DNA from: Coprothermobacter proteolyticus DSM 5265
Lineage (GTDB): Bacteria; Coprothermobacterota; Coprothermobacteria; Coprothermobacterales; Coprothermobacteraceae
Reading direction: 5' to 3'
Length of the DNA: 64,000 nucleotides
NCBI RefSeq assembly: GCF_000020945.1
Contig: NC_011295.1
Location: 558,001 to 622,000, forward strand
Shown: positions 1-64,000 of the stretch, one piece after another
Numbering within the stretch: position 1 is the stretch's first letter
Layout: each line of letters opens with the position of its first letter
The notes under the pieces: model-generated
Database searches by the model: none
Told to the model about the DNA's origin: nothing
Seen by the model: the letters and a program-made list of their open reading frames with translations, nothing else
Translations under genes and position numbers: made by a program

Positions 1-834
1 GTGGTCAAAGTTCCCAGTGACAACAAAACTGCCATTCAAAGGCTGAACAGCCTGGTTATGAACATGACGACAATGGTGACGACGAACACGCAGCTGAACG
101 GTGCTGCAACCACACCTACTGGTGTTGGTGGCAATGCCACAAACAATGGCAAGAGCGATGATAACAGCAATCCCTTGTTGGTTTTAAATGAGTTGGTCAT
201 CGTGCCACTGCTCTCTCAGCGAGCACTGAATAATTTGGTCAAGAAAGCACAGCAGGATGAGGACTGGGAGGCACATCCGGCACCGCTGAATGAAGGGGAG
301 GAAAAATTTCTAAGGGACTTGCACCATTTCGTGAGCGAAAACGACGTACCGGGTGGCTTCACCCCATATGTGATGAGGAACCAGTCCAGAACGGGAATTG
401 GTTTTCAGCTGGAATGGGCGGGGTTTTACCCCGACTTCATTATTTGGTTGGTCAAGCCAGGTGAGCAGATCATAGTGTTTGTGGACCCACATGGCCTGGT
501 TCACGCTCATGGTCTGGATGACGAGAAAATCAAGTTTTGCTGCAGTGGAATAAAAACCATTGAGAAGCAGCTACGGAAAAGAATGAGGAGTAGCAAAGCT
601 GCAACGCTGGCTCCGCCACCAGGTACTGCGCCAGTTCCGGCCAAGGTAACTCTTGACGCTTTCATCATTTCGACGACGCCCTATGATGTCCTGATCAAAC
701 AGAGGCCCGACATGGATAAACCCAAGGCCTTGTATGAACAGAAGCATGTGTTGTTCCTTGAGGATAAGAGCTGGCCAGGGAAGATGCTTATAAAAGTAGT
801 ATTTGGTGACGACAGCAGCAAAAACGTGTTGTGA
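1..834 (+). CDS. C-terminal part of a type III restriction/helicase-like protein (5' truncated)
   Basis: The reading frame is open from the first base, so the start lies outside the window or at the GTG at position 1; I treat it as 5' partial. Around residues 145-165 it has the YPDFIIWL ... VFVDPHGL pattern that resembles the C-terminal PD-(D/E)xK nuclease segment of type III restriction (Res) and related DEAD-box proteins, in which the second acidic residue is followed by Pro and Gly and the usual Lys is His here. No helicase motifs lie in the visible part. The N-terminal 60 residues are Thr/Asn-rich and look like a linker. Family placement is inference from the motif; the rest of the gene would settle it. 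A short gap of about 48 bp separates it from the acetamidase gene. Confidence 0.55.
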   Translation: MVKVPSDNKTAIQRLNSLVMNMTTMVTTNTQLNGAATTPTGVGGNATNNGKSDDNSNPLLVLNELVIVPLLSQRALNNLVKKAQQDEDWEAHPAPLNEGEEKFLRDLHHFVSENDVPGGFTPYVMRNQSRTGIGFQLEWAGFYPDFIIWLVKPGEQIIVFVDPHGLVHAHGLDDEKIKFCCSGIKTIEKQLRKRMRSSKAATLAPPPGTAPVPAKVTLDAFIISTTPYDVLIKQRPDMDKPKALYEQKHVLFLEDKSWPGKMLIKVVFGDDSSKNVL

Positions 835-882
835 ACAACAAGTTCAAAACATTTGGTAAGAAAAAGAGGAGATGAGACACAA

Positions 883-2190
883 ATGGCAGACAAAGACTTT
901 AAGCCCGTGGTGTTTGTGGACAAATTCACCGAAGGGGTGTTGGATCCCAATGAGGAAATGGAGTATTTTGTTCAAGATGGTGGTTACATTGTGGCAAACA
1001 CGGCTCCTGGTTGTTGGGGTCCCATGTTAACACCCAAGCTAAAAGGCGGACACGAGGTTACCAAGCCCGTCTATGTGGAAGGGGCTGAAGTGGGAGACAG
1101 CGTAGCAATTTACATAAAAGACCTTCAAGTAACTTCCATTGCCACCTCGTCAGGCAAGGATGTGGTCATTGAGGGCAGATATGAAGGGGATCCTTTTGTG
1201 GCTAAACGATGCCCCAGTTGCGGCACGGAAAGACCCGAGACCAGAATAGAAGGTACAGGCCCAGATGCCATACGGTGTGCTGTATGCGGTGCTGATGTGG
1301 CAGCGTTCAAGTTCGAGAACGGTTACACCATTGTGTTTGATCACGAGAAAGGTATTGGAATAACCGTATCCGAGGAAATTGCACGTGCCATTGGAGAGAA
1401 TCCCCGCTACTACATGCAAACGCCTGCAAATTCTGTGCAGAATCCTGTTGTTGTGCTGGCACCGCATGATTTGGTGGGTACTGTGGCAAGAATGCGCCCA
1501 TTCCTGGGACAACTGGGTTCCACACCTTCCATTCCTTTCCCTGATTCTCACAACGCAGGTGATTTTGGCCAACTGCTTATTGGAGCAACCCATGAGTATG
1601 GCATGACCAAAGAACAGTTGGATGAGCACAGAACCGATGGGCACATGGATGTTAACATGACCCGCAAAGGCGCTGTGGTCATTGTACCAGTAAAAGTAAA
1701 GGGCGCAGGCATTTATTTAGGCGATATGCATGCCATGCAGGGTAACGGTGAAATAGCCGGCCATACTACTGACGTTGCAGGCATTGCCACTGTGCAGGTA
1801 AAGGTTCTTAAGGGCGTCACAGTGGAAGGCCCTATCATAGTTCCCAACGAGGATGATCTGCCACCCATGGCAAAACCTTTCACCGATGAAGAAATGGATG
1901 CTGCATATGTTTTAGCTGAGCAGTGGGGACAAAACCAGATTGAAGAAAGTTATCCGTTGTGCTTTGTGGGAACGGGAGCTACCCTAAACGAAGCCACCGA
2001 TAATGGTTTGATGCGTGCTTCAAGGTTCTTGGGTATTCCCTATGCTGAGGTTCTGAACCGAGCTACAATCACCGGAGCCATTGGCATAGGTCGTTTACCT
2101 GGCGTTGCCACGGTGACATTCTTAGTTCCCATGGAACTGCTTGATAAAAAAGGCTTGCTTGATCTTGTACAGGACAAATACGGAGGTTAA
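883..2190 (+). CDS. Acetamidase/formamidase family protein with zinc-ribbon insert
   Basis: A 435-residue member of the FmdA/AmdA family, which hydrolyses formamide or small amides to ammonia and the acid. Family hallmarks seen are GCWGPMLTP near residue 44 and GDMHAMQGNGE in the middle. The ATG at 883 is preferred over an upstream TTG because an aaagaggag ribosome site lies about 10 bp before it. An unusual feature is a pair of CxxC knuckles at Cys110/Cys113 and Cys132/Cys135, a probable structural zinc ribbon inserted in the beta-rich domain. The protein is longer than a typical 300-400 residue formamidase. The true substrate cannot be read from sequence; a role in nitrogen salvage during amino-acid fermentation is inference. 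It ends 92 bp before the convergent esterase. Confidence 0.85.
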   Translation: MADKDFKPVVFVDKFTEGVLDPNEEMEYFVQDGGYIVANTAPGCWGPMLTPKLKGGHEVTKPVYVEGAEVGDSVAIYIKDLQVTSIATSSGKDVVIEGRYEGDPFVAKRCPSCGTERPETRIEGTGPDAIRCAVCGADVAAFKFENGYTIVFDHEKGIGITVSEEIARAIGENPRYYMQTPANSVQNPVVVLAPHDLVGTVARMRPFLGQLGSTPSIPFPDSHNAGDFGQLLIGATHEYGMTKEQLDEHRTDGHMDVNMTRKGAVVIVPVKVKGAGIYLGDMHAMQGNGEIAGHTTDVAGIATVQVKVLKGVTVEGPIIVPNEDDLPPMAKPFTDEEMDAAYVLAEQWGQNQIEESYPLCFVGTGATLNEATDNGLMRASRFLGIPYAEVLNRATITGAIGIGRLPGVATVTFLVPMELLDKKGLLDLVQDKYGG

Positions 2191-2282
2191 TGCCACAGGT
2201 AAGCCTCATTTGTGACGGTTTACACAGTTCATGTAAGGTGGGTTGCGCAGGAGCGTTACCGCACACACACGTTTGTGAGAAG

Positions 2283-3107
2283 TTAACTACTCAGCGCAGC
2301 CCATTTTATGAACTTTTCAAAGTAAATGCGCCAATATTCCTCGCTGTGAGTAGCATCCTTATCCACTACAAAGGTGACGTTTTCACGTCCCAGCTTCTTT
2401 TGAAGAACTTCACACAGCTTCGTGTTCGTACTTAGAAATGCCAGTGCCTCCTCAGGACGTTGCGGATCTGTTATCTCGTTTCCGCCCACATACAGCCATA
2501 CTTTTACTTTGCTTTGCAAATCAAGCCTACTGATGAATTCCACCATGCGGTCATAGGTAAAAAGCAGGGCTGTTGAGAAAGCGCCAACTGTGGAAAACAC
2601 GTTGTTGTATTTGAGCCCCATATACAGGGAAATAAGCCCGCCCAAAGAGCTTCCAGCAATCATGGTGTGCTCTTTGCCAGGTAAGGTTCTAAATTCGCTG
2701 TCAATGACCGGTTTCAAAGTTTCTACGATGAACTCTGAGTACTTGTCGCCTTCACCATCAACCAAGGTGTAATTCCAAGGATTCTCGGGTGTCTCGTAAA
2801 TGCTGCACTGCCAAGGACAGTACTCATCAAGGCGTCGCGTACCCACAGTGCTACTGTCAATGCCCACCACAATAAATGCATACCTTTGGGGGTCCAGTTC
2901 AAAAAGCCTGTCCAGGGTTTGGTTTACCTCCCACGAGAACCCAGACAGCTTGCTTGGTTCAAATAAGTTTTGTCCATCATGCATGTACAATACAGGGTAG
3001 CGTCTACTCAAGTTTACAAAGTAATCGGGTGGAAGGTAAATCCTAACGTTTCTGTCCCGGTTAAGCTGTGGCATGTGCGCGCGTATGGTCATCAGTCTCT
3101 CAGGCAT
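2283..3107 (-). CDS. Putative esterase, alpha/beta hydrolase (esterase D family)
   Basis: A 274-residue alpha/beta hydrolase of the putative esterase family (PF00756; enterochelin esterase/S-formylglutathione hydrolase-like). The nucleophile elbow GSSLGG puts the catalytic Ser at about residue 154. The early strand ends in YMHDGQNLF, a hallmark of this family, and a late His (THSEEYW) is in the right place for the triad. The ATG at 3107 is chosen over an upstream TTG because ggaaagg lies about 8 bases before it. No signal peptide is seen, so it is probably cytoplasmic. Substrate unknown; related proteins hydrolyse carbohydrate esters or siderophores. It is transcribed towards the acetamidase gene and away from the nuclease gene. 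Confidence 0.85.
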   Translation of the reverse strand: MPERLMTIRAHMPQLNRDRNVRIYLPPDYFVNLSRRYPVLYMHDGQNLFEPSKLSGFSWEVNQTLDRLFELDPQRYAFIVVGIDSSTVGTRRLDEYCPWQCSIYETPENPWNYTLVDGEGDKYSEFIVETLKPVIDSEFRTLPGKEHTMIAGSSLGGLISLYMGLKYNNVFSTVGAFSTALLFTYDRMVEFISRLDLQSKVKVWLYVGGNEITDPQRPEEALAFLSTNTKLCEVLQKKLGRENVTFVVDKDATHSEEYWRIYFEKFIKWAALSS

Positions 3108-3240
3108 CTTAAGCGCCTTCCTTTCCAAACTAAAGAATACGAGTCTTTCAGCTTACTCTATTGAAAAGCATATTATCATTTCATGTTCCTCTTTGCCAGA
3201 GCGCAAGTTTTCTTTGTAAGCTAAAATATGATAAAGAACT

Positions 3241-3269
3241 CCGAATATTGCATTGAGTGTTGTATTCGG
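3241..3269. repeat. Inverted repeat upstream of the DUF91-like nuclease gene
   Basis: CCGAATA (3241-3247) and TATTCGG (3263-3269) form a perfect 7-bp inverted repeat with a 15-base gap. It lies 23 bp before the nuclease start and between two divergent genes. It could be an operator or a hairpin in the leader. No T-run follows, so it is not a terminator. Confidence 0.4.
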
Positions 3270-3292
3270 CTGCAAGGGGGAGGGATGGTTAT

Positions 3293-4210
3293 ATGCCACT
3301 CTATGAAATAAAAGATGGAAAACTAAAGCCCATTAAGGAAGAAGATTTCAAGTTGGAGAAAGACTTGCAGAAACTATGTGATGATAATCTTGAGACATTG
3401 TTTAGTTTGGAGCTGGTAAAGAGTCAATTCGCCATCGAGAACTTTAGAATCGACACATTAGCATTTGACGAGGAAACTAAAGCGTTTGTTGTAATTGAGT
3501 ATAAAAAAGGTGAGAACTTCAGCGTTATTGACCAAGGTTACACGTATTTGTCTTTGGTGCTCAATAACAAAGCAGAGTGTGTCTTAGCGTATCAGGAGGC
3601 TTTTGATAAGTCCTTGAGAAAAACCGAAGTGGAGTGGTCGCAGACCAGGGTAATTTTCGTTTCCCCTTATTTTACTACTTACCAGATTAACTCGATTAAC
3701 TTTAAGGATTTGCCTATTGAGTTGTGGAAGGTAAAAAGGTACTCGAACAACACAGTTTTGGTAGAACAGGTTGAACCAGCCCGTGCAAATGAGTCTATAA
3801 AAGTAATTGCTAAGGAAGGCAGCACGGCGAGGCCAACGGCGCCCGAGGAAGTAAGAACATATACTGAAGAGGACCTCTTAGCTAGGGCTTCAGAATCGAC
3901 GAAAGAGCTATACGAACGACTCAAAGAACGGATTTTGCAGCTGGGTGATGTCAAGGTTAAGGTGACGAAGTTGTACATTGCTTTTGTTGCAGCAACTAAC
4001 TTTGCCGATGTGGAGGTGCAGAGGAAAGGTTTGAAGGTTTTCTTAAATATGAGGAAGGGTGAACTCAATGATCCTATGAGTAAGGCTCGCGACGTATCAA
4101 CGATAGGGCATTGGGGCAACGGAGATTACGAGATTAGGGTTGACACTGATACGGATCTGGATTACGTAATGTACCTCATTAAGCAGTCTTACGAAAGGAA
4201 TAGGGCTTAG
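3293..4210 (+). CDS. DUF91/DUF5655-like PD-(D/E)xK nuclease family protein
   Basis: A 305-residue protein with a probable restriction-endonuclease-like core. RIDTLAF places Asp54 and VVIEYKK places Glu69 and Lys71, the spacing of a PD-(D/E)xK active site as in the NucS/DUF91 group. The C-terminal third (about residues 190-305) matches the DUF5655 type of domain, rich in charged residues and ending in a repeated VDTDTDLDYV strand. A hydrophilic linker joins the two. The ATG at 3293 follows a ggggaggg ribosome site. Such proteins occur singly in many bacteria and are suspected of DNA repair or defence roles; the target is unknown. There is no partner methylase or helicase beside it. Confidence 0.7.
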   Translation: MPLYEIKDGKLKPIKEEDFKLEKDLQKLCDDNLETLFSLELVKSQFAIENFRIDTLAFDEETKAFVVIEYKKGENFSVIDQGYTYLSLVLNNKAECVLAYQEAFDKSLRKTEVEWSQTRVIFVSPYFTTYQINSINFKDLPIELWKVKRYSNNTVLVEQVEPARANESIKVIAKEGSTARPTAPEEVRTYTEEDLLARASESTKELYERLKERILQLGDVKVKVTKLYIAFVAATNFADVEVQRKGLKVFLNMRKGELNDPMSKARDVSTIGHWGNGDYEIRVDTDTDLDYVMYLIKQSYERNRA

Positions 4211-4224
4211 CCTTTTTGTGCCTC

Positions 4225-4254
4225 TTGCTGTACAATACTATTGTTTGCTAAAAT
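4225..4254 (+). promoter_or_regulatory. Promoter of the rpsF operon
   Basis: TTGCTG (4225-4230), an 18-bp spacer and TAAAAT (4249-4254) form a plausible housekeeping promoter about 95 bp before rpsF, leaving room for the structured leader at 4297-4348. Confidence 0.55.
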
Positions 4255-4296
4255 AATTGTTTAGCAACACATAAATGAAGGACAAAGAAAAACAAA

Positions 4297-4348
4297 CCCT
4301 GCTTTCCCAAATTCACAAGAGAAGGGGAAAGCTGCTATGACCGAAGGG
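4297..4348 (+). promoter_or_regulatory. Probable S6:S18-binding autoregulatory leader of rpsF
   Basis: GCTTTCCC (4301-4308) pairs perfectly with GGGAAAGC (4325-4332), closing a 16-base loop. An outer helix CCCT (4297-4300) with AGGG (4345-4348) encloses a 12-base 3'-side bulge that contains ACCGA. A bulged hairpin with CCG in the bulge is the published form of the S6:S18 mRNA operator. The outer helix uses part of the AGGGAGG ribosome site of rpsF, so binding would hide it. The pairing is visible; the function is inferred from the known operator class and from rpsF and rpsR being in this operon. Confidence 0.6.
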
Positions 4349-4356
4349 AGGATTTT

Positions 4357-4641
4357 ATGAACAGAAAGTACGAACTCATGGTTATTTACAGGGCCGAAGA
4401 TGACAACGGCTACCAAGAAGGCAACGACTGGGTTACCGAAAAGGTGCAGTCGTACCAAGGGCAAGTAACTAAGTTAGACCCTTGGGGTCTTAGACGACTA
4501 GCTTATCCCATTGAAAAGCGTACACAGGCTTATTACAGCGTATTTCAGATTGAGTTGCCTGTGGAAAACCTGGATGAATTTTCTCAGGACTTAAAAGTGG
4601 ATGAGAGAATTCTCCGGTTCATGATTACTAGAGGCGAGTGA
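4357..4641 (+). CDS. rpsF: Ribosomal protein bS6
   Basis: A 94-residue S6, a 30S platform protein that binds 16S rRNA together with S18. The protein opens with the typical RKYELMVIYR strand and contains the LRRLAYPIEK segment found in all S6 proteins; it has no C-terminal acidic tail, so it is close to the minimal family length. The ATG follows agggagg at good spacing. It is the first gene of rpsF-ssb-rpsR-yybS-rplI-dnaB, an order close to that of Bacillus and relatives. The upstream leader probably allows repression by the S6:S18 complex. Confidence 0.97.
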   Translation: MNRKYELMVIYRAEDDNGYQEGNDWVTEKVQSYQGQVTKLDPWGLRRLAYPIEKRTQAYYSVFQIELPVENLDEFSQDLKVDERILRFMITRGE

Positions 4642-4644
4642 GAA

Positions 4645-5133
4645 GTGCTGAATAAAGTGCTGCTGATCGGGCGGTTAACAACCGATCCTGTGATTAAAGC
4701 TTTGCCCAGTGGGAAGAGAGTGGCTAATTTTACATTAGCCATTGACAACCCGGGTAAGGACCAATCGGGAGCTCCGCTCCCAGCTGATTTTATCGATTGT
4801 GTGGCCTACAGCGACAATTTGGTGCGCTTGTTGGACCTTTATGTGAGAAAGGGTCGCTTAATTTTTGCTGAAGGCCGGTTGCGCATTAGAAGTTACACCG
4901 ATCGTAACGGTATAAGAAGAAGGACTTCAGAAGTTGTCCTTTCCACGATTCAGTTTTTGGATTCCAAGAAAGACGCTCAGCAAAGTTCCACTGGCGTGAG
5001 CACGGGAAGTAGTGTGAAGGGCACGGAAGATGTGGACGCCATGGACATTTTGAACGAAGTGGAATCCAAGCTGCAGGAACAGGATTCTGACGATCTGGTG
5101 GACTTGGATGAAAACTTTGACGTTCCATTTTAG
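4645..5133 (+). CDS. ssb: Single-stranded DNA-binding protein
   Basis: A 162-residue SSB. The N-terminal 105 residues form the OB fold (LNKVLLIGRLTTDP, DFIDCVAYSDN, GRLIFAEGRLR), followed by a Ser/Gly/Asp-rich disordered linker and a C-terminal acidic tip ending DVPF, the peptide that docks replication and repair proteins. The GTG start lies 3 bases after the rpsF stop, so the two genes are translated together. It coats single-stranded DNA during replication, repair and recombination, and probably also during DNA uptake given the com genes downstream. Confidence 0.95.
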   Translation: MLNKVLLIGRLTTDPVIKALPSGKRVANFTLAIDNPGKDQSGAPLPADFIDCVAYSDNLVRLLDLYVRKGRLIFAEGRLRIRSYTDRNGIRRRTSEVVLSTIQFLDSKKDAQQSSTGVSTGSSVKGTEDVDAMDILNEVESKLQEQDSDDLVDLDENFDVPF

Positions 5134-5146
5134 TTTGGACAACTTC

Positions 5147-5161
5147 GATGCGCTGCGCATC
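5147..5161 (+). repeat. Short palindrome between ssb and rpsR
   Basis: GATGCGC-T-GCGCATC is a perfect 7+1+7 palindrome in the 92-bp gap between ssb and rpsR. As RNA it would fold with a 3-base loop. No T-run follows. It may tune rpsR translation or mRNA decay; no function can be assigned. Confidence 0.35.
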
Positions 5162-5225
5162 TCAATTGCTCGTGCAACGCACAATTACACAATTAAGAAG
5201 AAGATTATTCGGAGGTGAATAAGTA

Positions 5226-5450
5226 ATGCCAGTACAGAGAAAAAGAAGAATAAAACTGTGCCCACTTTGCGCAGATGGCGTAAGGGAAGTTGATTATAAG
5301 GACGTAAACCGCCTGAGAAGGTTCACTTCTGACAGAGGTAAAATTCTGCCTCGCAGGGTAACTGGGGTTTGCGCCTTTCATCAAAGGTCACTTTCTAGAG
5401 CCATTAAAAGGGCACGGGAAATGGCTCTGCTGCCTTACGTGATGCAGTAA
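5226..5450 (+). CDS. rpsR: Ribosomal protein bS18
   Basis: A 74-residue S18. It has the family core IDYKD-like [12 protein letters not shown], the [12 protein letters not shown] segment and the C-terminal [14 protein letters not shown] helix. CPLC near residue 12 and CAFHQ near residue 51 give the zinc-binding (C+) form. An ATG with ggaggtg about 5 bases upstream is clear. S18 pairs with S6 on the 30S platform and, as a complex, is the likely repressor acting on the leader at 4297-4348. Confidence 0.97.
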
Positions 5451-5583
5451 ATGATACCCATCAGATTAAAGTGTTTTGAAGACGAAGACGAGAGCGCAGG
5501 AGTAAGGGTAGGGCTACGTAGGTGGATAATGCTCGCAGCATGCACGTACATGATCGAACATGACTGAGTAAAGGTACCGTGTG

Positions 5584-6582
5584 ATGAGACAAGATTCTAC
5601 AAAGGCTATTGTGGAGAGCGGGCTTATGTCCGCTCTTGCTGTTATATTGGTGCTCATGGGATGGTACCTTCCCGTGGTGGGTGCCCTCATAAGTTTGATT
5701 GCGCCGCTGCCATTTTTGGTTGTGTCTGCTAAACACGGGCTGCGCTACGGTGCCATCACGGTGGCTGTGTCGGCACTTATAAGTTACTTTCTTACGGGAG
5801 ATCCGCTAATCATTGTTAGTGTGGTGCTCTCTTTGGGAAGCATTGGCTTGGCTCTGGGCTGGGCAGTCTCTCATGGTTACAGTGCTGAGCGCACCCTGCT
5901 CTTGGGGGCCGCGGTCTTTGTGATTGTGACAACGCTAATACTTTATGGATCTCAGCTCATTCTCCACCAAAACATTTTGAAGGAAATGGCTGATGTGATG
6001 AGGCAGTCTGCGTCCATGCTTGAGAGCCGGTTTGCGGGTACTGGCACAGCAACTGGAGGCATGACTGCCACCACTGCCACAACCGCCACTGGGGCTACTA
6101 GCACAGCTACTTCTTCTTTGAAAGGCATCGCCGAAAGCTACAAGCAGTATGCAGATACGCTGGAAAGTGGTTTAATGACGCCAGCGTTGATTCTTTTAGG
6201 AAGCGTGCTCTTGGCTTTTTACAACTACATCATACTGAAGCCCTTTGCTCAAAGGCTGGGTGTGGCTTTACCAAATTTACCAACCATGCAGGAGATAAGG
6301 TTGCCTGCGCTGGGGGTTTGGTTTATTCCTGCAGCGCTTCTGCTTATGGTGATTAAGTCTTCCTACACTGCGTTTTTGGGATTCAACCTTTATGTGATTG
6401 GATTGTATTATTTGATTTTCTGCGGCATGTTCTACTTGTGCAGGATTCTTTTAGGTGAGAAAGACAATAAATTTGTCAAAGCATTGTTCATAATTGGGCT
6501 TGTCTTTCCTTACTTCCCGCAGGTGTATTTCCTGTTTGGCATTTACGACTGCATAATGAGGTTATTACGAAGGGAGGGGTGA
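5584..6582 (+). CDS. YybS/DUF2232 family polytopic membrane protein
   Basis: A 332-residue integral membrane protein with about eight hydrophobic segments, four in the N-terminal 130 residues and four in the C-terminal 140. They are separated by a soluble stretch that includes a Thr/Ala/Gly low-complexity insert at about residues 150-180. The pattern and its place between rpsR and rplI match the DUF2232 (YybS) family of Firmicutes. The biochemical role of that family is not established. An adjacent GTG at 5581 could also serve as start. It ends 6 bp before rplI. Confidence 0.75.
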   Translation: MRQDSTKAIVESGLMSALAVILVLMGWYLPVVGALISLIAPLPFLVVSAKHGLRYGAITVAVSALISYFLTGDPLIIVSVVLSLGSIGLALGWAVSHGYSAERTLLLGAAVFVIVTTLILYGSQLILHQNILKEMADVMRQSASMLESRFAGTGTATGGMTATTATTATGATSTATSSLKGIAESYKQYADTLESGLMTPALILLGSVLLAFYNYIILKPFAQRLGVALPNLPTMQEIRLPALGVWFIPAALLLMVIKSSYTAFLGFNLYVIGLYYLIFCGMFYLCRILLGEKDNKFVKALFIIGLVFPYFPQVYFLFGIYDCIMRLLRREG

Positions 6583-6588
6583 ATACCG

Positions 6589-7035
6589 GTGAAAGTATAT
6601 TTACTTCAAGATTTACCAGGTACGGGAAAAAAAGGACAAATTGTTGATGTTGCTGAAGGCTATGCTCGTAACTACCTGTTCAAGAACAACTTAGCGATCT
6701 TGGCTGACGAAAAACTCATTGAACAGGTGAAAAAGCGCGAAGAGCGTGAGCAAAGAAAAGAGGAAGAACGCTATCAGAAAGCTTTGGATTTAAAGAAGGA
6801 ACTAGAAGGAAAAGCAGTAGTAGTAAAAGCACCAGGTGGCGAAACAGGAAAGCTGTACGGGGCTGTTACTACAAGACAAATAGCTCATGCACTAAAAGAG
6901 CAGTTAAAGCTGGAAGTGGACAGCAAAGACATAAACATGCCGGATCCCATAAAGAGCGTGGGGGTCTATGATGTTGACATACACCTGTTCAAGGACGTAT
7001 GGGCAACTGTGAAGGTGAAAGTGGAGAAAGAATGA
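6589..7035 (+). CDS. rplI: Ribosomal protein bL9
   Basis: A 148-residue L9 of normal length. The N-terminal domain carries [18 protein letters not shown] and the [10 protein letters not shown] rRNA-binding loop; a long charged helix (about 42-76) joins it to the C-terminal domain that contains GKLYGAVTT. It uses a GTG start closely behind an agggagggg ribosome site within the yybS stop region. L9 binds 23S rRNA at the base of the L1 stalk and helps keep the reading frame. Confidence 0.96.
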
Positions 7036-7053
7036 GAAAGAGAATGAGAGAAA

Positions 7054-8424
7054 ATGATTAACGAATCTTCATTTGGGATGCCTTATTCTCACGAGGCAGA
7101 AGTTTCGGTACTCGGTTCCTGCCTCATTAATAAGGACGCTCTTGCAGAAGTAGCAGGCTCACTTTTGCCTGAAGATTTTTACGAAGAGCGTCACAAGATC
7201 TTATTTCAGGTCATGACCCAGATGTATGAAGAGGGCATTCCTGTGGATTTGGTCACCTTCGTGGAAAGGCTTAAACGGGATAACCTGCTGGATGTGGTAG
7301 GTGGGCAGGAGTACGTAGCGCAGGTGGCTTCGTCAGTTTATACCGCTGCAAACGTGGGTACTTATGCAAAGCTGGTAAAGGAACGATCTCTGCAACGTTC
7401 GTTAATCAGAGTTGGCACGGAAATTGCACGCTTGGGTTACACTGGCAAGAATATCGAAGAGGATTTAGATAAGGCACAGCAATTGGTGTTTAGCCTTTCC
7501 ATGTGGAAATACATGAAGTCGGCAACGCCAGTGAGCGAGCTGGTCAAGAGGTACTACTCACTCATTGAAGAAAGATATGCTCAGAGAAGCCGCGTAACAG
7601 GTTACCCCACCGGTTTGCAGAAGTTGGACGAGCTTTTGACGGGATTTCAAAGGTCGGATCTGCTTATCTTGGCTGCGCGCCCCGGCATGGGTAAAACGGC
7701 CTTTGCTCTGAACGTGGCGACTTACATGTCCATGGAAGAAGAAATACCAGTGCTGTTTTTCTCTTTGGAAATGTCTGCAACGCAGCTTGTGCAGCGTCTG
7801 TTGTCTGCTGTATCCAATGTGCCTTCCCAAAAACTGAAAACAGGTTACTTAGCTACGGAAGACTTCGATGCACTGCGTATTGCCATGTCACGTCTGGAAG
7901 ATGCTCCTCTGTGGATAGATGAATCTCCCGGATTATCGGTTTTGGAAATAAGATCCAGAGCCAGAAGAGCAGTGGCAGAACTGGGCATTAAGATGATCAT
8001 TATTGACTACTTGCAGCTTATAAGGTTGGGTCAGAACGTGGATAACCGGGTTCAGGAAGTTTCTGAGATTACCCGTTCTTTAAAGAATCTTGCGCGGGAA
8101 CTGGATATACCGCTTTTGGTGCTGTCGCAGCTGAGCCGAGCTGTGGAACAAAGGGCGGACAAACGTCCACAGCTGAGTGACTTAAGGGAAAGCGGTAGCA
8201 TTGAGCAGGATGCCGATGTGGTAATGTTTCTTTACAGCGAGGATTATTACAAGCAGCAAAAGGGACTTCGCCCAGAAAACTCCACAGTGGAACTGGTGGT
8301 TGCTAAACACAGGAATGGTCCCACGGGCGAAGTAAAATTAATGTTTAGAAAGGATATTGGCAGATTCTATTCGCTTGAGGAGAATGTTTGGGGTGATGAA
8401 GGTGCGGCAGTCAGCGAAGAATAA
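7054..8424 (+). CDS. dnaB: Replicative DNA helicase DnaB
   Basis: A 456-residue DnaB-type hexameric helicase. The N-terminal helical domain begins [15 protein letters not shown]; the RecA-like domain has Walker [10 protein letters not shown] at about residue 208, Walker [10 protein letters not shown] at about 310, and the family motif [11 protein letters not shown] with [14 protein letters not shown] near the end. All key residues are present and no intein interrupts the gene. The ATG at 7054 follows an agagaatgagag site. It unwinds the lagging-strand template at the fork. The coding end overlaps the start of leuS. Confidence 0.97.
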
Positions 8425-10912
8425 CGAAAGCAACGGCAGTACAGAATACGATTTCAAAAAGGCCGAGGAGCGTTGGTCAAAGTACTGGCAAGAACGTGGC
8501 CTTTTTAAAGCTAATGGGACTCTTGGTACGAAGCCCAAACAGTACGTGCTGGAAATGTTCCCTTACCCCTCAGGCAAGCTTCACATGGGACATGTTAGGA
8601 ATTACTCCTTGGGAGATGTGGTAGCACGTTACAACAGAATGAGAGGTTTTGATGTGCTTCATCCCATGGGATGGGACGCTTTTGGGTTGCCTGCAGAGAA
8701 CGCAGCCATTGAGAGGGGTATTCACCCGGAAAACTGGACTTTGTCCAACATCGGTTACATGAGAGAGCAGATGAAAAAGCTAGGTTTTAGCTATGATTGG
8801 GACAGAGAAGTCGCCACTTGTTTGCCTGATTACTACAAATGGACTCAGTGGTTGTTCCTAAAGCTTTATGAAAATGGCTTGGCATACAAGAAGCGTGCAA
8901 AGGTGAACTGGTGTCCTCACTGCAAGACGGTACTTGCTAACGAGCAAGTTATTGATGGTAAATGCTGGCGTTGTCACAGTCCAATTGAAAAAAGGGAAAT
9001 TGAACAGTGGTTTTTCAAAATAACGGCATATGCTGAAGATTTGCTCAATGATTTGGATAACTTGGATTGGCCTGAGCATGTAAAAGCACAGCAGCGTAAC
9101 TGGATTGGTCGCTCTGAAGGTGCTTTGGTGAAGTTTGCCATTGAAGGGACTGACAAAGTCATTGAAATATTTACAACCAGATTGGACACCATTTACGGTG
9201 CTACCTTCATGGTCTTAGCTCCTGAGCATCCACTGGCAATGGAGTTGGTACAGGGTACTGCGCTAAAAGAGCTTTACGACGAATACTTAAAAAGGATCTC
9301 CTTGAAATCAGAAATTGACCGCCTCAGCACGGAAAAAGAAAAAGAAGGTTTCTTCCTTGGCAAGTACGCTGTAAACCCCTTTAACGGTGAAAGAATACCA
9401 ATTTATGCTGGTGATTACGTGCTTACGGAATACGGCACAGGCGCTATCATGGCAGTGCCAGCTCATGATGAACGCGACTACGCTTTTGCAGTTAAATACA
9501 ACATTCCCATAAGACCAGTGGTGGTTCCCAAAGACGGTGAAGAGATAAAGAATGGCGAGGTCTTCACCGAATATGGTGTGCTGGTAAATAGTGGGCCTTA
9601 CACAGGAAAAACCTCTGAAGAAGCCCAGAAGCTCATGGCTGAGTACTTAGAAGAGCACAACTTGGGGCAAAAATCTGTAACGTACAGGCTTAGAGATTGG
9701 CTGGTGAGCCGCCAGAGGTACTGGGGTGCTCCAATTCCCGTAGTTTATTGTGAACACTGCGGAACAGTACCCGTCCCTGAGGATCAGCTTCCAGTGATTC
9801 TACCCAGAGAAGTGGATTACCTGCCTGGCGATTTGGTTTCTCCCTTGGCTACTGATGAAGAGTTTGTGCACACTACTTGTCCAAAGTGTGGTGGTCCGGC
9901 TCGACGGGAAACTGATACCATGGACACGTTTGTGGATAGCTCGTGGTATTACCTAAGGTACGTAGATCCACATAACGAACAAGCGCCATTTGATAAGGAA
10001 CTGGCACAGTATTGGATGCCTGTGGACATATACATTGGCGGTGTGGAGCATGCCGTACTGCATTTGCTTTACAGTCGTTTTATTACCAAAGCGCTAAAAG
10101 ACATGGGATACGTGACGATTAGCGAGCCCTTTAGCAAACTATTTACTCAGGGTATGGTAACTTTGGGTGGTTCAGCCATGTCGAAGTCAAAAGGCAACAT
10201 TGTGGATCCAGATGATATCCTAAGGGACTATGGTGCTGATGCAGCAAGGATGTACACACTGTTTGTGGCGCCACCTGAAAAGGATTTTGAGTGGAGCCAG
10301 CAAGGGCTGGAAGGTATTGTAAGGTTCATAAGACGCATTTGGAACTTCTACTGCAAATATGCTGATGAGGTAAAAGAAGCTGTGGCAGCTCCTATGGGTA
10401 AGCTTTTCGAGGGAATGAGTGAGTACGATGAGAAAGCGCTCAGGGCAGTGAACCGTTTGGTCTACAGAGTCACTGAGGATATTGAGGATAACTACCGATT
10501 CAACACTGCCATTGCCGCCATGATGGAGTTCCTCAATGAAGTAACGGATTACGACGAAAAGGTTAGTAGCGCGGTTATGAAGACGCTGCTTGAAACCTTT
10601 GCGAAGGTACTAGCGCCCTTTGTGCCGTTCTTGGCAGAAGAACTTTGGGCAATGCTGGGTAACGCGCCTTCGGTTCACGAACAATCTTGGCCCCAGTGGG
10701 ACGAAAGTATGCTTCAGGAAAACACTGTGGAAGTTGCAGTGCAAATAAACGGGAAATTTAGGGGCACAGTGGTGGTTCGCAACGGAGCCAGCGAAGAGGA
10801 AGTAAGGGAAGCAGTTATGAGTAGTGGCAATTTTTCTAAGTACTTGTCCAAGGAAGGCGGTTACAAGAAGTGTTTCTACGTTCCGAACAAAATAATAAAT
10901 TTCATAGTTTAG
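8396..10912 (+). CDS. leuS: Leucyl-tRNA synthetase
   Basis: A class I synthetase of about 838 residues that charges tRNA-Leu. Motifs seen are [11 protein letters not shown] (HIGH box, about residue 60), the zinc-domain cysteines CPHC and CWRC around 170-190, the CP1 editing domain with [15 protein letters not shown] near 350, and MSKSK near 595. The C-terminus ends in the usual short [10 protein letters not shown] strand. The reading frame is open upstream into dnaB; ATG 8396 is chosen because it gives a normal N-terminal extension, though its spacing from gaggag is long (13 bases). The dnaB stop lies 26 bases inside leuS. A strong terminator-like hairpin follows at 10924. Confidence 0.95.
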
Positions 10913-11583
10913 CAGGTGGATGGAAGAAGGCTGCCACATGGTTGGCAGCCTTCTTTTTAGTTGGGGCAATTTGCTTCGAAATGGGATATCGCTTTGGTGT
11001 GTCTAGTTTGCTTAGTTCAAAAGATGCTCAGGCCAGTGTTTCACCATCTGTGGAGACCTCTTCAGCGGCTGCTAATAGCACTTCTACCGCGCTGGAACCT
11101 GAGCTGGTCAGTGTTTACATTGTTGGTGCTGTGGACCGACCAGGGGTTTACACTGCTAAGCCAACCCAACGTATAGGGGACGTTATAAGCATGGCGGGTG
11201 TAAAAGGTGATGCAGACCTTACAAGACTGAATTTAGCTAGTCATGTTGCTGATGAGATGATGGTTTATGTACCTACTAAGGCGGAGCAGCAGAATGTAGA
11301 TGGGAGTCAAGGGATACCTTCAAGCACGGCACAAAATTCTGGGGGAGTAGTCATCGGCAGCAGCGAATCTGCGGGGAGTTCTAAAAGTTCCCTGATTAAC
11401 ATAAACACGGCTGATGAGAAACAATTGGATGCACTTCCTGGCATTGGGCCTACGTTGGCGGCTCGCATTGTTGAATACAGGCAAGCCAATGGGCCATTTA
11501 AGAGTATTGAAGAAGTGAAAAATGTTTCTGGAATCGGCGAAAAGCGGTTTGCTGACATAAAGGACTTAATTACGGTTCGTTAA
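10870..11583 (+). CDS. comEA: ComEA-like DNA-uptake receptor (SLBB + helix-hairpin-helix)
   Basis: A protein of up to 237 residues. A single hydrophobic segment at about residues 21-38 would anchor it in the membrane. An SLBB domain ([31 protein letters not shown]) is followed by a Ser-rich linker and a C-terminal HhH pair ([29 protein letters not shown]). This is the architecture of ComEA, the surface receptor for DNA in transformation. The start is unclear: GTG 10870 overlaps leuS by 43 bp; TTG 10942 keeps most of the anchor; ATG 10981 would lose it. The first two possibilities contain or abut a perfect 12-bp hairpin with T-tract. comEC follows 5 bp later. Confidence 0.88.
10924..10958 (+). 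terminator. Terminator-like hairpin after leuS, inside the comEA frame
   Basis: AAGAAGGCTGCC (10924-10935) and GGCAGCCTTCTT (10944-10955) are perfectly complementary over 12 bp with an 8-base loop, and a TTTTT run (10954-10958) completes a textbook intrinsic terminator 12 bp after the leuS stop. The same bases encode the [12 protein letters not shown] start of the comEA membrane anchor. Confidence 0.85.
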
Positions 11584-11588
11584 TAAGG

Positions 11589-13343
11589 ATGATTCTTACC
11601 GCCCTTGCAGTGGTTTTTGCCCTGTGGTTTTATCCCTGGGGAGCAGTTCTGTTCGTCCCGTTATTTGTTTTCTTAAAGAAGAAACGCTGGATAGCCATTG
11701 TTGGTGTTGTGGTAGTACTGCTTGCATACACAAGCATTTATAGATCCGTAAGCATGGATGGACAGGTTTTCAAAGGCACTGTGGTGGTGGACTCTGATGG
11801 TAAAGGGTACTACAGGGGCTTAGTGCCCGTTTGTTCGAGCGATGTTGGTGTGCTTAGCGGTACGTTCCAAATGAATTGGCACAAATACCACTGCGCTGTT
11901 CCCGTGAAGGTGAATACTTTAGAGACGCCTTTGTTTCGTGTCAGATCAGCAATGGAAAACAGGTTGGGTAGTCTACAATCGGGTTCATTACTAAATGCAC
12001 TAGTTTTGGGCAACCCGCTACCTTTGAGAATTCAAGAGCAAGCTATAAAGACAGGTATTTTGCATGTCTTTGCCATATCAGGCCTGCAGACAACTTTACT
12101 TATGGGTTACGTTTACAGGTGGAGCAAGAACAAGATTGCAACAATGTTGCTTGGCCTCGTTTTAATCATCTTTTACGGTTTTTCTGCCTCGGTGCTGCGT
12201 AGTGTACTCATGTACGGGGTAATGCTGTCCATACCAAAGGGCAGAAAACTTGGATTAGGTGGAGTTGCCGCCGCGGGTTTGGCAGCATCTTGCTTAGATC
12301 CGCTATTTTTCACCCGAACGGCATCTTTATTGTCTTTACTGGGTGCAGCTGCCGTGGTTTACTGGGGCGATTCCAAATGGTCAAGCGTGAAAATCAGCTT
12401 GACGTTACTACCGGCGAGCCTGCTTTTCTTTCATTCTATTTCTCTGCTAGGTGCTTTTTTTACTGTGCTACTTGTACCAGTGTTCACGTTGTTGTACGCA
12501 CTTGGCATTTTGTATGTGATTATGCCACTAAGACTACTAAGTTACTTAGTTGACATGGTGGGCATGGCTATTCTGTCGCTACATGAACTGGTGGAACTGT
12601 TGCCTGCGTGGGTGTTGCTTAATTTTGGTTCTAGAGAGGTTCTTGTCATCCTTGTTGGTGTTGTCTTAACTGCATTGCTAAGACGTTGGTGGTTGCCGGT
12701 GCTCACATGCATAGCATTACTGCTACTCCCTGCTCAAAGCCGTGTCATTTTCCTGGACGTCGGCCAGGGTTCAGCTACCTTGGTACAAAAAGGTTCTTAC
12801 GGGCTACTTATAGATACCTCGGACAGGGCTGTGGTTTTGCGTGATGTGAGGTGGTATGGCATTAGGCACCTGGGACTCATAATCAGCCATGACGATAAAG
12901 ACCACAATGGAATGCAGGAACAAGTTATGCTTTCTTTTCACCCCAAGATTATGGACCCATACAAGGGTGATATGATCAGTTTCGGGCCCATAAGAGCTGA
13001 AACTGTATGGCCACCACCTGCAATGGTGGGCACTGATAACGAACTGAGTAAAGTGATTTACTTACCAGAGTTTAATGGGCTCATAACAGGGGATGTGCCG
13101 GCAGCTTATTTGCCTAATGGTGACTATAGTTTCTTTACTGTGCCTCATCATGGAGCTAAACTTACAGAGCTGAGTTTGACTTCTTCGGTGGCGGTAATTT
13201 CTGTGGGTAAGAATGCTTATGGCCACCCAAATAAGGACACACTGAAAGTGCTCGAAAGTAAACATATGAAGGTGTACCGAACAGACTACTGTGGTGACAT
13301 AATCTATGAACAGGGCAGGGTTTCTTGCCCGTCCAACCGATAA
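11589..13343 (+). CDS. comEC: ComEC/Rec2 DNA channel protein
   Basis: A 584-residue polytopic protein. The N-terminal part is an OB-like segment between two hydrophobic stretches; the central competence domain shows ALVLGNPLPL and HVFAISGLQTTLL and about seven membrane helices; the C-terminal 160 residues form a metallo-beta-lactamase-like domain with FLDVGQGSATLV, SHDDKDHNG and VPHHGA. It is shorter than the usual 700-800 residues. ComEC carries single-stranded DNA across the membrane during transformation; the lactamase-like domain is thought to degrade the non-transported strand. It starts 5 bp after comEA, with the ribosome site taatAAGG close to the ATG, and is probably co-transcribed with it. 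Confidence 0.93.
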   Translation: MILTALAVVFALWFYPWGAVLFVPLFVFLKKKRWIAIVGVVVVLLAYTSIYRSVSMDGQVFKGTVVVDSDGKGYYRGLVPVCSSDVGVLSGTFQMNWHKYHCAVPVKVNTLETPLFRVRSAMENRLGSLQSGSLLNALVLGNPLPLRIQEQAIKTGILHVFAISGLQTTLLMGYVYRWSKNKIATMLLGLVLIIFYGFSASVLRSVLMYGVMLSIPKGRKLGLGGVAAAGLAASCLDPLFFTRTASLLSLLGAAAVVYWGDSKWSSVKISLTLLPASLLFFHSISLLGAFFTVLLVPVFTLLYALGILYVIMPLRLLSYLVDMVGMAILSLHELVELLPAWVLLNFGSREVLVILVGVVLTALLRRWWLPVLTCIALLLLPAQSRVIFLDVGQGSATLVQKGSYGLLIDTSDRAVVLRDVRWYGIRHLGLIISHDDKDHNGMQEQVMLSFHPKIMDPYKGDMISFGPIRAETVWPPPAMVGTDNELSKVIYLPEFNGLITGDVPAAYLPNGDYSFFTVPHHGAKLTELSLTSSVAVISVGKNAYGHPNKDTLKVLESKHMKVYRTDYCGDIIYEQGRVSCPSNR

Positions 13344-13427
13344 CTGTGGCTGCTTGGTTTGTGCCGGATGTTTTCGCCTTGAAAGTCTGGTTTTCGCTGT
13401 AGTGATGCTGTTTTTTGAGCATTTTAG

Positions 13428-13436
13428 TGGTATAAT
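13428..13436 (+). promoter_or_regulatory. Extended -10 promoter of the LCP gene, leaderless
   Basis: TGG-TATAAT is a consensus extended -10 element. Only 6 bp separate it from ATG 13443, so transcription should start at or next to the start codon. No good -35 box and no ribosome site are present. Confidence 0.65.
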
Positions 13437-13442
13437 TTAAAT

Positions 13443-14906
13443 ATGAAAATGAGCGTGAATGTGAAAAAGGTTCTCATTGCAATCGGTTTCTTACTTATAT
13501 TTTTGGTGTCTTTCGTAGGTGGTGTTTTTGCTCAGAAGGTGATCATGCCTCAAGGAGAAGGTGTTAATTTGGCCGATCTCGTTTCAAGCGCTGCTGAACG
13601 GTTTTCCAGCATAACTGGTTCAAAAGGAGACCAAGTATGGCTGATAGCTGGTTTGGATACGGTGGGAGAAATGAAGGGTGCAGGTTCTGTGGGGCACAAC
13701 GACACGCTGATTTTGGCGTTTATCCGTGGGAGTACTATTAATCTGCTTTACATACCTAGAGACTCCTTGGTCGCCATACCAGACAAAGGTGTGACAAAGG
13801 TGGGGCATACCTTTCTCTATGGTGGTGTGAGGAAACTTGCTGAAACCATTAAGCAAAACTTTGGCGTGGCTGTAGATCATTACGTGGTAGTTAATTTCAG
13901 TACGGTGATTGAAATGGTTGACCTTATGGGAGGTCTTAAGGTGGATGTGCCTCAAAGGTATTGCTATCAAGGCGTAGGAGTACCTAGATACACATGCATT
14001 GACAAGGGTACTCATACACTTAATGGTACAGAATTCTTGGTTTATTGGCGAATCAGGGATTATGGGAGGACACATGTCTCAGATTTAACAAGGATACAAA
14101 GGCAGATCGATTTACTCTTGGGAACCGATTTGAAAGATCAAGTAATATCAAAGCTTTCTCCTAGTTTTGTATCAAGTGCAGTGGATGTGTGGAGCAAGTA
14201 CGTGCTTTCTGATGTTAGCTTGATGGAGATAGCTAGTTTGGCAAACAAGTGGAAGGATGCCCACATCGAAGCTGATGTGCTAAGCGGAGATTCTTTTATT
14301 AGTCGTGTGTTTGACTTGGGTGTTCCTGTTTCAGTGTATCAGTGGGATGCGGATTGGCTTAAGAGCTGGTATATAGAGAAATTCGGTCCTATGGGGCAAA
14401 CGTTAGCTAACGGAGTCAATCCGCCTAAGCTGAGTGTTCCACGGCCCACCGATTCCAGCTCAAGCAAGGAAACGTCTGGCAACAAAAATAGCACCAGCGG
14501 AGGCAAAACGTCCACAGCCAGTAATAGTGGAAGCAACAGTAGTGGCTCCACAGGTGGCACGGCCACGCAATCACCAACGCCATCGTCAACGACAACGACA
14601 ACAACAACGACAAGTACGACTACTCAGAATTCTTCACAGAGCAATGCAACCACGAATGTGAATGATACAGCTACACAAAGTGTGCCAGAGTTACCACCTG
14701 AGGTGGAGAACAATACTACTGTGGCAACAGGGGCTGTGAATGGCGAAATTCCAGGCCCCGTGATTACGCCAACTACTGCAACCCCTCCGGAAGAAAACTA
14801 TAACGATTCCTGGGAGGGAAGTGGTTATGATTCAAAGAATAATGAGAATGAAACATTGACAGTGACCAACGCATACACTGAAACACCAACTGAGGGTGGA
14901 CACTAG
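13443..14906 (+). CDS. LytR-CpsA-Psr (LCP) family cell-wall glycopolymer ligase
   Basis: A 487-residue membrane-anchored LCP protein. A hydrophobic segment at residues 9-29 anchors it; the LCP domain (about 60-300) has GHNDTLILAFI, LYIPRDSLV and WRIRDYGRTHVSDLTRIQRQ, which supply the conserved Asp and Arg residues that bind the polyprenyl-pyrophosphate substrate. The C-terminal 150 residues are a Ser/Thr/Asn-rich low-complexity tail, probably a wall-spanning or extended region. LCP enzymes attach teichoic-acid-like polymers or capsule to peptidoglycan outside the membrane. The gene has its own promoter at 13428 and appears to be translated from a leaderless mRNA; an in-frame ATG at 13449 is the alternative start. 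Confidence 0.9.
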   Translation: MKMSVNVKKVLIAIGFLLIFLVSFVGGVFAQKVIMPQGEGVNLADLVSSAAERFSSITGSKGDQVWLIAGLDTVGEMKGAGSVGHNDTLILAFIRGSTINLLYIPRDSLVAIPDKGVTKVGHTFLYGGVRKLAETIKQNFGVAVDHYVVVNFSTVIEMVDLMGGLKVDVPQRYCYQGVGVPRYTCIDKGTHTLNGTEFLVYWRIRDYGRTHVSDLTRIQRQIDLLLGTDLKDQVISKLSPSFVSSAVDVWSKYVLSDVSLMEIASLANKWKDAHIEADVLSGDSFISRVFDLGVPVSVYQWDADWLKSWYIEKFGPMGQTLANGVNPPKLSVPRPTDSSSSKETSGNKNSTSGGKTSTASNSGSNSSGSTGGTATQSPTPSSTTTTTTTTSTTTQNSSQSNATTNVNDTATQSVPELPPEVENNTTVATGAVNGEIPGPVITPTTATPPEENYNDSWEGSGYDSKNNENETLTVTNAYTETPTEGGH

Positions 14907-14934
14907 CATGATTTTTTCGCAGCTGTGAGGTAAG

Positions 14935-15408
14935 GTGTTTTTGGTGGTGTCAAAGTCTTCCATGAAAAGAGCTTTTGACCTGCTAGGCGGGAACGAGAAG
15001 CTTTTTTGGTTTTTGGAAGTTTCAAGAAAGTGGGATTCACTAGATACTTGGCTTAAGGATTTAGTGTTTCCTTCTGCCTTGCAAGGGACAGTGGTTGTTA
15101 TGGATTACTACAGTCCTGTGGGTAGAATGAAGCTGCTTTACAACAAGGATGATGTATTAACAGAACTGAAGAGGTTCTTGCCTTTTGCAGAGGATGTAAA
15201 GGTTGGAAAGGCAAGAAAAAAGGAGAGTTTTTCACACCTAAGTGAAAAGCTTTCACGAAGTAAGAAAATTGAGAAACAGATCTTAGAGCTATCTGATGTG
15301 GACGCAGACGGCGTGTGCACGGATGGCATTAAAGATAAAGAGTTAGCCGAACTATTTGGTAAGTTTGTAAAGGTTAGGAGGGCATGGCAGGAATGGAAAA
15401 AAGCTTGA
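14935..15408 (+). CDS. DciA-like (DUF721) protein upstream of gyrB
   Basis: A 157-residue hydrophilic protein. The first 90 residues resemble the DUF721/DciA fold: a Trp-containing helix (SRKWDSLDTWLKD), a VFPSALQGTVVVMDYYSPVGRMKLL strand pair and a LLYNKDDVLTELKRFLP helix. The rest is Lys/Glu-rich and probably disordered or helical. DciA is the common bacterial loader partner of DnaB helicase where DnaC or DnaI is absent, and DUF721 genes often sit next to gyrB. The similarity is weak and is my pattern match. The GTG start is uncertain; in-frame GTG 14944 or ATG 14962 are alternatives. Its end overlaps gyrB. Confidence 0.55.
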   Translation: MFLVVSKSSMKRAFDLLGGNEKLFWFLEVSRKWDSLDTWLKDLVFPSALQGTVVVMDYYSPVGRMKLLYNKDDVLTELKRFLPFAEDVKVGKARKKESFSHLSEKLSRSKKIEKQILELSDVDADGVCTDGIKDKELAELFGKFVKVRRAWQEWKKA

Positions 15409-17306
15409 AAACGAAAAACTACGGTGCTGAACAGATCAAAGTTTTAGGCGATCTTGAGGGCGTTAGAAAACGCCCTGCCATGTACATAGGAAGTACGGAC
15501 AAGAATGGTTTGCACCATCTCATTTGGGAGATTGTAGACAATGCCATCGACGAAGCCATGGCGGGCTTCTGCGATCACATAAAAGTTGTGCTTTACAAAG
15601 ATGGTTCAGTGTTAGTTGAAGACAACGGCCGTGGTATACCGGTGGAGATTCATCCTCAGGAAGGCCGTCCTACCGTAGAAGTGGTGTTAACAAAGTTGCA
15701 CGCTGGTGGTAAGTTCGGTGGTCAGGCTTACAAAGCTAGCGGCGGTTTGCATGGCGTGGGTTTGTCCGTGGTAAATGCTCTTAGTGAATGGCTTGAAATA
15801 ACTGTAAAAAGAGATGGAACGGTATATTGGCAACGTTACGAGTTCGGTAAACCTGTAACAGAGGTTAAAGAAATTGGTCAGTACGATGATACTGAAAGCT
15901 CAGCCACCATAGTTCAGTTCAAGCCTGACAAATCCATCTTTGCTGATACGCGTTTTGACTACGAAGTTATAAGGCAGCGTTTAAGAGAGCTTGCTTTCCT
16001 AAACAGTGAGGTTACCATTGAGCTGCAAAGGGAAGGCAGTGAGCCAGAATTCTTCCACTTTGAATCAGGCTTGGCTGGCTTACTCGAAGAGGTTGCTAAC
16101 AGTTCAGAAAAAATCATTGATGTGCTTCGTTTTTCAGGCGCACAGCAAGATGTCCAAGTTGAGGTTGCTTTTACTTACGTGGACGATTTTGATGAGAACA
16201 TTGTGTCTTTTGTGAACTCCGTTAGAACGGTAGATGGAGGAACTCACGTTCAGGGCTTAAGATCGGCAATATCTAAAACGCTGGCTGAAGTGGGTAGGAG
16301 AAAAGGGTTGCTCAAGGATAACAATGTCTCCAGTGACGACTTTCGTCAGGGATTAAGAGCAGTGGTGGCAGTTAGGGTACCAGAGCCTGAGTTTGAAGGT
16401 CAAACCAAAGGTAAACTGGGCTCCAAATATGTAAGGAACATTGTAGAGGATGTAGTATCCAAGGCTTTTGAAAGTTATTTGGAGACGCAAAACGATGTTA
16501 CAAAGACCTTGATTCAGAGGGCCTTAGCTTCTGCTGAAATGCGCGAAACCTTCAAACGCACTCGAGAAATGATGAAGAACAGACTCAGAGTGGAATCTAC
16601 GGTACTGCCAGGAAAGCTGTCAGATTGTTCCAGTCGTGATGTGGAAAAACGTGAACTTCTCATCGTAGAGGGAGAAAGCGCTGGTGGATCAGCGAAGCAA
16701 GGCCGTGATAGGACTATTCAAGCAGTACTACCGCTCAGAGGAAAAATACTGAACGTTGAGAAAGCTAGCTGGAAGCGTGTTTTGGATAATGAAGAGATTC
16801 AGGCGCTTATAGCTGCTATTGGCACTGGCGTGGGTGAGCATTTTAACTTTGCAAAACTACGTTACGGAAAAATTATTATCATGACTGATGCTGACGTGGA
16901 CGGTGCTCACATTAGAACGTTGCTTCTCACGTTCTTCTTTAGAATGATGCGTCCTTTGGTGGAAGAGGGACACATCTACATTGCTCAGCCGCCTCTGTAC
17001 AAGATTGAAAGGAAGAAGAGCAAGGACATTATCTACCTGTATTCTGATGAAGACTTGCAGGCTTTCTTAAGAGAGCATGAGGGCGAGAATTTTGAGATAC
17101 AGCGTTACAAGGGGTTAGGTGAAATGAACGCTGAGCAGTTGTGGGAAACCACTCTTAACCCCGAAACGCGTAATTTGTACATGGTGACTGTGGAAGACGC
17201 TGAAAAAGCAGACGAGCTGTTTTCGGTGCTAATGGGAGAAAAGGTTCAACCCAGAAAAGAGTTCATATTTGCTAATGCGAACTTAGTTAAGAACTTGGAT
17301 GTGTGA
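15393..17306 (+). CDS. gyrB: DNA gyrase subunit B (type IIA topoisomerase ATPase)
   Basis: A subunit of about 637 residues. It has the GHKL ATPase motifs EIVDNAIDEA, EDNGRGIPV and GGLHGVGLSVVNAL, the transducer domain, and a TOPRIM domain with EGESAGGSAKQGRDR, ILNVEKAS and DADVDGAHIR, ending QPRKEFIFANA. An ATG at 15384 is only one base after AGGAGG; the ATG at 15393 sits at normal spacing and is preferred. It hydrolyses ATP to drive strand passage with GyrA. The gene overlaps the DciA-like gene and is 14 bp from gyrA, so the three probably form one operon. Confidence 0.96.
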   Translation: MEKSLKTKNYGAEQIKVLGDLEGVRKRPAMYIGSTDKNGLHHLIWEIVDNAIDEAMAGFCDHIKVVLYKDGSVLVEDNGRGIPVEIHPQEGRPTVEVVLTKLHAGGKFGGQAYKASGGLHGVGLSVVNALSEWLEITVKRDGTVYWQRYEFGKPVTEVKEIGQYDDTESSATIVQFKPDKSIFADTRFDYEVIRQRLRELAFLNSEVTIELQREGSEPEFFHFESGLAGLLEEVANSSEKIIDVLRFSGAQQDVQVEVAFTYVDDFDENIVSFVNSVRTVDGGTHVQGLRSAISKTLAEVGRRKGLLKDNNVSSDDFRQGLRAVVAVRVPEPEFEGQTKGKLGSKYVRNIVEDVVSKAFESYLETQNDVTKTLIQRALASAEMRETFKRTREMMKNRLRVESTVLPGKLSDCSSRDVEKRELLIVEGESAGGSAKQGRDRTIQAVLPLRGKILNVEKASWKRVLDNEEIQALIAAIGTGVGEHFNFAKLRYGKIIIMTDADVDGAHIRTLLLTFFFRMMRPLVEEGHIYIAQPPLYKIERKKSKDIIYLYSDEDLQAFLREHEGENFEIQRYKGLGEMNAEQLWETTLNPETRNLYMVTVEDAEKADELFSVLMGEKVQPRKEFIFANANLVKNLDV

Positions 17307-17320
17307 GGTGTTATTGAGTT

Positions 17321-19597
17321 ATGGCAGGTATTCATGAAAGGGAAATTACTGAAGAACTAAAACAGTCTTATATTGATTACGCCATGAGCGTCATCGTAGG
17401 AAGAGCTCTTCCTGACGTTCGTGATGGCTTGAAGCCGGTGCAAAGGCGAATCATTTACTCCATGTCGGAGACGGGAAGTACTTACAATAATCCATACAAA
17501 AAATCTGCTCGTATTGTGGGTGACGTGCTTGGTAAGTACCATCCACATGGTGACGCTTCTGTTTACGACGCACTGGTGCGTATGGCACAGGACTTTGTTA
17601 TGCGTTATCCACTGGTGGACGGTCATGGAAACTTTGGATCCATGGACGGAGACCCGCCAGCAGCTATGCGTTACACTGAGGTGAGGTTAACACGACTTTC
17701 AGAGTATCTTGTGCAGGATTTAGATAAGGACACGGTAAACTGGGTTCCAAACTTCGATGGCAGTTTAAAGGAGCCCGAAGTTCTTCCCGCTGTGTTTCCT
17801 CAGCTCTTGGTTAATGGTTCCAGTGGTATTGCCGTAGGCGTATCGACGTACATCCCACCTCACAACTTGGGTGAAATCATCGATGCCACGTTGCACTTCC
17901 TTCACAATCCGGAAGCAACATCTAGGCAACTTATGAGGTTTGTTAAAGGTCCGGATTTTCCAACTGGCGGTCAGATTATTAACCCTCAAGATCTTGTAAA
18001 GGTGTATGAAGAAGGGAAGGGCGTAATTCGCGTACGTGGCCGAGCTAAGTTGGAAGAGGGACACGGGCAAAAACGCAGATTAGTTATTTATGAAATACCT
18101 TACATGGTCAACAAAGCAGAGCTGGTGTCTCAAATTGCCCAGCTCATTCGAGATAGAAAATTATCTGGTGTTGACGAGGTCAGAGACGAAAGTAACAGGC
18201 AGGGCGTCAGAGTGGTATTGGAGCTCAAGAAAGGCGCCAGTTTCCACCACATTCTGAACCAACTGTATGAACAGACCGCTTTGGAAAACAGCTTTGCGAT
18301 TAACATGGTTGCACTAAAAGACGGGGCTCCTGTTCAACTAACCTTGCGTGATTACATCGCCTCATTCGTGGATTTTAGGAAAGAAACCATTTTAAGAAGA
18401 ACACGTTATTTGCTGGATAAAGCTTCGAAGCGCCGCGAAGTTGTAGAGGGTATTCTTAAGGCGCTGGATAACATTGATTTGGTTATTGAAATTATCCGGA
18501 ATGCAGAAACTACAGATCAGGCAAAGAGACGCCTCATGTCACAGATAGGCCTAACAGAGGTGCAAGCAGAGGCTGTGTTGGAGATAAAGCTTAGATCGTT
18601 GGTACACATGGAGAAGGAAAAAGTTGAACAAGAGCTGGAATCTCTTCTGAAAGCCATTGCTGAATACACTGAGATACTAAACAGTGAAACCAAGCTACTG
18701 GAAGTCATCGCTGAGGAGCTTAAACATGTGAAAAAACTGTTTGCTGATCAAAGAAGAACGCTAATTGGATTCTCGGATCAGCAAACAGAGACGGTACAAG
18801 CTGCCGAGGAAACATTCTTCATTGAACTGTTGGAGTACGGCATTATCAGAAGGTCAAAAACGCAGACAAACTTGGTGGACTTTATTGAGGTGCAGGGAAG
18901 TGACCCCGTTATGTTCCTGACGAACTTTGGAAAGATATTCTGCATATCTGCTTACGAAATTCCTGAAAGTCAACGTGGTGTGGCTTTGAACGCTCTATTT
19001 CCTATGGGGAATGATGAAAAAGTGCTGCTATTAGGGACTCAAAACCAGGAGCTTATTGCCATCAGTGAAAAAGGAAAAGGAAAACGTTTCAGATTGGACG
19101 TGGAAAAGATCCCATCTCGAGGTGGCTATTACTTCCTGCTTGACCCAGGTGACATGGTATCAGTCATAGTTCCTGTAACTAGCAAAGAACTTGTTGTTAT
19201 TAGTGCTCAGGGCAAGGCATTGCGTTTGGATGTGGAGAGTATTCCAGAACGTGGGCTTCGTACAGGCGGAGTTAAGGTTATGAGAACTTACGAAGGGGAC
19301 CGAGTAGTGGGGGCGACATGCTTAAAACAGAAATACATCGTTACTATGACAGAAAACGCATATGCTAAGCGAACGGACATAGATGAAATACCCAAGAGAA
19401 ATAGAGGCGCTGCAGGTGTTTTCATACATAAAGCTAATGAAACTACTGGCCCAGTAATAGGGGTTTCTTGTAACGAGAATATGCTTTACCGCTCAGGCAG
19501 AGAATGGCTTCCCTTAAGCATGAGTGACATACCGGTTTGTTCCAAGGCTTCCATGGGGAAGAAGGTTCTAAGAACCTTAATCAATCGGTTGGTTTGA
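17321..19597 (+). CDS. gyrA: DNA gyrase subunit A-like (type IIA topoisomerase cleavage subunit)
   Basis: A 758-residue cleavage/religation subunit. The active-site Tyr is Tyr118 (AMRYTEVRL) and the winged-helix region includes [10 protein letters not shown] at 75-83; Ala79 stands where E. coli GyrA has the quinolone-contact Ser83. A coiled coil and a C-terminal beta-pinwheel follow from about residue 490. The first blade reads [16 protein letters not shown] and lacks the Q-R-R-G-G-K-G type GyrA box that defines true gyrase wrapping, and the subunit is shorter than the usual 800-875. By context (after gyrB) it is the gyrase partner, but activity could be relaxing or weakly supercoiling. See findings. 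Confidence 0.93.
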
Positions 19598-19616
19598 GGA
19601 AGGCTGTGATTTTTGT

Positions 19617-20000
19617 ATGTCGTACAGGTTTTTGGATCATACTGCAGATTTGGGCGTTGAGGTAAGTGGAGAATCTACTGAGGAGCTCTTTCAATCCTGT
19701 TTGGATGCTTTGAGAGAGTGGAGTTTCCATGAAGTTGGTTCTTCTGAAGTTAAACATAATGTAGAACTTTCTGCAGACACGGAAACGGAGCTTTGGTTCA
19801 AGTTTTTGAACGAAGTGGTGTTCTACATGGATAAGAACGAAGCTCCATTGACGTTAAGCTTAAGGGAGTACCATTTGGGTTGCAATTGCTATTTAAGAGC
19901 AGAGTTAACGATGGCTGAGCAAAGTAAGAGAAAGCAGGCTGTGAAGGCTTTTACATTGCACAATTTTGGGTTTACGGCACAAATGATTTTTGACGTGTGA
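19617..20000 (+). CDS. Archease, RtcB cofactor protein
   Basis: A 127-residue archease. FLDHTADLGVEV at the start is the family signature, and its acidic residues bind the metal used to help guanylylation of RtcB; the C-terminus ends in the typical FTAQMIFDV strand. Archeases make RtcB a multiple-turnover RNA ligase and widen its nucleotide use. The gene lies 19 bp after gyrA and 42 bp before rtcB, the same pairing that occurs in archaea and many bacteria. No unusual residues are seen. Confidence 0.92.
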   Translation: MSYRFLDHTADLGVEVSGESTEELFQSCLDALREWSFHEVGSSEVKHNVELSADTETELWFKFLNEVVFYMDKNEAPLTLSLREYHLGCNCYLRAELTMAEQSKRKQAVKAFTLHNFGFTAQMIFDV

Positions 20001-20042
20001 TGAGGATGGGTGATCGGTAACCAAAGAAAGGAGGTGGTCAAT

Positions 20043-21476
20043 ATGTGGAAGCAAGTAGATAAGTTCGTGTACGAGATTCCTTTGGGGGCAAAGGAAGGTA
20101 TGCGAGTACCGGGGCGTGTTTTTGCTTCCGAAACCATATTCAAACAAGCCGAGGCAGATAAGGCGTTGGAGCAGGTAGTGAACGTAGCCACTCTGCCTGG
20201 TATACTTAGATACTCTCTTGCCATGCCTGATATTCACTGGGGTTATGGTTTCCCCATTGGAGGTGTGGCGGCTTTTGATGTAGATCATGGTGTGATTACT
20301 CCTGGAGGTATTGGTTTTGACATAAACTGCGGTGTCAGACTGCTAGTTACACCACTAACAGAGGAGCAAGTTCGACCTAAACTGGGCGCGCTCCTGGATG
20401 TTCTGTACAAAGAAGTCCCCAGTGGGGTAGGGTCTGAAGGCTTCATAAAACTTTCGGTAAGAGAACTGGATAAGGTCTTGGAAATGGGTGCAAAATGGGC
20501 AGTAGAACAGGGATATGGAACGTTTGAGGATTTGGAGAGGCTCGAGTCGCAAGGGCAGTTAAAGGGCGCCGATGCGAGCAAGGTGTCCAAGAGAGCTAAA
20601 GAACGTGGTCTGGAACAGTTGGGAACATTGGGTTCAGGAAATCACTTCTTGGAAGTTCAGAAGGTAGATGAGATCTTCGATGAAGCTGTTGCTAAGCAAA
20701 TGGGGCTTTCTTTGGGCCAGGTGACCATAATGCTTCACACGGGTTCTCGAGGATTAGGACACCAAGTAGCCACAGATTACATCGATGTCATGCTCAAAGC
20801 TTCAAAGAAGTACGGCATTAAACTTGTTGATAAGCAGCTGGCTGCGGCTCCCTTTAAGAGTGAAGAAGGTCAGGATTACTGGGCAGCGATGCAGTGCGCA
20901 GCGAATTTTGCTTGGGCTAACCGCCAAGTGATTACTGACTACATAAGAAAAGCCTTTGCTAAGGTATTTGGCAACGAAATAAAAGACAAGATTACTGTCA
21001 TTTACGATGTGGCTCATAACATTGCAAAGTTGGAAAAACACATGGTTGATGGCATGGAAAGAGAAGTAGTAGTTCACAGAAAGGGAGCAACTCGGTCGTT
21101 CCCTGCGCATCACCCGGAGTTGCCTTCCATTTATGAAAACACTGGTCAACCTGTGATTATCCCTGGTAGTATGGGTTCAAGCTCCTTCTTGCTCGTTGGA
21201 CTGCCAGGCAGCATGGAACAATCATGGGGTTCCACGTGCCATGGAGCGGGCAGAGTTATGAGTAGGAAAGAAGCCATAAGGAAAGGCAATTATGGAACGC
21301 TTATGGACAGTTTGGGTGAAAAAGGCATATTGGTAAGGAGCGCAGAACGGGAAACACTCTTAGAAGAAGCTCCTGAAGCCTATAAAGACGTAGATGAAGT
21401 GGTGCATGTGGTAGAAGAATTGGGCTTAAACAGGAAAGTAGCAAGGATGAGACCTATGGGGGTTGTTAAAGGTTGA
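20043..21476 (+). CDS. rtcB: RNA-splicing/repair ligase RtcB
   Basis: A 477-residue RtcB, which joins 2',3'-cyclic phosphate or 3'-phosphate RNA ends to 5'-OH ends using GTP and Mn2+. Motifs seen: GGIGFDINCGVRLL (metal Cys), GSGNHFLEVQ, HTGSRGLGHQVA, and GSTCHGAGRVMSR containing the His that becomes guanylylated. The ATG at 20043 follows a strong AAGGAGGTGG site and is preferred over a GTG at 20010. There is no rtcA or rtcR nearby; the gene is in a housekeeping run with archease and t6A genes. Its stop overlaps the tsaE start. Confidence 0.96.
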   Translation: MWKQVDKFVYEIPLGAKEGMRVPGRVFASETIFKQAEADKALEQVVNVATLPGILRYSLAMPDIHWGYGFPIGGVAAFDVDHGVITPGGIGFDINCGVRLLVTPLTEEQVRPKLGALLDVLYKEVPSGVGSEGFIKLSVRELDKVLEMGAKWAVEQGYGTFEDLERLESQGQLKGADASKVSKRAKERGLEQLGTLGSGNHFLEVQKVDEIFDEAVAKQMGLSLGQVTIMLHTGSRGLGHQVATDYIDVMLKASKKYGIKLVDKQLAAAPFKSEEGQDYWAAMQCAANFAWANRQVITDYIRKAFAKVFGNEIKDKITVIYDVAHNIAKLEKHMVDGMEREVVVHRKGATRSFPAHHPELPSIYENTGQPVIIPGSMGSSSFLLVGLPGSMEQSWGSTCHGAGRVMSRKEAIRKGNYGTLMDSLGEKGILVRSAERETLLEEAPEAYKDVDEVVHVVEELGLNRKVARMRPMGVVKG

Positions 21477-21889
21477 TCAAAGCTTGTACACCTGAGGAAA
21501 CAGTTGAAGCTGGAAGTACGTTTGCTAATAATCTGAAGAAGGGTGATCTGGTGCTTCTTTTTGGCGTACTGGGAGCAGGCAAAACAACGTTTATTCGTGG
21601 TGTGGCTCGCCTTCTTGCTCCGGGTGCAAAGGTTTCCTCGCCGTCTTTTAACTTGCTCAAGATTTACAACATGCCCGATGGCGGACACTTGTATCACTTG
21701 GACTTTTACAGGGTATCTAGCACTAAAGAACTGTGGGACATACGTATAGAAGAGTTCTTGGAAGATGGTCTTGTGGTGGTGGAATGGCCTGGCCGTTTTC
21801 CCGATTTACTGTCCCTGCCACATTGGAAGGTGATCTTCAAGGTTTTGGAGGATGACTGCAGGTGCATAACATTCACAAAGTGCTCGTAA
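21473..21889 (+). CDS. tsaE: t6A synthesis ATPase TsaE
   Basis: A 138-residue P-loop protein with GVLGAGKTTFIRG at about residue 25, SSPSFNLLK and VVVEWPGRFPDLL, the signature of TsaE. TsaE regulates the TsaB-TsaD complex that makes N6-threonylcarbamoyladenosine at position 37 of ANN-decoding tRNAs. The TTG start overlaps the rtcB stop codon (TTGA), implying coupled translation, and the 3' end overlaps tsaB by 28 bp. Confidence 0.93.
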   Translation: MIKACTPEETVEAGSTFANNLKKGDLVLLFGVLGAGKTTFIRGVARLLAPGAKVSSPSFNLLKIYNMPDGGHLYHLDFYRVSSTKELWDIRIEEFLEDGLVVVEWPGRFPDLLSLPHWKVIFKVLEDDCRCITFTKCS

Positions 21890-22419
21890 TACAGACTGCG
21901 TTTCCTAATGAGGTAGCTGGCATTTACGAGCCTGAGAAGAGATTTCCTTTTAAATGGTTTTTTTTGCAGGGTAAGACTTTGGAAGCCTTGTGCGACATAG
22001 AAATTCCAGAAGATCTTGATGCTGTAGCGGTGGCTGTAGGACCTGGACGCTTCACCTCCACCCGGGTTGGTGTGGGCTTCGCACTGGGCTTAGGTATGTC
22101 AAGAGAACTGCCTCTAATCCCTTTGAACGTATTCGATCTCATCGATAGCGAAGGCGCTGAAGGTTGGTATTTGATTATGTCTCGAAAAGATGAGTACTAT
22201 GGAAGCTACCGGGCAAATTTCCGAGAAGTGAAACGCGAGATATTTAGTGACATACCCAAAACAGATGTGGCAAGGGTTCTGGATCAAGATCATCCACTCA
22301 CCTTTGCGGATTTAGAACAATTCTTGCAGAAACGTGGGCTACCCGACGGTACCAGCTGGGAGACGCTCAAGGTAGAGTACATGAAAGAAGTGGCAGAGGA
22401 GTACAAACTGTGGAAATAA
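21862..22419 (+). CDS. tsaB: t6A synthesis scaffold TsaB
   Basis: A 185-residue degenerate ASKHA-fold protein, shorter than the usual 220-230. AVGPGRFTSTRVGVGFALGL corresponds to the GPGSFTGLRIG segment of TsaB. TsaB dimerises with TsaD to form the active t6A transferase. Start GTG 21862 lies inside tsaE. Position between tsaE and rimI-tsaD supports the call. The N-terminus is diverged and the first strand lacks the usual DTS, so sequence identity alone is modest. Confidence 0.85.
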   Translation: MHNIHKVLVIQTAFPNEVAGIYEPEKRFPFKWFFLQGKTLEALCDIEIPEDLDAVAVAVGPGRFTSTRVGVGFALGLGMSRELPLIPLNVFDLIDSEGAEGWYLIMSRKDEYYGSYRANFREVKREIFSDIPKTDVARVLDQDHPLTFADLEQFLQKRGLPDGTSWETLKVEYMKEVAEEYKLWK

Positions 22420-22883
22420 TAGAATTTGAAATTACAGAAGCCACAGAAGAGGACTTGGATGCCATTTACGATGTGGACAAGAAAGCTTTTAGCTACCCGA
22501 TGAGCCGCAGTAGCATCGAAAGGGACCTACGCGATAGAAGGCTTTCCAAATACTTTGTTGCCCGCCTTCTTCCCTTTAATGAGGTAGTGGGCTACATTGG
22601 CCTTTGGTGTATTTTTCCGGAAGCGCACATCGTTTCCATTGCTGTGGACCCAGACTACCAGGGCAAAGGTATTGGAAATAAACTACTACAGCAAGCTTTA
22701 GCATGGCTTGTAAATAGCGGATTTAAACACGTTTTTTTAGAAGTACGCGTTGACAACGAAGTAGCCATAAACCTGTATGACAAACACGGTTTTGAAAAAG
22801 TTAGCGTGAGAAAGAACTACTACCAAGATGGATCCGATGCTTTTGTTATGGTTAAAGACCTTACTAAAAAAGAAGAGCAATGA
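22410..22883 (+). CDS. rimI: RimI-like N-terminal acetyltransferase
   Basis: A 157-residue GNAT-fold protein. The acetyl-CoA loop reads VDPDYQGKGIGNKLL (about residue 91) and the C-terminal segment INLYDKHGFEKV is typical of RimI. RimI acetylates the N-terminus of S18 in E. coli, and a rimI gene between tsaB and tsaD is a common arrangement. The GTG start overlaps tsaB by 10 bp. Whether this copy targets S18 cannot be judged from sequence. Confidence 0.9.
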   Translation: MEIIEFEITEATEEDLDAIYDVDKKAFSYPMSRSSIERDLRDRRLSKYFVARLLPFNEVVGYIGLWCIFPEAHIVSIAVDPDYQGKGIGNKLLQQALAWLVNSGFKHVFLEVRVDNEVAINLYDKHGFEKVSVRKNYYQDGSDAFVMVKDLTKKEEQ

Positions 22884-22898
22884 GGAGTATAAAGATTG

Positions 22899-23849
22899 AT
22901 GGGATATAGAATCTTAGCCATAGAAACCAGCTGTGATGAGACTGCCGTGGCTTGTCTCAATGGAGATAAGGTTGTGCAAAGTAAGGTGTTTTCGCAGATT
23001 GACTTACATGAGGCTTTTGGCGGTGTTCTCCCAGAGGCTGCGGCTCGGCGTCATCTGGAGGTACTCCCGGTTTTGTTAAAGGACGTTGCTAAACCAGATT
23101 TAATTGCCGTTACTGCTGGACCTGGATTGTTGCCTGCTTTGCTCACGGGTGTTAGTGTGGCACTAGGATTATCCAGAGGATGGCAAGTACCCGTCATGGG
23201 TATAAACCACGTAGTAGCTCATGTTGCGGCAGCGGCACTGGAGCGAAGAATTGAGCTACCCGTTTTGGGATTGGTGGTTTCTGGAGGCCATACTTCCTTT
23301 TATCTAATTGAGAAATGGTCTGATCCAAAGGTGCTGGGCTGGACTTATGACGATGCTGCTGGAGAGTGTTTGGACAAAGTTGGCAGGGCACTAGGCATGA
23401 AGTATCCTGCAGGTGCAGAAATTGATAACCTGGCTCTAACGATAAAAGAGCGAGTCACCATGCCGCTACCACTTAAAAATGAGGATTCTTTTAATTTCTC
23501 GTTTTCCGGACTTAAGACAGCTGCTCTGAAATACAAGGGGAAGATTTCTAATGAAGTATTGGCTGCCTCTCTCATGGAAGCAGTGGTCAACCACTTGTTA
23601 GATCGCATAGAAAAGGTACTCAAGAAGTATCCTTATCCACTTGTGGTGGGTGGAGGAGTGTCTGCCTCCAAGTTTCTTCGTCAAAGGATGCACGAACATT
23701 TTGGCGAACGTGTTATATTCCCCAGCGCGCAGCTGAGTACAGACAATGCCGATATGGTGGCTGTGTATGCGGCACTGCTTCTACAAGAAGGCATTGTGCC
23801 AGGTTCTTGTGTGACACCTGATCCAAACATGGAACAAGGATGGTGTTGA
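22899..23849 (+). CDS. tsaD: t6A transferase TsaD
   Basis: A 316-residue TsaD (Kae1/Qri7 family). It has LAIETSCDET at the start, NHVVAHVAAA with the metal-binding His pair, LGLVVSGGHTSF, DDAAGECLDK, the FSFSGLKTA segment and the C-terminal STDNADMVA with the metal Asp. It transfers the threonylcarbamoyl group onto A37 of tRNA. ATG 22899 is given; TTG 22896 just before it is equally well placed behind gaggag. The other t6A gene, tsaC/sua5, is not in the window. Confidence 0.96.
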   Translation: MGYRILAIETSCDETAVACLNGDKVVQSKVFSQIDLHEAFGGVLPEAAARRHLEVLPVLLKDVAKPDLIAVTAGPGLLPALLTGVSVALGLSRGWQVPVMGINHVVAHVAAAALERRIELPVLGLVVSGGHTSFYLIEKWSDPKVLGWTYDDAAGECLDKVGRALGMKYPAGAEIDNLALTIKERVTMPLPLKNEDSFNFSFSGLKTAALKYKGKISNEVLAASLMEAVVNHLLDRIEKVLKKYPYPLVVGGGVSASKFLRQRMHEHFGERVIFPSAQLSTDNADMVAVYAALLLQEGIVPGSCVTPDPNMEQGWC

Positions 23850-23876
23850 ATAACTCCCCTTACCTAATGGTATATT
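23846..23876 (+). promoter_or_regulatory. Promoter of groES-groEL
   Basis: TTGAAT (23846-23851) and TATATT (23871-23876), the latter preceded by TGG as an extended -10, with a 19-bp spacer. Transcription would start within the CIRCE-like repeat. The -35 overlaps the tsaD stop codon. Confidence 0.5.
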
Positions 23877-23881
23877 ATCAG

Positions 23882-23908
23882 TTAGCAAGTTCTTAACTAA
23901 ATTGCTAG
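23882..23908 (+). promoter_or_regulatory. Degenerate CIRCE (HrcA operator) of groESL
   Basis: TTAGCAAGT, a 9-base spacer, then AATTGCTAG. The CIRCE consensus is TTAGCACTC-N9-GAGTGCTAA. The outer six bases of the left arm match fully and five of six match on the right, with exactly the canonical 9-N9-9 geometry; the inner triplets differ. It lies just before the AGGAGG site of groES, where HrcA normally represses. Recognition by HrcA is inference. Confidence 0.6.
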
Positions 23909-23919
23909 GAGGTGTCCTT

Positions 23920-24216
23920 ATGGAGATTAAACCTTTGGGCGACAGAGTGCTTCTGAAACCAATGGAGGAAGAGGAAAAAACAAAGTCCGGTATTGTGATT
24001 CCTGACACTGCGAAGGAGAAACCACAAAAAGGAAAAGTCTTGGCAGTGGGCACTGGAAGAACTCTGGACAATGGAACTAGGGTACCCTTAGAGGTTCAGG
24101 TTGGTGACATTGTTGTGTTCTCCAAGTACGCTGGTACCGAAGTAAAGGTTGATGGTGAAGAATATCTCATTGTCTCTGAGAGAGATATTTTAGCCGTAGT
24201 CGGCCACGAAAACTAA
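23920..24216 (+). CDS. groES: Co-chaperonin GroES
   Basis: A 98-residue GroES. It starts [13 protein letters not shown], has the mobile-loop sequence [19 protein letters not shown] and the [13 protein letters not shown] roof region, all of normal length. The ATG at 23920 follows AGGAGGTG; a TTG at 23902 that keeps the frame open is not needed. GroES caps the GroEL ring to close the folding chamber. A CIRCE-like operator upstream suggests heat-shock control. Confidence 0.97.
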
Positions 24217-24230
24217 GGAGGGGTGATTGA

Positions 24231-25847
<1,617 letters not shown>

Positions 25848-25893
25848 TTCTGGACATTAAATTACCCTAAGTCAATAGTTAAACTGTTTTGAA

Positions 25894-25936
25894 GAAGGGG
25901 GCCTCTCAAAGAGAGAGAGGTCCCCTTCGCTGTTTT
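25894..25936 (+). terminator. Intrinsic terminator of groESL
   Basis: GAAGGGGGCCTCTC (25894-25907) pairs with GAGAGGTCCCCTTC (25915-25928) over 14 bp with one G-U pair and a 7-base loop, followed by GCTGTTTT. It lies 46 bp after the groEL stop. Confidence 0.85.
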
Positions 25937-25949
25937 AAGGTTGTTGCTG

Positions 25950-25955
25950 TATAAT
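25950..25955 (+). promoter_or_regulatory. -10 box of the peptide transporter operon
   Basis: A consensus TATAAT 39 bp before dppB, followed by a gggaaggga ribosome site. The -35 region (TTTTAA at 25933) is weak and overlaps the T-tract of the groEL terminator. Confidence 0.5.
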
Positions 25956-25994
25956 TTATAGAAAATAGTCCCAAGGGAAGGGAGTGTAAGTTAG

Positions 25995-26957
25995 ATGAAT
26001 TACCTGATCAGGAGAATCTTGCAGTTGATCCCGACGTTCATCATCGCCACAATGATTGCTTTCATACTGTTCTCATTGGTTGGCGACCCATTTGAAGGCA
26101 TGCGTCAGGATCCTAGATTGGCTTCACAAGTGGAAAGACTGAGAAAGATCTATGGCTATGATAAAGATCCCTTAACACGTTATGTCCTTTGGTTGTACAA
26201 CTTCTTCACGGGTGAATGGGGTTACTCTATCATGGCAAAAAGGTCGGTGTTCAGTGTAGTCACTGAGCGAATTCCCGTCTCCTTAGCACTGGGCATTGGA
26301 CAAACGGTGCTTGCTACATTGTTTGGACTACTGCTTGGCATCTACTCTGCTTTGCACTTGTACTCGACAGCAGACTATGTGGCAACAGCGTTAGTATTCT
26401 TTGGTATGTCCATGCCATCATTTTTCTTTGGTGTGGTTGCCTTGTTCTTCTTTGTAATAACTTGGCCGCTCTTTAATGTTGGTTTGATGACGCCAGGCTT
26501 TCACCCAGAGGCAGCAACCTTATTCGAGAAAACCATTGAGTATGGTAGGCACCTCATGCTTCCTCTAATGTTGCTTGTTATCTTGGGAATGGGAGGATTC
26601 GTACGTTACGCTCGCTCTTCCATGCTTGAGGTTCTTAACATGGATTACATTAGAACTGCTAGGGCAAAAGGTTTGCCTGAGTCAGTTGTAGTGAGGAAGC
26701 ACGCACTCAGAAATGCCTTAATACCCATTGTTACACTTCTTGCACTATCATTGCCTGGTATTCTTGGATCTGCACCAATCACTGAAACCATATTCAGTAT
26801 TAATGGTCTAGGAAAACTGTACATAGACGCCTTGGGTGCCAACGACCAAATGACATTAATGGCTAACCTCGTGTTAACTATTTCGCTTGTCATAGTAGGC
26901 AACCTTCTGGCGGACATACTGTACTCGGTGGTTGATCCCCGAGTCCGCTTAGGATGA
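25995..26957 (+). CDS. Peptide ABC transporter permease, DppB type
   Basis: A 320-residue inner-membrane permease with about six helices. It begins with the RRILQLIPTFIIATMIAF signal-anchor helix, then RLRKIYGYDKDPLTRYVLWL, typical of DppB/OppB, and carries the EAA-type cytoplasmic loop YIRTARAKGLPESVVVRKHALRNALIP that contacts the ATPase subunits. It forms a heterodimeric channel with the next gene. First gene of a four-gene operon with its own promoter. Family assignment to the dipeptide/oligopeptide/nickel group is firm; the substrate is inferred to be peptides. Confidence 0.93.
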   Translation: MNYLIRRILQLIPTFIIATMIAFILFSLVGDPFEGMRQDPRLASQVERLRKIYGYDKDPLTRYVLWLYNFFTGEWGYSIMAKRSVFSVVTERIPVSLALGIGQTVLATLFGLLLGIYSALHLYSTADYVATALVFFGMSMPSFFFGVVALFFFVITWPLFNVGLMTPGFHPEAATLFEKTIEYGRHLMLPLMLLVILGMGGFVRYARSSMLEVLNMDYIRTARAKGLPESVVVRKHALRNALIPIVTLLALSLPGILGSAPITETIFSINGLGKLYIDALGANDQMTLMANLVLTISLVIVGNLLADILYSVVDPRVRLG

Positions 26958-26970
26958 GGAGGGAGTAACG

Positions 26971-28257
26971 ATGGCCGATAAGGATCAAGAAAAGAAAGTC
27001 AATAACAATACAAATAACAGCGCGACGAACAATGATTACGAGGTAGCACAAGAGAGTTATTCTTTCTGGGGTGCGGTGTGGCGTAGATTCAGGCGCCACA
27101 AACTTGCCATTGTGGGGTTGTGGATACTGGTCTTCGTGTTCATCTTTTCCTTTATTGGACCGGTATTCTATACACTGGATCCATCTGAAAACATTTTTGA
27201 AGAAGATGTGGCTAACTTCTACATGTATAAGATAAATCAAGCAATTAAGCAAGATCCAGGGCTCAAAGAGTACCTTGGCACCATGCTAACGGATTTTGAA
27301 CAGACACTGGCAAGAGCAAATGACCTTAAAGCAAAGGCTGCAGCGGGGGACTATCAAGCTTTGAGTGAGCTCTCTTGGAGTAGGAGTGACTTGGCTTCTG
27401 CAGGCATGCAGATAATTAGCATGGTAGCTAGCTACACTGACAGTAACGGAAATCAACCTTTCGCGTCCTATATGGATCTGACAAGATATCTGAGCCCACC
27501 TGGATTGCCTGTGGGAGCACCTGGGCATCCTCTTGGCACGGATGACCAAGGAAGAGATCTTTTGGCCAGGATCATGTTCGGTGGTAAGGTTTCGTTTGCT
27601 ATTGGTATTGCATCGGCATTGATAGCGGTCATACTTGGTAGCTTAGTTGGTTTGGTTGCTGGATATGTTGGGGGCATCGTTGATTCGCTGCTCATGAGAT
27701 TTGTGGATATCATGCTCTCCATACCGACCATGCCACTGCTGCTAGCGTTATCACCGCTTCTTAGGCGTTGGACAAAGAGTTTAACAGAAGGAATGGGATT
27801 AGGTGTATTTGGTTCCATTCTACCGATGGTACTTGTGCTCGCTCTGTTTGGCTGGATGGGCCTCTCCAGATTAGTTCGTGGCCAAGTTCTTTCACTCAAG
27901 GAGCAGCAGTTCATTGAAGCAGCACAGGCTATTGGCGTTCCCACAAGCAGGGTCTTGAGTAAACACTTATTCCCTAATGTCATTGCTCCCGTGGTTGTTG
28001 CTGCATCACTTGCAGTTGCTGGTAACATTTTGTCAGAAGCTAGTTTGTCCTTCTTGGGCTTTGGTATTCAACCACCTGCCACGTCATGGGGACAAATACT
28101 AAACGTTGCGGTTAACTTCATAAACAGTCCACAGCAAATTGTGCGCTACTGGAACATGATATTTATCCCGGGTGCATTGCTGTTCTTCACTGTGCTTTCC
28201 TTTAACTTTGCAGGCGATGGGTTAAGGGACGCAGTGGACCCCAGAATGAAGCTGTGA
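26971..28257 (+). CDS. Peptide ABC transporter permease, DppC type, with large insert
   Basis: A 428-residue permease. After a charged N-terminus and TM1 (about 50-70) there is an extracytoplasmic insert of roughly 110 residues, then the standard DppC core starting at GHPLGTDDQGRDLLARIMFG, with the EAA loop FIEAAQAIGVPTSRVLSKHLFPN and the end FAGDGLRDAVDPR. Standard DppC proteins are near 300 residues, so the insert is a real addition; similar long forms exist in Thermotoga-type transporters. It starts 13 bp after dppB with a gaggaggga site. Confidence 0.92.
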   Translation: MADKDQEKKVNNNTNNSATNNDYEVAQESYSFWGAVWRRFRRHKLAIVGLWILVFVFIFSFIGPVFYTLDPSENIFEEDVANFYMYKINQAIKQDPGLKEYLGTMLTDFEQTLARANDLKAKAAAGDYQALSELSWSRSDLASAGMQIISMVASYTDSNGNQPFASYMDLTRYLSPPGLPVGAPGHPLGTDDQGRDLLARIMFGGKVSFAIGIASALIAVILGSLVGLVAGYVGGIVDSLLMRFVDIMLSIPTMPLLLALSPLLRRWTKSLTEGMGLGVFGSILPMVLVLALFGWMGLSRLVRGQVLSLKEQQFIEAAQAIGVPTSRVLSKHLFPNVIAPVVVAASLAVAGNILSEASLSFLGFGIQPPATSWGQILNVAVNFINSPQQIVRYWNMIFIPGALLFFTVLSFNFAGDGLRDAVDPRMKL

Positions 28258-28267
28258 GGTGACATTG

Positions 28268-29287
28268 ATGGAAAAGGGTAATATTTTAGAGATAAAGAAT
28301 CTTCAGGTTACGTTTTACACTGAGGACGGCATCGTACGTGCTCTACAAGGGGTTTCTTACGAAGTGCCTGATAACGAGACTTTGGGGGTCGTGGGGGAGT
28401 CCGGTTGTGGGAAATCTGTTACAGCACTGACTGTGATGCGTCTGCTTCCCAAGCCACAAGCTCGTGTAGAAGGTGGCGAAATCTGGTTCAAGGATAAGGA
28501 GACTGGACAAGAGATAAACATTCTCGAACAATCTGAAGAACACATGCGGCATATACGTGGTAACAAGATTTCAATGATCTTCCAGGAACCAATGACCGCG
28601 TTGAATCCAGTTTACACAGTGGGAGATCAGATCATGGAAGCTATTATGGTACACAATCCAGATATAAGCAAGAAAGAGGCTCGAGAACGCGCCATTGAAA
28701 TGCTCAAAGTGGTTGGTATACCAGCTCCTGAAAAGAGGGTGGATGACTATCCACACCAAATGTCGGGTGGTATGAGGCAGAGGGTTATGATAGCCATGGC
28801 TCTTTCCACTAATCCTGAAATACTCATTGCAGACGAGCCGACAACAGCACTAGACGTTACCATCCAAGCTCAGATTTTGGACCTAATGAATAGACTGCAG
28901 GAACAGTTTGGCATGAGCATTATTTTAATTACCCACAACCTGGGCGTGGTAGCTCAGAATGCTGATAGAATTGCTGTGATGTACTTGGGCCGCATAGTGG
29001 AAAAGGCAGCAGTTAGAGATATTTTCCACAATCCGAAACATCCTTACACCGAAGGATTGTTGGCCTCGGTTCCTCGTTTGGATAAGGGTGGACTAAAGGA
29101 ACATCTGCCAGGTATTACGGGTAACCTTCCTTCACCTTATAACCCACCGCCTGGATGTAAGTTCCATCCCAGATGTCCCTATGCGTTTGATAGATGCAGA
29201 GTTGAGGAACCACCTGAAGTGGAAGTGAGCCCAGGGCACATCGTTTGCTGCTGGCTCCACACGAAGGAGGAGACAAACCATGAGTAA
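28268..29287 (+). CDS. Peptide ABC transporter ATPase, DppD type
   Basis: A 339-residue ATPase. Walker [10 protein letters not shown]-loop [10 protein letters not shown], signature MSGGMRQR, Walker [13 protein letters not shown] and the C-terminal oligopeptide-type extension with [16 protein letters not shown] are all present. The cysteines in that extension often bind an iron-sulfur cluster or metal in this family. The ATG at 28268 is 7 bp after AGGT and preferred to a GTG at 28259. It hydrolyses ATP with DppF to drive import. Its 3' end overlaps dppF by 8 bp. Confidence 0.95.
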
Positions 29288-30251
29288 TAATGACATCCTG
29301 CTTGAAGTTCATGATCTGGTTAAGTGGTTCCCCATAAGGAGAGGACTGTTTGGTACTGTCCAGGGATACGTTAAGGCTGTGGACGGAGTGAGTTTTAATA
29401 TTAGGGCACACGAAACACTGGGTTTGGTAGGAGAAACAGGAAGTGGAAAAACAACCATTGGGCGCCTCGTGTTAAGGCTTATACCTCAGACCCGAGGGAA
29501 GGTTATTTTTGATGGCGTTGACATAACGGCTTTGGATTACAAGTCGTTTAGGCCCATGAAGAAAGACATGCAGATTATTTTCCAGGACCCTTATTCTTCT
29601 TTGAACCCGAGGATGACTATTGGAGAAATCATAGCAGAACCTCTCATCGTACACACGAATATGACAACTCAAGAGAGAGAGAAGAGGGTCTACGAACTCC
29701 TTGAGCTTGTTACACTGAGGCCTGAACATGCCAGAAGATATCCTCACGAGTTTAGTGGTGGACAGCGTCAGCGCATCGGTATTGCTCGCGCACTGGCACT
29801 GAACCCCAGATTCATTGTCGCCGACGAACCCATAAGTGCACTGGACGTTTCCATTCAAGCACAGATTACAAACTTGTTGATCGATTTGCAGAAAGAACTA
29901 GGGCTTTCCTTCTTGTTTATTGCTCACGACTTATCTGTAATTAAGCACATGTGCGACTCAGTGCTTGTTCTTTACTTGGGTAAAGTGATGGAATACGGTA
30001 GTAATGCAGACGTTTTCCAGCATTCGCGTCATCCATACACTCAGGCTTTGCTATCTGCGGTTCCTGTTCCCGATCCTGATTACAAACGAGAGCGTATCCT
30101 ATTGCAGGGAGAAATTCCTTCTCCAATTGATCCACCACCAGGGTGCGTGTTCCACACCCGTTGTCCCTATGCAACGGAAAAGTGCAGAACCGATAAGCCC
30201 GAGCTACGCGAGGTCGAGCCCGGGCATATGGTCGCCTGCCACTATGCCTAA
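29280..30251 (+). CDS. Peptide ABC transporter ATPase, DppF type
   Basis: A 323-residue ATPase, second of the pair. Walker A GETGSGKT, Q-loop FQDPYSSLNPR, signature FSGGQRQR, Walker B FIVADEPISALD and the C-terminal PGCVFHTRCPYATEKC extension are intact. The ATG follows gaaggagga inside the end of dppD. No substrate-binding protein gene lies in the operon, so the receptor must be encoded elsewhere. A terminator follows at 30270. Confidence 0.95.
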   Translation: MSNNDILLEVHDLVKWFPIRRGLFGTVQGYVKAVDGVSFNIRAHETLGLVGETGSGKTTIGRLVLRLIPQTRGKVIFDGVDITALDYKSFRPMKKDMQIIFQDPYSSLNPRMTIGEIIAEPLIVHTNMTTQEREKRVYELLELVTLRPEHARRYPHEFSGGQRQRIGIARALALNPRFIVADEPISALDVSIQAQITNLLIDLQKELGLSFLFIAHDLSVIKHMCDSVLVLYLGKVMEYGSNADVFQHSRHPYTQALLSAVPVPDPDYKRERILLQGEIPSPIDPPPGCVFHTRCPYATEKCRTDKPELREVEPGHMVACHYA

Positions 30252-30269
30252 CTGATAAGGAGTTTTAAG

Positions 30270-30315
30270 AGGCACGTTCCTGAACGCTGAAAAATGGGGA
30301 CGTGCCTTTTTGTTT
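30270..30315 (+). terminator. Intrinsic terminator of the peptide transporter operon
   Basis: AGGCACGTTCC (30270-30280) pairs with GGGACGTGCCT (30297-30307), one G-U pair, followed by TTTTTGTTTT. It lies 18 bp after the dppF stop. Confidence 0.85.
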
Positions 30316-30366
30316 TGGTACGGAGTGTTATTTCATTGGCTTGCGTAGTTACATATATATATGGTC

Positions 30367-30438
30367 ATGAAGAAAGGCAAGGGGTTAAAATGCAAAGTAA
30401 GGGAAGTGATTCGATACTGTGATAGTGAACTTCATTGA
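30367..30438 (+). CDS. Possible 23-residue basic peptide, leaderless or leader ORF
   Basis: ATG at 30367 opens a 23-codon frame for a Lys/Arg-rich peptide with two Cys (MKKGKGLKCK ... YCDSELH), ending 20 bp inside the next gene. A TATATA run (30354-30359) lies 7 bp upstream, so a transcript could start next to it. It fills most of the 167-bp gap after dppF that is not used by the terminator. It may be a leader peptide for the next gene or chance; there is no ribosome site. Confidence 0.25.
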   Translation: MKKGKGLKCKVREVIRYCDSELH

Positions 30439-30943
30439 TTATTCCACGGCTTTATGGCCTGCCTTCGGCTGCACAGGGATCGTGCTTAACAATGATTTTC
30501 CATGGTGCAGACAGCTAACCTTTGGGCACGAAGTATTAAGTTTGCGGCGTGCAATGAACTTTATTAGAAAGAATGCTGATGCTGTGGGTGGCATAGTGCT
30601 GCTGGGGCAGGGAGAAGAGGTTGAACCGCTAACTTCCTTGGCTCGTGACCTTGTAAAGCCTATCCGCTGGGTTCTAGATAGCACTTCTCCATGTTCAGAA
30701 ATGGCTCTCGGTTTTAACAATGTTCTATTGATGTTCTCTGGAGAGTTGAATCCGGAATGGGAGCCCTTTAGTGGCAGGATAACCTTGGGCATTTGGAAAA
30801 GAGAGCATCTGGAAAAGGGGTTGGAAATTGCTTCTCAGCTTCAGCTACCGATGGAAACACCATTTGAAGTAAAAGGGACTAACTACCCCCGTGTGACTAC
30901 GTTTCAGTGGTTGTGGGGTTCACTTAGCTGTGAGAAATACTGA
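30419..30943 (+). CDS. Hypothetical protein, degenerate radical-SAM activase-like
   Basis: A 174-residue protein of unknown function. Its order of segments resembles anaerobic ribonucleotide-reductase activase (NrdG2-type) radical SAM proteins: FIDYSTALWPAFGC near the start (IDYPG...A..F..GC in the family), a helix, VGGIVLLGQGEEVEPL (family: DGVvisGGEPllq), and IRWVLDSTSP (family: vkLDTNGs.P). The CxxxCxxC cluster motif is absent, so it should not bind the 4Fe-4S cluster. This is pattern matching, not a search result. The GTG start at 30419 is weak. The 3' end overlaps the convergent lipA gene by 40 bp. Confidence 0.6.
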   Translation: MIVNFIDYSTALWPAFGCTGIVLNNDFPWCRQLTFGHEVLSLRRAMNFIRKNADAVGGIVLLGQGEEVEPLTSLARDLVKPIRWVLDSTSPCSEMALGFNNVLLMFSGELNPEWEPFSGRITLGIWKREHLEKGLEIASQLQLPMETPFEVKGTNYPRVTTFQWLWGSLSCEKY

Positions 30944-31779
30944 TCAGCAAGGTAAGACGATCTTACCATGGGGCCAGACACTACGGCTGGTATACCAAGG
31001 GATTGACCTATTTCTGAAAGCTGTTTAAACTCTTCTGGGGTATAGTACTTGTGTACGGGCCAATGCTTCTTTGATGGCTGCAAGTATTGACCAATAGTGA
31101 CAATGTCTACACCAGTGTTAAGTAGTTCTTCCAGCATATTCACTATGTCTTCCATGGATTCGCCCACACCAACCATGAAACCTGTTTTTGTTAGAAAGCC
31201 TTTACTTTTGAAGTATTTGAGCATGCTCAGTGAAACATCAAGATCTCCAGCGGGTCTGAGTTTTGGGAACAAAGGTCTTACCACTTCAACGTTATGAGCA
31301 AAGACATCTAACTGAGGTGTTATGAACGCCTTCCAATGCTCTTCATTTTTCTTGAAGTCAGGCACCAGCGCCTCTACTTTCGTATTTGGGTTAACCTTTT
31401 TAACCTCTTCAACCACTTGGCGGAAAAAGGCGCTCCCACCGTCCTCTAGATCGTCTCTGGTTACACTGGTCAACACAACGTATTTTAACCTGAGTCTTTT
31501 CACTGCTTCTGCGACACGCTGCGGTTCAGTTTCGTCTACTGGCATTGGCTTACCTGACTGTACATTGCAGTACAGACAGTGTCTTGTGCAAATACTTCCC
31601 ATGATTAGGAAGGTAGCCGTTCCATGGTTGAAACAAGTGCCAATATTGGGGCAGCGGCCTTCCACACAGATAGTATTTAGGCTCAATCCTTCAAGAGCCT
31701 GGCGCACACCTTTTGCGGTTTCACTGTCCTTTAGATTAGTTTTTATCCAAGCTGGTTTTCTTATCTGTTCATAGTCCAT
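30904..31779 (-). CDS. lipA: Lipoyl synthase
   Basis: A 291-residue radical SAM enzyme that inserts two sulfurs into octanoyl groups on lipoyl domains. The auxiliary cluster motif is C38-x4-C43-x5-C49 and the SAM cluster motif is C64-x3-C68-x2-C71; YVVLTSVTRDDLEDGG, HNVEVV and GMVGVGE-type segments follow. All cysteines are present and length is normal. The ATG lies only 6 bp after a TAGAAT box, so the mRNA appears leaderless. It is divergent from comFC and convergent with 30419. lipB is not in the window. Confidence 0.97.
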   Translation of the reverse strand: MDYEQIRKPAWIKTNLKDSETAKGVRQALEGLSLNTICVEGRCPNIGTCFNHGTATFLIMGSICTRHCLYCNVQSGKPMPVDETEPQRVAEAVKRLRLKYVVLTSVTRDDLEDGGSAFFRQVVEEVKKVNPNTKVEALVPDFKKNEEHWKAFITPQLDVFAHNVEVVRPLFPKLRPAGDLDVSLSMLKYFKSKGFLTKTGFMVGVGESMEDIVNMLEELLNTGVDIVTIGQYLQPSKKHWPVHKYYTPEEFKQLSEIGQSLGIPAVVSGPMVRSSYLADQYFSQLSEPHNH

Positions 31780-31785
31780 AAAGTC

Positions 31786-31815
31786 ATTCTACCACTTGAC
31801 TATGGTCATATTGAA
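31786..31815 (-). promoter_or_regulatory. Leaderless promoter of lipA
   Basis: On the minus strand TTCAAT (31815-31810), 18 bp, then TGG-TAGAAT (TAGAAT at 31791-31786), 6 bp before the lipA ATG. It overlaps the comFC promoter on the other strand. Confidence 0.65.
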
Positions 31816-31825
31816 GCTGTATAGT
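31796..31825 (+). promoter_or_regulatory. Leaderless promoter of comFC
   Basis: TTGACT (31796-31801), an 18-bp spacer and TATAGT (31820-31825), 6 bp before ATG 31832. No ribosome site fits between them. It shares about 20 bp with the lipA promoter. Confidence 0.7.
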
Positions 31826-31831
31826 TAAAAG

Positions 31832-32413
31832 ATGTTTCCTGTGTTTTCATGGTATGCTGACTATGTCGATGAAGTCAGTAAGCCCTGGGTGATCCCTGAC
31901 CCAGATCCACGGGAGGTCACTTTTGGTAAATACACCGTTCATTATGCGTACTCTTATTACGGCCAAGTAAAATCTTTGGTGAAGCAGTGGAAGTTTCAGG
32001 GTGATCATGCTTTGGGTTTTAGGCTCGGCGAACTCATGGGGATTACCTACAATCATCTACTCTGCGGCAAGGTAGTCTCCTACGTTCCCCGTTACGGAGA
32101 AAGCTATCCCTATTTTGGCAATCACTTGTTTTCTTTTTTGGCAGGCCTTCAGAAGACTGGGAACTGCGCTGTAGTACCTGCTTACGTAAAAACACGGGCA
32201 ACCATGCCTCAAAAGACGCTGTCGCGGTCAGCGCGTATGGTAAACTTGCATGACGCATTTGTACCTACAGGAACATGCGCTGACATAGTGGTGGATGATG
32301 TTATGACTACGGGGGCTACGAGTCGAGTTTTGTATAAGTGCTCGCCGTTTAAAGTATGGCTGGTGCTGGCTCGAGTGGAGCTGGATTTGTCTTCAGATTT
32401 TCGTAAGGCATGA
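31832..32413 (+). CDS. comFC: ComF-family phosphoribosyltransferase-like protein
   Basis: A 193-residue ComFC-type protein. YYGQVKSLVKQWKFQGD, a TMPQKTLSRSARMVNLHDAF segment and the PRPP loop DIVVDDVMTTGAT match the family. The N-terminal zinc-finger CxxC pairs usual in ComFC are missing, so this is a short form. ComFC is needed for natural transformation in several bacteria, possibly after DNA enters the cytoplasm. Together with comEA and comEC it supports competence. It starts directly at the predicted transcription start and its stop codon abuts the -10 box of tRNA-Ser. Confidence 0.88.
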   Translation: MFPVFSWYADYVDEVSKPWVIPDPDPREVTFGKYTVHYAYSYYGQVKSLVKQWKFQGDHALGFRLGELMGITYNHLLCGKVVSYVPRYGESYPYFGNHLFSFLAGLQKTGNCAVVPAYVKTRATMPQKTLSRSARMVNLHDAFVPTGTCADIVVDDVMTTGATSRVLYKCSPFKVWLVLARVELDLSSDFRKA

Positions 32414-32419
32414 TATACT
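32392..32419 (+). promoter_or_regulatory. Promoter of tRNA-Ser, inside the comFC end
   Basis: TTCAGA (32392-32397), 16 bp, TATACT (32414-32419). The -10 starts on the base after the comFC stop codon; the tRNA begins 15 bp further on. Confidence 0.5.
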
Positions 32420-32433
32420 TAGTTAGGAAAAGC

Positions 32434-32527
<94 letters not shown>

Positions 32528-32679
32528 TTTTTGTTTTCTATGCAAACTCTTGAAATTCCCACTTCTTCACCAAGGCTACGTACTGTGGAGTATTCTAGTA
32601 TAGGATGGCGTTGTACTTTGGTGCCGTAAGCACTCATAGATCAGCCATGTTGTATAATTCATAAGTAGGTCATGTGAAT

Positions 32680-32705
32680 GATCGTGGTGTTTTATCATCA
32701 CGATC
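32680..32705 (+). repeat. Hairpin abutting the tRNA-Val promoter
   Basis: GATCGTGGTG and CATCACGATC form a 10-bp stem (one G-T) around TTTTAT, ending exactly one base before the TTGACA -35 box. The rest of the 223-bp gap 32526-32748 holds a consensus TATAAT at 32653-32658 without a clear -35 and no supported gene. Confidence 0.6.
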
Positions 32706-32735
32706 TTGACAAGGCTCATACCGCTGGGCTAAAAT
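32706..32735 (+). promoter_or_regulatory. Promoter of the tRNA-Val-Gly-Thr cluster
   Basis: TTGACA (perfect -35), 18 bp, TAAAAT, 13 bp before the first tRNA. A strong housekeeping promoter. Confidence 0.8.
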
Positions 32736-32748
32736 AGTAGAGGCTAAC

Positions 32749-32823
32749 GGGCGGTTAGCTCAGTGGTAGAGCGCTTGTTTCACACACAAGAGGTCAGAGG
32801 TTCGAATCCTCTACCGCCCACCA
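32749..32823 (+). tRNA. tRNA-Val(CAC)
   Basis: Acceptor GGGCGGT/ACCGCCC, discriminator A, CCA encoded. Anticodon stem CTTGT/ACAAG, loop TTCACAC, anticodon CAC. The T arm AGAGGTTCGAATCCTCT is intact. Confidence 0.97.
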
Positions 32824-32830
32824 AGAAAGT

Positions 32831-32905
32831 GCGGGAGTAGCTCAGTGGTAGAGCATCTGCTTGCCATGCAGAGGGTCGCGGGTTCGAATCCCGTCTCCCG
32901 CTCCA
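32831..32905 (+). tRNA. tRNA-Gly(GCC)
   Basis: Acceptor GCGGGAG/CTCCCGC, discriminator T, CCA encoded. Anticodon stem TCTGC/GCAGA, loop TTGCCAT, anticodon GCC. It follows tRNA-Val by 7 bp. Confidence 0.97.
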
Positions 32906-32939
32906 TTGTTTTTGTTCCCCAGTTGCACAGGGTGGATAG

Positions 32940-33014
32940 GCCGGCGTAGCTCAACGGCAGAGCAGCTGATTCGTAATCAGCAGGTTCCCAGTTCAAGTCT
33001 GGGCGCCGGCTCCA
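32940..33014 (+). tRNA. tRNA-Thr(CGT)
   Basis: Acceptor GCCGGCG/CGCCGGC, discriminator T, CCA encoded. Anticodon stem GCTGA/TCAGC, loop TTCGTAA, anticodon CGT. Last of the three-gene cluster; a T-rich tail follows. Confidence 0.97.
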
Positions 33015-33079
33015 TTTTCTTCTTTTTAACAAAAAAGCTTTTAAGGATGTGCAGGTTTTCCTCATTTTTCAAAGCTCGA

Positions 33080-33103
33080 TTCATGAGTATGTTCATGAGT
33101 ATG
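33080..33103 (+). repeat. Two tandem copies of a 12-bp unit
   Basis: TTCATGAGTATG is present twice in tandem in the 155-bp gap between tRNA-Thr and argS. Only two copies; no function suggested. Confidence 0.6.
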
Positions 33104-33169
33104 TGTTTTTCTTTTGCGTTTGCCTTTTTGTATATAATTGATTTGTTGTGGTAGGAGTGTGATGCTTAC

Positions 33170-36369
<3,200 letters not shown>

Positions 36370-36377
36370 AACAGCTG

Positions 36378-36452
36378 CGGGGCGTAGCGCAGTGGTAGCG
36401 CACTCGTTTGGGGTGCGAGTGGTCGGCGGTTCGAGTCCGCCCGCCCCGACCA
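36378..36452 (+). tRNA. tRNA-Pro(GGG)
   Basis: Acceptor CGGGGCG/CGCCCCG, discriminator A, CCA encoded. Anticodon stem CTCGT/GCGAG, loop TTGGGGT, anticodon GGG. Nearly the same acceptor and T arm as the tRNA-Pro(CGG) at 40774. Confidence 0.96.
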
Positions 36453-36477
36453 TTTGTTTTTTGGAGGTGGCTTCACC

Positions 36478-37719
36478 TTGAATCCGGACGAAATTCTCCA
36501 GAAATATCACGATCACATAAATCCTGGGTTAGCTGACTTATTGCAGCTGGGTGGTTTAGCTGCTGTGGATGACAAAGCTGAGGGTGCCTATGTTTGGGAT
36601 GCTGACGGAAATAAGTACTTAGATGCGGTAGGTGGATACGGTGTTTTTGGTTTAGGGCATAGACCCCCCAAAGTCATCGAAAAAGTCAAAGAAACACTAG
36701 ATAAAATGCCACTGGCTTCGAAAATATTCATTAACAGCTGCGAAGCTGAGCTTGGGGAAAAGCTTTCTGAGGCAACAGGCTACCAGTACTTTATGTTTCT
36801 TAATTCGGGTTCTGAGGCTGTCGAGACAGCCTTGAAACTGGCTAGGTTGACGACGGGTAAAACAAACTTTATTGGGATGACTAATGCTTACCACGGTGTA
36901 ACGTTCGGTGCCCTTTCTGTTTCTGGAAGAGATGTTTACAAAGAACCTTTTAAACCTTTGCTTCCCGGAGTAAAAATCGTTCCTTTTGGCGATGCAGAGG
37001 CTTTAGCAAATGCTTTGGACGATACAGTGGCTGCTGTTATCGTTGAACCGATACAGGGTGAAGGTGGGGTGAATGTGCCTCCACCTGGTTACCTTAAGAA
37101 GGTAAGGCAACTCTGTGACGAGGCAGGCTGCTTCCTTATCTTAGATGAGATTCAAACAGGCATGGGTAGAACAGGTAAGTTGTTGGCTGAAGAATGGGAA
37201 GATGTAAAGGCTGATATTGTCTGCTTAGGTAAGGCATTGGGTGGTGGAGTTGTGCCCATTGGTGCAGTAGGCGCTACGGAGACAGCATGGCAGGGCTTTA
37301 TTGACAATCCGCTCATTCATGAGAGCACTTTTGGGGGAAATCCTCTTGCTACCAGTGCGGGCATAGCAGCCGTGGATGAAATAGTTGGTAAACAAATTTG
37401 GAATAACGCGCATAGCACGGGAGATAAGTTGCTTTCCGCTCTACGGAGCGAAGCTGAGAAATACCCGCATCTTATAAAGGAAGTACGTGGACGTGGACTA
37501 CTCATCGGTGTGGAAATGATGGAGGAAGGTTACGGACTGCCCATGATGGGTTTTATGCTGGAAGAAAAGACTTTGGTAGCTTACACCTTGAATAATCCAA
37601 GGGTTATTCGCATAGAGCCACCTCTTATCATTGGTGACGAAGAAATTCAGTGGCTTGTGAATGCTTTTCAGAAAGCTTTGGCCAAACTCGACAAACTGGC
37701 CAAGGATTTGGAGGTGTAA
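36478..37719 (+). CDS. Class III PLP aminotransferase (putrescine/ornithine type)
   Basis: A 413-residue fold-type I PLP enzyme. Seen: YLDAVGGYGVFGLGH, FLNSGSEAVETALKLAR, GMTNAYHGVTFGAL, the cofactor-binding ILDEIQTGMGRTGK and the Schiff-base Lys in CLGKALGGG; the end matches EVRGRGLLIGVEM. The extended N-terminus and the VGGYGVFGLGH sequence point to the putrescine/ornithine aminotransferase group rather than acetylornithine enzymes. TTG 36478 is chosen because GGAGGTGG lies 7 bp before it. An Orn/Lys/Arg decarboxylase lies downstream at 40875, which makes a diamine role likely. It is the first of a tight gene run ending in purA. Confidence 0.9.
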   Translation: MNPDEILQKYHDHINPGLADLLQLGGLAAVDDKAEGAYVWDADGNKYLDAVGGYGVFGLGHRPPKVIEKVKETLDKMPLASKIFINSCEAELGEKLSEATGYQYFMFLNSGSEAVETALKLARLTTGKTNFIGMTNAYHGVTFGALSVSGRDVYKEPFKPLLPGVKIVPFGDAEALANALDDTVAAVIVEPIQGEGGVNVPPPGYLKKVRQLCDEAGCFLILDEIQTGMGRTGKLLAEEWEDVKADIVCLGKALGGGVVPIGAVGATETAWQGFIDNPLIHESTFGGNPLATSAGIAAVDEIVGKQIWNNAHSTGDKLLSALRSEAEKYPHLIKEVRGRGLLIGVEMMEEGYGLPMMGFMLEEKTLVAYTLNNPRVIRIEPPLIIGDEEIQWLVNAFQKALAKLDKLAKDLEV

Positions 37720-37725
37720 ATAGAC

Positions 37726-38163
37726 ATGTTAGTGGAGGAAGAGATAATCATAAATGCTCCTGCTGACAAGGTTTACCAGATTGTGAAGGATATGGGACGC
37801 TATCCTGAATTCATACCTTCTCTAAAAGAAGTAACAGTTTTGGAAAATGGACCAGGTTATACGGTGACTAAATGGGTATCAAAAGTGCAGTCATTTACGC
37901 TGCAATGGACTGAACGTGACACGTTTTTCGACGAAGAGAGAAGAGTGGAATACAAATTAGTGGAAGGAGCCATGAAAAAGTTTGAAGGGAAATGGATTGT
38001 AGAACCTCAAACGGATGGTACGACTAAAGTGCATCTGGATGTGGATTTTGAGCTCGCTATGCCAGCCTTGAGAGATTTCTTAGGACCCATGGCAAAGAAG
38101 ATTATGCGAGATTCTTTGAAGTCCTTATTGCAAGGGATAAAAGCAGAAAGCGAAAGAGTGTGA
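37726..38163 (+). CDS. SRPBCC (START-like) family protein
   Basis: A 145-residue helix-grip protein beginning EEEIIINAPADKVYQIVKDMGRYPEFIPSLKEV, typical of the polyketide cyclase/RatA/coenzyme-Q-binding group, with a long amphipathic C-terminal helix. Such proteins bind hydrophobic ligands. GGAGGT precedes the ATG, 6 bp after the aminotransferase gene. The ligand is unknown. Coupling with the FAD enzyme (next ATG overlaps by 1-2 bases) suggests a shared pathway. Confidence 0.8.
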   Translation: MLVEEEIIINAPADKVYQIVKDMGRYPEFIPSLKEVTVLENGPGYTVTKWVSKVQSFTLQWTERDTFFDEERRVEYKLVEGAMKKFEGKWIVEPQTDGTTKVHLDVDFELAMPALRDFLGPMAKKIMRDSLKSLLQGIKAESERV

Positions 38164-38164
38164 A

Positions 38165-39544
38165 ATGAGCAAGGTAGTAATCATTGGGGCTGGCCCTGCT
38201 GGTATTTTTTGTGGACTTCGCCTTTCGGAAGTACTTAGCGGTGAAGACATAACTATTATTGAAAAGGGTAAACCCATTGATAAACGTCACTGCCCACTAC
38301 TTCTTAACGGCAAGTGCGTAAGCTGTGAGCCATGTTCCATGATAAGTGGTTGGGGCGGTGCAGGTGCTTACAGTGATGGGAAGCTGAATATTACAGGCGA
38401 AATTGGCGGTTTCCTTAATGAAATTTTGGGAGAACGACGTTTTGGAAGCTTTGTTCCAGAAGTACTTAAGTACTTTTACGACCACGGTGCTCCAAAAGAT
38501 CTTGATAATGTGGCTGAGAGGCCTGAGGTAGATGATTGGCGTAAAAGAGCTCGCCTTCTGGGAATGAAGCTTATCACTTTCCCAATTATTCATTTGGGTA
38601 CCGATAAGACTAAAGAAGTACTTGCAAACATGTATGACACTCTGCGGAACCGGGGCGTGAATATTATCTTTGACACTGAAGTGGAAGACATACTCACCGA
38701 AGACAAAAAGGTTGTCGGTGTGAGAACCAGTAGCGGCGACTTTCTTAAAGCTGATTACGTGGTGGTAGCTGTTGGAAGGAGCGGAGCTGATGATTTGACA
38801 CGCTGGGTGAATGGATTGGGCCTGCATTTCGGCACTAACCCAGTGGACTTGGGAGTACGGGTGGAGGTTCCTGCCGAGGTGCTTTTGCCCATGACAGACG
38901 TACTTTATGAGGTGAAACTGGAATACTACTCCAAGGCTTTTGAAGATAAAGTAAGGACGTTTTGCATGAATCCGGGTGGTGAAGTGGTTAAGGAACATCT
39001 GGATGACGTCATTACTGTTAATGGGCATTCCTATAAAGAGAAGTTCCTACCAAATACGAATTTCGCTGTATTGGTCAGCACCTATTTCACAGAGCCTTTC
39101 AAAGATCCAGTTGCTTACGGAAAACACGTGGCGAAGCTGGCTAACTTACTAAGTGACGGCATCATCGTGCAGCGTTTTGGCGACCTAGTAAATGGTCATC
39201 GCTCCACACCTGAACGTATTAAACGTAGTATTGTTAAACCGTCACTGGAGGATTCTATTCCTGGTGATCTAAACGCTGTACTTCCCAGAAGACACTTAGA
39301 AAGCATCATCGAGTTCTTACAGGTTCTCGACCAGTTTGCTCCAGGTGTTGGTAGCCGAGATACGCTGTTATATGGTGTGGAAGTAAAGTTTTACTCCATG
39401 AGGCCTGAGATTTCCAACGTGCTAGAATCAGAGATTTCTAACCTTTTCATGGCAGGTGACGGCGCGGGAATAACCAGAGGATTATTCCAAGCTGCCATGG
39501 CAGGCCTAGTAGTTGCTGATACGATAAAGGAGAGATGCATGTGA
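38165..39544 (+). CDS. FAD-dependent oxidoreductase (COG2509-like)
   Basis: A 459-residue flavoprotein. The N-terminus VVIIGAGPAGIFCGLRL is a Rossmann dinucleotide motif; CPLLLNGKCVSCEPCSMISGWGGAGAYSDGKLN shows four cysteines followed by a Gly-rich FAD contact, typical of this uncharacterised dehydrogenase family. A C-terminal NLFMAGDGAGITRGLFQAAMAG segment closes the FAD site. The cysteine set may bind an iron-sulfur cluster or metal. Substrate not known. It overlaps purA by 4 bp (GTGA). Confidence 0.85.
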   Translation: MSKVVIIGAGPAGIFCGLRLSEVLSGEDITIIEKGKPIDKRHCPLLLNGKCVSCEPCSMISGWGGAGAYSDGKLNITGEIGGFLNEILGERRFGSFVPEVLKYFYDHGAPKDLDNVAERPEVDDWRKRARLLGMKLITFPIIHLGTDKTKEVLANMYDTLRNRGVNIIFDTEVEDILTEDKKVVGVRTSSGDFLKADYVVVAVGRSGADDLTRWVNGLGLHFGTNPVDLGVRVEVPAEVLLPMTDVLYEVKLEYYSKAFEDKVRTFCMNPGGEVVKEHLDDVITVNGHSYKEKFLPNTNFAVLVSTYFTEPFKDPVAYGKHVAKLANLLSDGIIVQRFGDLVNGHRSTPERIKRSIVKPSLEDSIPGDLNAVLPRRHLESIIEFLQVLDQFAPGVGSRDTLLYGVEVKFYSMRPEISNVLESEISNLFMAGDGAGITRGLFQAAMAGLVVADTIKERCM

Positions 39545-40755
39545 GTGCGGACTTAGTTTGTGGACTTCAGTGGGGAGATGAAGGAAAAGGAAAAGCTGTG
39601 GATTACATCTCCAAGAACTACGATGTAGTAGCTCGGTTCAACGGTGGTGATAACGCTGGACATACCGTTGTTCACCAAGGGAGTACCTATAAATTTCATG
39701 TGATCCCCAGCGGAGTACTAAGGGGATGCTTGGGAGTTATTGGAAGTGGGGTAGTACTTAATCCATCTTCGTTAGAAGAAGAGCTGCGCCAGTTGAGTGG
39801 CGATGAAAAGATCGTTATCTCGAAGAGAGCGCATCTCATACTTCCTTCATACAAACTGCTGGACCAGAAGTTGGAAAGTCTTAAGGGTGACAAAGTTGGG
39901 ACTACTGGTCGCGGTATTGGTCCGGCATACGGCTTTAAGGCTTTTAGATTCGGAGTGCGAGTGGGAGACCTTTTTCAAGACGGTCTAGAAGAAAAGCTAA
40001 GTGAGATTCGAAGGTTGGTAGAAAGCTTGAATGTGGAGTGGATTCAACCCGATGTGAAACATTGGAAGGAAGTGCTTGCCCCGTATGTGGGTGATGATTA
40101 TAAGGTACTCCATGAAGCGTATTTGGAAGGACGTCGAATACTGTTTGAAGCTGCTCAGGGCGTTCTGCTGGATTTGGATTTTGGGACCTATCCGTTTGTC
40201 ACGTCCAGCTACACTTTCACGAACGGTGTTCACGCTGGTTCGGGTTTTAACGCAAAAGAGCTTGGTGACATAATAGGCGTTAGTAAGGCTTATACAACGC
40301 GTGTCGGTAATGGTGCCTTCCCTTCGGAAGTTTTTGGAGAGACCGCAGATCATATCAGAGAACAAGGAGCAGAGTTTGGAACGACCACAGGAAGGCCACG
40401 TAGAGTAGGTTGGCTGGATTTAGTTGCACTGCGGTATGCTGTACGAGTTTCGGGATGCAACAAGGTTTTCTTGACTAAGGTAGACGTGCTGTCAGGTTTG
40501 GATAAAGTGGGATTGATAACGTCCTATGAAGTAGATGGTCAAAGATACAGCGACTGGTTTGATTTTAGCCAAGGGGCTCTGGAGCTGGTAAAGCCTATTG
40601 TGGAATGGTGTAATGGATGGGGAAGCGTGTTGAACGAGGGTAAACTTAATGCAAATTTGTTAGCCTTTATGGAGGCCGTTGAAGGCGCTGCGGGTGCAAA
40701 AATACAGTGGGTTTCTTATGGTCCCAGTGACCACGAAACGTTGTGCATGCTATAA
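39541..40755 (+). CDS. purA: Adenylosuccinate synthetase
   Basis: A 404-residue PurA that joins IMP and aspartate using GTP in AMP synthesis. LQWGDEGKGKAVD with the catalytic Asp, NAGHTVV with the catalytic His, GTTGRGIGPAY and the GRPRRVGWLD segment are all present. GTG 39541 is preferred to ATG 39535 because AAGGAG is 8 bp from the GTG but only 2 bp from the ATG. Slightly shorter than usual (about 425-430). Its last Leu codon and stop form the -10 box for the following tRNA-Pro. Confidence 0.96.
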   Translation: MSADLVCGLQWGDEGKGKAVDYISKNYDVVARFNGGDNAGHTVVHQGSTYKFHVIPSGVLRGCLGVIGSGVVLNPSSLEEELRQLSGDEKIVISKRAHLILPSYKLLDQKLESLKGDKVGTTGRGIGPAYGFKAFRFGVRVGDLFQDGLEEKLSEIRRLVESLNVEWIQPDVKHWKEVLAPYVGDDYKVLHEAYLEGRRILFEAAQGVLLDLDFGTYPFVTSSYTFTNGVHAGSGFNAKELGDIIGVSKAYTTRVGNGAFPSEVFGETADHIREQGAEFGTTTGRPRRVGWLDLVALRYAVRVSGCNKVFLTKVDVLSGLDKVGLITSYEVDGQRYSDWFDFSQGALELVKPIVEWCNGWGSVLNEGKLNANLLAFMEAVEGAAGAKIQWVSYGPSDHETLCML

Positions 40756-40756
40756 T
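40727..40756 (+). promoter_or_regulatory. Promoter of tRNA-Pro(CGG) formed in the purA end
   Basis: GTGACC (40727-40732), 18 bp, TATAAT (40751-40756). The -10 consists of the last two bases of the Leu codon CTA, the TAA stop of purA and one T. The tRNA begins 17 bp downstream. Confidence 0.65.
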
Positions 40757-40773
40757 TGGTCAGGATATTGCGG

Positions 40774-40850
40774 CGGGGCGTAGCGCAGCTTGGTAGCGCA
40801 CCTGGTTCGGGACCAGGGAGTCGGCGGTTCGAATCCGCCCGCCCCGACCA
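40774..40850 (+). tRNA. tRNA-Pro(CGG)
   Basis: Acceptor CGGGGCG/CGCCCCG, discriminator A, CCA encoded. Anticodon stem CCTGG/CCAGG, loop TTCGGGA, anticodon CGG. The decarboxylase gene follows 24 bp later with no terminator between, so the two may share a transcript. Confidence 0.97.
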
Positions 40851-40874
40851 TTAAAGGGAGGAAATTCACAGGAG

Positions 40875-42332
40875 ATGAATGATCAATACAGAACTCCTTA
40901 TTACAGCGGTTTGCTGGCTTATATTGCAAAGCACCGTGCCAGTTTTCACATGCCGGGTCACAAACGAGGCAGGGGTGTACATCCCGACTTCAAAGCTTTT
41001 TTAGGTGAGAATGTGTTTTTACTTGACCTCACTGAAGTGCAGGGGGTTGACTACTTGCATAAGCCCACTGGCATTCTCAGAGAAGCTATGGACTTATTGG
41101 CAGATGCCTACGGTGCAAAAGAATCGTTCTTTTTAGTAAACGGTAGCACAGTGGGAAACCAAGCTGCTCTCATGGCTGTTGGTGGTCCAGGAAAGAAAAT
41201 TCTTATTGCACGTAACAGCCACAGGTCAGTGGTTGGTGGGCTCATACTGAATGGTTCCATACCCGTTTATCTCCCTGTAAACGTGGACCCGGAGCTGGGA
41301 ATAACAACAAGCGTTTCACCGGAAGTTCTAAGAGAGTATTTAGACAAGCATGACGTAGATGCCGTGTTCTTAACTAATCCAAATTACTACGGAGTTTCAG
41401 GTAACATAAGGGAACTAGTGGATATTGTTCATGAACATGGTCTGCCCATTGTAGTAGATGAGGCTCATGGTGCTCACTTCCACTTCCATCAAGCTCTTCC
41501 ACTTTCGGCTGTGGATGCGGGTGCGGATCTAGTGGTGCAATCCACTCACAAAACACTCTCCTCCATGACACAGAGCTCTTGGATGCATATGAATGGAGAT
41601 CTTGTGGATGTTGAGCTGTTGAAGGCTGCACTTAGGACACTTCAGAGCAGTTCTCCAAACTACGTTCTCATGGCCAGTTTAGACGTAGCAAGGATGCAGA
41701 TGGCAACGGAGGGAGCTGAACTACTTAGCTCAGCGCTTAATGTGGCTCAGTACTTGCGGGAAGCCATAAACGAGATTCCCGGACTGCAATGCTTCGGCAG
41801 AGAAAGGGTAGGAAAGTACGGTATTTTCGATGTTGACCTGACGAAAATAACCATAACTGTGCTTGGTTTGGGCCTCACGGGTTACAAAGTGGAGCAACTG
41901 CTTAATGACGAGCTGGGTGTGGAAGTGGAGCTATCAGATCCGAACAACATACTTGCTTTTGTTACCATTGGTGATGATTACGACAATGCTGACAAACTCA
42001 TAAAAGCCATGTCGAACCTCTCTGAACGCTTCTTCGGCAAGCTTCCACCTTTGGAGACTGCTGCTGTTCACACATTTCCTGTGCTGCCCGAAGTCGTGCT
42101 TACACCTCGAGAAGCATTCTTCGCTGAAAAGAAAGTCGTTCCGTTTAGAGAAGCTGTTGGTGCTATTAGTGCTGAGTCGGTGGTGCTTTATCCTCCTGGA
42201 ATTCCCGTTATTGCTCCCGGGGAAAGAATCACGGAAGAGAGCTTTGACTACGTTATGAAAAGGAAGGAAGAAGGAGCGGAAGTACAGGGTACCGCTGATC
42301 CGGAACTGGAGTTCATACAAGTTCTTAAATGA
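40875..42332 (+). CDS. Orn/Lys/Arg decarboxylase (SpeA-type, PLP)
   Basis: A 485-residue PLP decarboxylase of the major-domain I family. [61 protein letters not shown] and [16 protein letters not shown] (with the Schiff-base Lys) are seen, and the C-terminal domain has [17 protein letters not shown]. Length is that of Gram-positive SpeA/YaaO enzymes (about 480), which lack the N-terminal wing domain of the large enterobacterial forms. Substrate could be arginine, lysine or ornithine. It probably works with the diamine-type aminotransferase at 36478. It may be transcribed together with tRNA-Pro(CGG). Confidence 0.92.
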
Positions 42333-42365
42333 GCTCAAATGTGGCCTTAAACAGAAGTTTTCTCT

Positions 42366-42371
42366 TATAAT
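42366..42371 (+). promoter_or_regulatory. -10 box of the V/A-ATPase operon
   Basis: A consensus TATAAT 61 bp before the first ATPase gene, in the 100-bp gap after the decarboxylase. The -35 region is weak. Confidence 0.45.
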
Positions 42372-42432
42372 ATTAAGGTGTGTGTAGCTGGAAAACTAAA
42401 CGCGATTTGCGAAATTAAAAGGCGGTGGCAAC

Positions 42433-42744
42433 GTGGAAGAGTTCTTCGAGGCACTTAAGTCTTTGGAACAAGAAGCGTCAGACATAGTGTCCACTTCTTC
42501 TGTCCAGGCGCGACAGAGGGTGGAGGTTGCTAGAGAGCGTTTTGCAGAGGAATTTCATGAATTGGAAGAGAACTGCCGTCAGGAGTTAGAAAGGGAGCTC
42601 GAAAGACTTTCTCAAGAATGGGAACAGAGGAGACAAGAGGAACTGGAGTCCTACAGCAAGCAACTAAGTAAACTTGGTACAGAATTAGACCAGCGTGCCG
42701 GTCACCTTGCGAAGGAACTTCTGGAGTCATTCCTGGGGGAGTGA
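42433..42744 (+). CDS. V/A-type ATPase peripheral stalk subunit (H/G type)
   Basis: A 103-residue protein that is almost entirely coiled coil (heptads of Glu, Arg, Gln and Leu), as expected for the small peripheral stalk subunit that pairs with subunit E (NtpF in Enterococcus, G/H in archaea and Thermus). Identification rests on composition and on its place as first gene of the operon. GTG start with ggcggtgg just before it. It ends 6 bp before subunit I. Confidence 0.75.
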   Translation: MEEFFEALKSLEQEASDIVSTSSVQARQRVEVARERFAEEFHELEENCRQELERELERLSQEWEQRRQEELESYSKQLSKLGTELDQRAGHLAKELLESFLGE

Positions 42745-42750
42745 AAGAGC

Positions 42751-44598
42751 TTGCCAATCGCAGAGCTGGAGAAAGTATGCTTCTACGTTCCAAAGCACAA
42801 CGTGGGGGCTTTGAGAAAATACATTTTTAAGTTATCCGATTTTCATCCGCTGGAGCTTAACCACAACACGTTGGGGGACTTTGCCACCCTGAAGGATCGC
42901 CTTGAGCGAGTAGTTTCCCTTGGGAGTAAGAGAAAGCCTGACATTTATGCTACGTCTGTGTTAAGTGAAAAAGAAACTATATCCACTGGTTATATTGAGA
43001 TTGGGCCAGTGCTCTCTGAAATTGAAAGGCTCATAGACGAGCATCAGCTACTAACGAATGAACTTAACAACCTAAACAAACAGATTTTGGGTTTGGAGCC
43101 TTTCCAGTGGGTTAGTGCCCCATGGGAAGACTCCCATAACTGGCACTGGATTAAGGTTGTCTTAGTTAAAAAAAGCAAAGCCGTATTGAAGATTCTTTCT
43201 GATCTTCCTGTAGCTTTCGCTGAGGGAGACAACGCCATCGTTGTGGCTTATTACAAAGACGATGATGAAACAGCAGAAGTCATTAGAGAGTATGCTTTGG
43301 ATGACAGGCTGCTAACAGATATTGGGCGTGAGCTAAATGAGCTCAAGATAAAGAAAGAACAACTCACAAAACACTTAGCTGACGTGGAAAGTCAGTTAGA
43401 TACTCTTCTTGAGGAAAACGGTACGCAGATAAGAAAGGCTTTTGATTACTACTCGGTTTCGTTGGAATATGCCAGATTGGTAAATGGCTCTGTTGATACG
43501 CAGTTTTTGGGGGTAGTGGTAGGTTACCTGCCAAAGGAGCATTTAAACGATGCTTTGAAAGAGGTTAGAGCGTTGGGTGGCGATGTTTTACAACTGCCGC
43601 CAGAGGAAGATGAAATGTATCCTACAAAATTGGAGAACTCAAGCTTTTTTGAGCCTTATGAGTCTATTACTCTGATGTATGGGCCACCCCGTTATGACAC
43701 TTACGATCCAACACCTGCTGTAGCTCTTTGGTGGAACCTGTTTTTTGCTTTCATGCTGGGTGATGCCGGATTTGGTCTCGTAATAACACTTGTGAGTTTA
43801 TACGGACTCAAGAAGATTAAGAGCATGGAAAAGATTCTAAGGCTTTGTTTGAACGTGGGCGTTGGAACCATGATAGTCGGCATAATTACGTGGAGTTGGT
43901 TTTCTACGCAACCACTTATGATCAATGGGAAAGCATTGGGGCTTTTCTACCCCGTGAACGGTAGTGATGTGAACACCATGCTTGTAATTTCCTTGGTTAT
44001 TGGTGTTATGGCGCAGTTCTATGCCATGGGCATAAAGGGGTGGTGGATGCTAAGGAACAAGGACTATCTGGGGTTTTGGTCGGATGTTTTCTGTTGGTGG
44101 GGTTTCTTGAGTTCTTTGATTTGGCTACTATTGGGTGGAGGCTCCATGTCAACGTACCTTGCGCTATTCTTTGCAATTAACCTTATCTTGTTTCAGGGGC
44201 GTGAGTCAAAGAACTGGATTTCCAGACTGGGTATGGGGCTCATTGGACTTTATGGCATCATAAGTCCCTATGGTGTTGCTTCCTTTTTGGGTGATGTGCT
44301 TTCCTATTCACGTTTGATGGCACTTAACTTGACGGGGGCACTCATGGGGCAGGTATTTAATTCATTGTCATTTGGTGTGATGAAAAGTGGCTTAATGGGA
44401 ATCGTTTTTGGGGTTCTCATGTTTGTGGTTTTTCAAGTGTTTAACTTTGCTATTTCAGCATTAGGTGCGTTTGTGCACAGTATTAGGTTGGTATTCTTAG
44501 AAATGTATGGGCGGTTCTACGAAGGAAACGGTGAACTTTTTAAACCGCTCAAAAGAGTCGGAAGGTACTACAGATTTGAGGAGGTTGATTATGAATGA
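42751..44598 (+). CDS. V/A-type ATPase subunit I (a-type)
   Basis: A 615-residue subunit. The N-terminal half is a soluble arm with coiled coils (about 70-120 and 195-225); the C-terminal half has about seven membrane helices, starting with WWNLFFAFMLGDAGFGLV. The essential Arg of the ion path is in LSYSRLMALNLTGALMG near residue 525. It forms the half-channels through which ions reach the rotor ring. TTG start 6 bp after the first gene. Its stop overlaps the start of subunit K. Confidence 0.92.
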   Translation: MPIAELEKVCFYVPKHNVGALRKYIFKLSDFHPLELNHNTLGDFATLKDRLERVVSLGSKRKPDIYATSVLSEKETISTGYIEIGPVLSEIERLIDEHQLLTNELNNLNKQILGLEPFQWVSAPWEDSHNWHWIKVVLVKKSKAVLKILSDLPVAFAEGDNAIVVAYYKDDDETAEVIREYALDDRLLTDIGRELNELKIKKEQLTKHLADVESQLDTLLEENGTQIRKAFDYYSVSLEYARLVNGSVDTQFLGVVVGYLPKEHLNDALKEVRALGGDVLQLPPEEDEMYPTKLENSSFFEPYESITLMYGPPRYDTYDPTPAVALWWNLFFAFMLGDAGFGLVITLVSLYGLKKIKSMEKILRLCLNVGVGTMIVGIITWSWFSTQPLMINGKALGLFYPVNGSDVNTMLVISLVIGVMAQFYAMGIKGWWMLRNKDYLGFWSDVFCWWGFLSSLIWLLLGGGSMSTYLALFFAINLILFQGRESKNWISRLGMGLIGLYGIISPYGVASFLGDVLSYSRLMALNLTGALMGQVFNSLSFGVMKSGLMGIVFGVLMFVVFQVFNFAISALGAFVHSIRLVFLEMYGRFYEGNGELFKPLKRVGRYYRFEEVDYE

Positions 44599-45059
44599 CG
44601 ATTGATGGGACATCCGTAGCTCTGATTGGCGCGGGTTTAACGGCAGGGCTAAGTGCAGTGGGTTCCGCATGGGGTGTTGGTTTAGCGGGGAAAGCAACCA
44701 GTGCAGTGCTATCAGAGAAGCCAAATCTTTTCGGACAGATGCTTGTGCTTCAGGCTTTGCCAGGTACCCAGGGTTTTTACGGTTTTATAGCTATGTTTCT
44801 GGCGCTAGGAAGAATTAATGCTGCTACATCAATTTCTATTGCTCAGGCATTGCAACTTATAGGCGCTTTACTTCCTGTTATGTTTGGAGAGCTTATAAGT
44901 GCTTACTGGCAAGGAGTGGCGTCAGCTGGTGCTGCGCAAATGGTGGCAAAACAACCGGAATCCTTCGGTAGAGCCGTGATCATACCCGCATTGGTGGAAA
45001 CTTACGCTATTCTATCCTTGTTAGCTACGATTATTTTGCTTGGAGGAGTGACGCTTTAG
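44595..45059 (+). CDS. ntpK: V/A-type ATPase proteolipid subunit K (rotor ring)
   Basis: A 154-residue double-hairpin proteolipid with four membrane helices. The second helix has LPGTQGFYGF, the loop before helix 4 has AYWQG and the fourth helix has LVETYAIL. These hold the Thr, Gln, Tyr, Gln and Glu residues that coordinate Na+ in Enterococcus hirae NtpK (Thr64, Gln65, Tyr68, Gln110, Glu139 in that protein). Na+ rather than H+ coupling is therefore predicted. ATG 44595 overlaps the subunit I stop (ATGA). Confidence 0.94.
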   Translation: MTIDGTSVALIGAGLTAGLSAVGSAWGVGLAGKATSAVLSEKPNLFGQMLVLQALPGTQGFYGFIAMFLALGRINAATSISIAQALQLIGALLPVMFGELISAYWQGVASAGAAQMVAKQPESFGRAVIIPALVETYAILSLLATIILLGGVTL

Positions 45060-45604
45060 TGGACATTGACAAGCTCCGCAGTGTGGTTTTTGCGGAAGCC
45101 CAGCGGAAAGCTGAAGAGATCCTATCCTCTGCGGAAGAAGAGATAGCAAAACTAAAGCAAGAACATGAGAAACGCGTGGAAGAGCTAAAGTTAGCCACTG
45201 CTCAGCAAAAGAAAAAACTCATTGAGACAGAAACTGAGCGATGGAAGCGGCAGATTGAATATGAAAAGCGTATGCTCGTTGAGCAGGTCATCGTTCAAGC
45301 CATACAGGGCTTGAAAGGTAGAATTGAAGACGAAATCGCTTCTGGTGTTTATGCTCCAAGCTATGTTGATTGGCTAAAGAAACAAGTCCCAGAGGCTGAT
45401 GAGTGGACAGTTGGTAGGGAATATGGTGAGCTGCAGAGGGCATTTTCAAAGAAGGGAATAAAGTTCACGGTTGATGACAGCAAAAAAGTAAAAGCTCGTA
45501 AGGGTGATACTGTTTTCGATTTATCGCCTGACGTGGTGGCTAATGCCATATTGGAAAGATTTTCACATGAAATCTACGAAGAGTTTAAGGGGCTGCTAAA
45601 GTGA
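45059..45604 (+). CDS. V/A-type ATPase subunit E
   Basis: A 181-residue peripheral stalk subunit: a long N-terminal coiled coil (about 10-85, rich in Glu, Lys and Gln) and a small C-terminal globular domain. Length and domain order fit subunit E, which links the catalytic head to subunit I. The GTG start shares its G with the subunit K stop codon (TAGTG). No odd features. Confidence 0.88.
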   Translation: MDIDKLRSVVFAEAQRKAEEILSSAEEEIAKLKQEHEKRVEELKLATAQQKKKLIETETERWKRQIEYEKRMLVEQVIVQAIQGLKGRIEDEIASGVYAPSYVDWLKKQVPEADEWTVGREYGELQRAFSKKGIKFTVDDSKKVKARKGDTVFDLSPDVVANAILERFSHEIYEEFKGLLK

Positions 45605-46119
45605 GAGAAGTGTCTGACATCGCAGCCTTGGTGGCAGCTAGGCAAGATAGAGTTTTACCCTTGGAGACAATAGATAAGCTAAGAGTAAACCCTTACTTAC
45701 TCAATCAGGTTGCATTAAACCCTGATATGCGACAACAGATTACAGAAAAACCTCCCGACGAGGCAGCGAATGCATTGTGGAAGGATTTCTTAGAAGAGCT
45801 CGATGAGCTGCTTGGTTTACTCGGAGAGAGTGGATATGCGGAAATGGAAGAATTCTACAGGGCGCGCTTTTTCGGTGAAGCTTTTGAAACCGAAAAACTC
45901 AAAACGTTACCCTTTGGAGAGTTTCTTTATGAAGCTTTTATGAGCTCTGTGGAATCCTTAAAACGTGGTGAGCAAGGAAGTGACTGGCGTTTAGAATGGC
46001 TTAAGTTCCTGGAATACAACTATTTTTCAGGGTCTTTCTTGGCGGGGGTTTTACGTTATGTGGAACTACGGTTTCAGACTATTGCAGGAATCAGCTATGC
46101 TTTACTCAGAACGGGGTAG
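45601..46119 (+). CDS. V/A-type ATPase subunit C (d-type), half-length
   Basis: A 172-residue protein in the position of subunit C between E and F. The C-terminal FLAGVLRYVELRFQTIAGISYALL resembles the end of subunit C (PF01992). Typical subunit C is 320-380 residues with three repeated helical bundles that form the funnel joining central stalk and K ring; this one is about half that. No second fragment, frameshift or in-frame stop was seen nearby. GTG start overlaps the E stop. The call rests mainly on gene order. Confidence 0.7.
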   Translation: MREVSDIAALVAARQDRVLPLETIDKLRVNPYLLNQVALNPDMRQQITEKPPDEAANALWKDFLEELDELLGLLGESGYAEMEEFYRARFFGEAFETEKLKTLPFGEFLYEAFMSSVESLKRGEQGSDWRLEWLKFLEYNYFSGSFLAGVLRYVELRFQTIAGISYALLRTG

Positions 46120-46137
46120 TTTGTTGGGGGTTGTCGG

Positions 46138-46425
46138 ATGGCTGAAATAGTTGCCTGTGGGAAAAGCGGATTATATGACTTCCTTAGCTTTTCAGGTATA
46201 CGTGTGGTGGAAGCTGAGGAAATTGACCATATTTTGGCTAGTGCCACTGACACAGTGGTATTGGTTACAGATGGCATCTCTTGTAGTACGGAGCTGATAA
46301 GCGATTTGGAGGAAAAATACGGAACGAAGTTTGTGCCCGTTGTGCTTGACCCGAAACAGGGCGTAGATGTGAGCTCAGCGAGAAGGTTTGTGGAAAGAGC
46401 TCTGGGTGTAAAACTTGACAGGTAG
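46138..46425 (+). CDS. V/A-type ATPase subunit F
   Basis: A 95-residue Rossmann-like protein with ACGKSGLYDFLSFSGI, a VVLVTDG strand and a C-terminal RFVERALGV helix, matching the small central stalk subunit F that binds subunit D and regulates ATPase activity. Normal length. The only non-overlapping gap of note in the operon (18 bp) lies before it. Confidence 0.88.
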   Translation: MAEIVACGKSGLYDFLSFSGIRVVEAEEIDHILASATDTVVLVTDGISCSTELISDLEEKYGTKFVPVVLDPKQGVDVSSARRFVERALGVKLDR

Positions 46426-46435
46426 GTGGTGATAG

Positions 46436-48208
46436 TTGGTGCACGGACAAGGATATGTTGTGCGCGTGGCGGGGCCTCTGGTTACAGCGAAGGGCTTGGA
46501 GAAGCCCATGATGTATGAAGTAGTGAGGGTGGGCGAACTTAAGCTCTTTGGAGAAATAATCGGAATCGAGAAGGATTTGGTATATATACAGGTCTATGAA
46601 GATACCAATGGTCTTCGCCCTGGTGAAACAGTTGAGCCCACTGGCCAGCTACTCAGTGTAGAACTGGGCCCTGGGTTAACAAATAACATTTTTGATGGCA
46701 TACAAAGACCTCTGGAACGCTTAAGGGAAGAAAGCGGAGAGTTCTTAGCTAGAGGCTTTAGTGTGAACGCTTTGGATCGCCAGCGTAAGTGGCATTTTGT
46801 ACCGTTAGCTGAGGCTGGTGTGGAAGTTGAAGGTGGTAGTTTCTTAGGCGAAGTAATTGAATCGTCAACAGTGGTTCACAAGATCATGGTACCACCTAAT
46901 GTGAAAGGTACTCTACAATGGATCGCTGGAGAAGGTGAATACACGGTTGAGGAATGCATTGCAAAGGTTGAACTACCTAACGGGACTTTACAAGAACTTC
47001 AACTGATGCAGCGTTGGCCTGTGAGAATTCCAAGGCCAGTGAAAGAGAAAGTGTTCACTGACGTGCCCATGCTAACAGGACAGCGCATACTGGATGTGTT
47101 TTTCCCAGTGATAAAGGGAGGTACTGCTTGCGTTCCAGGTCCCTTTGGTTCTGGAAAGACTGTGATTCAGCACCAACTTGCCAAATGGTCTGATGTGGAC
47201 GTGGTGGTCTATGTGGGCTGTGGAGAACGTGGTAACGAAATGACCGAAGTTCTCATAGAATTCCCAGAGCTTAAGGATCCACGAACAGGTGGTCCACTCA
47301 TGGATAGAACCATTTTGGTTGCCAATACGTCAAATATGCCTGTCGCAGCACGTGAGGCTTCTGTTTTTACAGGTATTGCCATAGCGGAGTACTACCGCGA
47401 TATGGGTTACGATGTGGCACTCATGGCTGATTCCACTTCTCGTTGGGCCGAGGCCATGAGGGAGATATCTACTCGTTTGGAGGAAATGCCTGGTGAAGAG
47501 GGTTACCCAGCTTATCTTGCATCAAGAATATCAGCTTTTTACGAACGTTCAGGTTTTGTGAAGTGTTTAGGTAGCCCAGAGCGGACAGGGTCGGTAACAG
47601 TAATAGGAGCTGTTTCGCCGCCAGGTGGAGATTTGTCAGACCCTGTGGTCCAAGCCACGCTTAGATCCGTACAAGTATTCTGGGGTTTGGATCAGGATTT
47701 GGCTTTTGCACGTCACTTTCCAGCTATTAACTGGCTTAACAGCTATTCTTTGTATTTGGACAGAATCGGAGAATATTACAACAAGAGTTTTGCCCCCGAT
47801 TGGTTGAAGAAACGCAATGAAGCCATGGTAATTCTGCAGCGAGAATCTGAGCTACTGGAACTGGTTAGACTGGTAGGGTACGATGCTTTGTCCACGGAGG
47901 AGCAATTGTTCTTGGAAACGGCTCGTTCTTTGAGAGAAGACTTTCTGCAGCAAGATGCCTTTGACGATGTAGACAGTTACTGTTCACTAAGAAAGCAATA
48001 TGTCATACTTTCATCAATTCTGCTTGTTCATGAGATTATTCTGGACCGCATAAGAAAGGGAGAGGACTACGGTTCGCTCATAGCGAATCCCATAAGGGAG
48101 CATATTTCTCAACTTAGGTGGCTCAAAGAAGAGGAAGTTCCAGATTGGAAACAGATGCAAGATAGTATTTTAAAGAGTTTCTCAGAGGAAGTGAAGGCTC
48201 ATGATTAG
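46436..48208 (+). CDS. ntpA: V/A-type ATPase catalytic subunit A
   Basis: A 590-residue catalytic subunit. It has the beta-barrel N-terminus, the bulge domain unique to V/A A subunits (about 115-185), Walker A GPFGSGKT near residue 235, Walker [18 protein letters not shown] and the [10 protein letters not shown] segment. Three copies alternate with B to hydrolyse or make ATP. Start TTG 46436 or GTG 46439; AGGTGGTG lies upstream. The end overlaps subunit B by 8 bp. All catalytic residues seem present. Confidence 0.97.
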
Positions 48209-49577
48209 AGAATTTCGCAGTATTTCTGAGGTAAACGGTCCGTTGGTTTTTGTAGAAGGCGTGTCAGATGCTGCCTACGGTGAACTGGTGGAGTTTCAGC
48301 TTAACGGAGAAATACGTCATGGTCAAGTACTAGAGACCACTGATCGTTTTTCTTTGGTCCAAGTTTTTGAAGGGACTCAGGGTTTAACTCCCAAGACAAC
48401 CACTGCCAGATTCTTAGGAAGAGGCCTCACTTTCGGTGTCAGCGAAGGTATCCTTGGTAGGGTGTTTGATGGTTTAGGCGAGCCGCTAGATGGTAAACCG
48501 CAACCTTTTGTGGATAAATACGTGGACATAAACGGTGCTCCAATGAACCCGGTGAGTCGTGAGTACCCAGCAGAATTCATTCAGACTGGCATTTCAGCCA
48601 TTGATGGTATGAACACACTGGTACGTGGGCAAAAGCTGCCCATTTTTAGTGGTAGCGGCTTGCCCCACGCTCGCTTGGCAGCACAAATAGCAAGTCAAGC
48701 CAAAGTGCTCTCTTCTGAAGAGAAATTTGCCGTGGTATTTGCTGCCATGGGAATCACATTTGAAGAGGCGAACTTTTTCATTCAGTCTTTTCAGAAAACC
48801 GGTGCCATTGAGCGTTCAGTTCTATTTTTAAACTTGGCTGACGACCCGACTATTGAACGCATAGCTACGCCTCGATTTGCATTGGCTGCAGCCGAGTACT
48901 TGGCTTTCGAAAAGGACATGCATGTACTTGCCATCCTTACCGACATGACGAACTACTGTGAGGCTCTCAGAGAGATTTCTGCGGCACGTAGAGAAGTCCC
49001 CGGAAGGCGAGGATATCCTGGTTACATGTATACTGATTTGGCCAGTATTTACGAACGTGCAGGTAGGATTAAGGGGAAAAAAGGCAGTATAACGCAAATA
49101 CCCATACTAACCATGCCAGAGGATGATAGGACCCACCCCATACCAGACTTGACGGGTTACATAACTGAGGGTCAAATATTCCTGTCGAGAGATTTACAGC
49201 ATAAGAATATTTATCCACCTATTGATGTATTGCAATCACTTTCTAGACTCATGCAAAGAGGTATTGGTGAAGGACACACCAGAGAGGATCACTCTGCGGT
49301 TTCTAACCAGTTGTACGCTGCTTATGCACGCGGAAAGGAAGCAAGAGAGTTGGAAATAGTTTTGGGAGAAGCAGCCTTGACAGACCTGGATCGATTGTAT
49401 GTCAAGTTTGCTGACCGCCTAGAGTCAGAGTTTATTGCTCAAGGTGAAGACGAGAACCGTACAATTGAAGAAACTTTGGCTATTGGATGGCGACTTCTTA
49501 GGATGCTTCCTAGAAGCGAGCTTAAGAGGATCAGAGATGAATACATAAACAAATACTTACCAAAGGTGGAGAGCTAA
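48201..49577 (+). CDS. ntpB: V/A-type ATPase subunit B
   Basis: A 458-residue non-catalytic regulatory subunit. The pseudo-P-loop region reads [18 protein letters not shown] as in all B subunits, with [19 protein letters not shown] and the C-terminal helical domain with [19 protein letters not shown]. Normal length. It forms the A3B3 hexamer. The ATG lies inside subunit A, with gaggaag upstream, and its stop overlaps the D start (TAATG). Confidence 0.97.
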
Positions 49578-50209
49578 TGGCATCAACGGTTAGTCCAAAC
49601 CGTATGACCCTTCTTGCTCTTAAACGCAGGTACACCATAAGCAAAAGGGGTCTTAAACTGCTAAAAGACAAGCTTGAGGCAATGGTAAAAGCTTTCCGAG
49701 ATCTGTACACGGAGTTTGATAGGGAAAGACGTTACATTGAAGAGCTCATGGAGGCCTTTGTTGAGCTACTTAACCAGTACGAGTCAGAGACTTCGCCTGC
49801 GGTAAGAGACAGGATAAGGAGTATGCAGCTATTTCAGGTAGAGTATGAACTCTCTACTAGAATGGTGTTCAATATTAAAGTGCCTTTCCTAGATGTCTCG
49901 CTAAAGAGGATGGATATACCAGACTTGTATTTGCAGACAGGTCCTGCCTTCTATAAGGCTCTTAGTGTTTATGAAGAACTTCTTCCTCATCTGTTGAAGT
50001 TGGCTTCTCTGAGGAATGCACTGCATATGATGAGCGTGGAGATTGAGAAAACTAGAAGACGAAGTAATGCCTTGGAGTACAATGTAGTTCCGGAACTCGA
50101 AAGAACTATTAAGTGGGTACAGCAGTACTTAGATGAAATGGAAAGGAGCCAGACTGTGAGAATAATGAAGGTTAAAAGCATGTTGGAAAAAGAAAGGGGG
50201 AATGCATAA
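49577..50209 (+). CDS. ntpD: V/A-type ATPase subunit D (central rotor shaft)
   Basis: A 210-residue coiled-coil shaft protein with the family start RMTLLALKRRYTISKRGLKLLKDKLEAM and the C-terminal RRSNALEYNVVPELERTIKW. It transmits rotation between the A3B3 head and the membrane ring, together with F and C. Normal length. Both ends overlap neighbours by one base (TAATG), so translation is coupled. Confidence 0.95.
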   Translation: MASTVSPNRMTLLALKRRYTISKRGLKLLKDKLEAMVKAFRDLYTEFDRERRYIEELMEAFVELLNQYESETSPAVRDRIRSMQLFQVEYELSTRMVFNIKVPFLDVSLKRMDIPDLYLQTGPAFYKALSVYEELLPHLLKLASLRNALHMMSVEIEKTRRRSNALEYNVVPELERTIKWVQQYLDEMERSQTVRIMKVKSMLEKERGNA

Positions 50210-50523
50210 TGGGATTGGAGGATGCCATCGCGGCAGTGAAGAGGCTGAAAGCCTTGGCCAAGGCAGAAGTGCTAGAATCCGAGGCTTTCGGCCTAAGTGA
50301 ACAGCAGATTACCTTCGCCAAAGAAAGACATCGCTACTACTCAACCTTGCTTAACAGACTAGAGTCAGAATCTCTTGAAGACGTTATTTCCTCGGTAGAA
50401 GAGGAAGCTAAAGAGCTTTGGCATAAGCAAACAAAAACTATTACTGACAAAGCTCGCTTGGTAGCCGCTGAGAGTTTTCTCAGAGCCATAGGTCTCGAGC
50501 TGGAATACGAAGAGACGCAATAA
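50209..50523 (+). CDS. Hypothetical helical protein, last gene of the ATPase operon
   Basis: A 104-residue, strongly helical, acidic protein with two or three predicted helices (MGLEDAIAAVKRLKALAK ..., AKERHRYYSTLLNRLE..., EEAKELWHKQTKTI...). I do not recognise a family. It is translationally coupled to subunit D (TAATG), so it probably acts with the ATPase as a stalk, assembly or regulatory protein. Enterococcus carries unrelated small genes (ntpH, ntpJ) at this place; no clear similarity to them is seen. No terminator is visible in the 110-bp gap before the convergent phosphofructokinase gene. Confidence 0.7.
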   Translation: MGLEDAIAAVKRLKALAKAEVLESEAFGLSEQQITFAKERHRYYSTLLNRLESESLEDVISSVEEEAKELWHKQTKTITDKARLVAAESFLRAIGLELEYEETQ

Positions 50524-50633
50524 ATACTAAGACCTACGACTCATAAGAAAACGCTACTTTGACACAAACAAGAACCTTCCGTTTTATTTAGTACGTCCTC
50601 ATTTATGTTGTTGTCAATTTACTCTGTGTATTA

Positions 50634-51611
50634 TTAATAGAAAAGTTCTGCCAGGTTGTACAATTCCTTGTCGGCCATTTTTACTTGAGCCGCGAGGTCA
50701 AAGTTAACTAACTCGAACTTACCACCTGTGAGTGCCACCATTTTTCCTGTAATGCCTTGTTTAACAGCGTTAACTAGTTCCATGCCCATTCGTGTAGCTA
50801 GTAGTCGATCCTGCACAGTTGGGCTGCCTCCTCTTTGCTGATGTCCAAGAACGGTTATACGTGTTTCCATGCCTGTGGCATCTTGTATTTCCTGCGCTAA
50901 AGCGTGTCCAACGCCACCTTCAGTGTTGGAAAGCCATGGCAGTTTTGCTCCTTCAGCAATGACAACGATGGAGAAGCCTCTCCCTGATTCCCTTCTCCTG
51001 TAGATATGGTTCACGATCTTATCTTTTTCCACTGTTACTTCTGGAATTACTATGAAGTCGGCGCCTCCTGCAATGCCACCGTAAAGTGCCAGCCAACCAG
51101 TTGCGCCTCCCATGGTTTCTACGACCATGACACGGTGATGTGCTTCTGCGGTAGTGTGTAACTTATCGAGTGCCTCAGCAATTGTTGTCACAGCCGTATC
51201 AAAACCAATGGTTTCGTCGGTGCCATTAATGTCATTATCGATGGTAAGAGGTAAAGCCAAAACAGGAACGTCGTGTTGCGTGAGTAGATCACAGGATGCC
51301 ATTGTCTCTCTGTCTCCGAGAACAGCGAGAACGGTAATACGATACCGATCCATGACTTCCCTTATTGTTTGAACTTGAGCTTCATCAATGCGTGTTCTGG
51401 ACGTGCCAAGTATGGTTCCACCCCTAGGCAAAATACCAGAGACGGATTTTGATGTTAGTATGATCACGTCGTCACTTAGAAGACCGGCAAAACCGCCCCT
51501 TACGCCCAAAACTTCCATGTCCATGTGATACGCACTTCTCACAATACTCCTGATAGCTGCATTGGCGCCTGGTGCGTCTGCGCCCGCAGTCAAAATAGCA
51601 ATACGCTTCAC
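50634..51611 (-). CDS. pfkA: Phosphofructokinase-family protein with altered donor site
   Basis: A 325-residue PFK-fold protein. Fructose 6-phosphate residues are conserved: PLTIDNDINGTDETIGFDTA (Thr, Asp, Asp), VETMG, AEGAKLP, and TRITVLGHQQRGGSPTVQDR. The phosphoryl-donor loops differ: GGD at positions 10-12 is GAD (Gly11 to Ala), and the GGDGS loop is LGDRE (Gly104-equivalent is Arg101), while the PPi-type Lys is absent (Leu). So donor choice is unclear and activity uncertain. GTG 51611 gives the canonical MKRIAILT start behind ggagag and is preferred to ATG 51617. It is divergent from mraZ. Confidence 0.85.
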   Translation of the reverse strand: MKRIAILTAGADAPGANAAIRSIVRSAYHMDMEVLGVRGGFAGLLSDDVIILTSKSVSGILPRGGTILGTSRTRIDEAQVQTIREVMDRYRITVLAVLGDRETMASCDLLTQHDVPVLALPLTIDNDINGTDETIGFDTAVTTIAEALDKLHTTAEAHHRVMVVETMGGATGWLALYGGIAGGADFIVIPEVTVEKDKIVNHIYRRRESGRGFSIVVIAEGAKLPWLSNTEGGVGHALAQEIQDATGMETRITVLGHQQRGGSPTVQDRLLATRMGMELVNAVKQGITGKMVALTGGKFELVNFDLAAQVKMADKELYNLAELFY

Positions 51612-51690
51612 CTGCATCTCTCCTTTCCTGTAACAAGTTTACAACAAATTTAGCGAAAAAGGACAGTATGCGTAAATGGTATATAAATAA

Positions 51691-51724
51691 CCACTATTGA
51701 CAAAGTGGTAAAAGGTGGTAATTT
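51691..51724 (+). promoter_or_regulatory. Promoter of mraZ, apparently leaderless
   Basis: TTGACA (51697-51702, perfect -35), 16 bp, TGG-TAATTT (-10 at 51719-51724, extended). ATG 51732 lies 7 bp after the -10. The -35 is flanked by the inverted repeat CCACT (51691-51695) / AGTGG (51704-51708). Confidence 0.65.
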
Positions 51725-51730
51725 ATGGTT
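51706..51730 (+). promoter_or_regulatory. MraZ-box-like triple repeat over the mraZ promoter
   Basis: TGGTA (51706), TGGTA (51716) and TGGTT (51726) recur with exact 10-bp spacing (5-bp unit, 5-bp gap). MraZ of E. coli and mycoplasmas binds direct TGGGN repeats with the same period at its own promoter. A further TGGGT follows at 51733. The repeats cover the -10 box, so bound MraZ would repress the dcw cluster. Confidence 0.65.
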
Positions 51731-51731
51731 A

Positions 51732-52169
51732 ATGGGTACTATGGACGTACTTACAGGGGAGTATGAGTACACTTTGGACAGCAAGAGCCGTTTTTTGATG
51801 CCTGCTGAATTCAGGGCTTATTTGGGGGATCCAATGTATTTTGTTCGTGGTTTTGAAAACTGCATCTACGTGTACAGTGAGGAAAAGTGGCAGAAGATGG
51901 CTGAGGACATACGAAATCTTCCTTGGTCGTCCGATGCGGCTAGGTGGGTAAAGAGAATCTGGTTCAGCTCCTCGCTTAAGGTTAGAACGGATCCCCAAGG
52001 TCGCGTACTCATACCTCAGGTCTACAGAGAACATGTCTTGAAGTCGGGAAAAGTTGTAGTTTTGGGATGTTTTGACTACGTGGAAATATGGGACGAAGAA
52101 CGCTGGAGGACGGAAGCCTCAGAAAAGATAGGCTTGTTAAGCCAGTTCCTTCAGGAGGCGAACCAATGA
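51732..52169 (+). CDS. mraZ: Transcriptional regulator MraZ
   Basis: A 145-residue protein with two AbrB-like SpoVT repeats: GEYEYTLDSKSRFLMPAEFR in the first and SLKVRTDPQGRVLIPQVYREH in the second, each with the D-x-(K/Q)-(S/G)-R core. MraZ is a ring-forming DNA-binding repressor of the dcw cluster it heads. ATG 51732 would be leaderless; ATG 51741 is an alternative. The stop overlaps the rsmH start (ATGA). Repeats matching its own operator lie upstream. Confidence 0.95.
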   Translation: MGTMDVLTGEYEYTLDSKSRFLMPAEFRAYLGDPMYFVRGFENCIYVYSEEKWQKMAEDIRNLPWSSDAARWVKRIWFSSSLKVRTDPQGRVLIPQVYREHVLKSGKVVVLGCFDYVEIWDEERWRTEASEKIGLLSQFLQEANQ

Positions 52170-53065
52170 CTAACTACATAGAGCACAAACCTGTCATGGC
52201 TAAGCAGGTCGCTGAGCTACTTGTTAGTAACGAAGAGGGCATTTACGTTGATGCAACTGCCGGTTCTGGCGGGCACCTAGGCCTTTTAGCGAATACTTAT
52301 CCAGAGGCATCCTTTATCGGTATAGACATTGATCCTGAAGCGGTGAAGTTTCTTACTGAGAAGTTCGCAGGCGTGAGTAACGTAAGAATAATACGTGGAA
52401 ACTACGCAGATCTACCAGACATACTTCATTCCATGGAGATTGGTCAAGTCGACGGTATACTGTTGGATTTAGGTATCTCTATGCATCAAGCACTGTCTGC
52501 CCAGCGGGGTTTTAGCATAAAGAATCCTGGCCCGTTGGACATGCGGTTTAGCATTGATCAAAAAGTAACTGCTTATGAGTTGGTTAACAGCCTAAGCGAA
52601 GAGCAGCTGGCAGACATCATTTATCGATATGGTGAAGAGAGAAGAGCAAGAAAGATCGCTAAGGCGGTGGTCGAAGCTCGCAAGGTAAAACCACTGGAAA
52701 CCACTGATGAACTGGCTGATCTTGTGGCCCGGACTGTTGGTTACAGGGGAAGAATACATCCTGCCACACGGGTTTTTCAAGCTTTAAGAATCGCCACCAA
52801 TCGAGAACTGGACAACTTGCAAGTAGCATTACCTCGGATTTTCCAGGTGCTAAAAGAGGGTGGAAGGCTTGCTGTAATTTCATACCACTCTTTGGAAGAT
52901 CGCATCGTGAAGCAGTTCTTCAAAACGTGGGAAGAAGAGGGCAAAGGCTTGCGTCTGACAAAGAAAGTGGTAAAGCCTTCTCTAGAAGAAATTAATGAGA
53001 ATCCCAGCAGCAGAAGTGCAAAATTGAGGGTTTTCAAGAAAGGGGTTGGGGGAAATGAAAACTAA
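52166..53065 (+). CDS. rsmH: 16S rRNA (cytosine-1402-N4) methyltransferase RsmH
   Basis: A 299-residue SAM methyltransferase starting IEHKPVMAKQVAELL, with the SAM loop DATAGSGGHLGLL, LLDLGISMHQ, RGRIHPATRVFQALRI and FHSLEDRIVKQF-type SYHSLEDRIVKQFF. It methylates C1402 in the ribosomal P site. Its ATG follows aggagg and overlaps the mraZ stop; the frame is open upstream but only over mraZ. Normal length and intact. Confidence 0.97.
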   Translation: MTNYIEHKPVMAKQVAELLVSNEEGIYVDATAGSGGHLGLLANTYPEASFIGIDIDPEAVKFLTEKFAGVSNVRIIRGNYADLPDILHSMEIGQVDGILLDLGISMHQALSAQRGFSIKNPGPLDMRFSIDQKVTAYELVNSLSEEQLADIIYRYGEERRARKIAKAVVEARKVKPLETTDELADLVARTVGYRGRIHPATRVFQALRIATNRELDNLQVALPRIFQVLKEGGRLAVISYHSLEDRIVKQFFKTWEEEGKGLRLTKKVVKPSLEEINENPSSRSAKLRVFKKGVGGNEN

Positions 53066-53393
53066 GCAGTCTGCTTTGGCTGAGAGGCTGGAGTATGTAC
53101 CGGAGCGCCCAGTGCAGAGACGCGCGGAAGCATCTAAATCGTACCCCCTTGAGAAGTTCCTGTCTCTTCTTATTTTAGTTAATGTTTTGTTAACTATGGG
53201 AGCAGTTTTCCTTTGTTACAGGCTATCCAGCAGTGTTTTTACTGTAGAATATTTAAGAAGAACAATGCTGGAAACTCAACAGGAGATATGGAAATTGAAT
53301 ACAGACTTAGAAATGGCAACAAACGAAAAAATGCAAGAGCTATTGGGCAATGCTAACTATTCTTATTCCTTAAGCGATATTGGGCAGCGTTAG
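53055..53393 (+). CDS. FtsL-like cell-division protein
   Basis: A 112-residue bitopic protein: about 35 basic cytoplasmic residues, one membrane helix (FLSLLILVNVLLTMGAVF) and an extracytoplasmic coiled coil with LRRTMLETQQEIWKL. Architecture and position between rsmH and murF match FtsL, which forms a complex with FtsQ and FtsB and activates FtsW-FtsI. Sequence alone is too short for certainty. It overlaps rsmH by 11 bp. Confidence 0.7.
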   Translation: MKTKQSALAERLEYVPERPVQRRAEASKSYPLEKFLSLLILVNVLLTMGAVFLCYRLSSSVFTVEYLRRTMLETQQEIWKLNTDLEMATNEKMQELLGNANYSYSLSDIGQR

Positions 53394-53395
53394 TC

Positions 53396-54718
53396 ATGTT
53401 GGCTTCTCAGTTAGCAAAAATAGTTAACGGGCAATTAGTGGGCGACGACTTTGAATTCGATCATGTTGCTTTCAGTAGTAATGACTGCAATCCTGGAACG
53501 CTCTTCATAGCACTGCCTGGTTCAAAGACTCATGGTGCTAAGTTTGCTACTCAAGCCATGCAAAATGGCGCCTCAGGATTATTAACTGATGTAGAGCCAG
53601 AGGCAAGTAACTATGTACTGGTGACGGACGCATTTGAAGCAGTAAAAAAATTAGGGGAAACTCTAGTTCGGAGCTACAGTGGCAAGATCGTAGTTGTTCT
53701 TGGGGCTAGCGGCAAAACCACATTAAAGGAGTTGGCTAGAAGCCTAGCACCTGTTAGGGTTTGGAGTAGCTACGGTAACAGAAATACCATCATTTCTCTG
53801 GTTACTGACCTTTTCAACGAGAGAGAAAGTGCTTTGAATGCGCCCTACTGGATACTGGAATTTGGCATTCACGACAAGAAAGACGCAGATGACTTCCTGC
53901 AGGTTTTCAATCCCTATGCGGCTTTGTTTACTTCATTAGGTGCTGAACATTTAGAGTTCCTTGAAAACGTGGATGTGGCGGTACGCACGAATTTGAAAGT
54001 GGGAATGGCAGCCACGAAGCGTTTTGCTCTTGTATCAGATGAATACTCTGTTGAAGATGCTATTCTATTCGGGTCACCTCAGACAAGCGCATGGTTTGAC
54101 ATTAGCAGTTTTACCTGTGATGGCTGTACACTGGGGAAGCTAATGTGCCATGGTGAAGAAAAAGACGTGGTGCTTCCATTTTGGGGAAAGCGTTCAGCGC
54201 AAAGCGTGGCGGGAGCAGCGGCTTTCTGGGTTTCTGAAGGATTTGGCTTGGATGAGCTACCCTGGGAAAACCTTGACACAATAAACATTTGGGGGCGGCA
54301 ACAGCTTACCCGTTGGGGTGACTTATTGATCTTCTTTGATGCCTATAATGCAAATCCTGAAAGCATGAAAGAGTTCTTGGAAGTAGTTAGTGAAGTACCT
54401 TATGGTAAAAAAGGTTTAGTCATTGGTGATATGCTTGAGCTTGGCGAATACTCACATTACTGGCATCGAAAGCTTGCTCATTGGCTAAAGAAGTCTGGAA
54501 TTCAGTACTTAATCTTGGTGGGTAATGAAGTGAAATATACATTGCGCGAACTAGAGAAAGTTGACGGACATGCCATGTACGTTGAATGGTACAGAGATGT
54601 CGAAACAGCGAGGTCTTTTTTCATGATTCCTGAGGATATTGAGCTCTTGGGTCTAAAGGGGTCGAGAAGAATAGCTTTGGAAAAACTCATTCAGGAGGTT
54701 TCCGAAGTTGAGTTCTGA
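53396..54718 (+). CDS. murF: UDP-MurNAc-tripeptide-D-Ala-D-Ala ligase MurF
   Basis: A 440-residue Mur ligase. The ATP loop is GASGKTTLK (usually GSNGKTT), with a central LEFGIHDKKDADDFLQVF and the MurF signature FDAYNANPESMKEFL in the C-terminal domain. MurF adds D-Ala-D-Ala to UDP-MurNAc-tripeptide in the cytoplasm. The ATG lies 2 bp after ftsL. The usual ftsI and murE genes between ftsL and murF are absent. Loss of the P-loop Asn is a modest oddity. Confidence 0.92.
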   Translation: MLASQLAKIVNGQLVGDDFEFDHVAFSSNDCNPGTLFIALPGSKTHGAKFATQAMQNGASGLLTDVEPEASNYVLVTDAFEAVKKLGETLVRSYSGKIVVVLGASGKTTLKELARSLAPVRVWSSYGNRNTIISLVTDLFNERESALNAPYWILEFGIHDKKDADDFLQVFNPYAALFTSLGAEHLEFLENVDVAVRTNLKVGMAATKRFALVSDEYSVEDAILFGSPQTSAWFDISSFTCDGCTLGKLMCHGEEKDVVLPFWGKRSAQSVAGAAAFWVSEGFGLDELPWENLDTINIWGRQQLTRWGDLLIFFDAYNANPESMKEFLEVVSEVPYGKKGLVIGDMLELGEYSHYWHRKLAHWLKKSGIQYLILVGNEVKYTLRELEKVDGHAMYVEWYRDVETARSFFMIPEDIELLGLKGSRRIALEKLIQEVSEVEF

Positions 54719-55562
54719 GTTTGTACTTTTTTTTGGTTTTAGCGTCATACTTGGTTACTTTGTATTCTGGAGTTGCCTGCATCTTGGACTGCGTTGGGGA
54801 TTTTATCCGAAGCGAATAAGAGAGTTTTATGATGATCAGTGGAAAGCACATGTGCCGCTGAGTGGCGGCCTGGGTTTTTTACTAATTGGTTTGCTACTTT
54901 ACCTACGCTTTCGTCATCCTGCTTTGCTAATCGCACTGCTATCAGGGTTGGTAGGCCTTGCTGACGATGTGACAAAAACTCTACGTCAAGGACATGGCAT
55001 GAAGGCTCGCTATAAGATTCTGTTACTTGTGTTGGTTTCACTGTGCTTTTTTTCTTTTGGCTATGGTGCAACAAGAGTGGCTTGGAGTTTCATTGTACTG
55101 TTGGCGACGACTTCAGCTACTAACTTTACCGATGGAGCAGATGGCCTCCTTGGTAGTGTTTTAGTTCCCGTTTTTTTGGTTCTACCCCAGAGTGGGGTTA
55201 CGGGTGCTTTGTTGGGATCTTTAATTTCTTACTTGTTTTTTAATGCTTCCCCAGCAAGACTTTTTATGGGAGACACTGGTTCGCTTTTTTTTGGTGGTTT
55301 TTTGGCTTCGTTTATGCTTTTGCGAGGACAGGAATGGTGGCTTATACTCTTGTGCCTCATTGGTGTAATAGAGGTAGCTTCAGTGGTAATGCAGGTTGTC
55401 TATTTTAGACTAACGGGCGGTAAGCGCATATTCAGAATGACCCCAATACATCATCATTTCCAAAAACTAGGCTGGAGCGATCCACGTATTGTAACCTTGT
55501 TTACAGGTATGCAAGCTGTTGCGTGCACATTGTGTTGGGTGGGGTGGAACTGGCCATGGTAA
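54708..55562 (+). CDS. mraY: Phospho-MurNAc-pentapeptide transferase MraY
   Basis: A 284-residue membrane enzyme that makes lipid I on undecaprenyl phosphate. About nine to ten helices; motifs LADDVTKT, NFTDGADGLLG, LFMGDTGSLFFGG and PIHHHF are seen. It is shorter than the usual 320-360, mainly at the N-terminus, where the H-x-x-K-x-G-T-P segment reads KAHVPLSGG. TTG start behind aggaggt, overlapping murF by 11 bp. Confidence 0.93.
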   Translation: MSSEFVLFFGFSVILGYFVFWSCLHLGLRWGFYPKRIREFYDDQWKAHVPLSGGLGFLLIGLLLYLRFRHPALLIALLSGLVGLADDVTKTLRQGHGMKARYKILLLVLVSLCFFSFGYGATRVAWSFIVLLATTSATNFTDGADGLLGSVLVPVFLVLPQSGVTGALLGSLISYLFFNASPARLFMGDTGSLFFGGFLASFMLLRGQEWWLILLCLIGVIEVASVVMQVVYFRLTGGKRIFRMTPIHHHFQKLGWSDPRIVTLFTGMQAVACTLCWVGWNWPW

Positions 55563-56881
55563 ATATTAAACCTGGTTTCTCTCAGGAACTTATGGGCAAG
55601 AACGTGCTCATTCTGGGTTACGGTGTATCTGGTCAAAGTGCGGAGCTGTTTATTTCACAGCGTGGTGGAAAAGTGTTTATTTACGATGAGAAACCCATAA
55701 AGCCGAAATTGGGTTGCGCTGTTAGTGATGTTCTAAATGAGCACTTCGACTTTTGCGTAACCTCACCTGGCTTTTCATTGGATCATCCAGTACTTAGGAG
55801 TTTAAAAGACCGAGGAGTTCCTGTGGTAGGCGAGTTGGAACTATCGTTTGACGCAAGCCGCTGGAACTACTGGATAGCGGTCACGGGAACGAATGGAAAG
55901 ACTACCACCACGTCCTTTATTGGCCATCTACTGAGGACAGCGGGGTTCAACGTCGTAGTTGGTGGGAATATTGGCGTTCCCGTAACCTCGTTTCTAAATG
56001 AACCCATAAGTGAGACGATTATCGTTGCTGAAGTCAGTTCGTTCCAATTAGAAACTGTGCATACTTTCAGGCCACAGGTAGCAGTTTTTTTAAATCTCAC
56101 ACCAGATCACTTGGACAGACACGGCAGTATGGAAAACTACTTTCAAACTAAAGCTAGAATATTCAAATTACAACAGCCTCAGGATTTAGGAGTACTGAAT
56201 GCAGAAGACAGATGGGCAAGTTCTCTAATAGGAAGCCTTAAAAGCCGTACTTTGGCTTTCGGTATCGAAAAAGGCGATGTGCACTGGTCTGAGGGTTTCC
56301 TGAATGTATTGGGCACAACTGTTGCTAGTGTCTCTGATGTGAAGCTAAGGGGTCGACATAATTTAGCAAACATAGCGGCAGGTGTAGCTGCTTGTTACCA
56401 CTTGTTACCTGATGGTTTCGACTTTGGAAGTGCCATTTCGCAATTTTGTGCACCAGAACATCGTATTGAGTTCGTGCGTTCGGTGGGCGGTGTGAGTTTT
56501 TACGACGATTCGAAAGCTACAAACCCTGATTCCACCATTGTGGCGTTGGAAGCCTTTCAAGAGCCGGTGGTAGTTATTTTAGGCGGCAGGAATAAGGGTA
56601 TGGATTTTGCGGCTTTGGCAGAGTTCATAAAGCGAAAGTCCACGGTCAAGTGGGCTGTAGTTATGGGTGAAGCCAAAGAATCCATAAAGGAGTCTCTGCT
56701 GGCAAATGGTTTCGAAAACATAAGCGAAGCTGATAGTTTGGAAGAAGCAGTGCATTTGGCTTATGAGATTGCTGCTCCTGGCGATGTGGTTTTGCTATCA
56801 CCTGCTTGCGCATCTTTTGACATGTTTAAGAATTTTGAAGAGCGTGGTGACCGGTTTAAGGAGATCGTAAGAAAGCTATGA
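55556..56881 (+). CDS. murD: UDP-MurNAc-Ala-Glu ligase MurD
   Basis: A 441-residue Mur ligase. N-terminal Rossmann loop LILGYGVSGQS, CVTSPGFSLDHP, ATP loop GTNGKTTTTSFIG, EVSSFQLE and NLTPDHLDRHGSM, and the C-terminal YDDSKATNPDS and LILGG-type VVILGGRNKGMDF are present. It adds D-Glu to UDP-MurNAc-L-Ala. ATG 55556 lies 7 bp inside mraY. Complete and of normal length. Confidence 0.96.
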   Translation: MVNIKPGFSQELMGKNVLILGYGVSGQSAELFISQRGGKVFIYDEKPIKPKLGCAVSDVLNEHFDFCVTSPGFSLDHPVLRSLKDRGVPVVGELELSFDASRWNYWIAVTGTNGKTTTTSFIGHLLRTAGFNVVVGGNIGVPVTSFLNEPISETIIVAEVSSFQLETVHTFRPQVAVFLNLTPDHLDRHGSMENYFQTKARIFKLQQPQDLGVLNAEDRWASSLIGSLKSRTLAFGIEKGDVHWSEGFLNVLGTTVASVSDVKLRGRHNLANIAAGVAACYHLLPDGFDFGSAISQFCAPEHRIEFVRSVGGVSFYDDSKATNPDSTIVALEAFQEPVVVILGGRNKGMDFAALAEFIKRKSTVKWAVVMGEAKESIKESLLANGFENISEADSLEEAVHLAYEIAAPGDVVLLSPACASFDMFKNFEERGDRFKEIVRKL

Positions 56882-57906
56882 CAAGGTTTTTGCGCGCACT
56901 GTTCGGTTTTGCACTCATAATCGTTGTTTTCATGATAGGGTTATTAACTTGGCAGCCTGGCAGTGTGGCGTACAAGGATGTAGTTTTGTACGTTGTAGTA
57001 ATTGGCGCTGCTTATTGGCTTTCATATGTCTTTTTTTTCCTTCTTGGGAAGGGAGAGCTGCTGAGTAGCTTACAGTGGGTGGTAAGTGTTGTTCTGTTTG
57101 TTACACTTGTGCTTACTCTTTATGTTGGAGAGACGCGATACGGTTCCAAGAGATGGCTTAACGGTGTACAGGTTTCTGAGTTTTCAAAATTGCTCCTTTT
57201 ACCAGGTTTGTTTAAAAGTTCTGGAACGTATTTGCTGGTTGGGCTAATAAGTGCATTTTTGGTCATTTTGGAGCCTGATTTGGGTACTGGATTGATCATT
57301 GCGGCATCAGTTATTATTGGTTCACTTGTCAAGATGCTAAAAGGGAGAAATACGAACATGATCTGGACTGTTATCATAGCAGCTATTGTTGTTTTGCCTG
57401 TTGTTTTCTCTTACTCGTTGGAGCTGCGGCAGGGTGTGGTTGCTAGAATAGCTGAAATGCCAACGTTCCACGAGCACTGGGAAGATCGATTTCAAAACTG
57501 GGCAGATCCACTCAGGGATCCATTTGGAGAAAGTTATCAGACTCTGTCGGCTTTGAATTCTCTAGGACAATCTGCTGGATTTGGTAAAGGTATAGGGATG
57601 TTGACTACATTACCTGTGTCTTGGGCAGATTATGCTTTTGCTGAGCTTGTTAGAAAATTCGGATTGCTTTCTGGCCTGTTGGTTCTGATGTTACTGGGCC
57701 TTTTGGTTCAGCTCATCCTTAATTGGGGCGGTCGGAGTAAATACTACGTTGCTGCAGTGCTCATGCTGCATGTGATTGTTAATCTTTACACGGTGGCAAA
57801 TGTGCTTCCTGCTACTGGTATTCCTTTGCCTTTTGTTGGCAGAGCACTTCAGAACTCTGTAGTACTGTCGGCTCTTACGGGAGCAGCTTTGGGAGAGGCA
57901 ACTTAA
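56878..57906 (+). CDS. ftsW: FtsW-like SEDS glycosyltransferase lacking SYGGS
   Basis: A 342-residue SEDS protein with about ten helices. YGSKRWLNGVQVSEFSKLLLLPGLF and EPDLGTGLII match FtsW/RodA, and SYQTLSALNSLGQSAGFGKGIG ... WADYAFAEL keeps the catalytic Asp loop. The C-terminal hallmark (LPF-ISYGGSS) reads TGIPLPFVGRALQNS, so the SYGGS motif is lost, and EE after the Asp loop is RK. It would polymerise septal glycan, normally with FtsI, whose gene is absent here. ATG overlaps the murD stop. Confidence 0.88.
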   Translation: MTRFLRALFGFALIIVVFMIGLLTWQPGSVAYKDVVLYVVVIGAAYWLSYVFFFLLGKGELLSSLQWVVSVVLFVTLVLTLYVGETRYGSKRWLNGVQVSEFSKLLLLPGLFKSSGTYLLVGLISAFLVILEPDLGTGLIIAASVIIGSLVKMLKGRNTNMIWTVIIAAIVVLPVVFSYSLELRQGVVARIAEMPTFHEHWEDRFQNWADPLRDPFGESYQTLSALNSLGQSAGFGKGIGMLTTLPVSWADYAFAELVRKFGLLSGLLVLMLLGLLVQLILNWGGRSKYYVAAVLMLHVIVNLYTVANVLPATGIPLPFVGRALQNSVVLSALTGAALGEAT

Positions 57907-57907
57907 C

Positions 57908-58792
57908 ATGGTACTTGTGGTGGGTGGAGCCAGCGCTGGGCACAACATACCTGCTCAGATAATGGGGAATCTTTTAAAAGAAGCAGGTGTTGATGTAACC
58001 TTCTACAAGCCAAATGAGAAAGTTCCCTGGAATGATGTAAAGGCTGTACTAGCGACAGGTAGTAGAAAGAGTTTGCCTACGGCTCTGCAGGCAAAACTTC
58101 GGGGAAAGAAACTCATTCTTCACGAGCAAAATGTGATTCCCGGAAGAGCCAATCGTTTTATGGCCGGTATGGCGGATTTAATTTTTCTTGCTTTTGAAGA
58201 GTCAAGGGTATTCTTCCACAGCCACGACTGGAACAAGCTGGTGTTTGTGGGTATGCCAGTAAGAGAGCCTACAACTGATGCTGAAGAGCTTAAGAAAAAG
58301 ATGCGCGTTCAAAAGCCATTGCTTTTGGTGACTGGAGGAAGTCAAGGTTCGGCATTCTTAAATTTTCTTACGAAAGAAGTACTTATGGGATTACGAGATA
58401 AGTACTTCATCGTGCACCAGTGTGGTTCACTTGAAGATGAGCGTTTCATGCAAGGTTACATCAGAGCGCAATCATTGCCTGATTTGCAGAATTATGTAGC
58501 TGCTGCGGATGTGGTCATTGCTAGGTCTGGTTCATCAACACTTCATGAGTGTTTGCACTTTGGCACACAAGCTATTTTCTTTCCTATGGCGTATTCCACT
58601 GACCGTCATCAATGGGCAAACGCGGAAGTGTTCAAACAGAAATACGGTTATCCTTTTTTCTGGGAACATGTGGTAAAACCCAGTGAACTGCTCTCTCAAG
58701 TGGAAGAACTCTTGGGTAAAGGTCGTAGGAATCCAGTAGAGGTCTTTAATTCAAGCGATTTTGTGGAAGCAGTTAGGAGGGTGGTCTCATGA
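57908..58792 (+). CDS. murG: Lipid II synthase MurG
   Basis: A 294-residue GT28 glycosyltransferase that adds GlcNAc to lipid I. HEQNVIPGRANR, VTGGSQGSAFLN and ARSGSSTLHECLHFGTQAIFFP are typical. The N-terminal GGTGGH glycine loop is GGASAGH, and the protein is about 55 residues shorter than usual. It acts on the inner face of the membrane. ATG 57908, 2 bp after ftsW; end overlaps ddl. Confidence 0.92.
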   Translation: MVLVVGGASAGHNIPAQIMGNLLKEAGVDVTFYKPNEKVPWNDVKAVLATGSRKSLPTALQAKLRGKKLILHEQNVIPGRANRFMAGMADLIFLAFEESRVFFHSHDWNKLVFVGMPVREPTTDAEELKKKMRVQKPLLLVTGGSQGSAFLNFLTKEVLMGLRDKYFIVHQCGSLEDERFMQGYIRAQSLPDLQNYVAAADVVIARSGSSTLHECLHFGTQAIFFPMAYSTDRHQWANAEVFKQKYGYPFFWEHVVKPSELLSQVEELLGKGRRNPVEVFNSSDFVEAVRRVVS

Positions 58793-59703
58793 ACATAGTT
58801 GTACTTTTCGGAGGTACTTCGCCTGAGAGAGAGATTTCTTTAAAGAGTGGCGAGAACATAGCAGCGACGCTTCGTGCTCGTGGACACCAAGTTGAAACAC
58901 TGGACACTGCAGTTCCTAACTTTGTAGAACAACTTATGCAGCTAAAACCAGATTGTGTTTTTCCCGCTCTACATGGTGCCGATGGTGAGGACGGCAAGAT
59001 TCAAGGCCTGCTGAGTATACTACACATTCCCTATGTTGGTTCTGATGTGCGAGCATCAGTAATTACCATGGATAAGTATTTGACAAAACTGGTAGCGTTG
59101 CAGAGCGGAATCCCTACACCATCTTTCATATATGTGTATGATCCACACTTAGTTCCCGATTATTGGGACGTTGAACGTAAGCTGGGTTCACCGTTCATAG
59201 TTAAGCCCTGTGATGTTGGATCCACCATTGGGCTCAGCTTGGTTCGCAGTGCGAGCGAGTACGAGGTAGCATTGGAAGAAGCCTTTCGCTTCAGTGACAG
59301 GCTTCTACTAGAGGAGTTCATTGATGGTTTTGAAGTAACGGTTGGTTTGTTCAGACTAGGGGGCGATTTTTTGGTGCTTCCGCCCATATATGTGGTAAAG
59401 CCTGATAGGATTTTTGACTATGATACGAAGTATAAACCAGGTGGTGCCAAGCACGTGTATGACTTACCTATTTCAGTGGAAGCCCGTGAAAGGTTGACTT
59501 CTTACTCGAAGCGAATATGCAAGATTGTAGGTATTGGTGGAGTAGCACGTTTGGACTACATTGTAAAAGATGAAACGCCATATCTCTTGGAAATTAACAG
59601 CATCCCGGGCATGACTGCAGAAAGTTTAGTACCTGACGAGGTGCGTCATGCCGGCAGGGATTTTGGTGAGTTTCTGGAAGATTTGATAAAAGATGCGCTA
59701 TAG
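58789..59703 (+). CDS. ddl: D-alanine-D-alanine ligase
   Basis: A 304-residue ATP-grasp enzyme. VLFGGTSPEREISLKSG, ALHGADGEDGKIQGLL, FIVKPCDVGSTIGLSLV, EEFIDGFEVTVGLF and YLLEINSIPGMT mark Ddl. It supplies the dipeptide used by MurF. The position that usually holds murC and murB between murG and ddl is empty. ATG in the murG stop overlap (ATGA) with gaggg upstream. Confidence 0.96.
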   Translation: MNIVVLFGGTSPEREISLKSGENIAATLRARGHQVETLDTAVPNFVEQLMQLKPDCVFPALHGADGEDGKIQGLLSILHIPYVGSDVRASVITMDKYLTKLVALQSGIPTPSFIYVYDPHLVPDYWDVERKLGSPFIVKPCDVGSTIGLSLVRSASEYEVALEEAFRFSDRLLLEEFIDGFEVTVGLFRLGGDFLVLPPIYVVKPDRIFDYDTKYKPGGAKHVYDLPISVEARERLTSYSKRICKIVGIGGVARLDYIVKDETPYLLEINSIPGMTAESLVPDEVRHAGRDFGEFLEDLIKDAL

Positions 59704-60286
59704 CATGGTTGTAGTGGGTATCATAATATTAGTGGCATTTGTTGGATTTGCTTACTTTGTGACTTACAAACCCTGGACATTTGTTTTCAATGTTCCTGAG
59801 TATAGTAAGTACGAGAAATCTTGGTCAGACCAAAAGAGTTTGAAGGAAATAGTAGGTTTTTATGTTCCTGGTATGTCAACTGTACAGTTCGATTTACGCA
59901 AAAGACAGATCAGTATGAATCTGGTTTTACCAAAACCCGAAGGATGCGTAGTAGTAAACGGTGACACGTTGGTGGTTGTTGGAGCTAAGACCATTGAAGG
60001 AGATCTGTACTCAGCAAAGGTACTGAAAGGATGCGTTACCGTGGACACATGGGATGAAAGCAGAAGGAAAGTTACAAATGCACTAAAAGCTCAAGGCATA
60101 ACGCCCATTGCTATTAAGTTTAGCGATGGTTTCTTTGAAGTTACTGGTAAGCGGCAATGCGGTAATGGCGTTATAAAGGTAACCATGGAGAACTTGGATA
60201 AACTGGGTTTCATAAAACAGTTTTGGGGTGATTGCCAATATCATGAGTACAGGCTTTTGTATGATAGTGGGGCGGTTTTGAAATGA
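59693..60286 (+). CDS. FtsQ/DivIB-like division protein
   Basis: A 197-residue bitopic protein: one N-terminal membrane helix (about 4-24) followed by an extracytoplasmic domain of beta strands. Position between ddl and the DUF881 pair fits FtsQ/DivIB, but a clear POTRA motif is not recognised, so the call is contextual. FtsQ would bind the FtsL coiled coil. ATG lies 11 bp inside ddl. Confidence 0.6.
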   Translation: MRYSMVVVGIIILVAFVGFAYFVTYKPWTFVFNVPEYSKYEKSWSDQKSLKEIVGFYVPGMSTVQFDLRKRQISMNLVLPKPEGCVVVNGDTLVVVGAKTIEGDLYSAKVLKGCVTVDTWDESRRKVTNALKAQGITPIAIKFSDGFFEVTGKRQCGNGVIKVTMENLDKLGFIKQFWGDCQYHEYRLLYDSGAVLK

Positions 60287-60972
60287 AACGGGCAAGTTAT
60301 TGGATAATTTTGCTTCTTACGTTGTTCATTTGCTTTATTCTGGGTTATCAGCGTAGCGTCGTTGCACGGAGTTCTTATGTGTTGACTAGCAGAAAAGGAC
60401 AGCTTATTGCACAAATTGAGCAGAAGGAAAATGATCTGAACCGCCTTAAAGAAGAAGTACAAAGCTTGACAGAAGAAGTAGCTTCTTTCCCTCAGGTTAC
60501 ACCAAGTACGGAGCTGGAGGTAAAGTTGGCTGAGCAAGAGGAGAAACTCGGGTTTTCTGAACTTAAGGGACCAGGGATCATAATAACTTTGGCAGACTCA
60601 AAGCAAAAGCCAAAACCTGATGATGATCCTAACTACTACATCGTGCATGATTGGCAGATAAGGAATTTGGTACGTTTTCTTCTCGGGGTTGGCGCCGATG
60701 GCGTTGCAGTTAACGATCAGCGGATTGTGTTTAATTCAGAGATTGTCTGTGCTGGTCCTATTATCATAGTGAACGGTCAAAGGTTGTCGCCTCCTTATCG
60801 CATTTTTGTTGTAGGCGATCCTAAGTTGCTTCAGGAAAAGCTAGAGAGTTTTCCTGACCTGGAGCTGTTAAAGGCCCTTCGCGATACCTATGGTTTGGTT
60901 TTCCAGCTTGAGACTTCGCCAAGTGTTTCTCTGCCAGGTCGACCTGTGGAGGTGCTAATGAGTGCGAAATAA
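60283..60972 (+). CDS. DUF881 family protein (YlxW/YlxX-like), first copy
   Basis: A 229-residue bitopic protein: membrane helix, a coiled coil (about 40-90), then a DUF881 domain with LKGPGIIITLADS, IVHDWQIRNLVRFLLGVGADGVAVNDQRI and GPIIIVNGQRLSPPY. In Bacillus two such genes lie between divIB and sbp, as here. Function in that family is unclear; extracytoplasmic. Overlaps ftsQ-like and the next gene. Confidence 0.9.
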   Translation: MKRASYWIILLLTLFICFILGYQRSVVARSSYVLTSRKGQLIAQIEQKENDLNRLKEEVQSLTEEVASFPQVTPSTELEVKLAEQEEKLGFSELKGPGIIITLADSKQKPKPDDDPNYYIVHDWQIRNLVRFLLGVGADGVAVNDQRIVFNSEIVCAGPIIIVNGQRLSPPYRIFVVGDPKLLQEKLESFPDLELLKALRDTYGLVFQLETSPSVSLPGRPVEVLMSAK

Positions 60973-61606
60973 GTGGCTTCTCTTTTTGGCTTTAGCGATA
61001 ATGGTATTTGTTTCGGCTTTTGGTATGGGTTTCTCCAGAAGTGGGCAACAAGTTGACTTGAATTCGCTTTCGGAAAGTGATTTGGCCATGCTTTATGCAA
61101 AATCATTGGATGAAATTAATAGGTTGGAATCTGCAAAAGAAGTCCTGCTTGAAAAACTTAGGGAGCTAAAAAGCACGAGCCATGATATCGATTCACTGAA
61201 TCGTCAACAAAGGGAGCTTGTGGCTCGTTTGGAGTCTTTGTCTTGCGATGCAGCTTTAACCGGTTCAGGCATAACCATCACGGTCGATGTTCCTGAAGGT
61301 GCGTTCTTAAGTTGGGATTGGGCCATAACGCTCGTAAACAATGCCTATAGCGCTGGTGCGCTAGGTGTGTCTGTGAACAATGTAAGACTTAGTCCTAAGT
61401 GGTATGTCTATTATGAAAGTGGGCAGTTGTTTGTTGAGGGTAAAGCGTTGACTTCGCCATTTGTTTTTGATATTGTGGGAGAACCAGAATCCATATTGTC
61501 AGCTATGTACTTGCCCAGCGGCGTATTTGACACACTACAGGTATGGGGGGTTAGAATAGAACATGAGCTCGAACCAGAACTCACAATCCAGAAATGCGAT
61601 CGCTAG
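60962..61606 (+). CDS. DUF881 family protein, second copy
   Basis: A 214-residue paralogue of the previous gene: signal-anchor helix, coiled coil (about 45-85), DUF881 domain with LTGSGITITVDVP, AITLVNNAYSAGALGVSVNNVRL and FVFDIVGEPESIL. The GTG start overlaps the first copy by 11 bp. Tandem DUF881 genes before sbp are a Bacillus-like arrangement. Confidence 0.88.
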   Translation: MRNKWLLFLALAIMVFVSAFGMGFSRSGQQVDLNSLSESDLAMLYAKSLDEINRLESAKEVLLEKLRELKSTSHDIDSLNRQQRELVARLESLSCDAALTGSGITITVDVPEGAFLSWDWAITLVNNAYSAGALGVSVNNVRLSPKWYVYYESGQLFVEGKALTSPFVFDIVGEPESILSAMYLPSGVFDTLQVWGVRIEHELEPELTIQKCDR

Positions 61607-61970
61607 AAATCTAGTACTAGCTGTTTCGGTTATTGTAGTAGCAATTATAGGCTTTTATTTTGGTATGAAGTACGGTCAGCGTAGTTCTTTTTCAGCCTCA
61701 CAGGTTCGTTACATAGGAGTTCTGGTACTTGTCGTGTTAGATGCCATATTTGGTGGTATAAGGGCGGAGATACAAGACATGTTTGACATTGTCATATTCA
61801 CGTCAGGTATTGCCGTGGGTGGTTTGATGGCCGTTTGGCTTTTGTTTTTGGGCGATTTGTTTGGTATTGATTTAAGTTTGGCGGCTGTGGTAACGTTTGG
61901 GGGTCGCATATTCCAAAATGTGTCTATTATCAGAAGAATATTAATTGAGAAGATAAGGAGGGCAAGGTGA
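61563..61970 (+). CDS. sbp: Small basic membrane protein (DUF1290/SBP)
   Basis: A 135-residue protein with three to four hydrophobic helices and the DUF1290 signature AVLDAIFGGIRAEIQDMFD-like VVLDAIFGGIRAEIQDMFD and GDLFGIDLSLAAVVTFGGRIFQN. Basic residues cluster at both ends. The Bacillus homologue lies just before ftsA-ftsZ; here ftsZ follows directly and ftsA is absent. It overlaps the second DUF881 gene by 44 bp. Confidence 0.9.
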   Translation: MSSNQNSQSRNAIARNLVLAVSVIVVAIIGFYFGMKYGQRSSFSASQVRYIGVLVLVVLDAIFGGIRAEIQDMFDIVIFTSGIAVGGLMAVWLLFLGDLFGIDLSLAAVVTFGGRIFQNVSIIRRILIEKIRRAR

Positions 61971-63028
61971 TGGAGGAACGTATTCCAGATTTGTGGGAGG
62001 GTATCCAGGCTCAAATAAAAGTAGTAGGCATCGGAAGTGCTGGAAACAATGCTCTAAATCGCATGATACTTGGAGGTATTGATGGTGTGGAGTTTATTGC
62101 CATGAATACCGATGTTCAGGCTTTGTCGAAGTGCTTGGCACCGCAGAAACTGAATTTGGGGCCAAAACTGACGCGTGGTTTGGGAGCTGGTCTAGATCCT
62201 GAAAAGGGGAAAGCAGCTGCAGAAGAAAGCGTTGAAGAAATTAAGAAACTCCTTGAAGGCGCTGACTTAGTTTTCATTACAGCTGGCTTGGGTGGTGGCA
62301 CTGGTACTGGAGCGTCACCAATTGTGGCCAGGGTGGCGAAAGATTTAGGTGCTCTTGTGGTCGCTGTGGTCTCAAAGCCTCATGCGTTTATCGAGGGGAC
62401 GACACGTTACAAGATTGCAGAAGAAGGACTTCGACAACTGGCTGAGCATGTGGACGCTCTAATTCCCATATCCAATGAAAACATTTTCAAAATGGGTAAC
62501 TCTGAAATGACTTTGGATGAAGCATTTGGTTTAGGAGACCAGGTGCTTATGCAGGGTGTTAGAGGCATTTCAGAAATCATATTAAAGCCAGGGTTCATAA
62601 ACGTTGATTTTGCGGATGTGCGTATGGTACTGGAGAACGCAGGCACGGCTGTCATGGGCATAGGTAGCGGTACAGGAGATAATAGAGCTGAGAAGGCAGC
62701 ACAACAGGCTATTTCTTCGCCCCTATTGGAGTTTAGGCCAACTGGTGCTAGCAGACTGCTATATAACATAACTGTGAAGCCTGGAAATATCACTACCAAG
62801 GACATATCCAGTATTGCGGAAATATTCCAACAAATTGTCAGTGACGATGCGCTCATTAAGTTCGGTGTGGTGTACGATGAACAGTTGGAGGACAACAAGA
62901 TCGAAGTAACACTCATCGCTAGTGAATTTAAGAACGAAACCACTAGAACAGCCACTTTAGGTGCTTCCAAAGAGCAGCCCGTAAAAGAGGTTAAGCGAGT
63001 TACCATACCAGAAATCTTTGGTAGATGA
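61970..63028 (+). CDS. ftsZ: Cell-division GTPase FtsZ
   Basis: A 352-residue tubulin homologue. [10 protein letters not shown] (signature loop) with [15 protein letters not shown] at the start and the T7 loop [11 protein letters not shown], all intact. The C-terminal peptide VTIPEIFGR keeps the I-P-x-F form that binds membrane tethers, after a very short linker. ATG 61970 follows AAGGAGGG at 7 bp and is preferred to GTG 61967. It polymerises into the Z ring. The stop overlaps the next gene (ATGA). Confidence 0.97.
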
Positions 63029-64000
63029 CTTGGAAGGAGCAGCAAGAGCTTAAACGTATTAAAGCCAGTGAGCGTTGGCTTTGGCAACCTCGTTTTTATG
63101 GGGCTGATACCGAACTTGTAGTGTTTCCAGGCCCTTACAATGTTGGCATTGCGAACCTGGGGTACCAGTTTCTGTTAAGTAGATTATTGCAGCTCAATAA
63201 GTCTTTTGACCGTTTCTTCATTGATCCTCGCTTACCCTCGGCAACAAGTCTTGATACGGAAAGGTCTCTTCTGGACTATGGTCGATGGGATATAACACTA
63301 CCTTTTGAAGAAAATCTTTTAGAGCTCATAAAACTCCTCATGAAGCTTGATATTCCACTGGAAGCATCGGCTAGGGATTATCCTGTGCTAAATGCGGGTG
63401 GCGCCATGGCTCTTATTAACCCAGAGCTGGTATCTTTTATTGCTGACGAAGTATTCGTGGGTGAGGCTGACGAAGAATGGCCTGAGAAAAGAAATAGAGC
63501 AGAACGTAAGGTGGCAAAAAACTTTGGTGTGCATTCAGTGGTTACAAGTTCGCAGAGTGTGTTTAGAGACACCATGCTGATTGAGATTGCACGTGGGTGT
63601 ATGTGGTCTTGTAAGTTCTGTTTCTACAGGCAAGCTTACGGTGCTATCAGGTTCGTACCAAAAGAAAGAGTGCTGAACACCATGGCAACGCTTAAAGAAC
63701 AAGGTTTTGAAAAAGTTGGATTCGTTGCTGCCAACGTAAGCGATGTTCCTTGGCTTAAAGACATTTTGAACTATGGAAAGGATCTTGGTATGAGAGTTAG
63801 TGTCTCTTCATTGGCTGTAGAAACACTATCGCAGGAGGTCATGAGGCTTTTGAGGACGCTTGGCGTACAGCAACTCACTCTGGCTGTGGAACACGGTGAT
63901 GAAAAGGTAAGAAAGCAACTTGGGAAACCCTTCTCCGATGAGGATCTAATAAACACGTTAAAGGCAGCAGAGGCTTTGGGATACAGAGGTGTCAAACTTT
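63025..64000 (+). CDS. B12-binding-type radical SAM protein (3' truncated by window)
   Basis: An open frame from ATG 63025 to the window end (325 residues visible). An N-terminal domain with ELVVFPGPYNVGIANLGYQFLL and a VFVGEADEEWP segment is followed by a radical SAM core with ARGCMWSCKFCFYRQAYG, that is, CxxxCxxC. The layout resembles TIGR03960-like proteins whose N-terminal domain is cobalamin-type, but the B12 His motif is not seen in this part. Function unknown. ATGA overlap with ftsZ indicates translation coupling. Confidence 0.85.
   Translation, partial: MTWKEQQELKRIKASERWLWQPRFYGADTELVVFPGPYNVGIANLGYQFLLSRLLQLNKSFDRFFIDPRLPSATSLDTERSLLDYGRWDITLPFEENLLELIKLLMKLDIPLEASARDYPVLNAGGAMALINPELVSFIADEVFVGEADEEWPEKRNRAERKVAKNFGVHSVVTSSQSVFRDTMLIEIARGCMWSCKFCFYRQAYGAIRFVPKERVLNTMATLKEQGFEKVGFVAANVSDVPWLKDILNYGKDLGMRVSVSSLAVETLSQEVMRLLRTLGVQQLTLAVEHGDEKVRKQLGKPFSDEDLINTLKAAEALGYRGVKL

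Follow-up and report, generated by a model that had tools for sequence, protein, structure and literature searches.

A Coprothermobacteraceae protein with N-terminal NrdG2 similarity and a depleted cluster loop: a possible non-radical derivative of a radical SAM activase

Can the barrel of a radical SAM activase be kept by a cell after the residues that hold its iron-sulfur cluster have gone? The question is raised by a short gene next to the lipoyl synthase gene lipA in Coprothermobacter proteolyticus DSM 5265, within the window analysed here (64,000 nucleotides, positions 558,001 to 622,000 of NC_011295.1). An initial annotation had read its product as a radical SAM activase fold of the NrdG2 type without the cluster cysteines. 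The gene, hereafter ORF, and its immediate surroundings are as follows:

30419..30943, + strand: gene of the 174-aa protein, with a GTG start, orthologues and purifying selection
30904..30943, no strand: 40-base tail-to-tail overlap of ORF and lipA (lipA at 30904-31779, - strand)
30270..30316, + strand: terminator-like inverted repeat and T run (aggcacgt...acgtgccttttt) between oppF and ORF, read from the sequence

The frame opens with GTG at 30419 and runs uninterrupted through 174 codons, as had been stated, and lies at 588 kb of the 1.42-Mb source genome (G000). Three orthologues were found, all in Coprothermobacteraceae genomes, at the same locus and of similar length, with 90, 52 and 49% identity in G002, G001 and G004 (the MAG Ch108), respectively; the nearest named relatives of the source organism are Coprothermobacter sp. 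UBA10526, C. platensis DSM 11748 and the Coprothermobacteraceae MAG Ch108. The other five Coprothermobacterota genomes (G003 among them, at only 68% completeness) and the remainder of the 386 genomes searched yielded no homologue, and the viral contigs, phages and plasmids searched yielded no relative. Between G000 and G002, ORF showed a dN of 0.049 and a dS of 0.243, that is, a sense-frame dN/dS of 0.20, while the corresponding dN and dS pairs of its neighbours were 0.025 and 0.189 (lipA), 0.024 and 0.257 (comF) and 0.019 and 0.325 (oppF). The antisense frames gave dN/dS values of about 0.7, about 2.6 and about 0.26, a control that is only partly informative because the third value is close to that of the sense frame. 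ORF is thus under purifying selection, weaker than that on its neighbours, and the earlier view of a gene that is maintained and not decaying was borne out.

The gene order oppF, ORF, lipA, with a comF-like gene beyond, is the same in G002, G001 and G004. ORF and lipA adjoin tail to tail and overlap in all four genomes, with a shorter overlap in C. platensis and Ch108; the two genes are convergent and not co-transcribed. The hairpin at 30270-30316 lies 3' of oppF and about 100 bases before the ORF start codon; it is missing from the pattern-scan output, its loop exceeding the 8-base limit of the scan. Hairpins occur at the matching place in the three relatives. Those of C. platensis (L003 1432-1500) and Ch108 (L004 1432-1488) are strong, terminator-like and end no more than about 20 bases from the start codon, so that there is little space for a promoter before the gene. 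A candidate leader peptide at 30390 was dropped, as a second genome has ATG TGA there. Further along the window, the ComF-like protein (31832-32413) scored 26-28 bits against ComF/GntX cut-offs of 234-304, and its N-terminus has no obvious zinc-finger segment; four tRNA genes are clustered on the + strand at 32434-33011, flanked by the comF-like gene and a gene resembling that of arginyl-tRNA synthetase.

We then asked what family the protein belongs to. Searches of Pfam, NCBIfam, PHROGs, PADLOC and PDB sequences returned nothing significant for ORF. The NrdG2 HMM (TIGR02495) matched none of the four family members at E ≤ 10, leaving its cut-off of 131 bits unreached, and pairwise BLAST between ORF and the genome's own NrdG2 gave nothing significant. 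This lack of a significant family match fits a protein of another origin, namely an alpha/beta protein peculiar to this lineage and without kinship to radical SAM enzymes, in which the first helix and second strand would resemble NrdG2 by convergence and the partial barrel, or other alternating fold, could serve a ligand of its own.

A profile built from the four ORF members was compared with one built from 29 collected NrdG2 proteins, and the two matched over 77 columns, corresponding to ORF residues 2-78, with a score of 32.0 (P 3.6e-4). The reversed profile scored 11.7, and none of 200 column shuffles reached the observed score (mean 14.0, sd 2.6, max 27.2). Removing the Coprothermobacterota sequences from the NrdG2 profile left the match in place (32.7, P 2.8e-4), as did leaving out each ORF member in turn (P 1.8e-4 to 8.9e-4) and masking C30 (P 5.7e-4). 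The initial annotation had named the NrdG and PFL-activase families for a profile search; the NrdG2 match lends the former moderate support, for the N-terminal half only, and PFL-activase profiles showed no match to the ORF family. A HisA/HisF profile, used as an unrelated barrel control, showed none either. The LipA control was weak, being made from one lipA sequence only.

The similarity is confined to one half of the protein. Columns 1-95 alone gave a P of 6.9e-5, with 0 of 100 shuffles reaching the score; columns 1-60 alone scored no more than 17.1, a value that 5 of 100 shuffles reached, and columns 60-177 and 95-177 scored no better than shuffles against NrdG2. Placed on the gene, the matching segments are:

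30443..30463, + strand: residues 9-15 (S-T-A-L-W-P-A), aligned by the profiles with NrdG2 SLIDYPG; S9, L12, W13 and P14 are invariant in the four members
30500..30511, + strand: residues 28-31 (P-W-C-R), aligned with NrdG2 CPYCH at the third cluster cysteine; W29, C30 and R31 are invariant
30536..30613, + strand: residues 40-65 (LSxRRAxxFxRxNAD...GxVxxGxG), which make up helix 1 and strand 2 and account for the bulk of the NrdG2 similarity

The concentration of the signal in one half, and mostly in one helix-strand segment, could be the product of convergence. Against convergence, the match falls on the cysteine of the cluster loop, shuffled profiles never reach the score, and the register is common to most NrdG2 proteins. 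The last point comes from a comparison with single sequences, where the register was mostly shared around the third cysteine and where, among 582 proteins, the 27 NrdG2 sequences ranked as a group above 516 others (AUC 0.76); the p-value of this test overstates the evidence because the proteins are related to each other. Its top single-sequence matches, from L024, L026, L007 and L027, were discounted, as these loci had been chosen for weak resemblance to the query.

Decoys for the profile comparison were drawn from the window, from the collected loci and from eight stretches of two relatives. When the profiles of 58 window genes were compared with NrdG2, ORF came first (33.4), followed by OppD (31.7), OppF (31.1), MurG (27.3) and LipA (27.1). 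That OppD and OppF come near the observed score again speaks for a convergent resemblance. The scores of these two proteins (window 28259-30251) arise from 22 and 13 columns in cysteine-rich C-terminal stretches, a source of false matches.

Cluster cysteines define radical SAM proteins, and the GGE motif contacts SAM. No CxxxCxxC motif occurs anywhere in the 174-aa frame. When its three positions were followed through the profile alignment, the first cysteine fell in a gap, the second was F, S or Y, and the third was C30, the sole invariant cysteine in the four members. On this alignment the claim that the cluster cysteines had been lost is right for two of the three, and the position of the third is kept. 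The GGE motif of NrdG2 is replaced by GxG in the ORF family. Many positions are invariant in helix 1 and the turn that follows (LSxRRAxxFxRxNAD).

The NrdG2 resemblance itself, as aligned here, sits elsewhere than had been proposed, because the motifs quoted earlier vary among relatives and one of them is out of register. "GQGEEVEPL" reads GNGSEAATL in C. platensis, while Ch108 has GYGTTALTL, only GxG and L71 being constant; "VLDSTSP" becomes VLGAEQE in one relative and VVDAGDP in another; Ch108 has S in place of the C in "GC"; and "IDY" is displaced, as NrdG2 SLIDYPG pairs with S9-xx-LWP(A/S/G) of ORF. The central idea, an NrdG2-type relationship with loss of the cluster loop, is moderately supported, while most of the residues cited for it did not hold up and the roles proposed with it lack support.

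Structure prediction was carried out with AlphaFold2 in two runs whose alignments differed only in the first member. With the window protein first, the prediction was poor (pLDDT 38.8), and a structure search made with a model of that run (pLDDT 39) was disregarded. With Ch108 first, one model reached a pLDDT of 77.8 and a pTM of 0.78, the other four staying at pLDDT 35-42, and its use as support amounts to a choice among two runs. In this model strands and helices alternate, which suggests a partial beta-alpha barrel without proving its kind. Searched against a viral structure library, it had a radical SAM protein at rank 1 (E 1.2e-3, probability 1.00, TMq 0.49), and among the best 25 were a PFL-activating enzyme (TMq 0.55, E 0.078) and several further entries for radical SAM proteins or Fe-S oxidoreductases; the radical SAM matches partly reflect which barrels are common in that library. 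No radical SAM protein was among the 50 PDB matches listed; these were asparaginase, IMPDH, deaminases and assorted TIM-barrel and other folds, with E ≥ 0.013. The radical SAM activase fold first proposed has in its favour a partial-barrel model and a viral-library match, but both come from a single confident model out of five, in one run of the two, and the PDB list is devoid of such proteins. The mixed folds among the PDB matches suit an unrelated alpha/beta protein, and the viral structure search favours a radical SAM origin. With the evidence on both sides, we consider a convergent alpha/beta protein a serious possibility, though rather a doubtful one.

The reading that we prefer is that ORF encodes a Coprothermobacteraceae-specific protein that derives from a radical SAM activase of the NrdG2 type, is itself non-radical and acts as a binding or regulatory protein, and for this full statement our judgement is evenly poised. 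Descent from an NrdG2-type barrel is, taken by itself, the likelier case. From such an ancestor the protein would still have the beta-alpha core of the N-terminal half and a cysteine at the third position, and it would have lost two cluster ligands and the SAM-contacting GGE. NrdG requires a [4Fe-4S] cluster and AdoMet (PMC12662201). Since all four members lack GGE and two cluster cysteines, these known requirements speak against radical chemistry: a canonical [4Fe-4S] cluster and the usual mode of SAM binding would not be expected, and the protein would probably make no radicals. The old barrel, with its strongly conserved helix-1 surface (LSxRRAxxFxRxNAD), may instead hold a protein or a small ligand. 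This putative binding role is favoured because helix 1 and the following turn hold so many invariant positions.

One partner to consider is the class III ribonucleotide reductase, as the initial annotation had suggested: ORF could be a decoy or inhibitor that docks, activase-like, on NrdD or NrdG without activating. The NrdG2 resemblance and the presence of NrdD and NrdG2 in G000, G001 and G002 agree with this. However, neither NrdD nor NrdG2 was detected in Ch108, whose genome is 95% complete and keeps ORF, and for this reason a dedicated partnership with the enzyme is disfavoured, although the incompleteness of that genome calls for some caution; moreover, nrdD and nrdG2 of G000 stand side by side at 5-8 kb (NrdG2 at about 7 kb), far from ORF at 588 kb. 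We therefore regard this role as very unlikely.

Still less likely, in our estimate, is a partnership with lipoyl synthase, the other role that had been put forward. The two genes do adjoin in all four genomes with overlapping tails, so the linkage anticipated earlier exists, but it says little because synteny extends over most of the 64 kb (in G001 and G004, the corresponding stretches contain counterparts of most genes in the window), the two genes are convergent, and lipA is present without ORF in the Coprothermobacterota genomes G005, G006 and G008. That the protein is a radical SAM enzyme whose non-canonical cluster is bound by the invariant C30 and other ligands is the most improbable reading of all, as no other cysteine is invariant and the SAM-binding GGE has gone too.

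Returning to a non-radical NrdG2 derivative, its broadest form would be that an entire family of bacteria has kept the barrel of a radical SAM activase without the cluster and SAM motifs, and uses it for something new and non-radical that has no link to ribonucleotide reductase; we advance this tentatively, our judgement falling slightly under even. If true, it would mean that a radical SAM barrel can be kept for non-radical use and maintained for long without its cluster cysteines, and the culturable Coprothermobacter would offer a small test case. A narrow search of open-access full text turned up no account of an NrdG-like protein without cysteines, which does not establish that there is none.

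Among known systems, LipA (TIGR00510) is the adjacent gene's product and itself a radical SAM protein; unlike ORF it retains its cysteines, and the two share no detectable similarity. PFL activating enzyme (TIGR02493) is represented, by a viral member, among the structure matches of the ORF model, but there is no profile-profile match and its motifs are absent from ORF. NrdG2 (TIGR02495) differs in having the complete CxxxCxxC, of which ORF lacks two cysteines, in having GGE, in its length (about 230 aa against 174), in a C-terminal half that finds no match in ORF, and in its place beside nrdD. Yet it is NrdG2 whose profile ORF resembles over its N-terminal 80-90 or so residues, with the shared S..(L/D)(W/Y)P, with PWCR on PYCH and FLRxNAD..GVVxxG on FLKxRxx.LDGVVITGGE, and with a predicted alternation of strands and helices.
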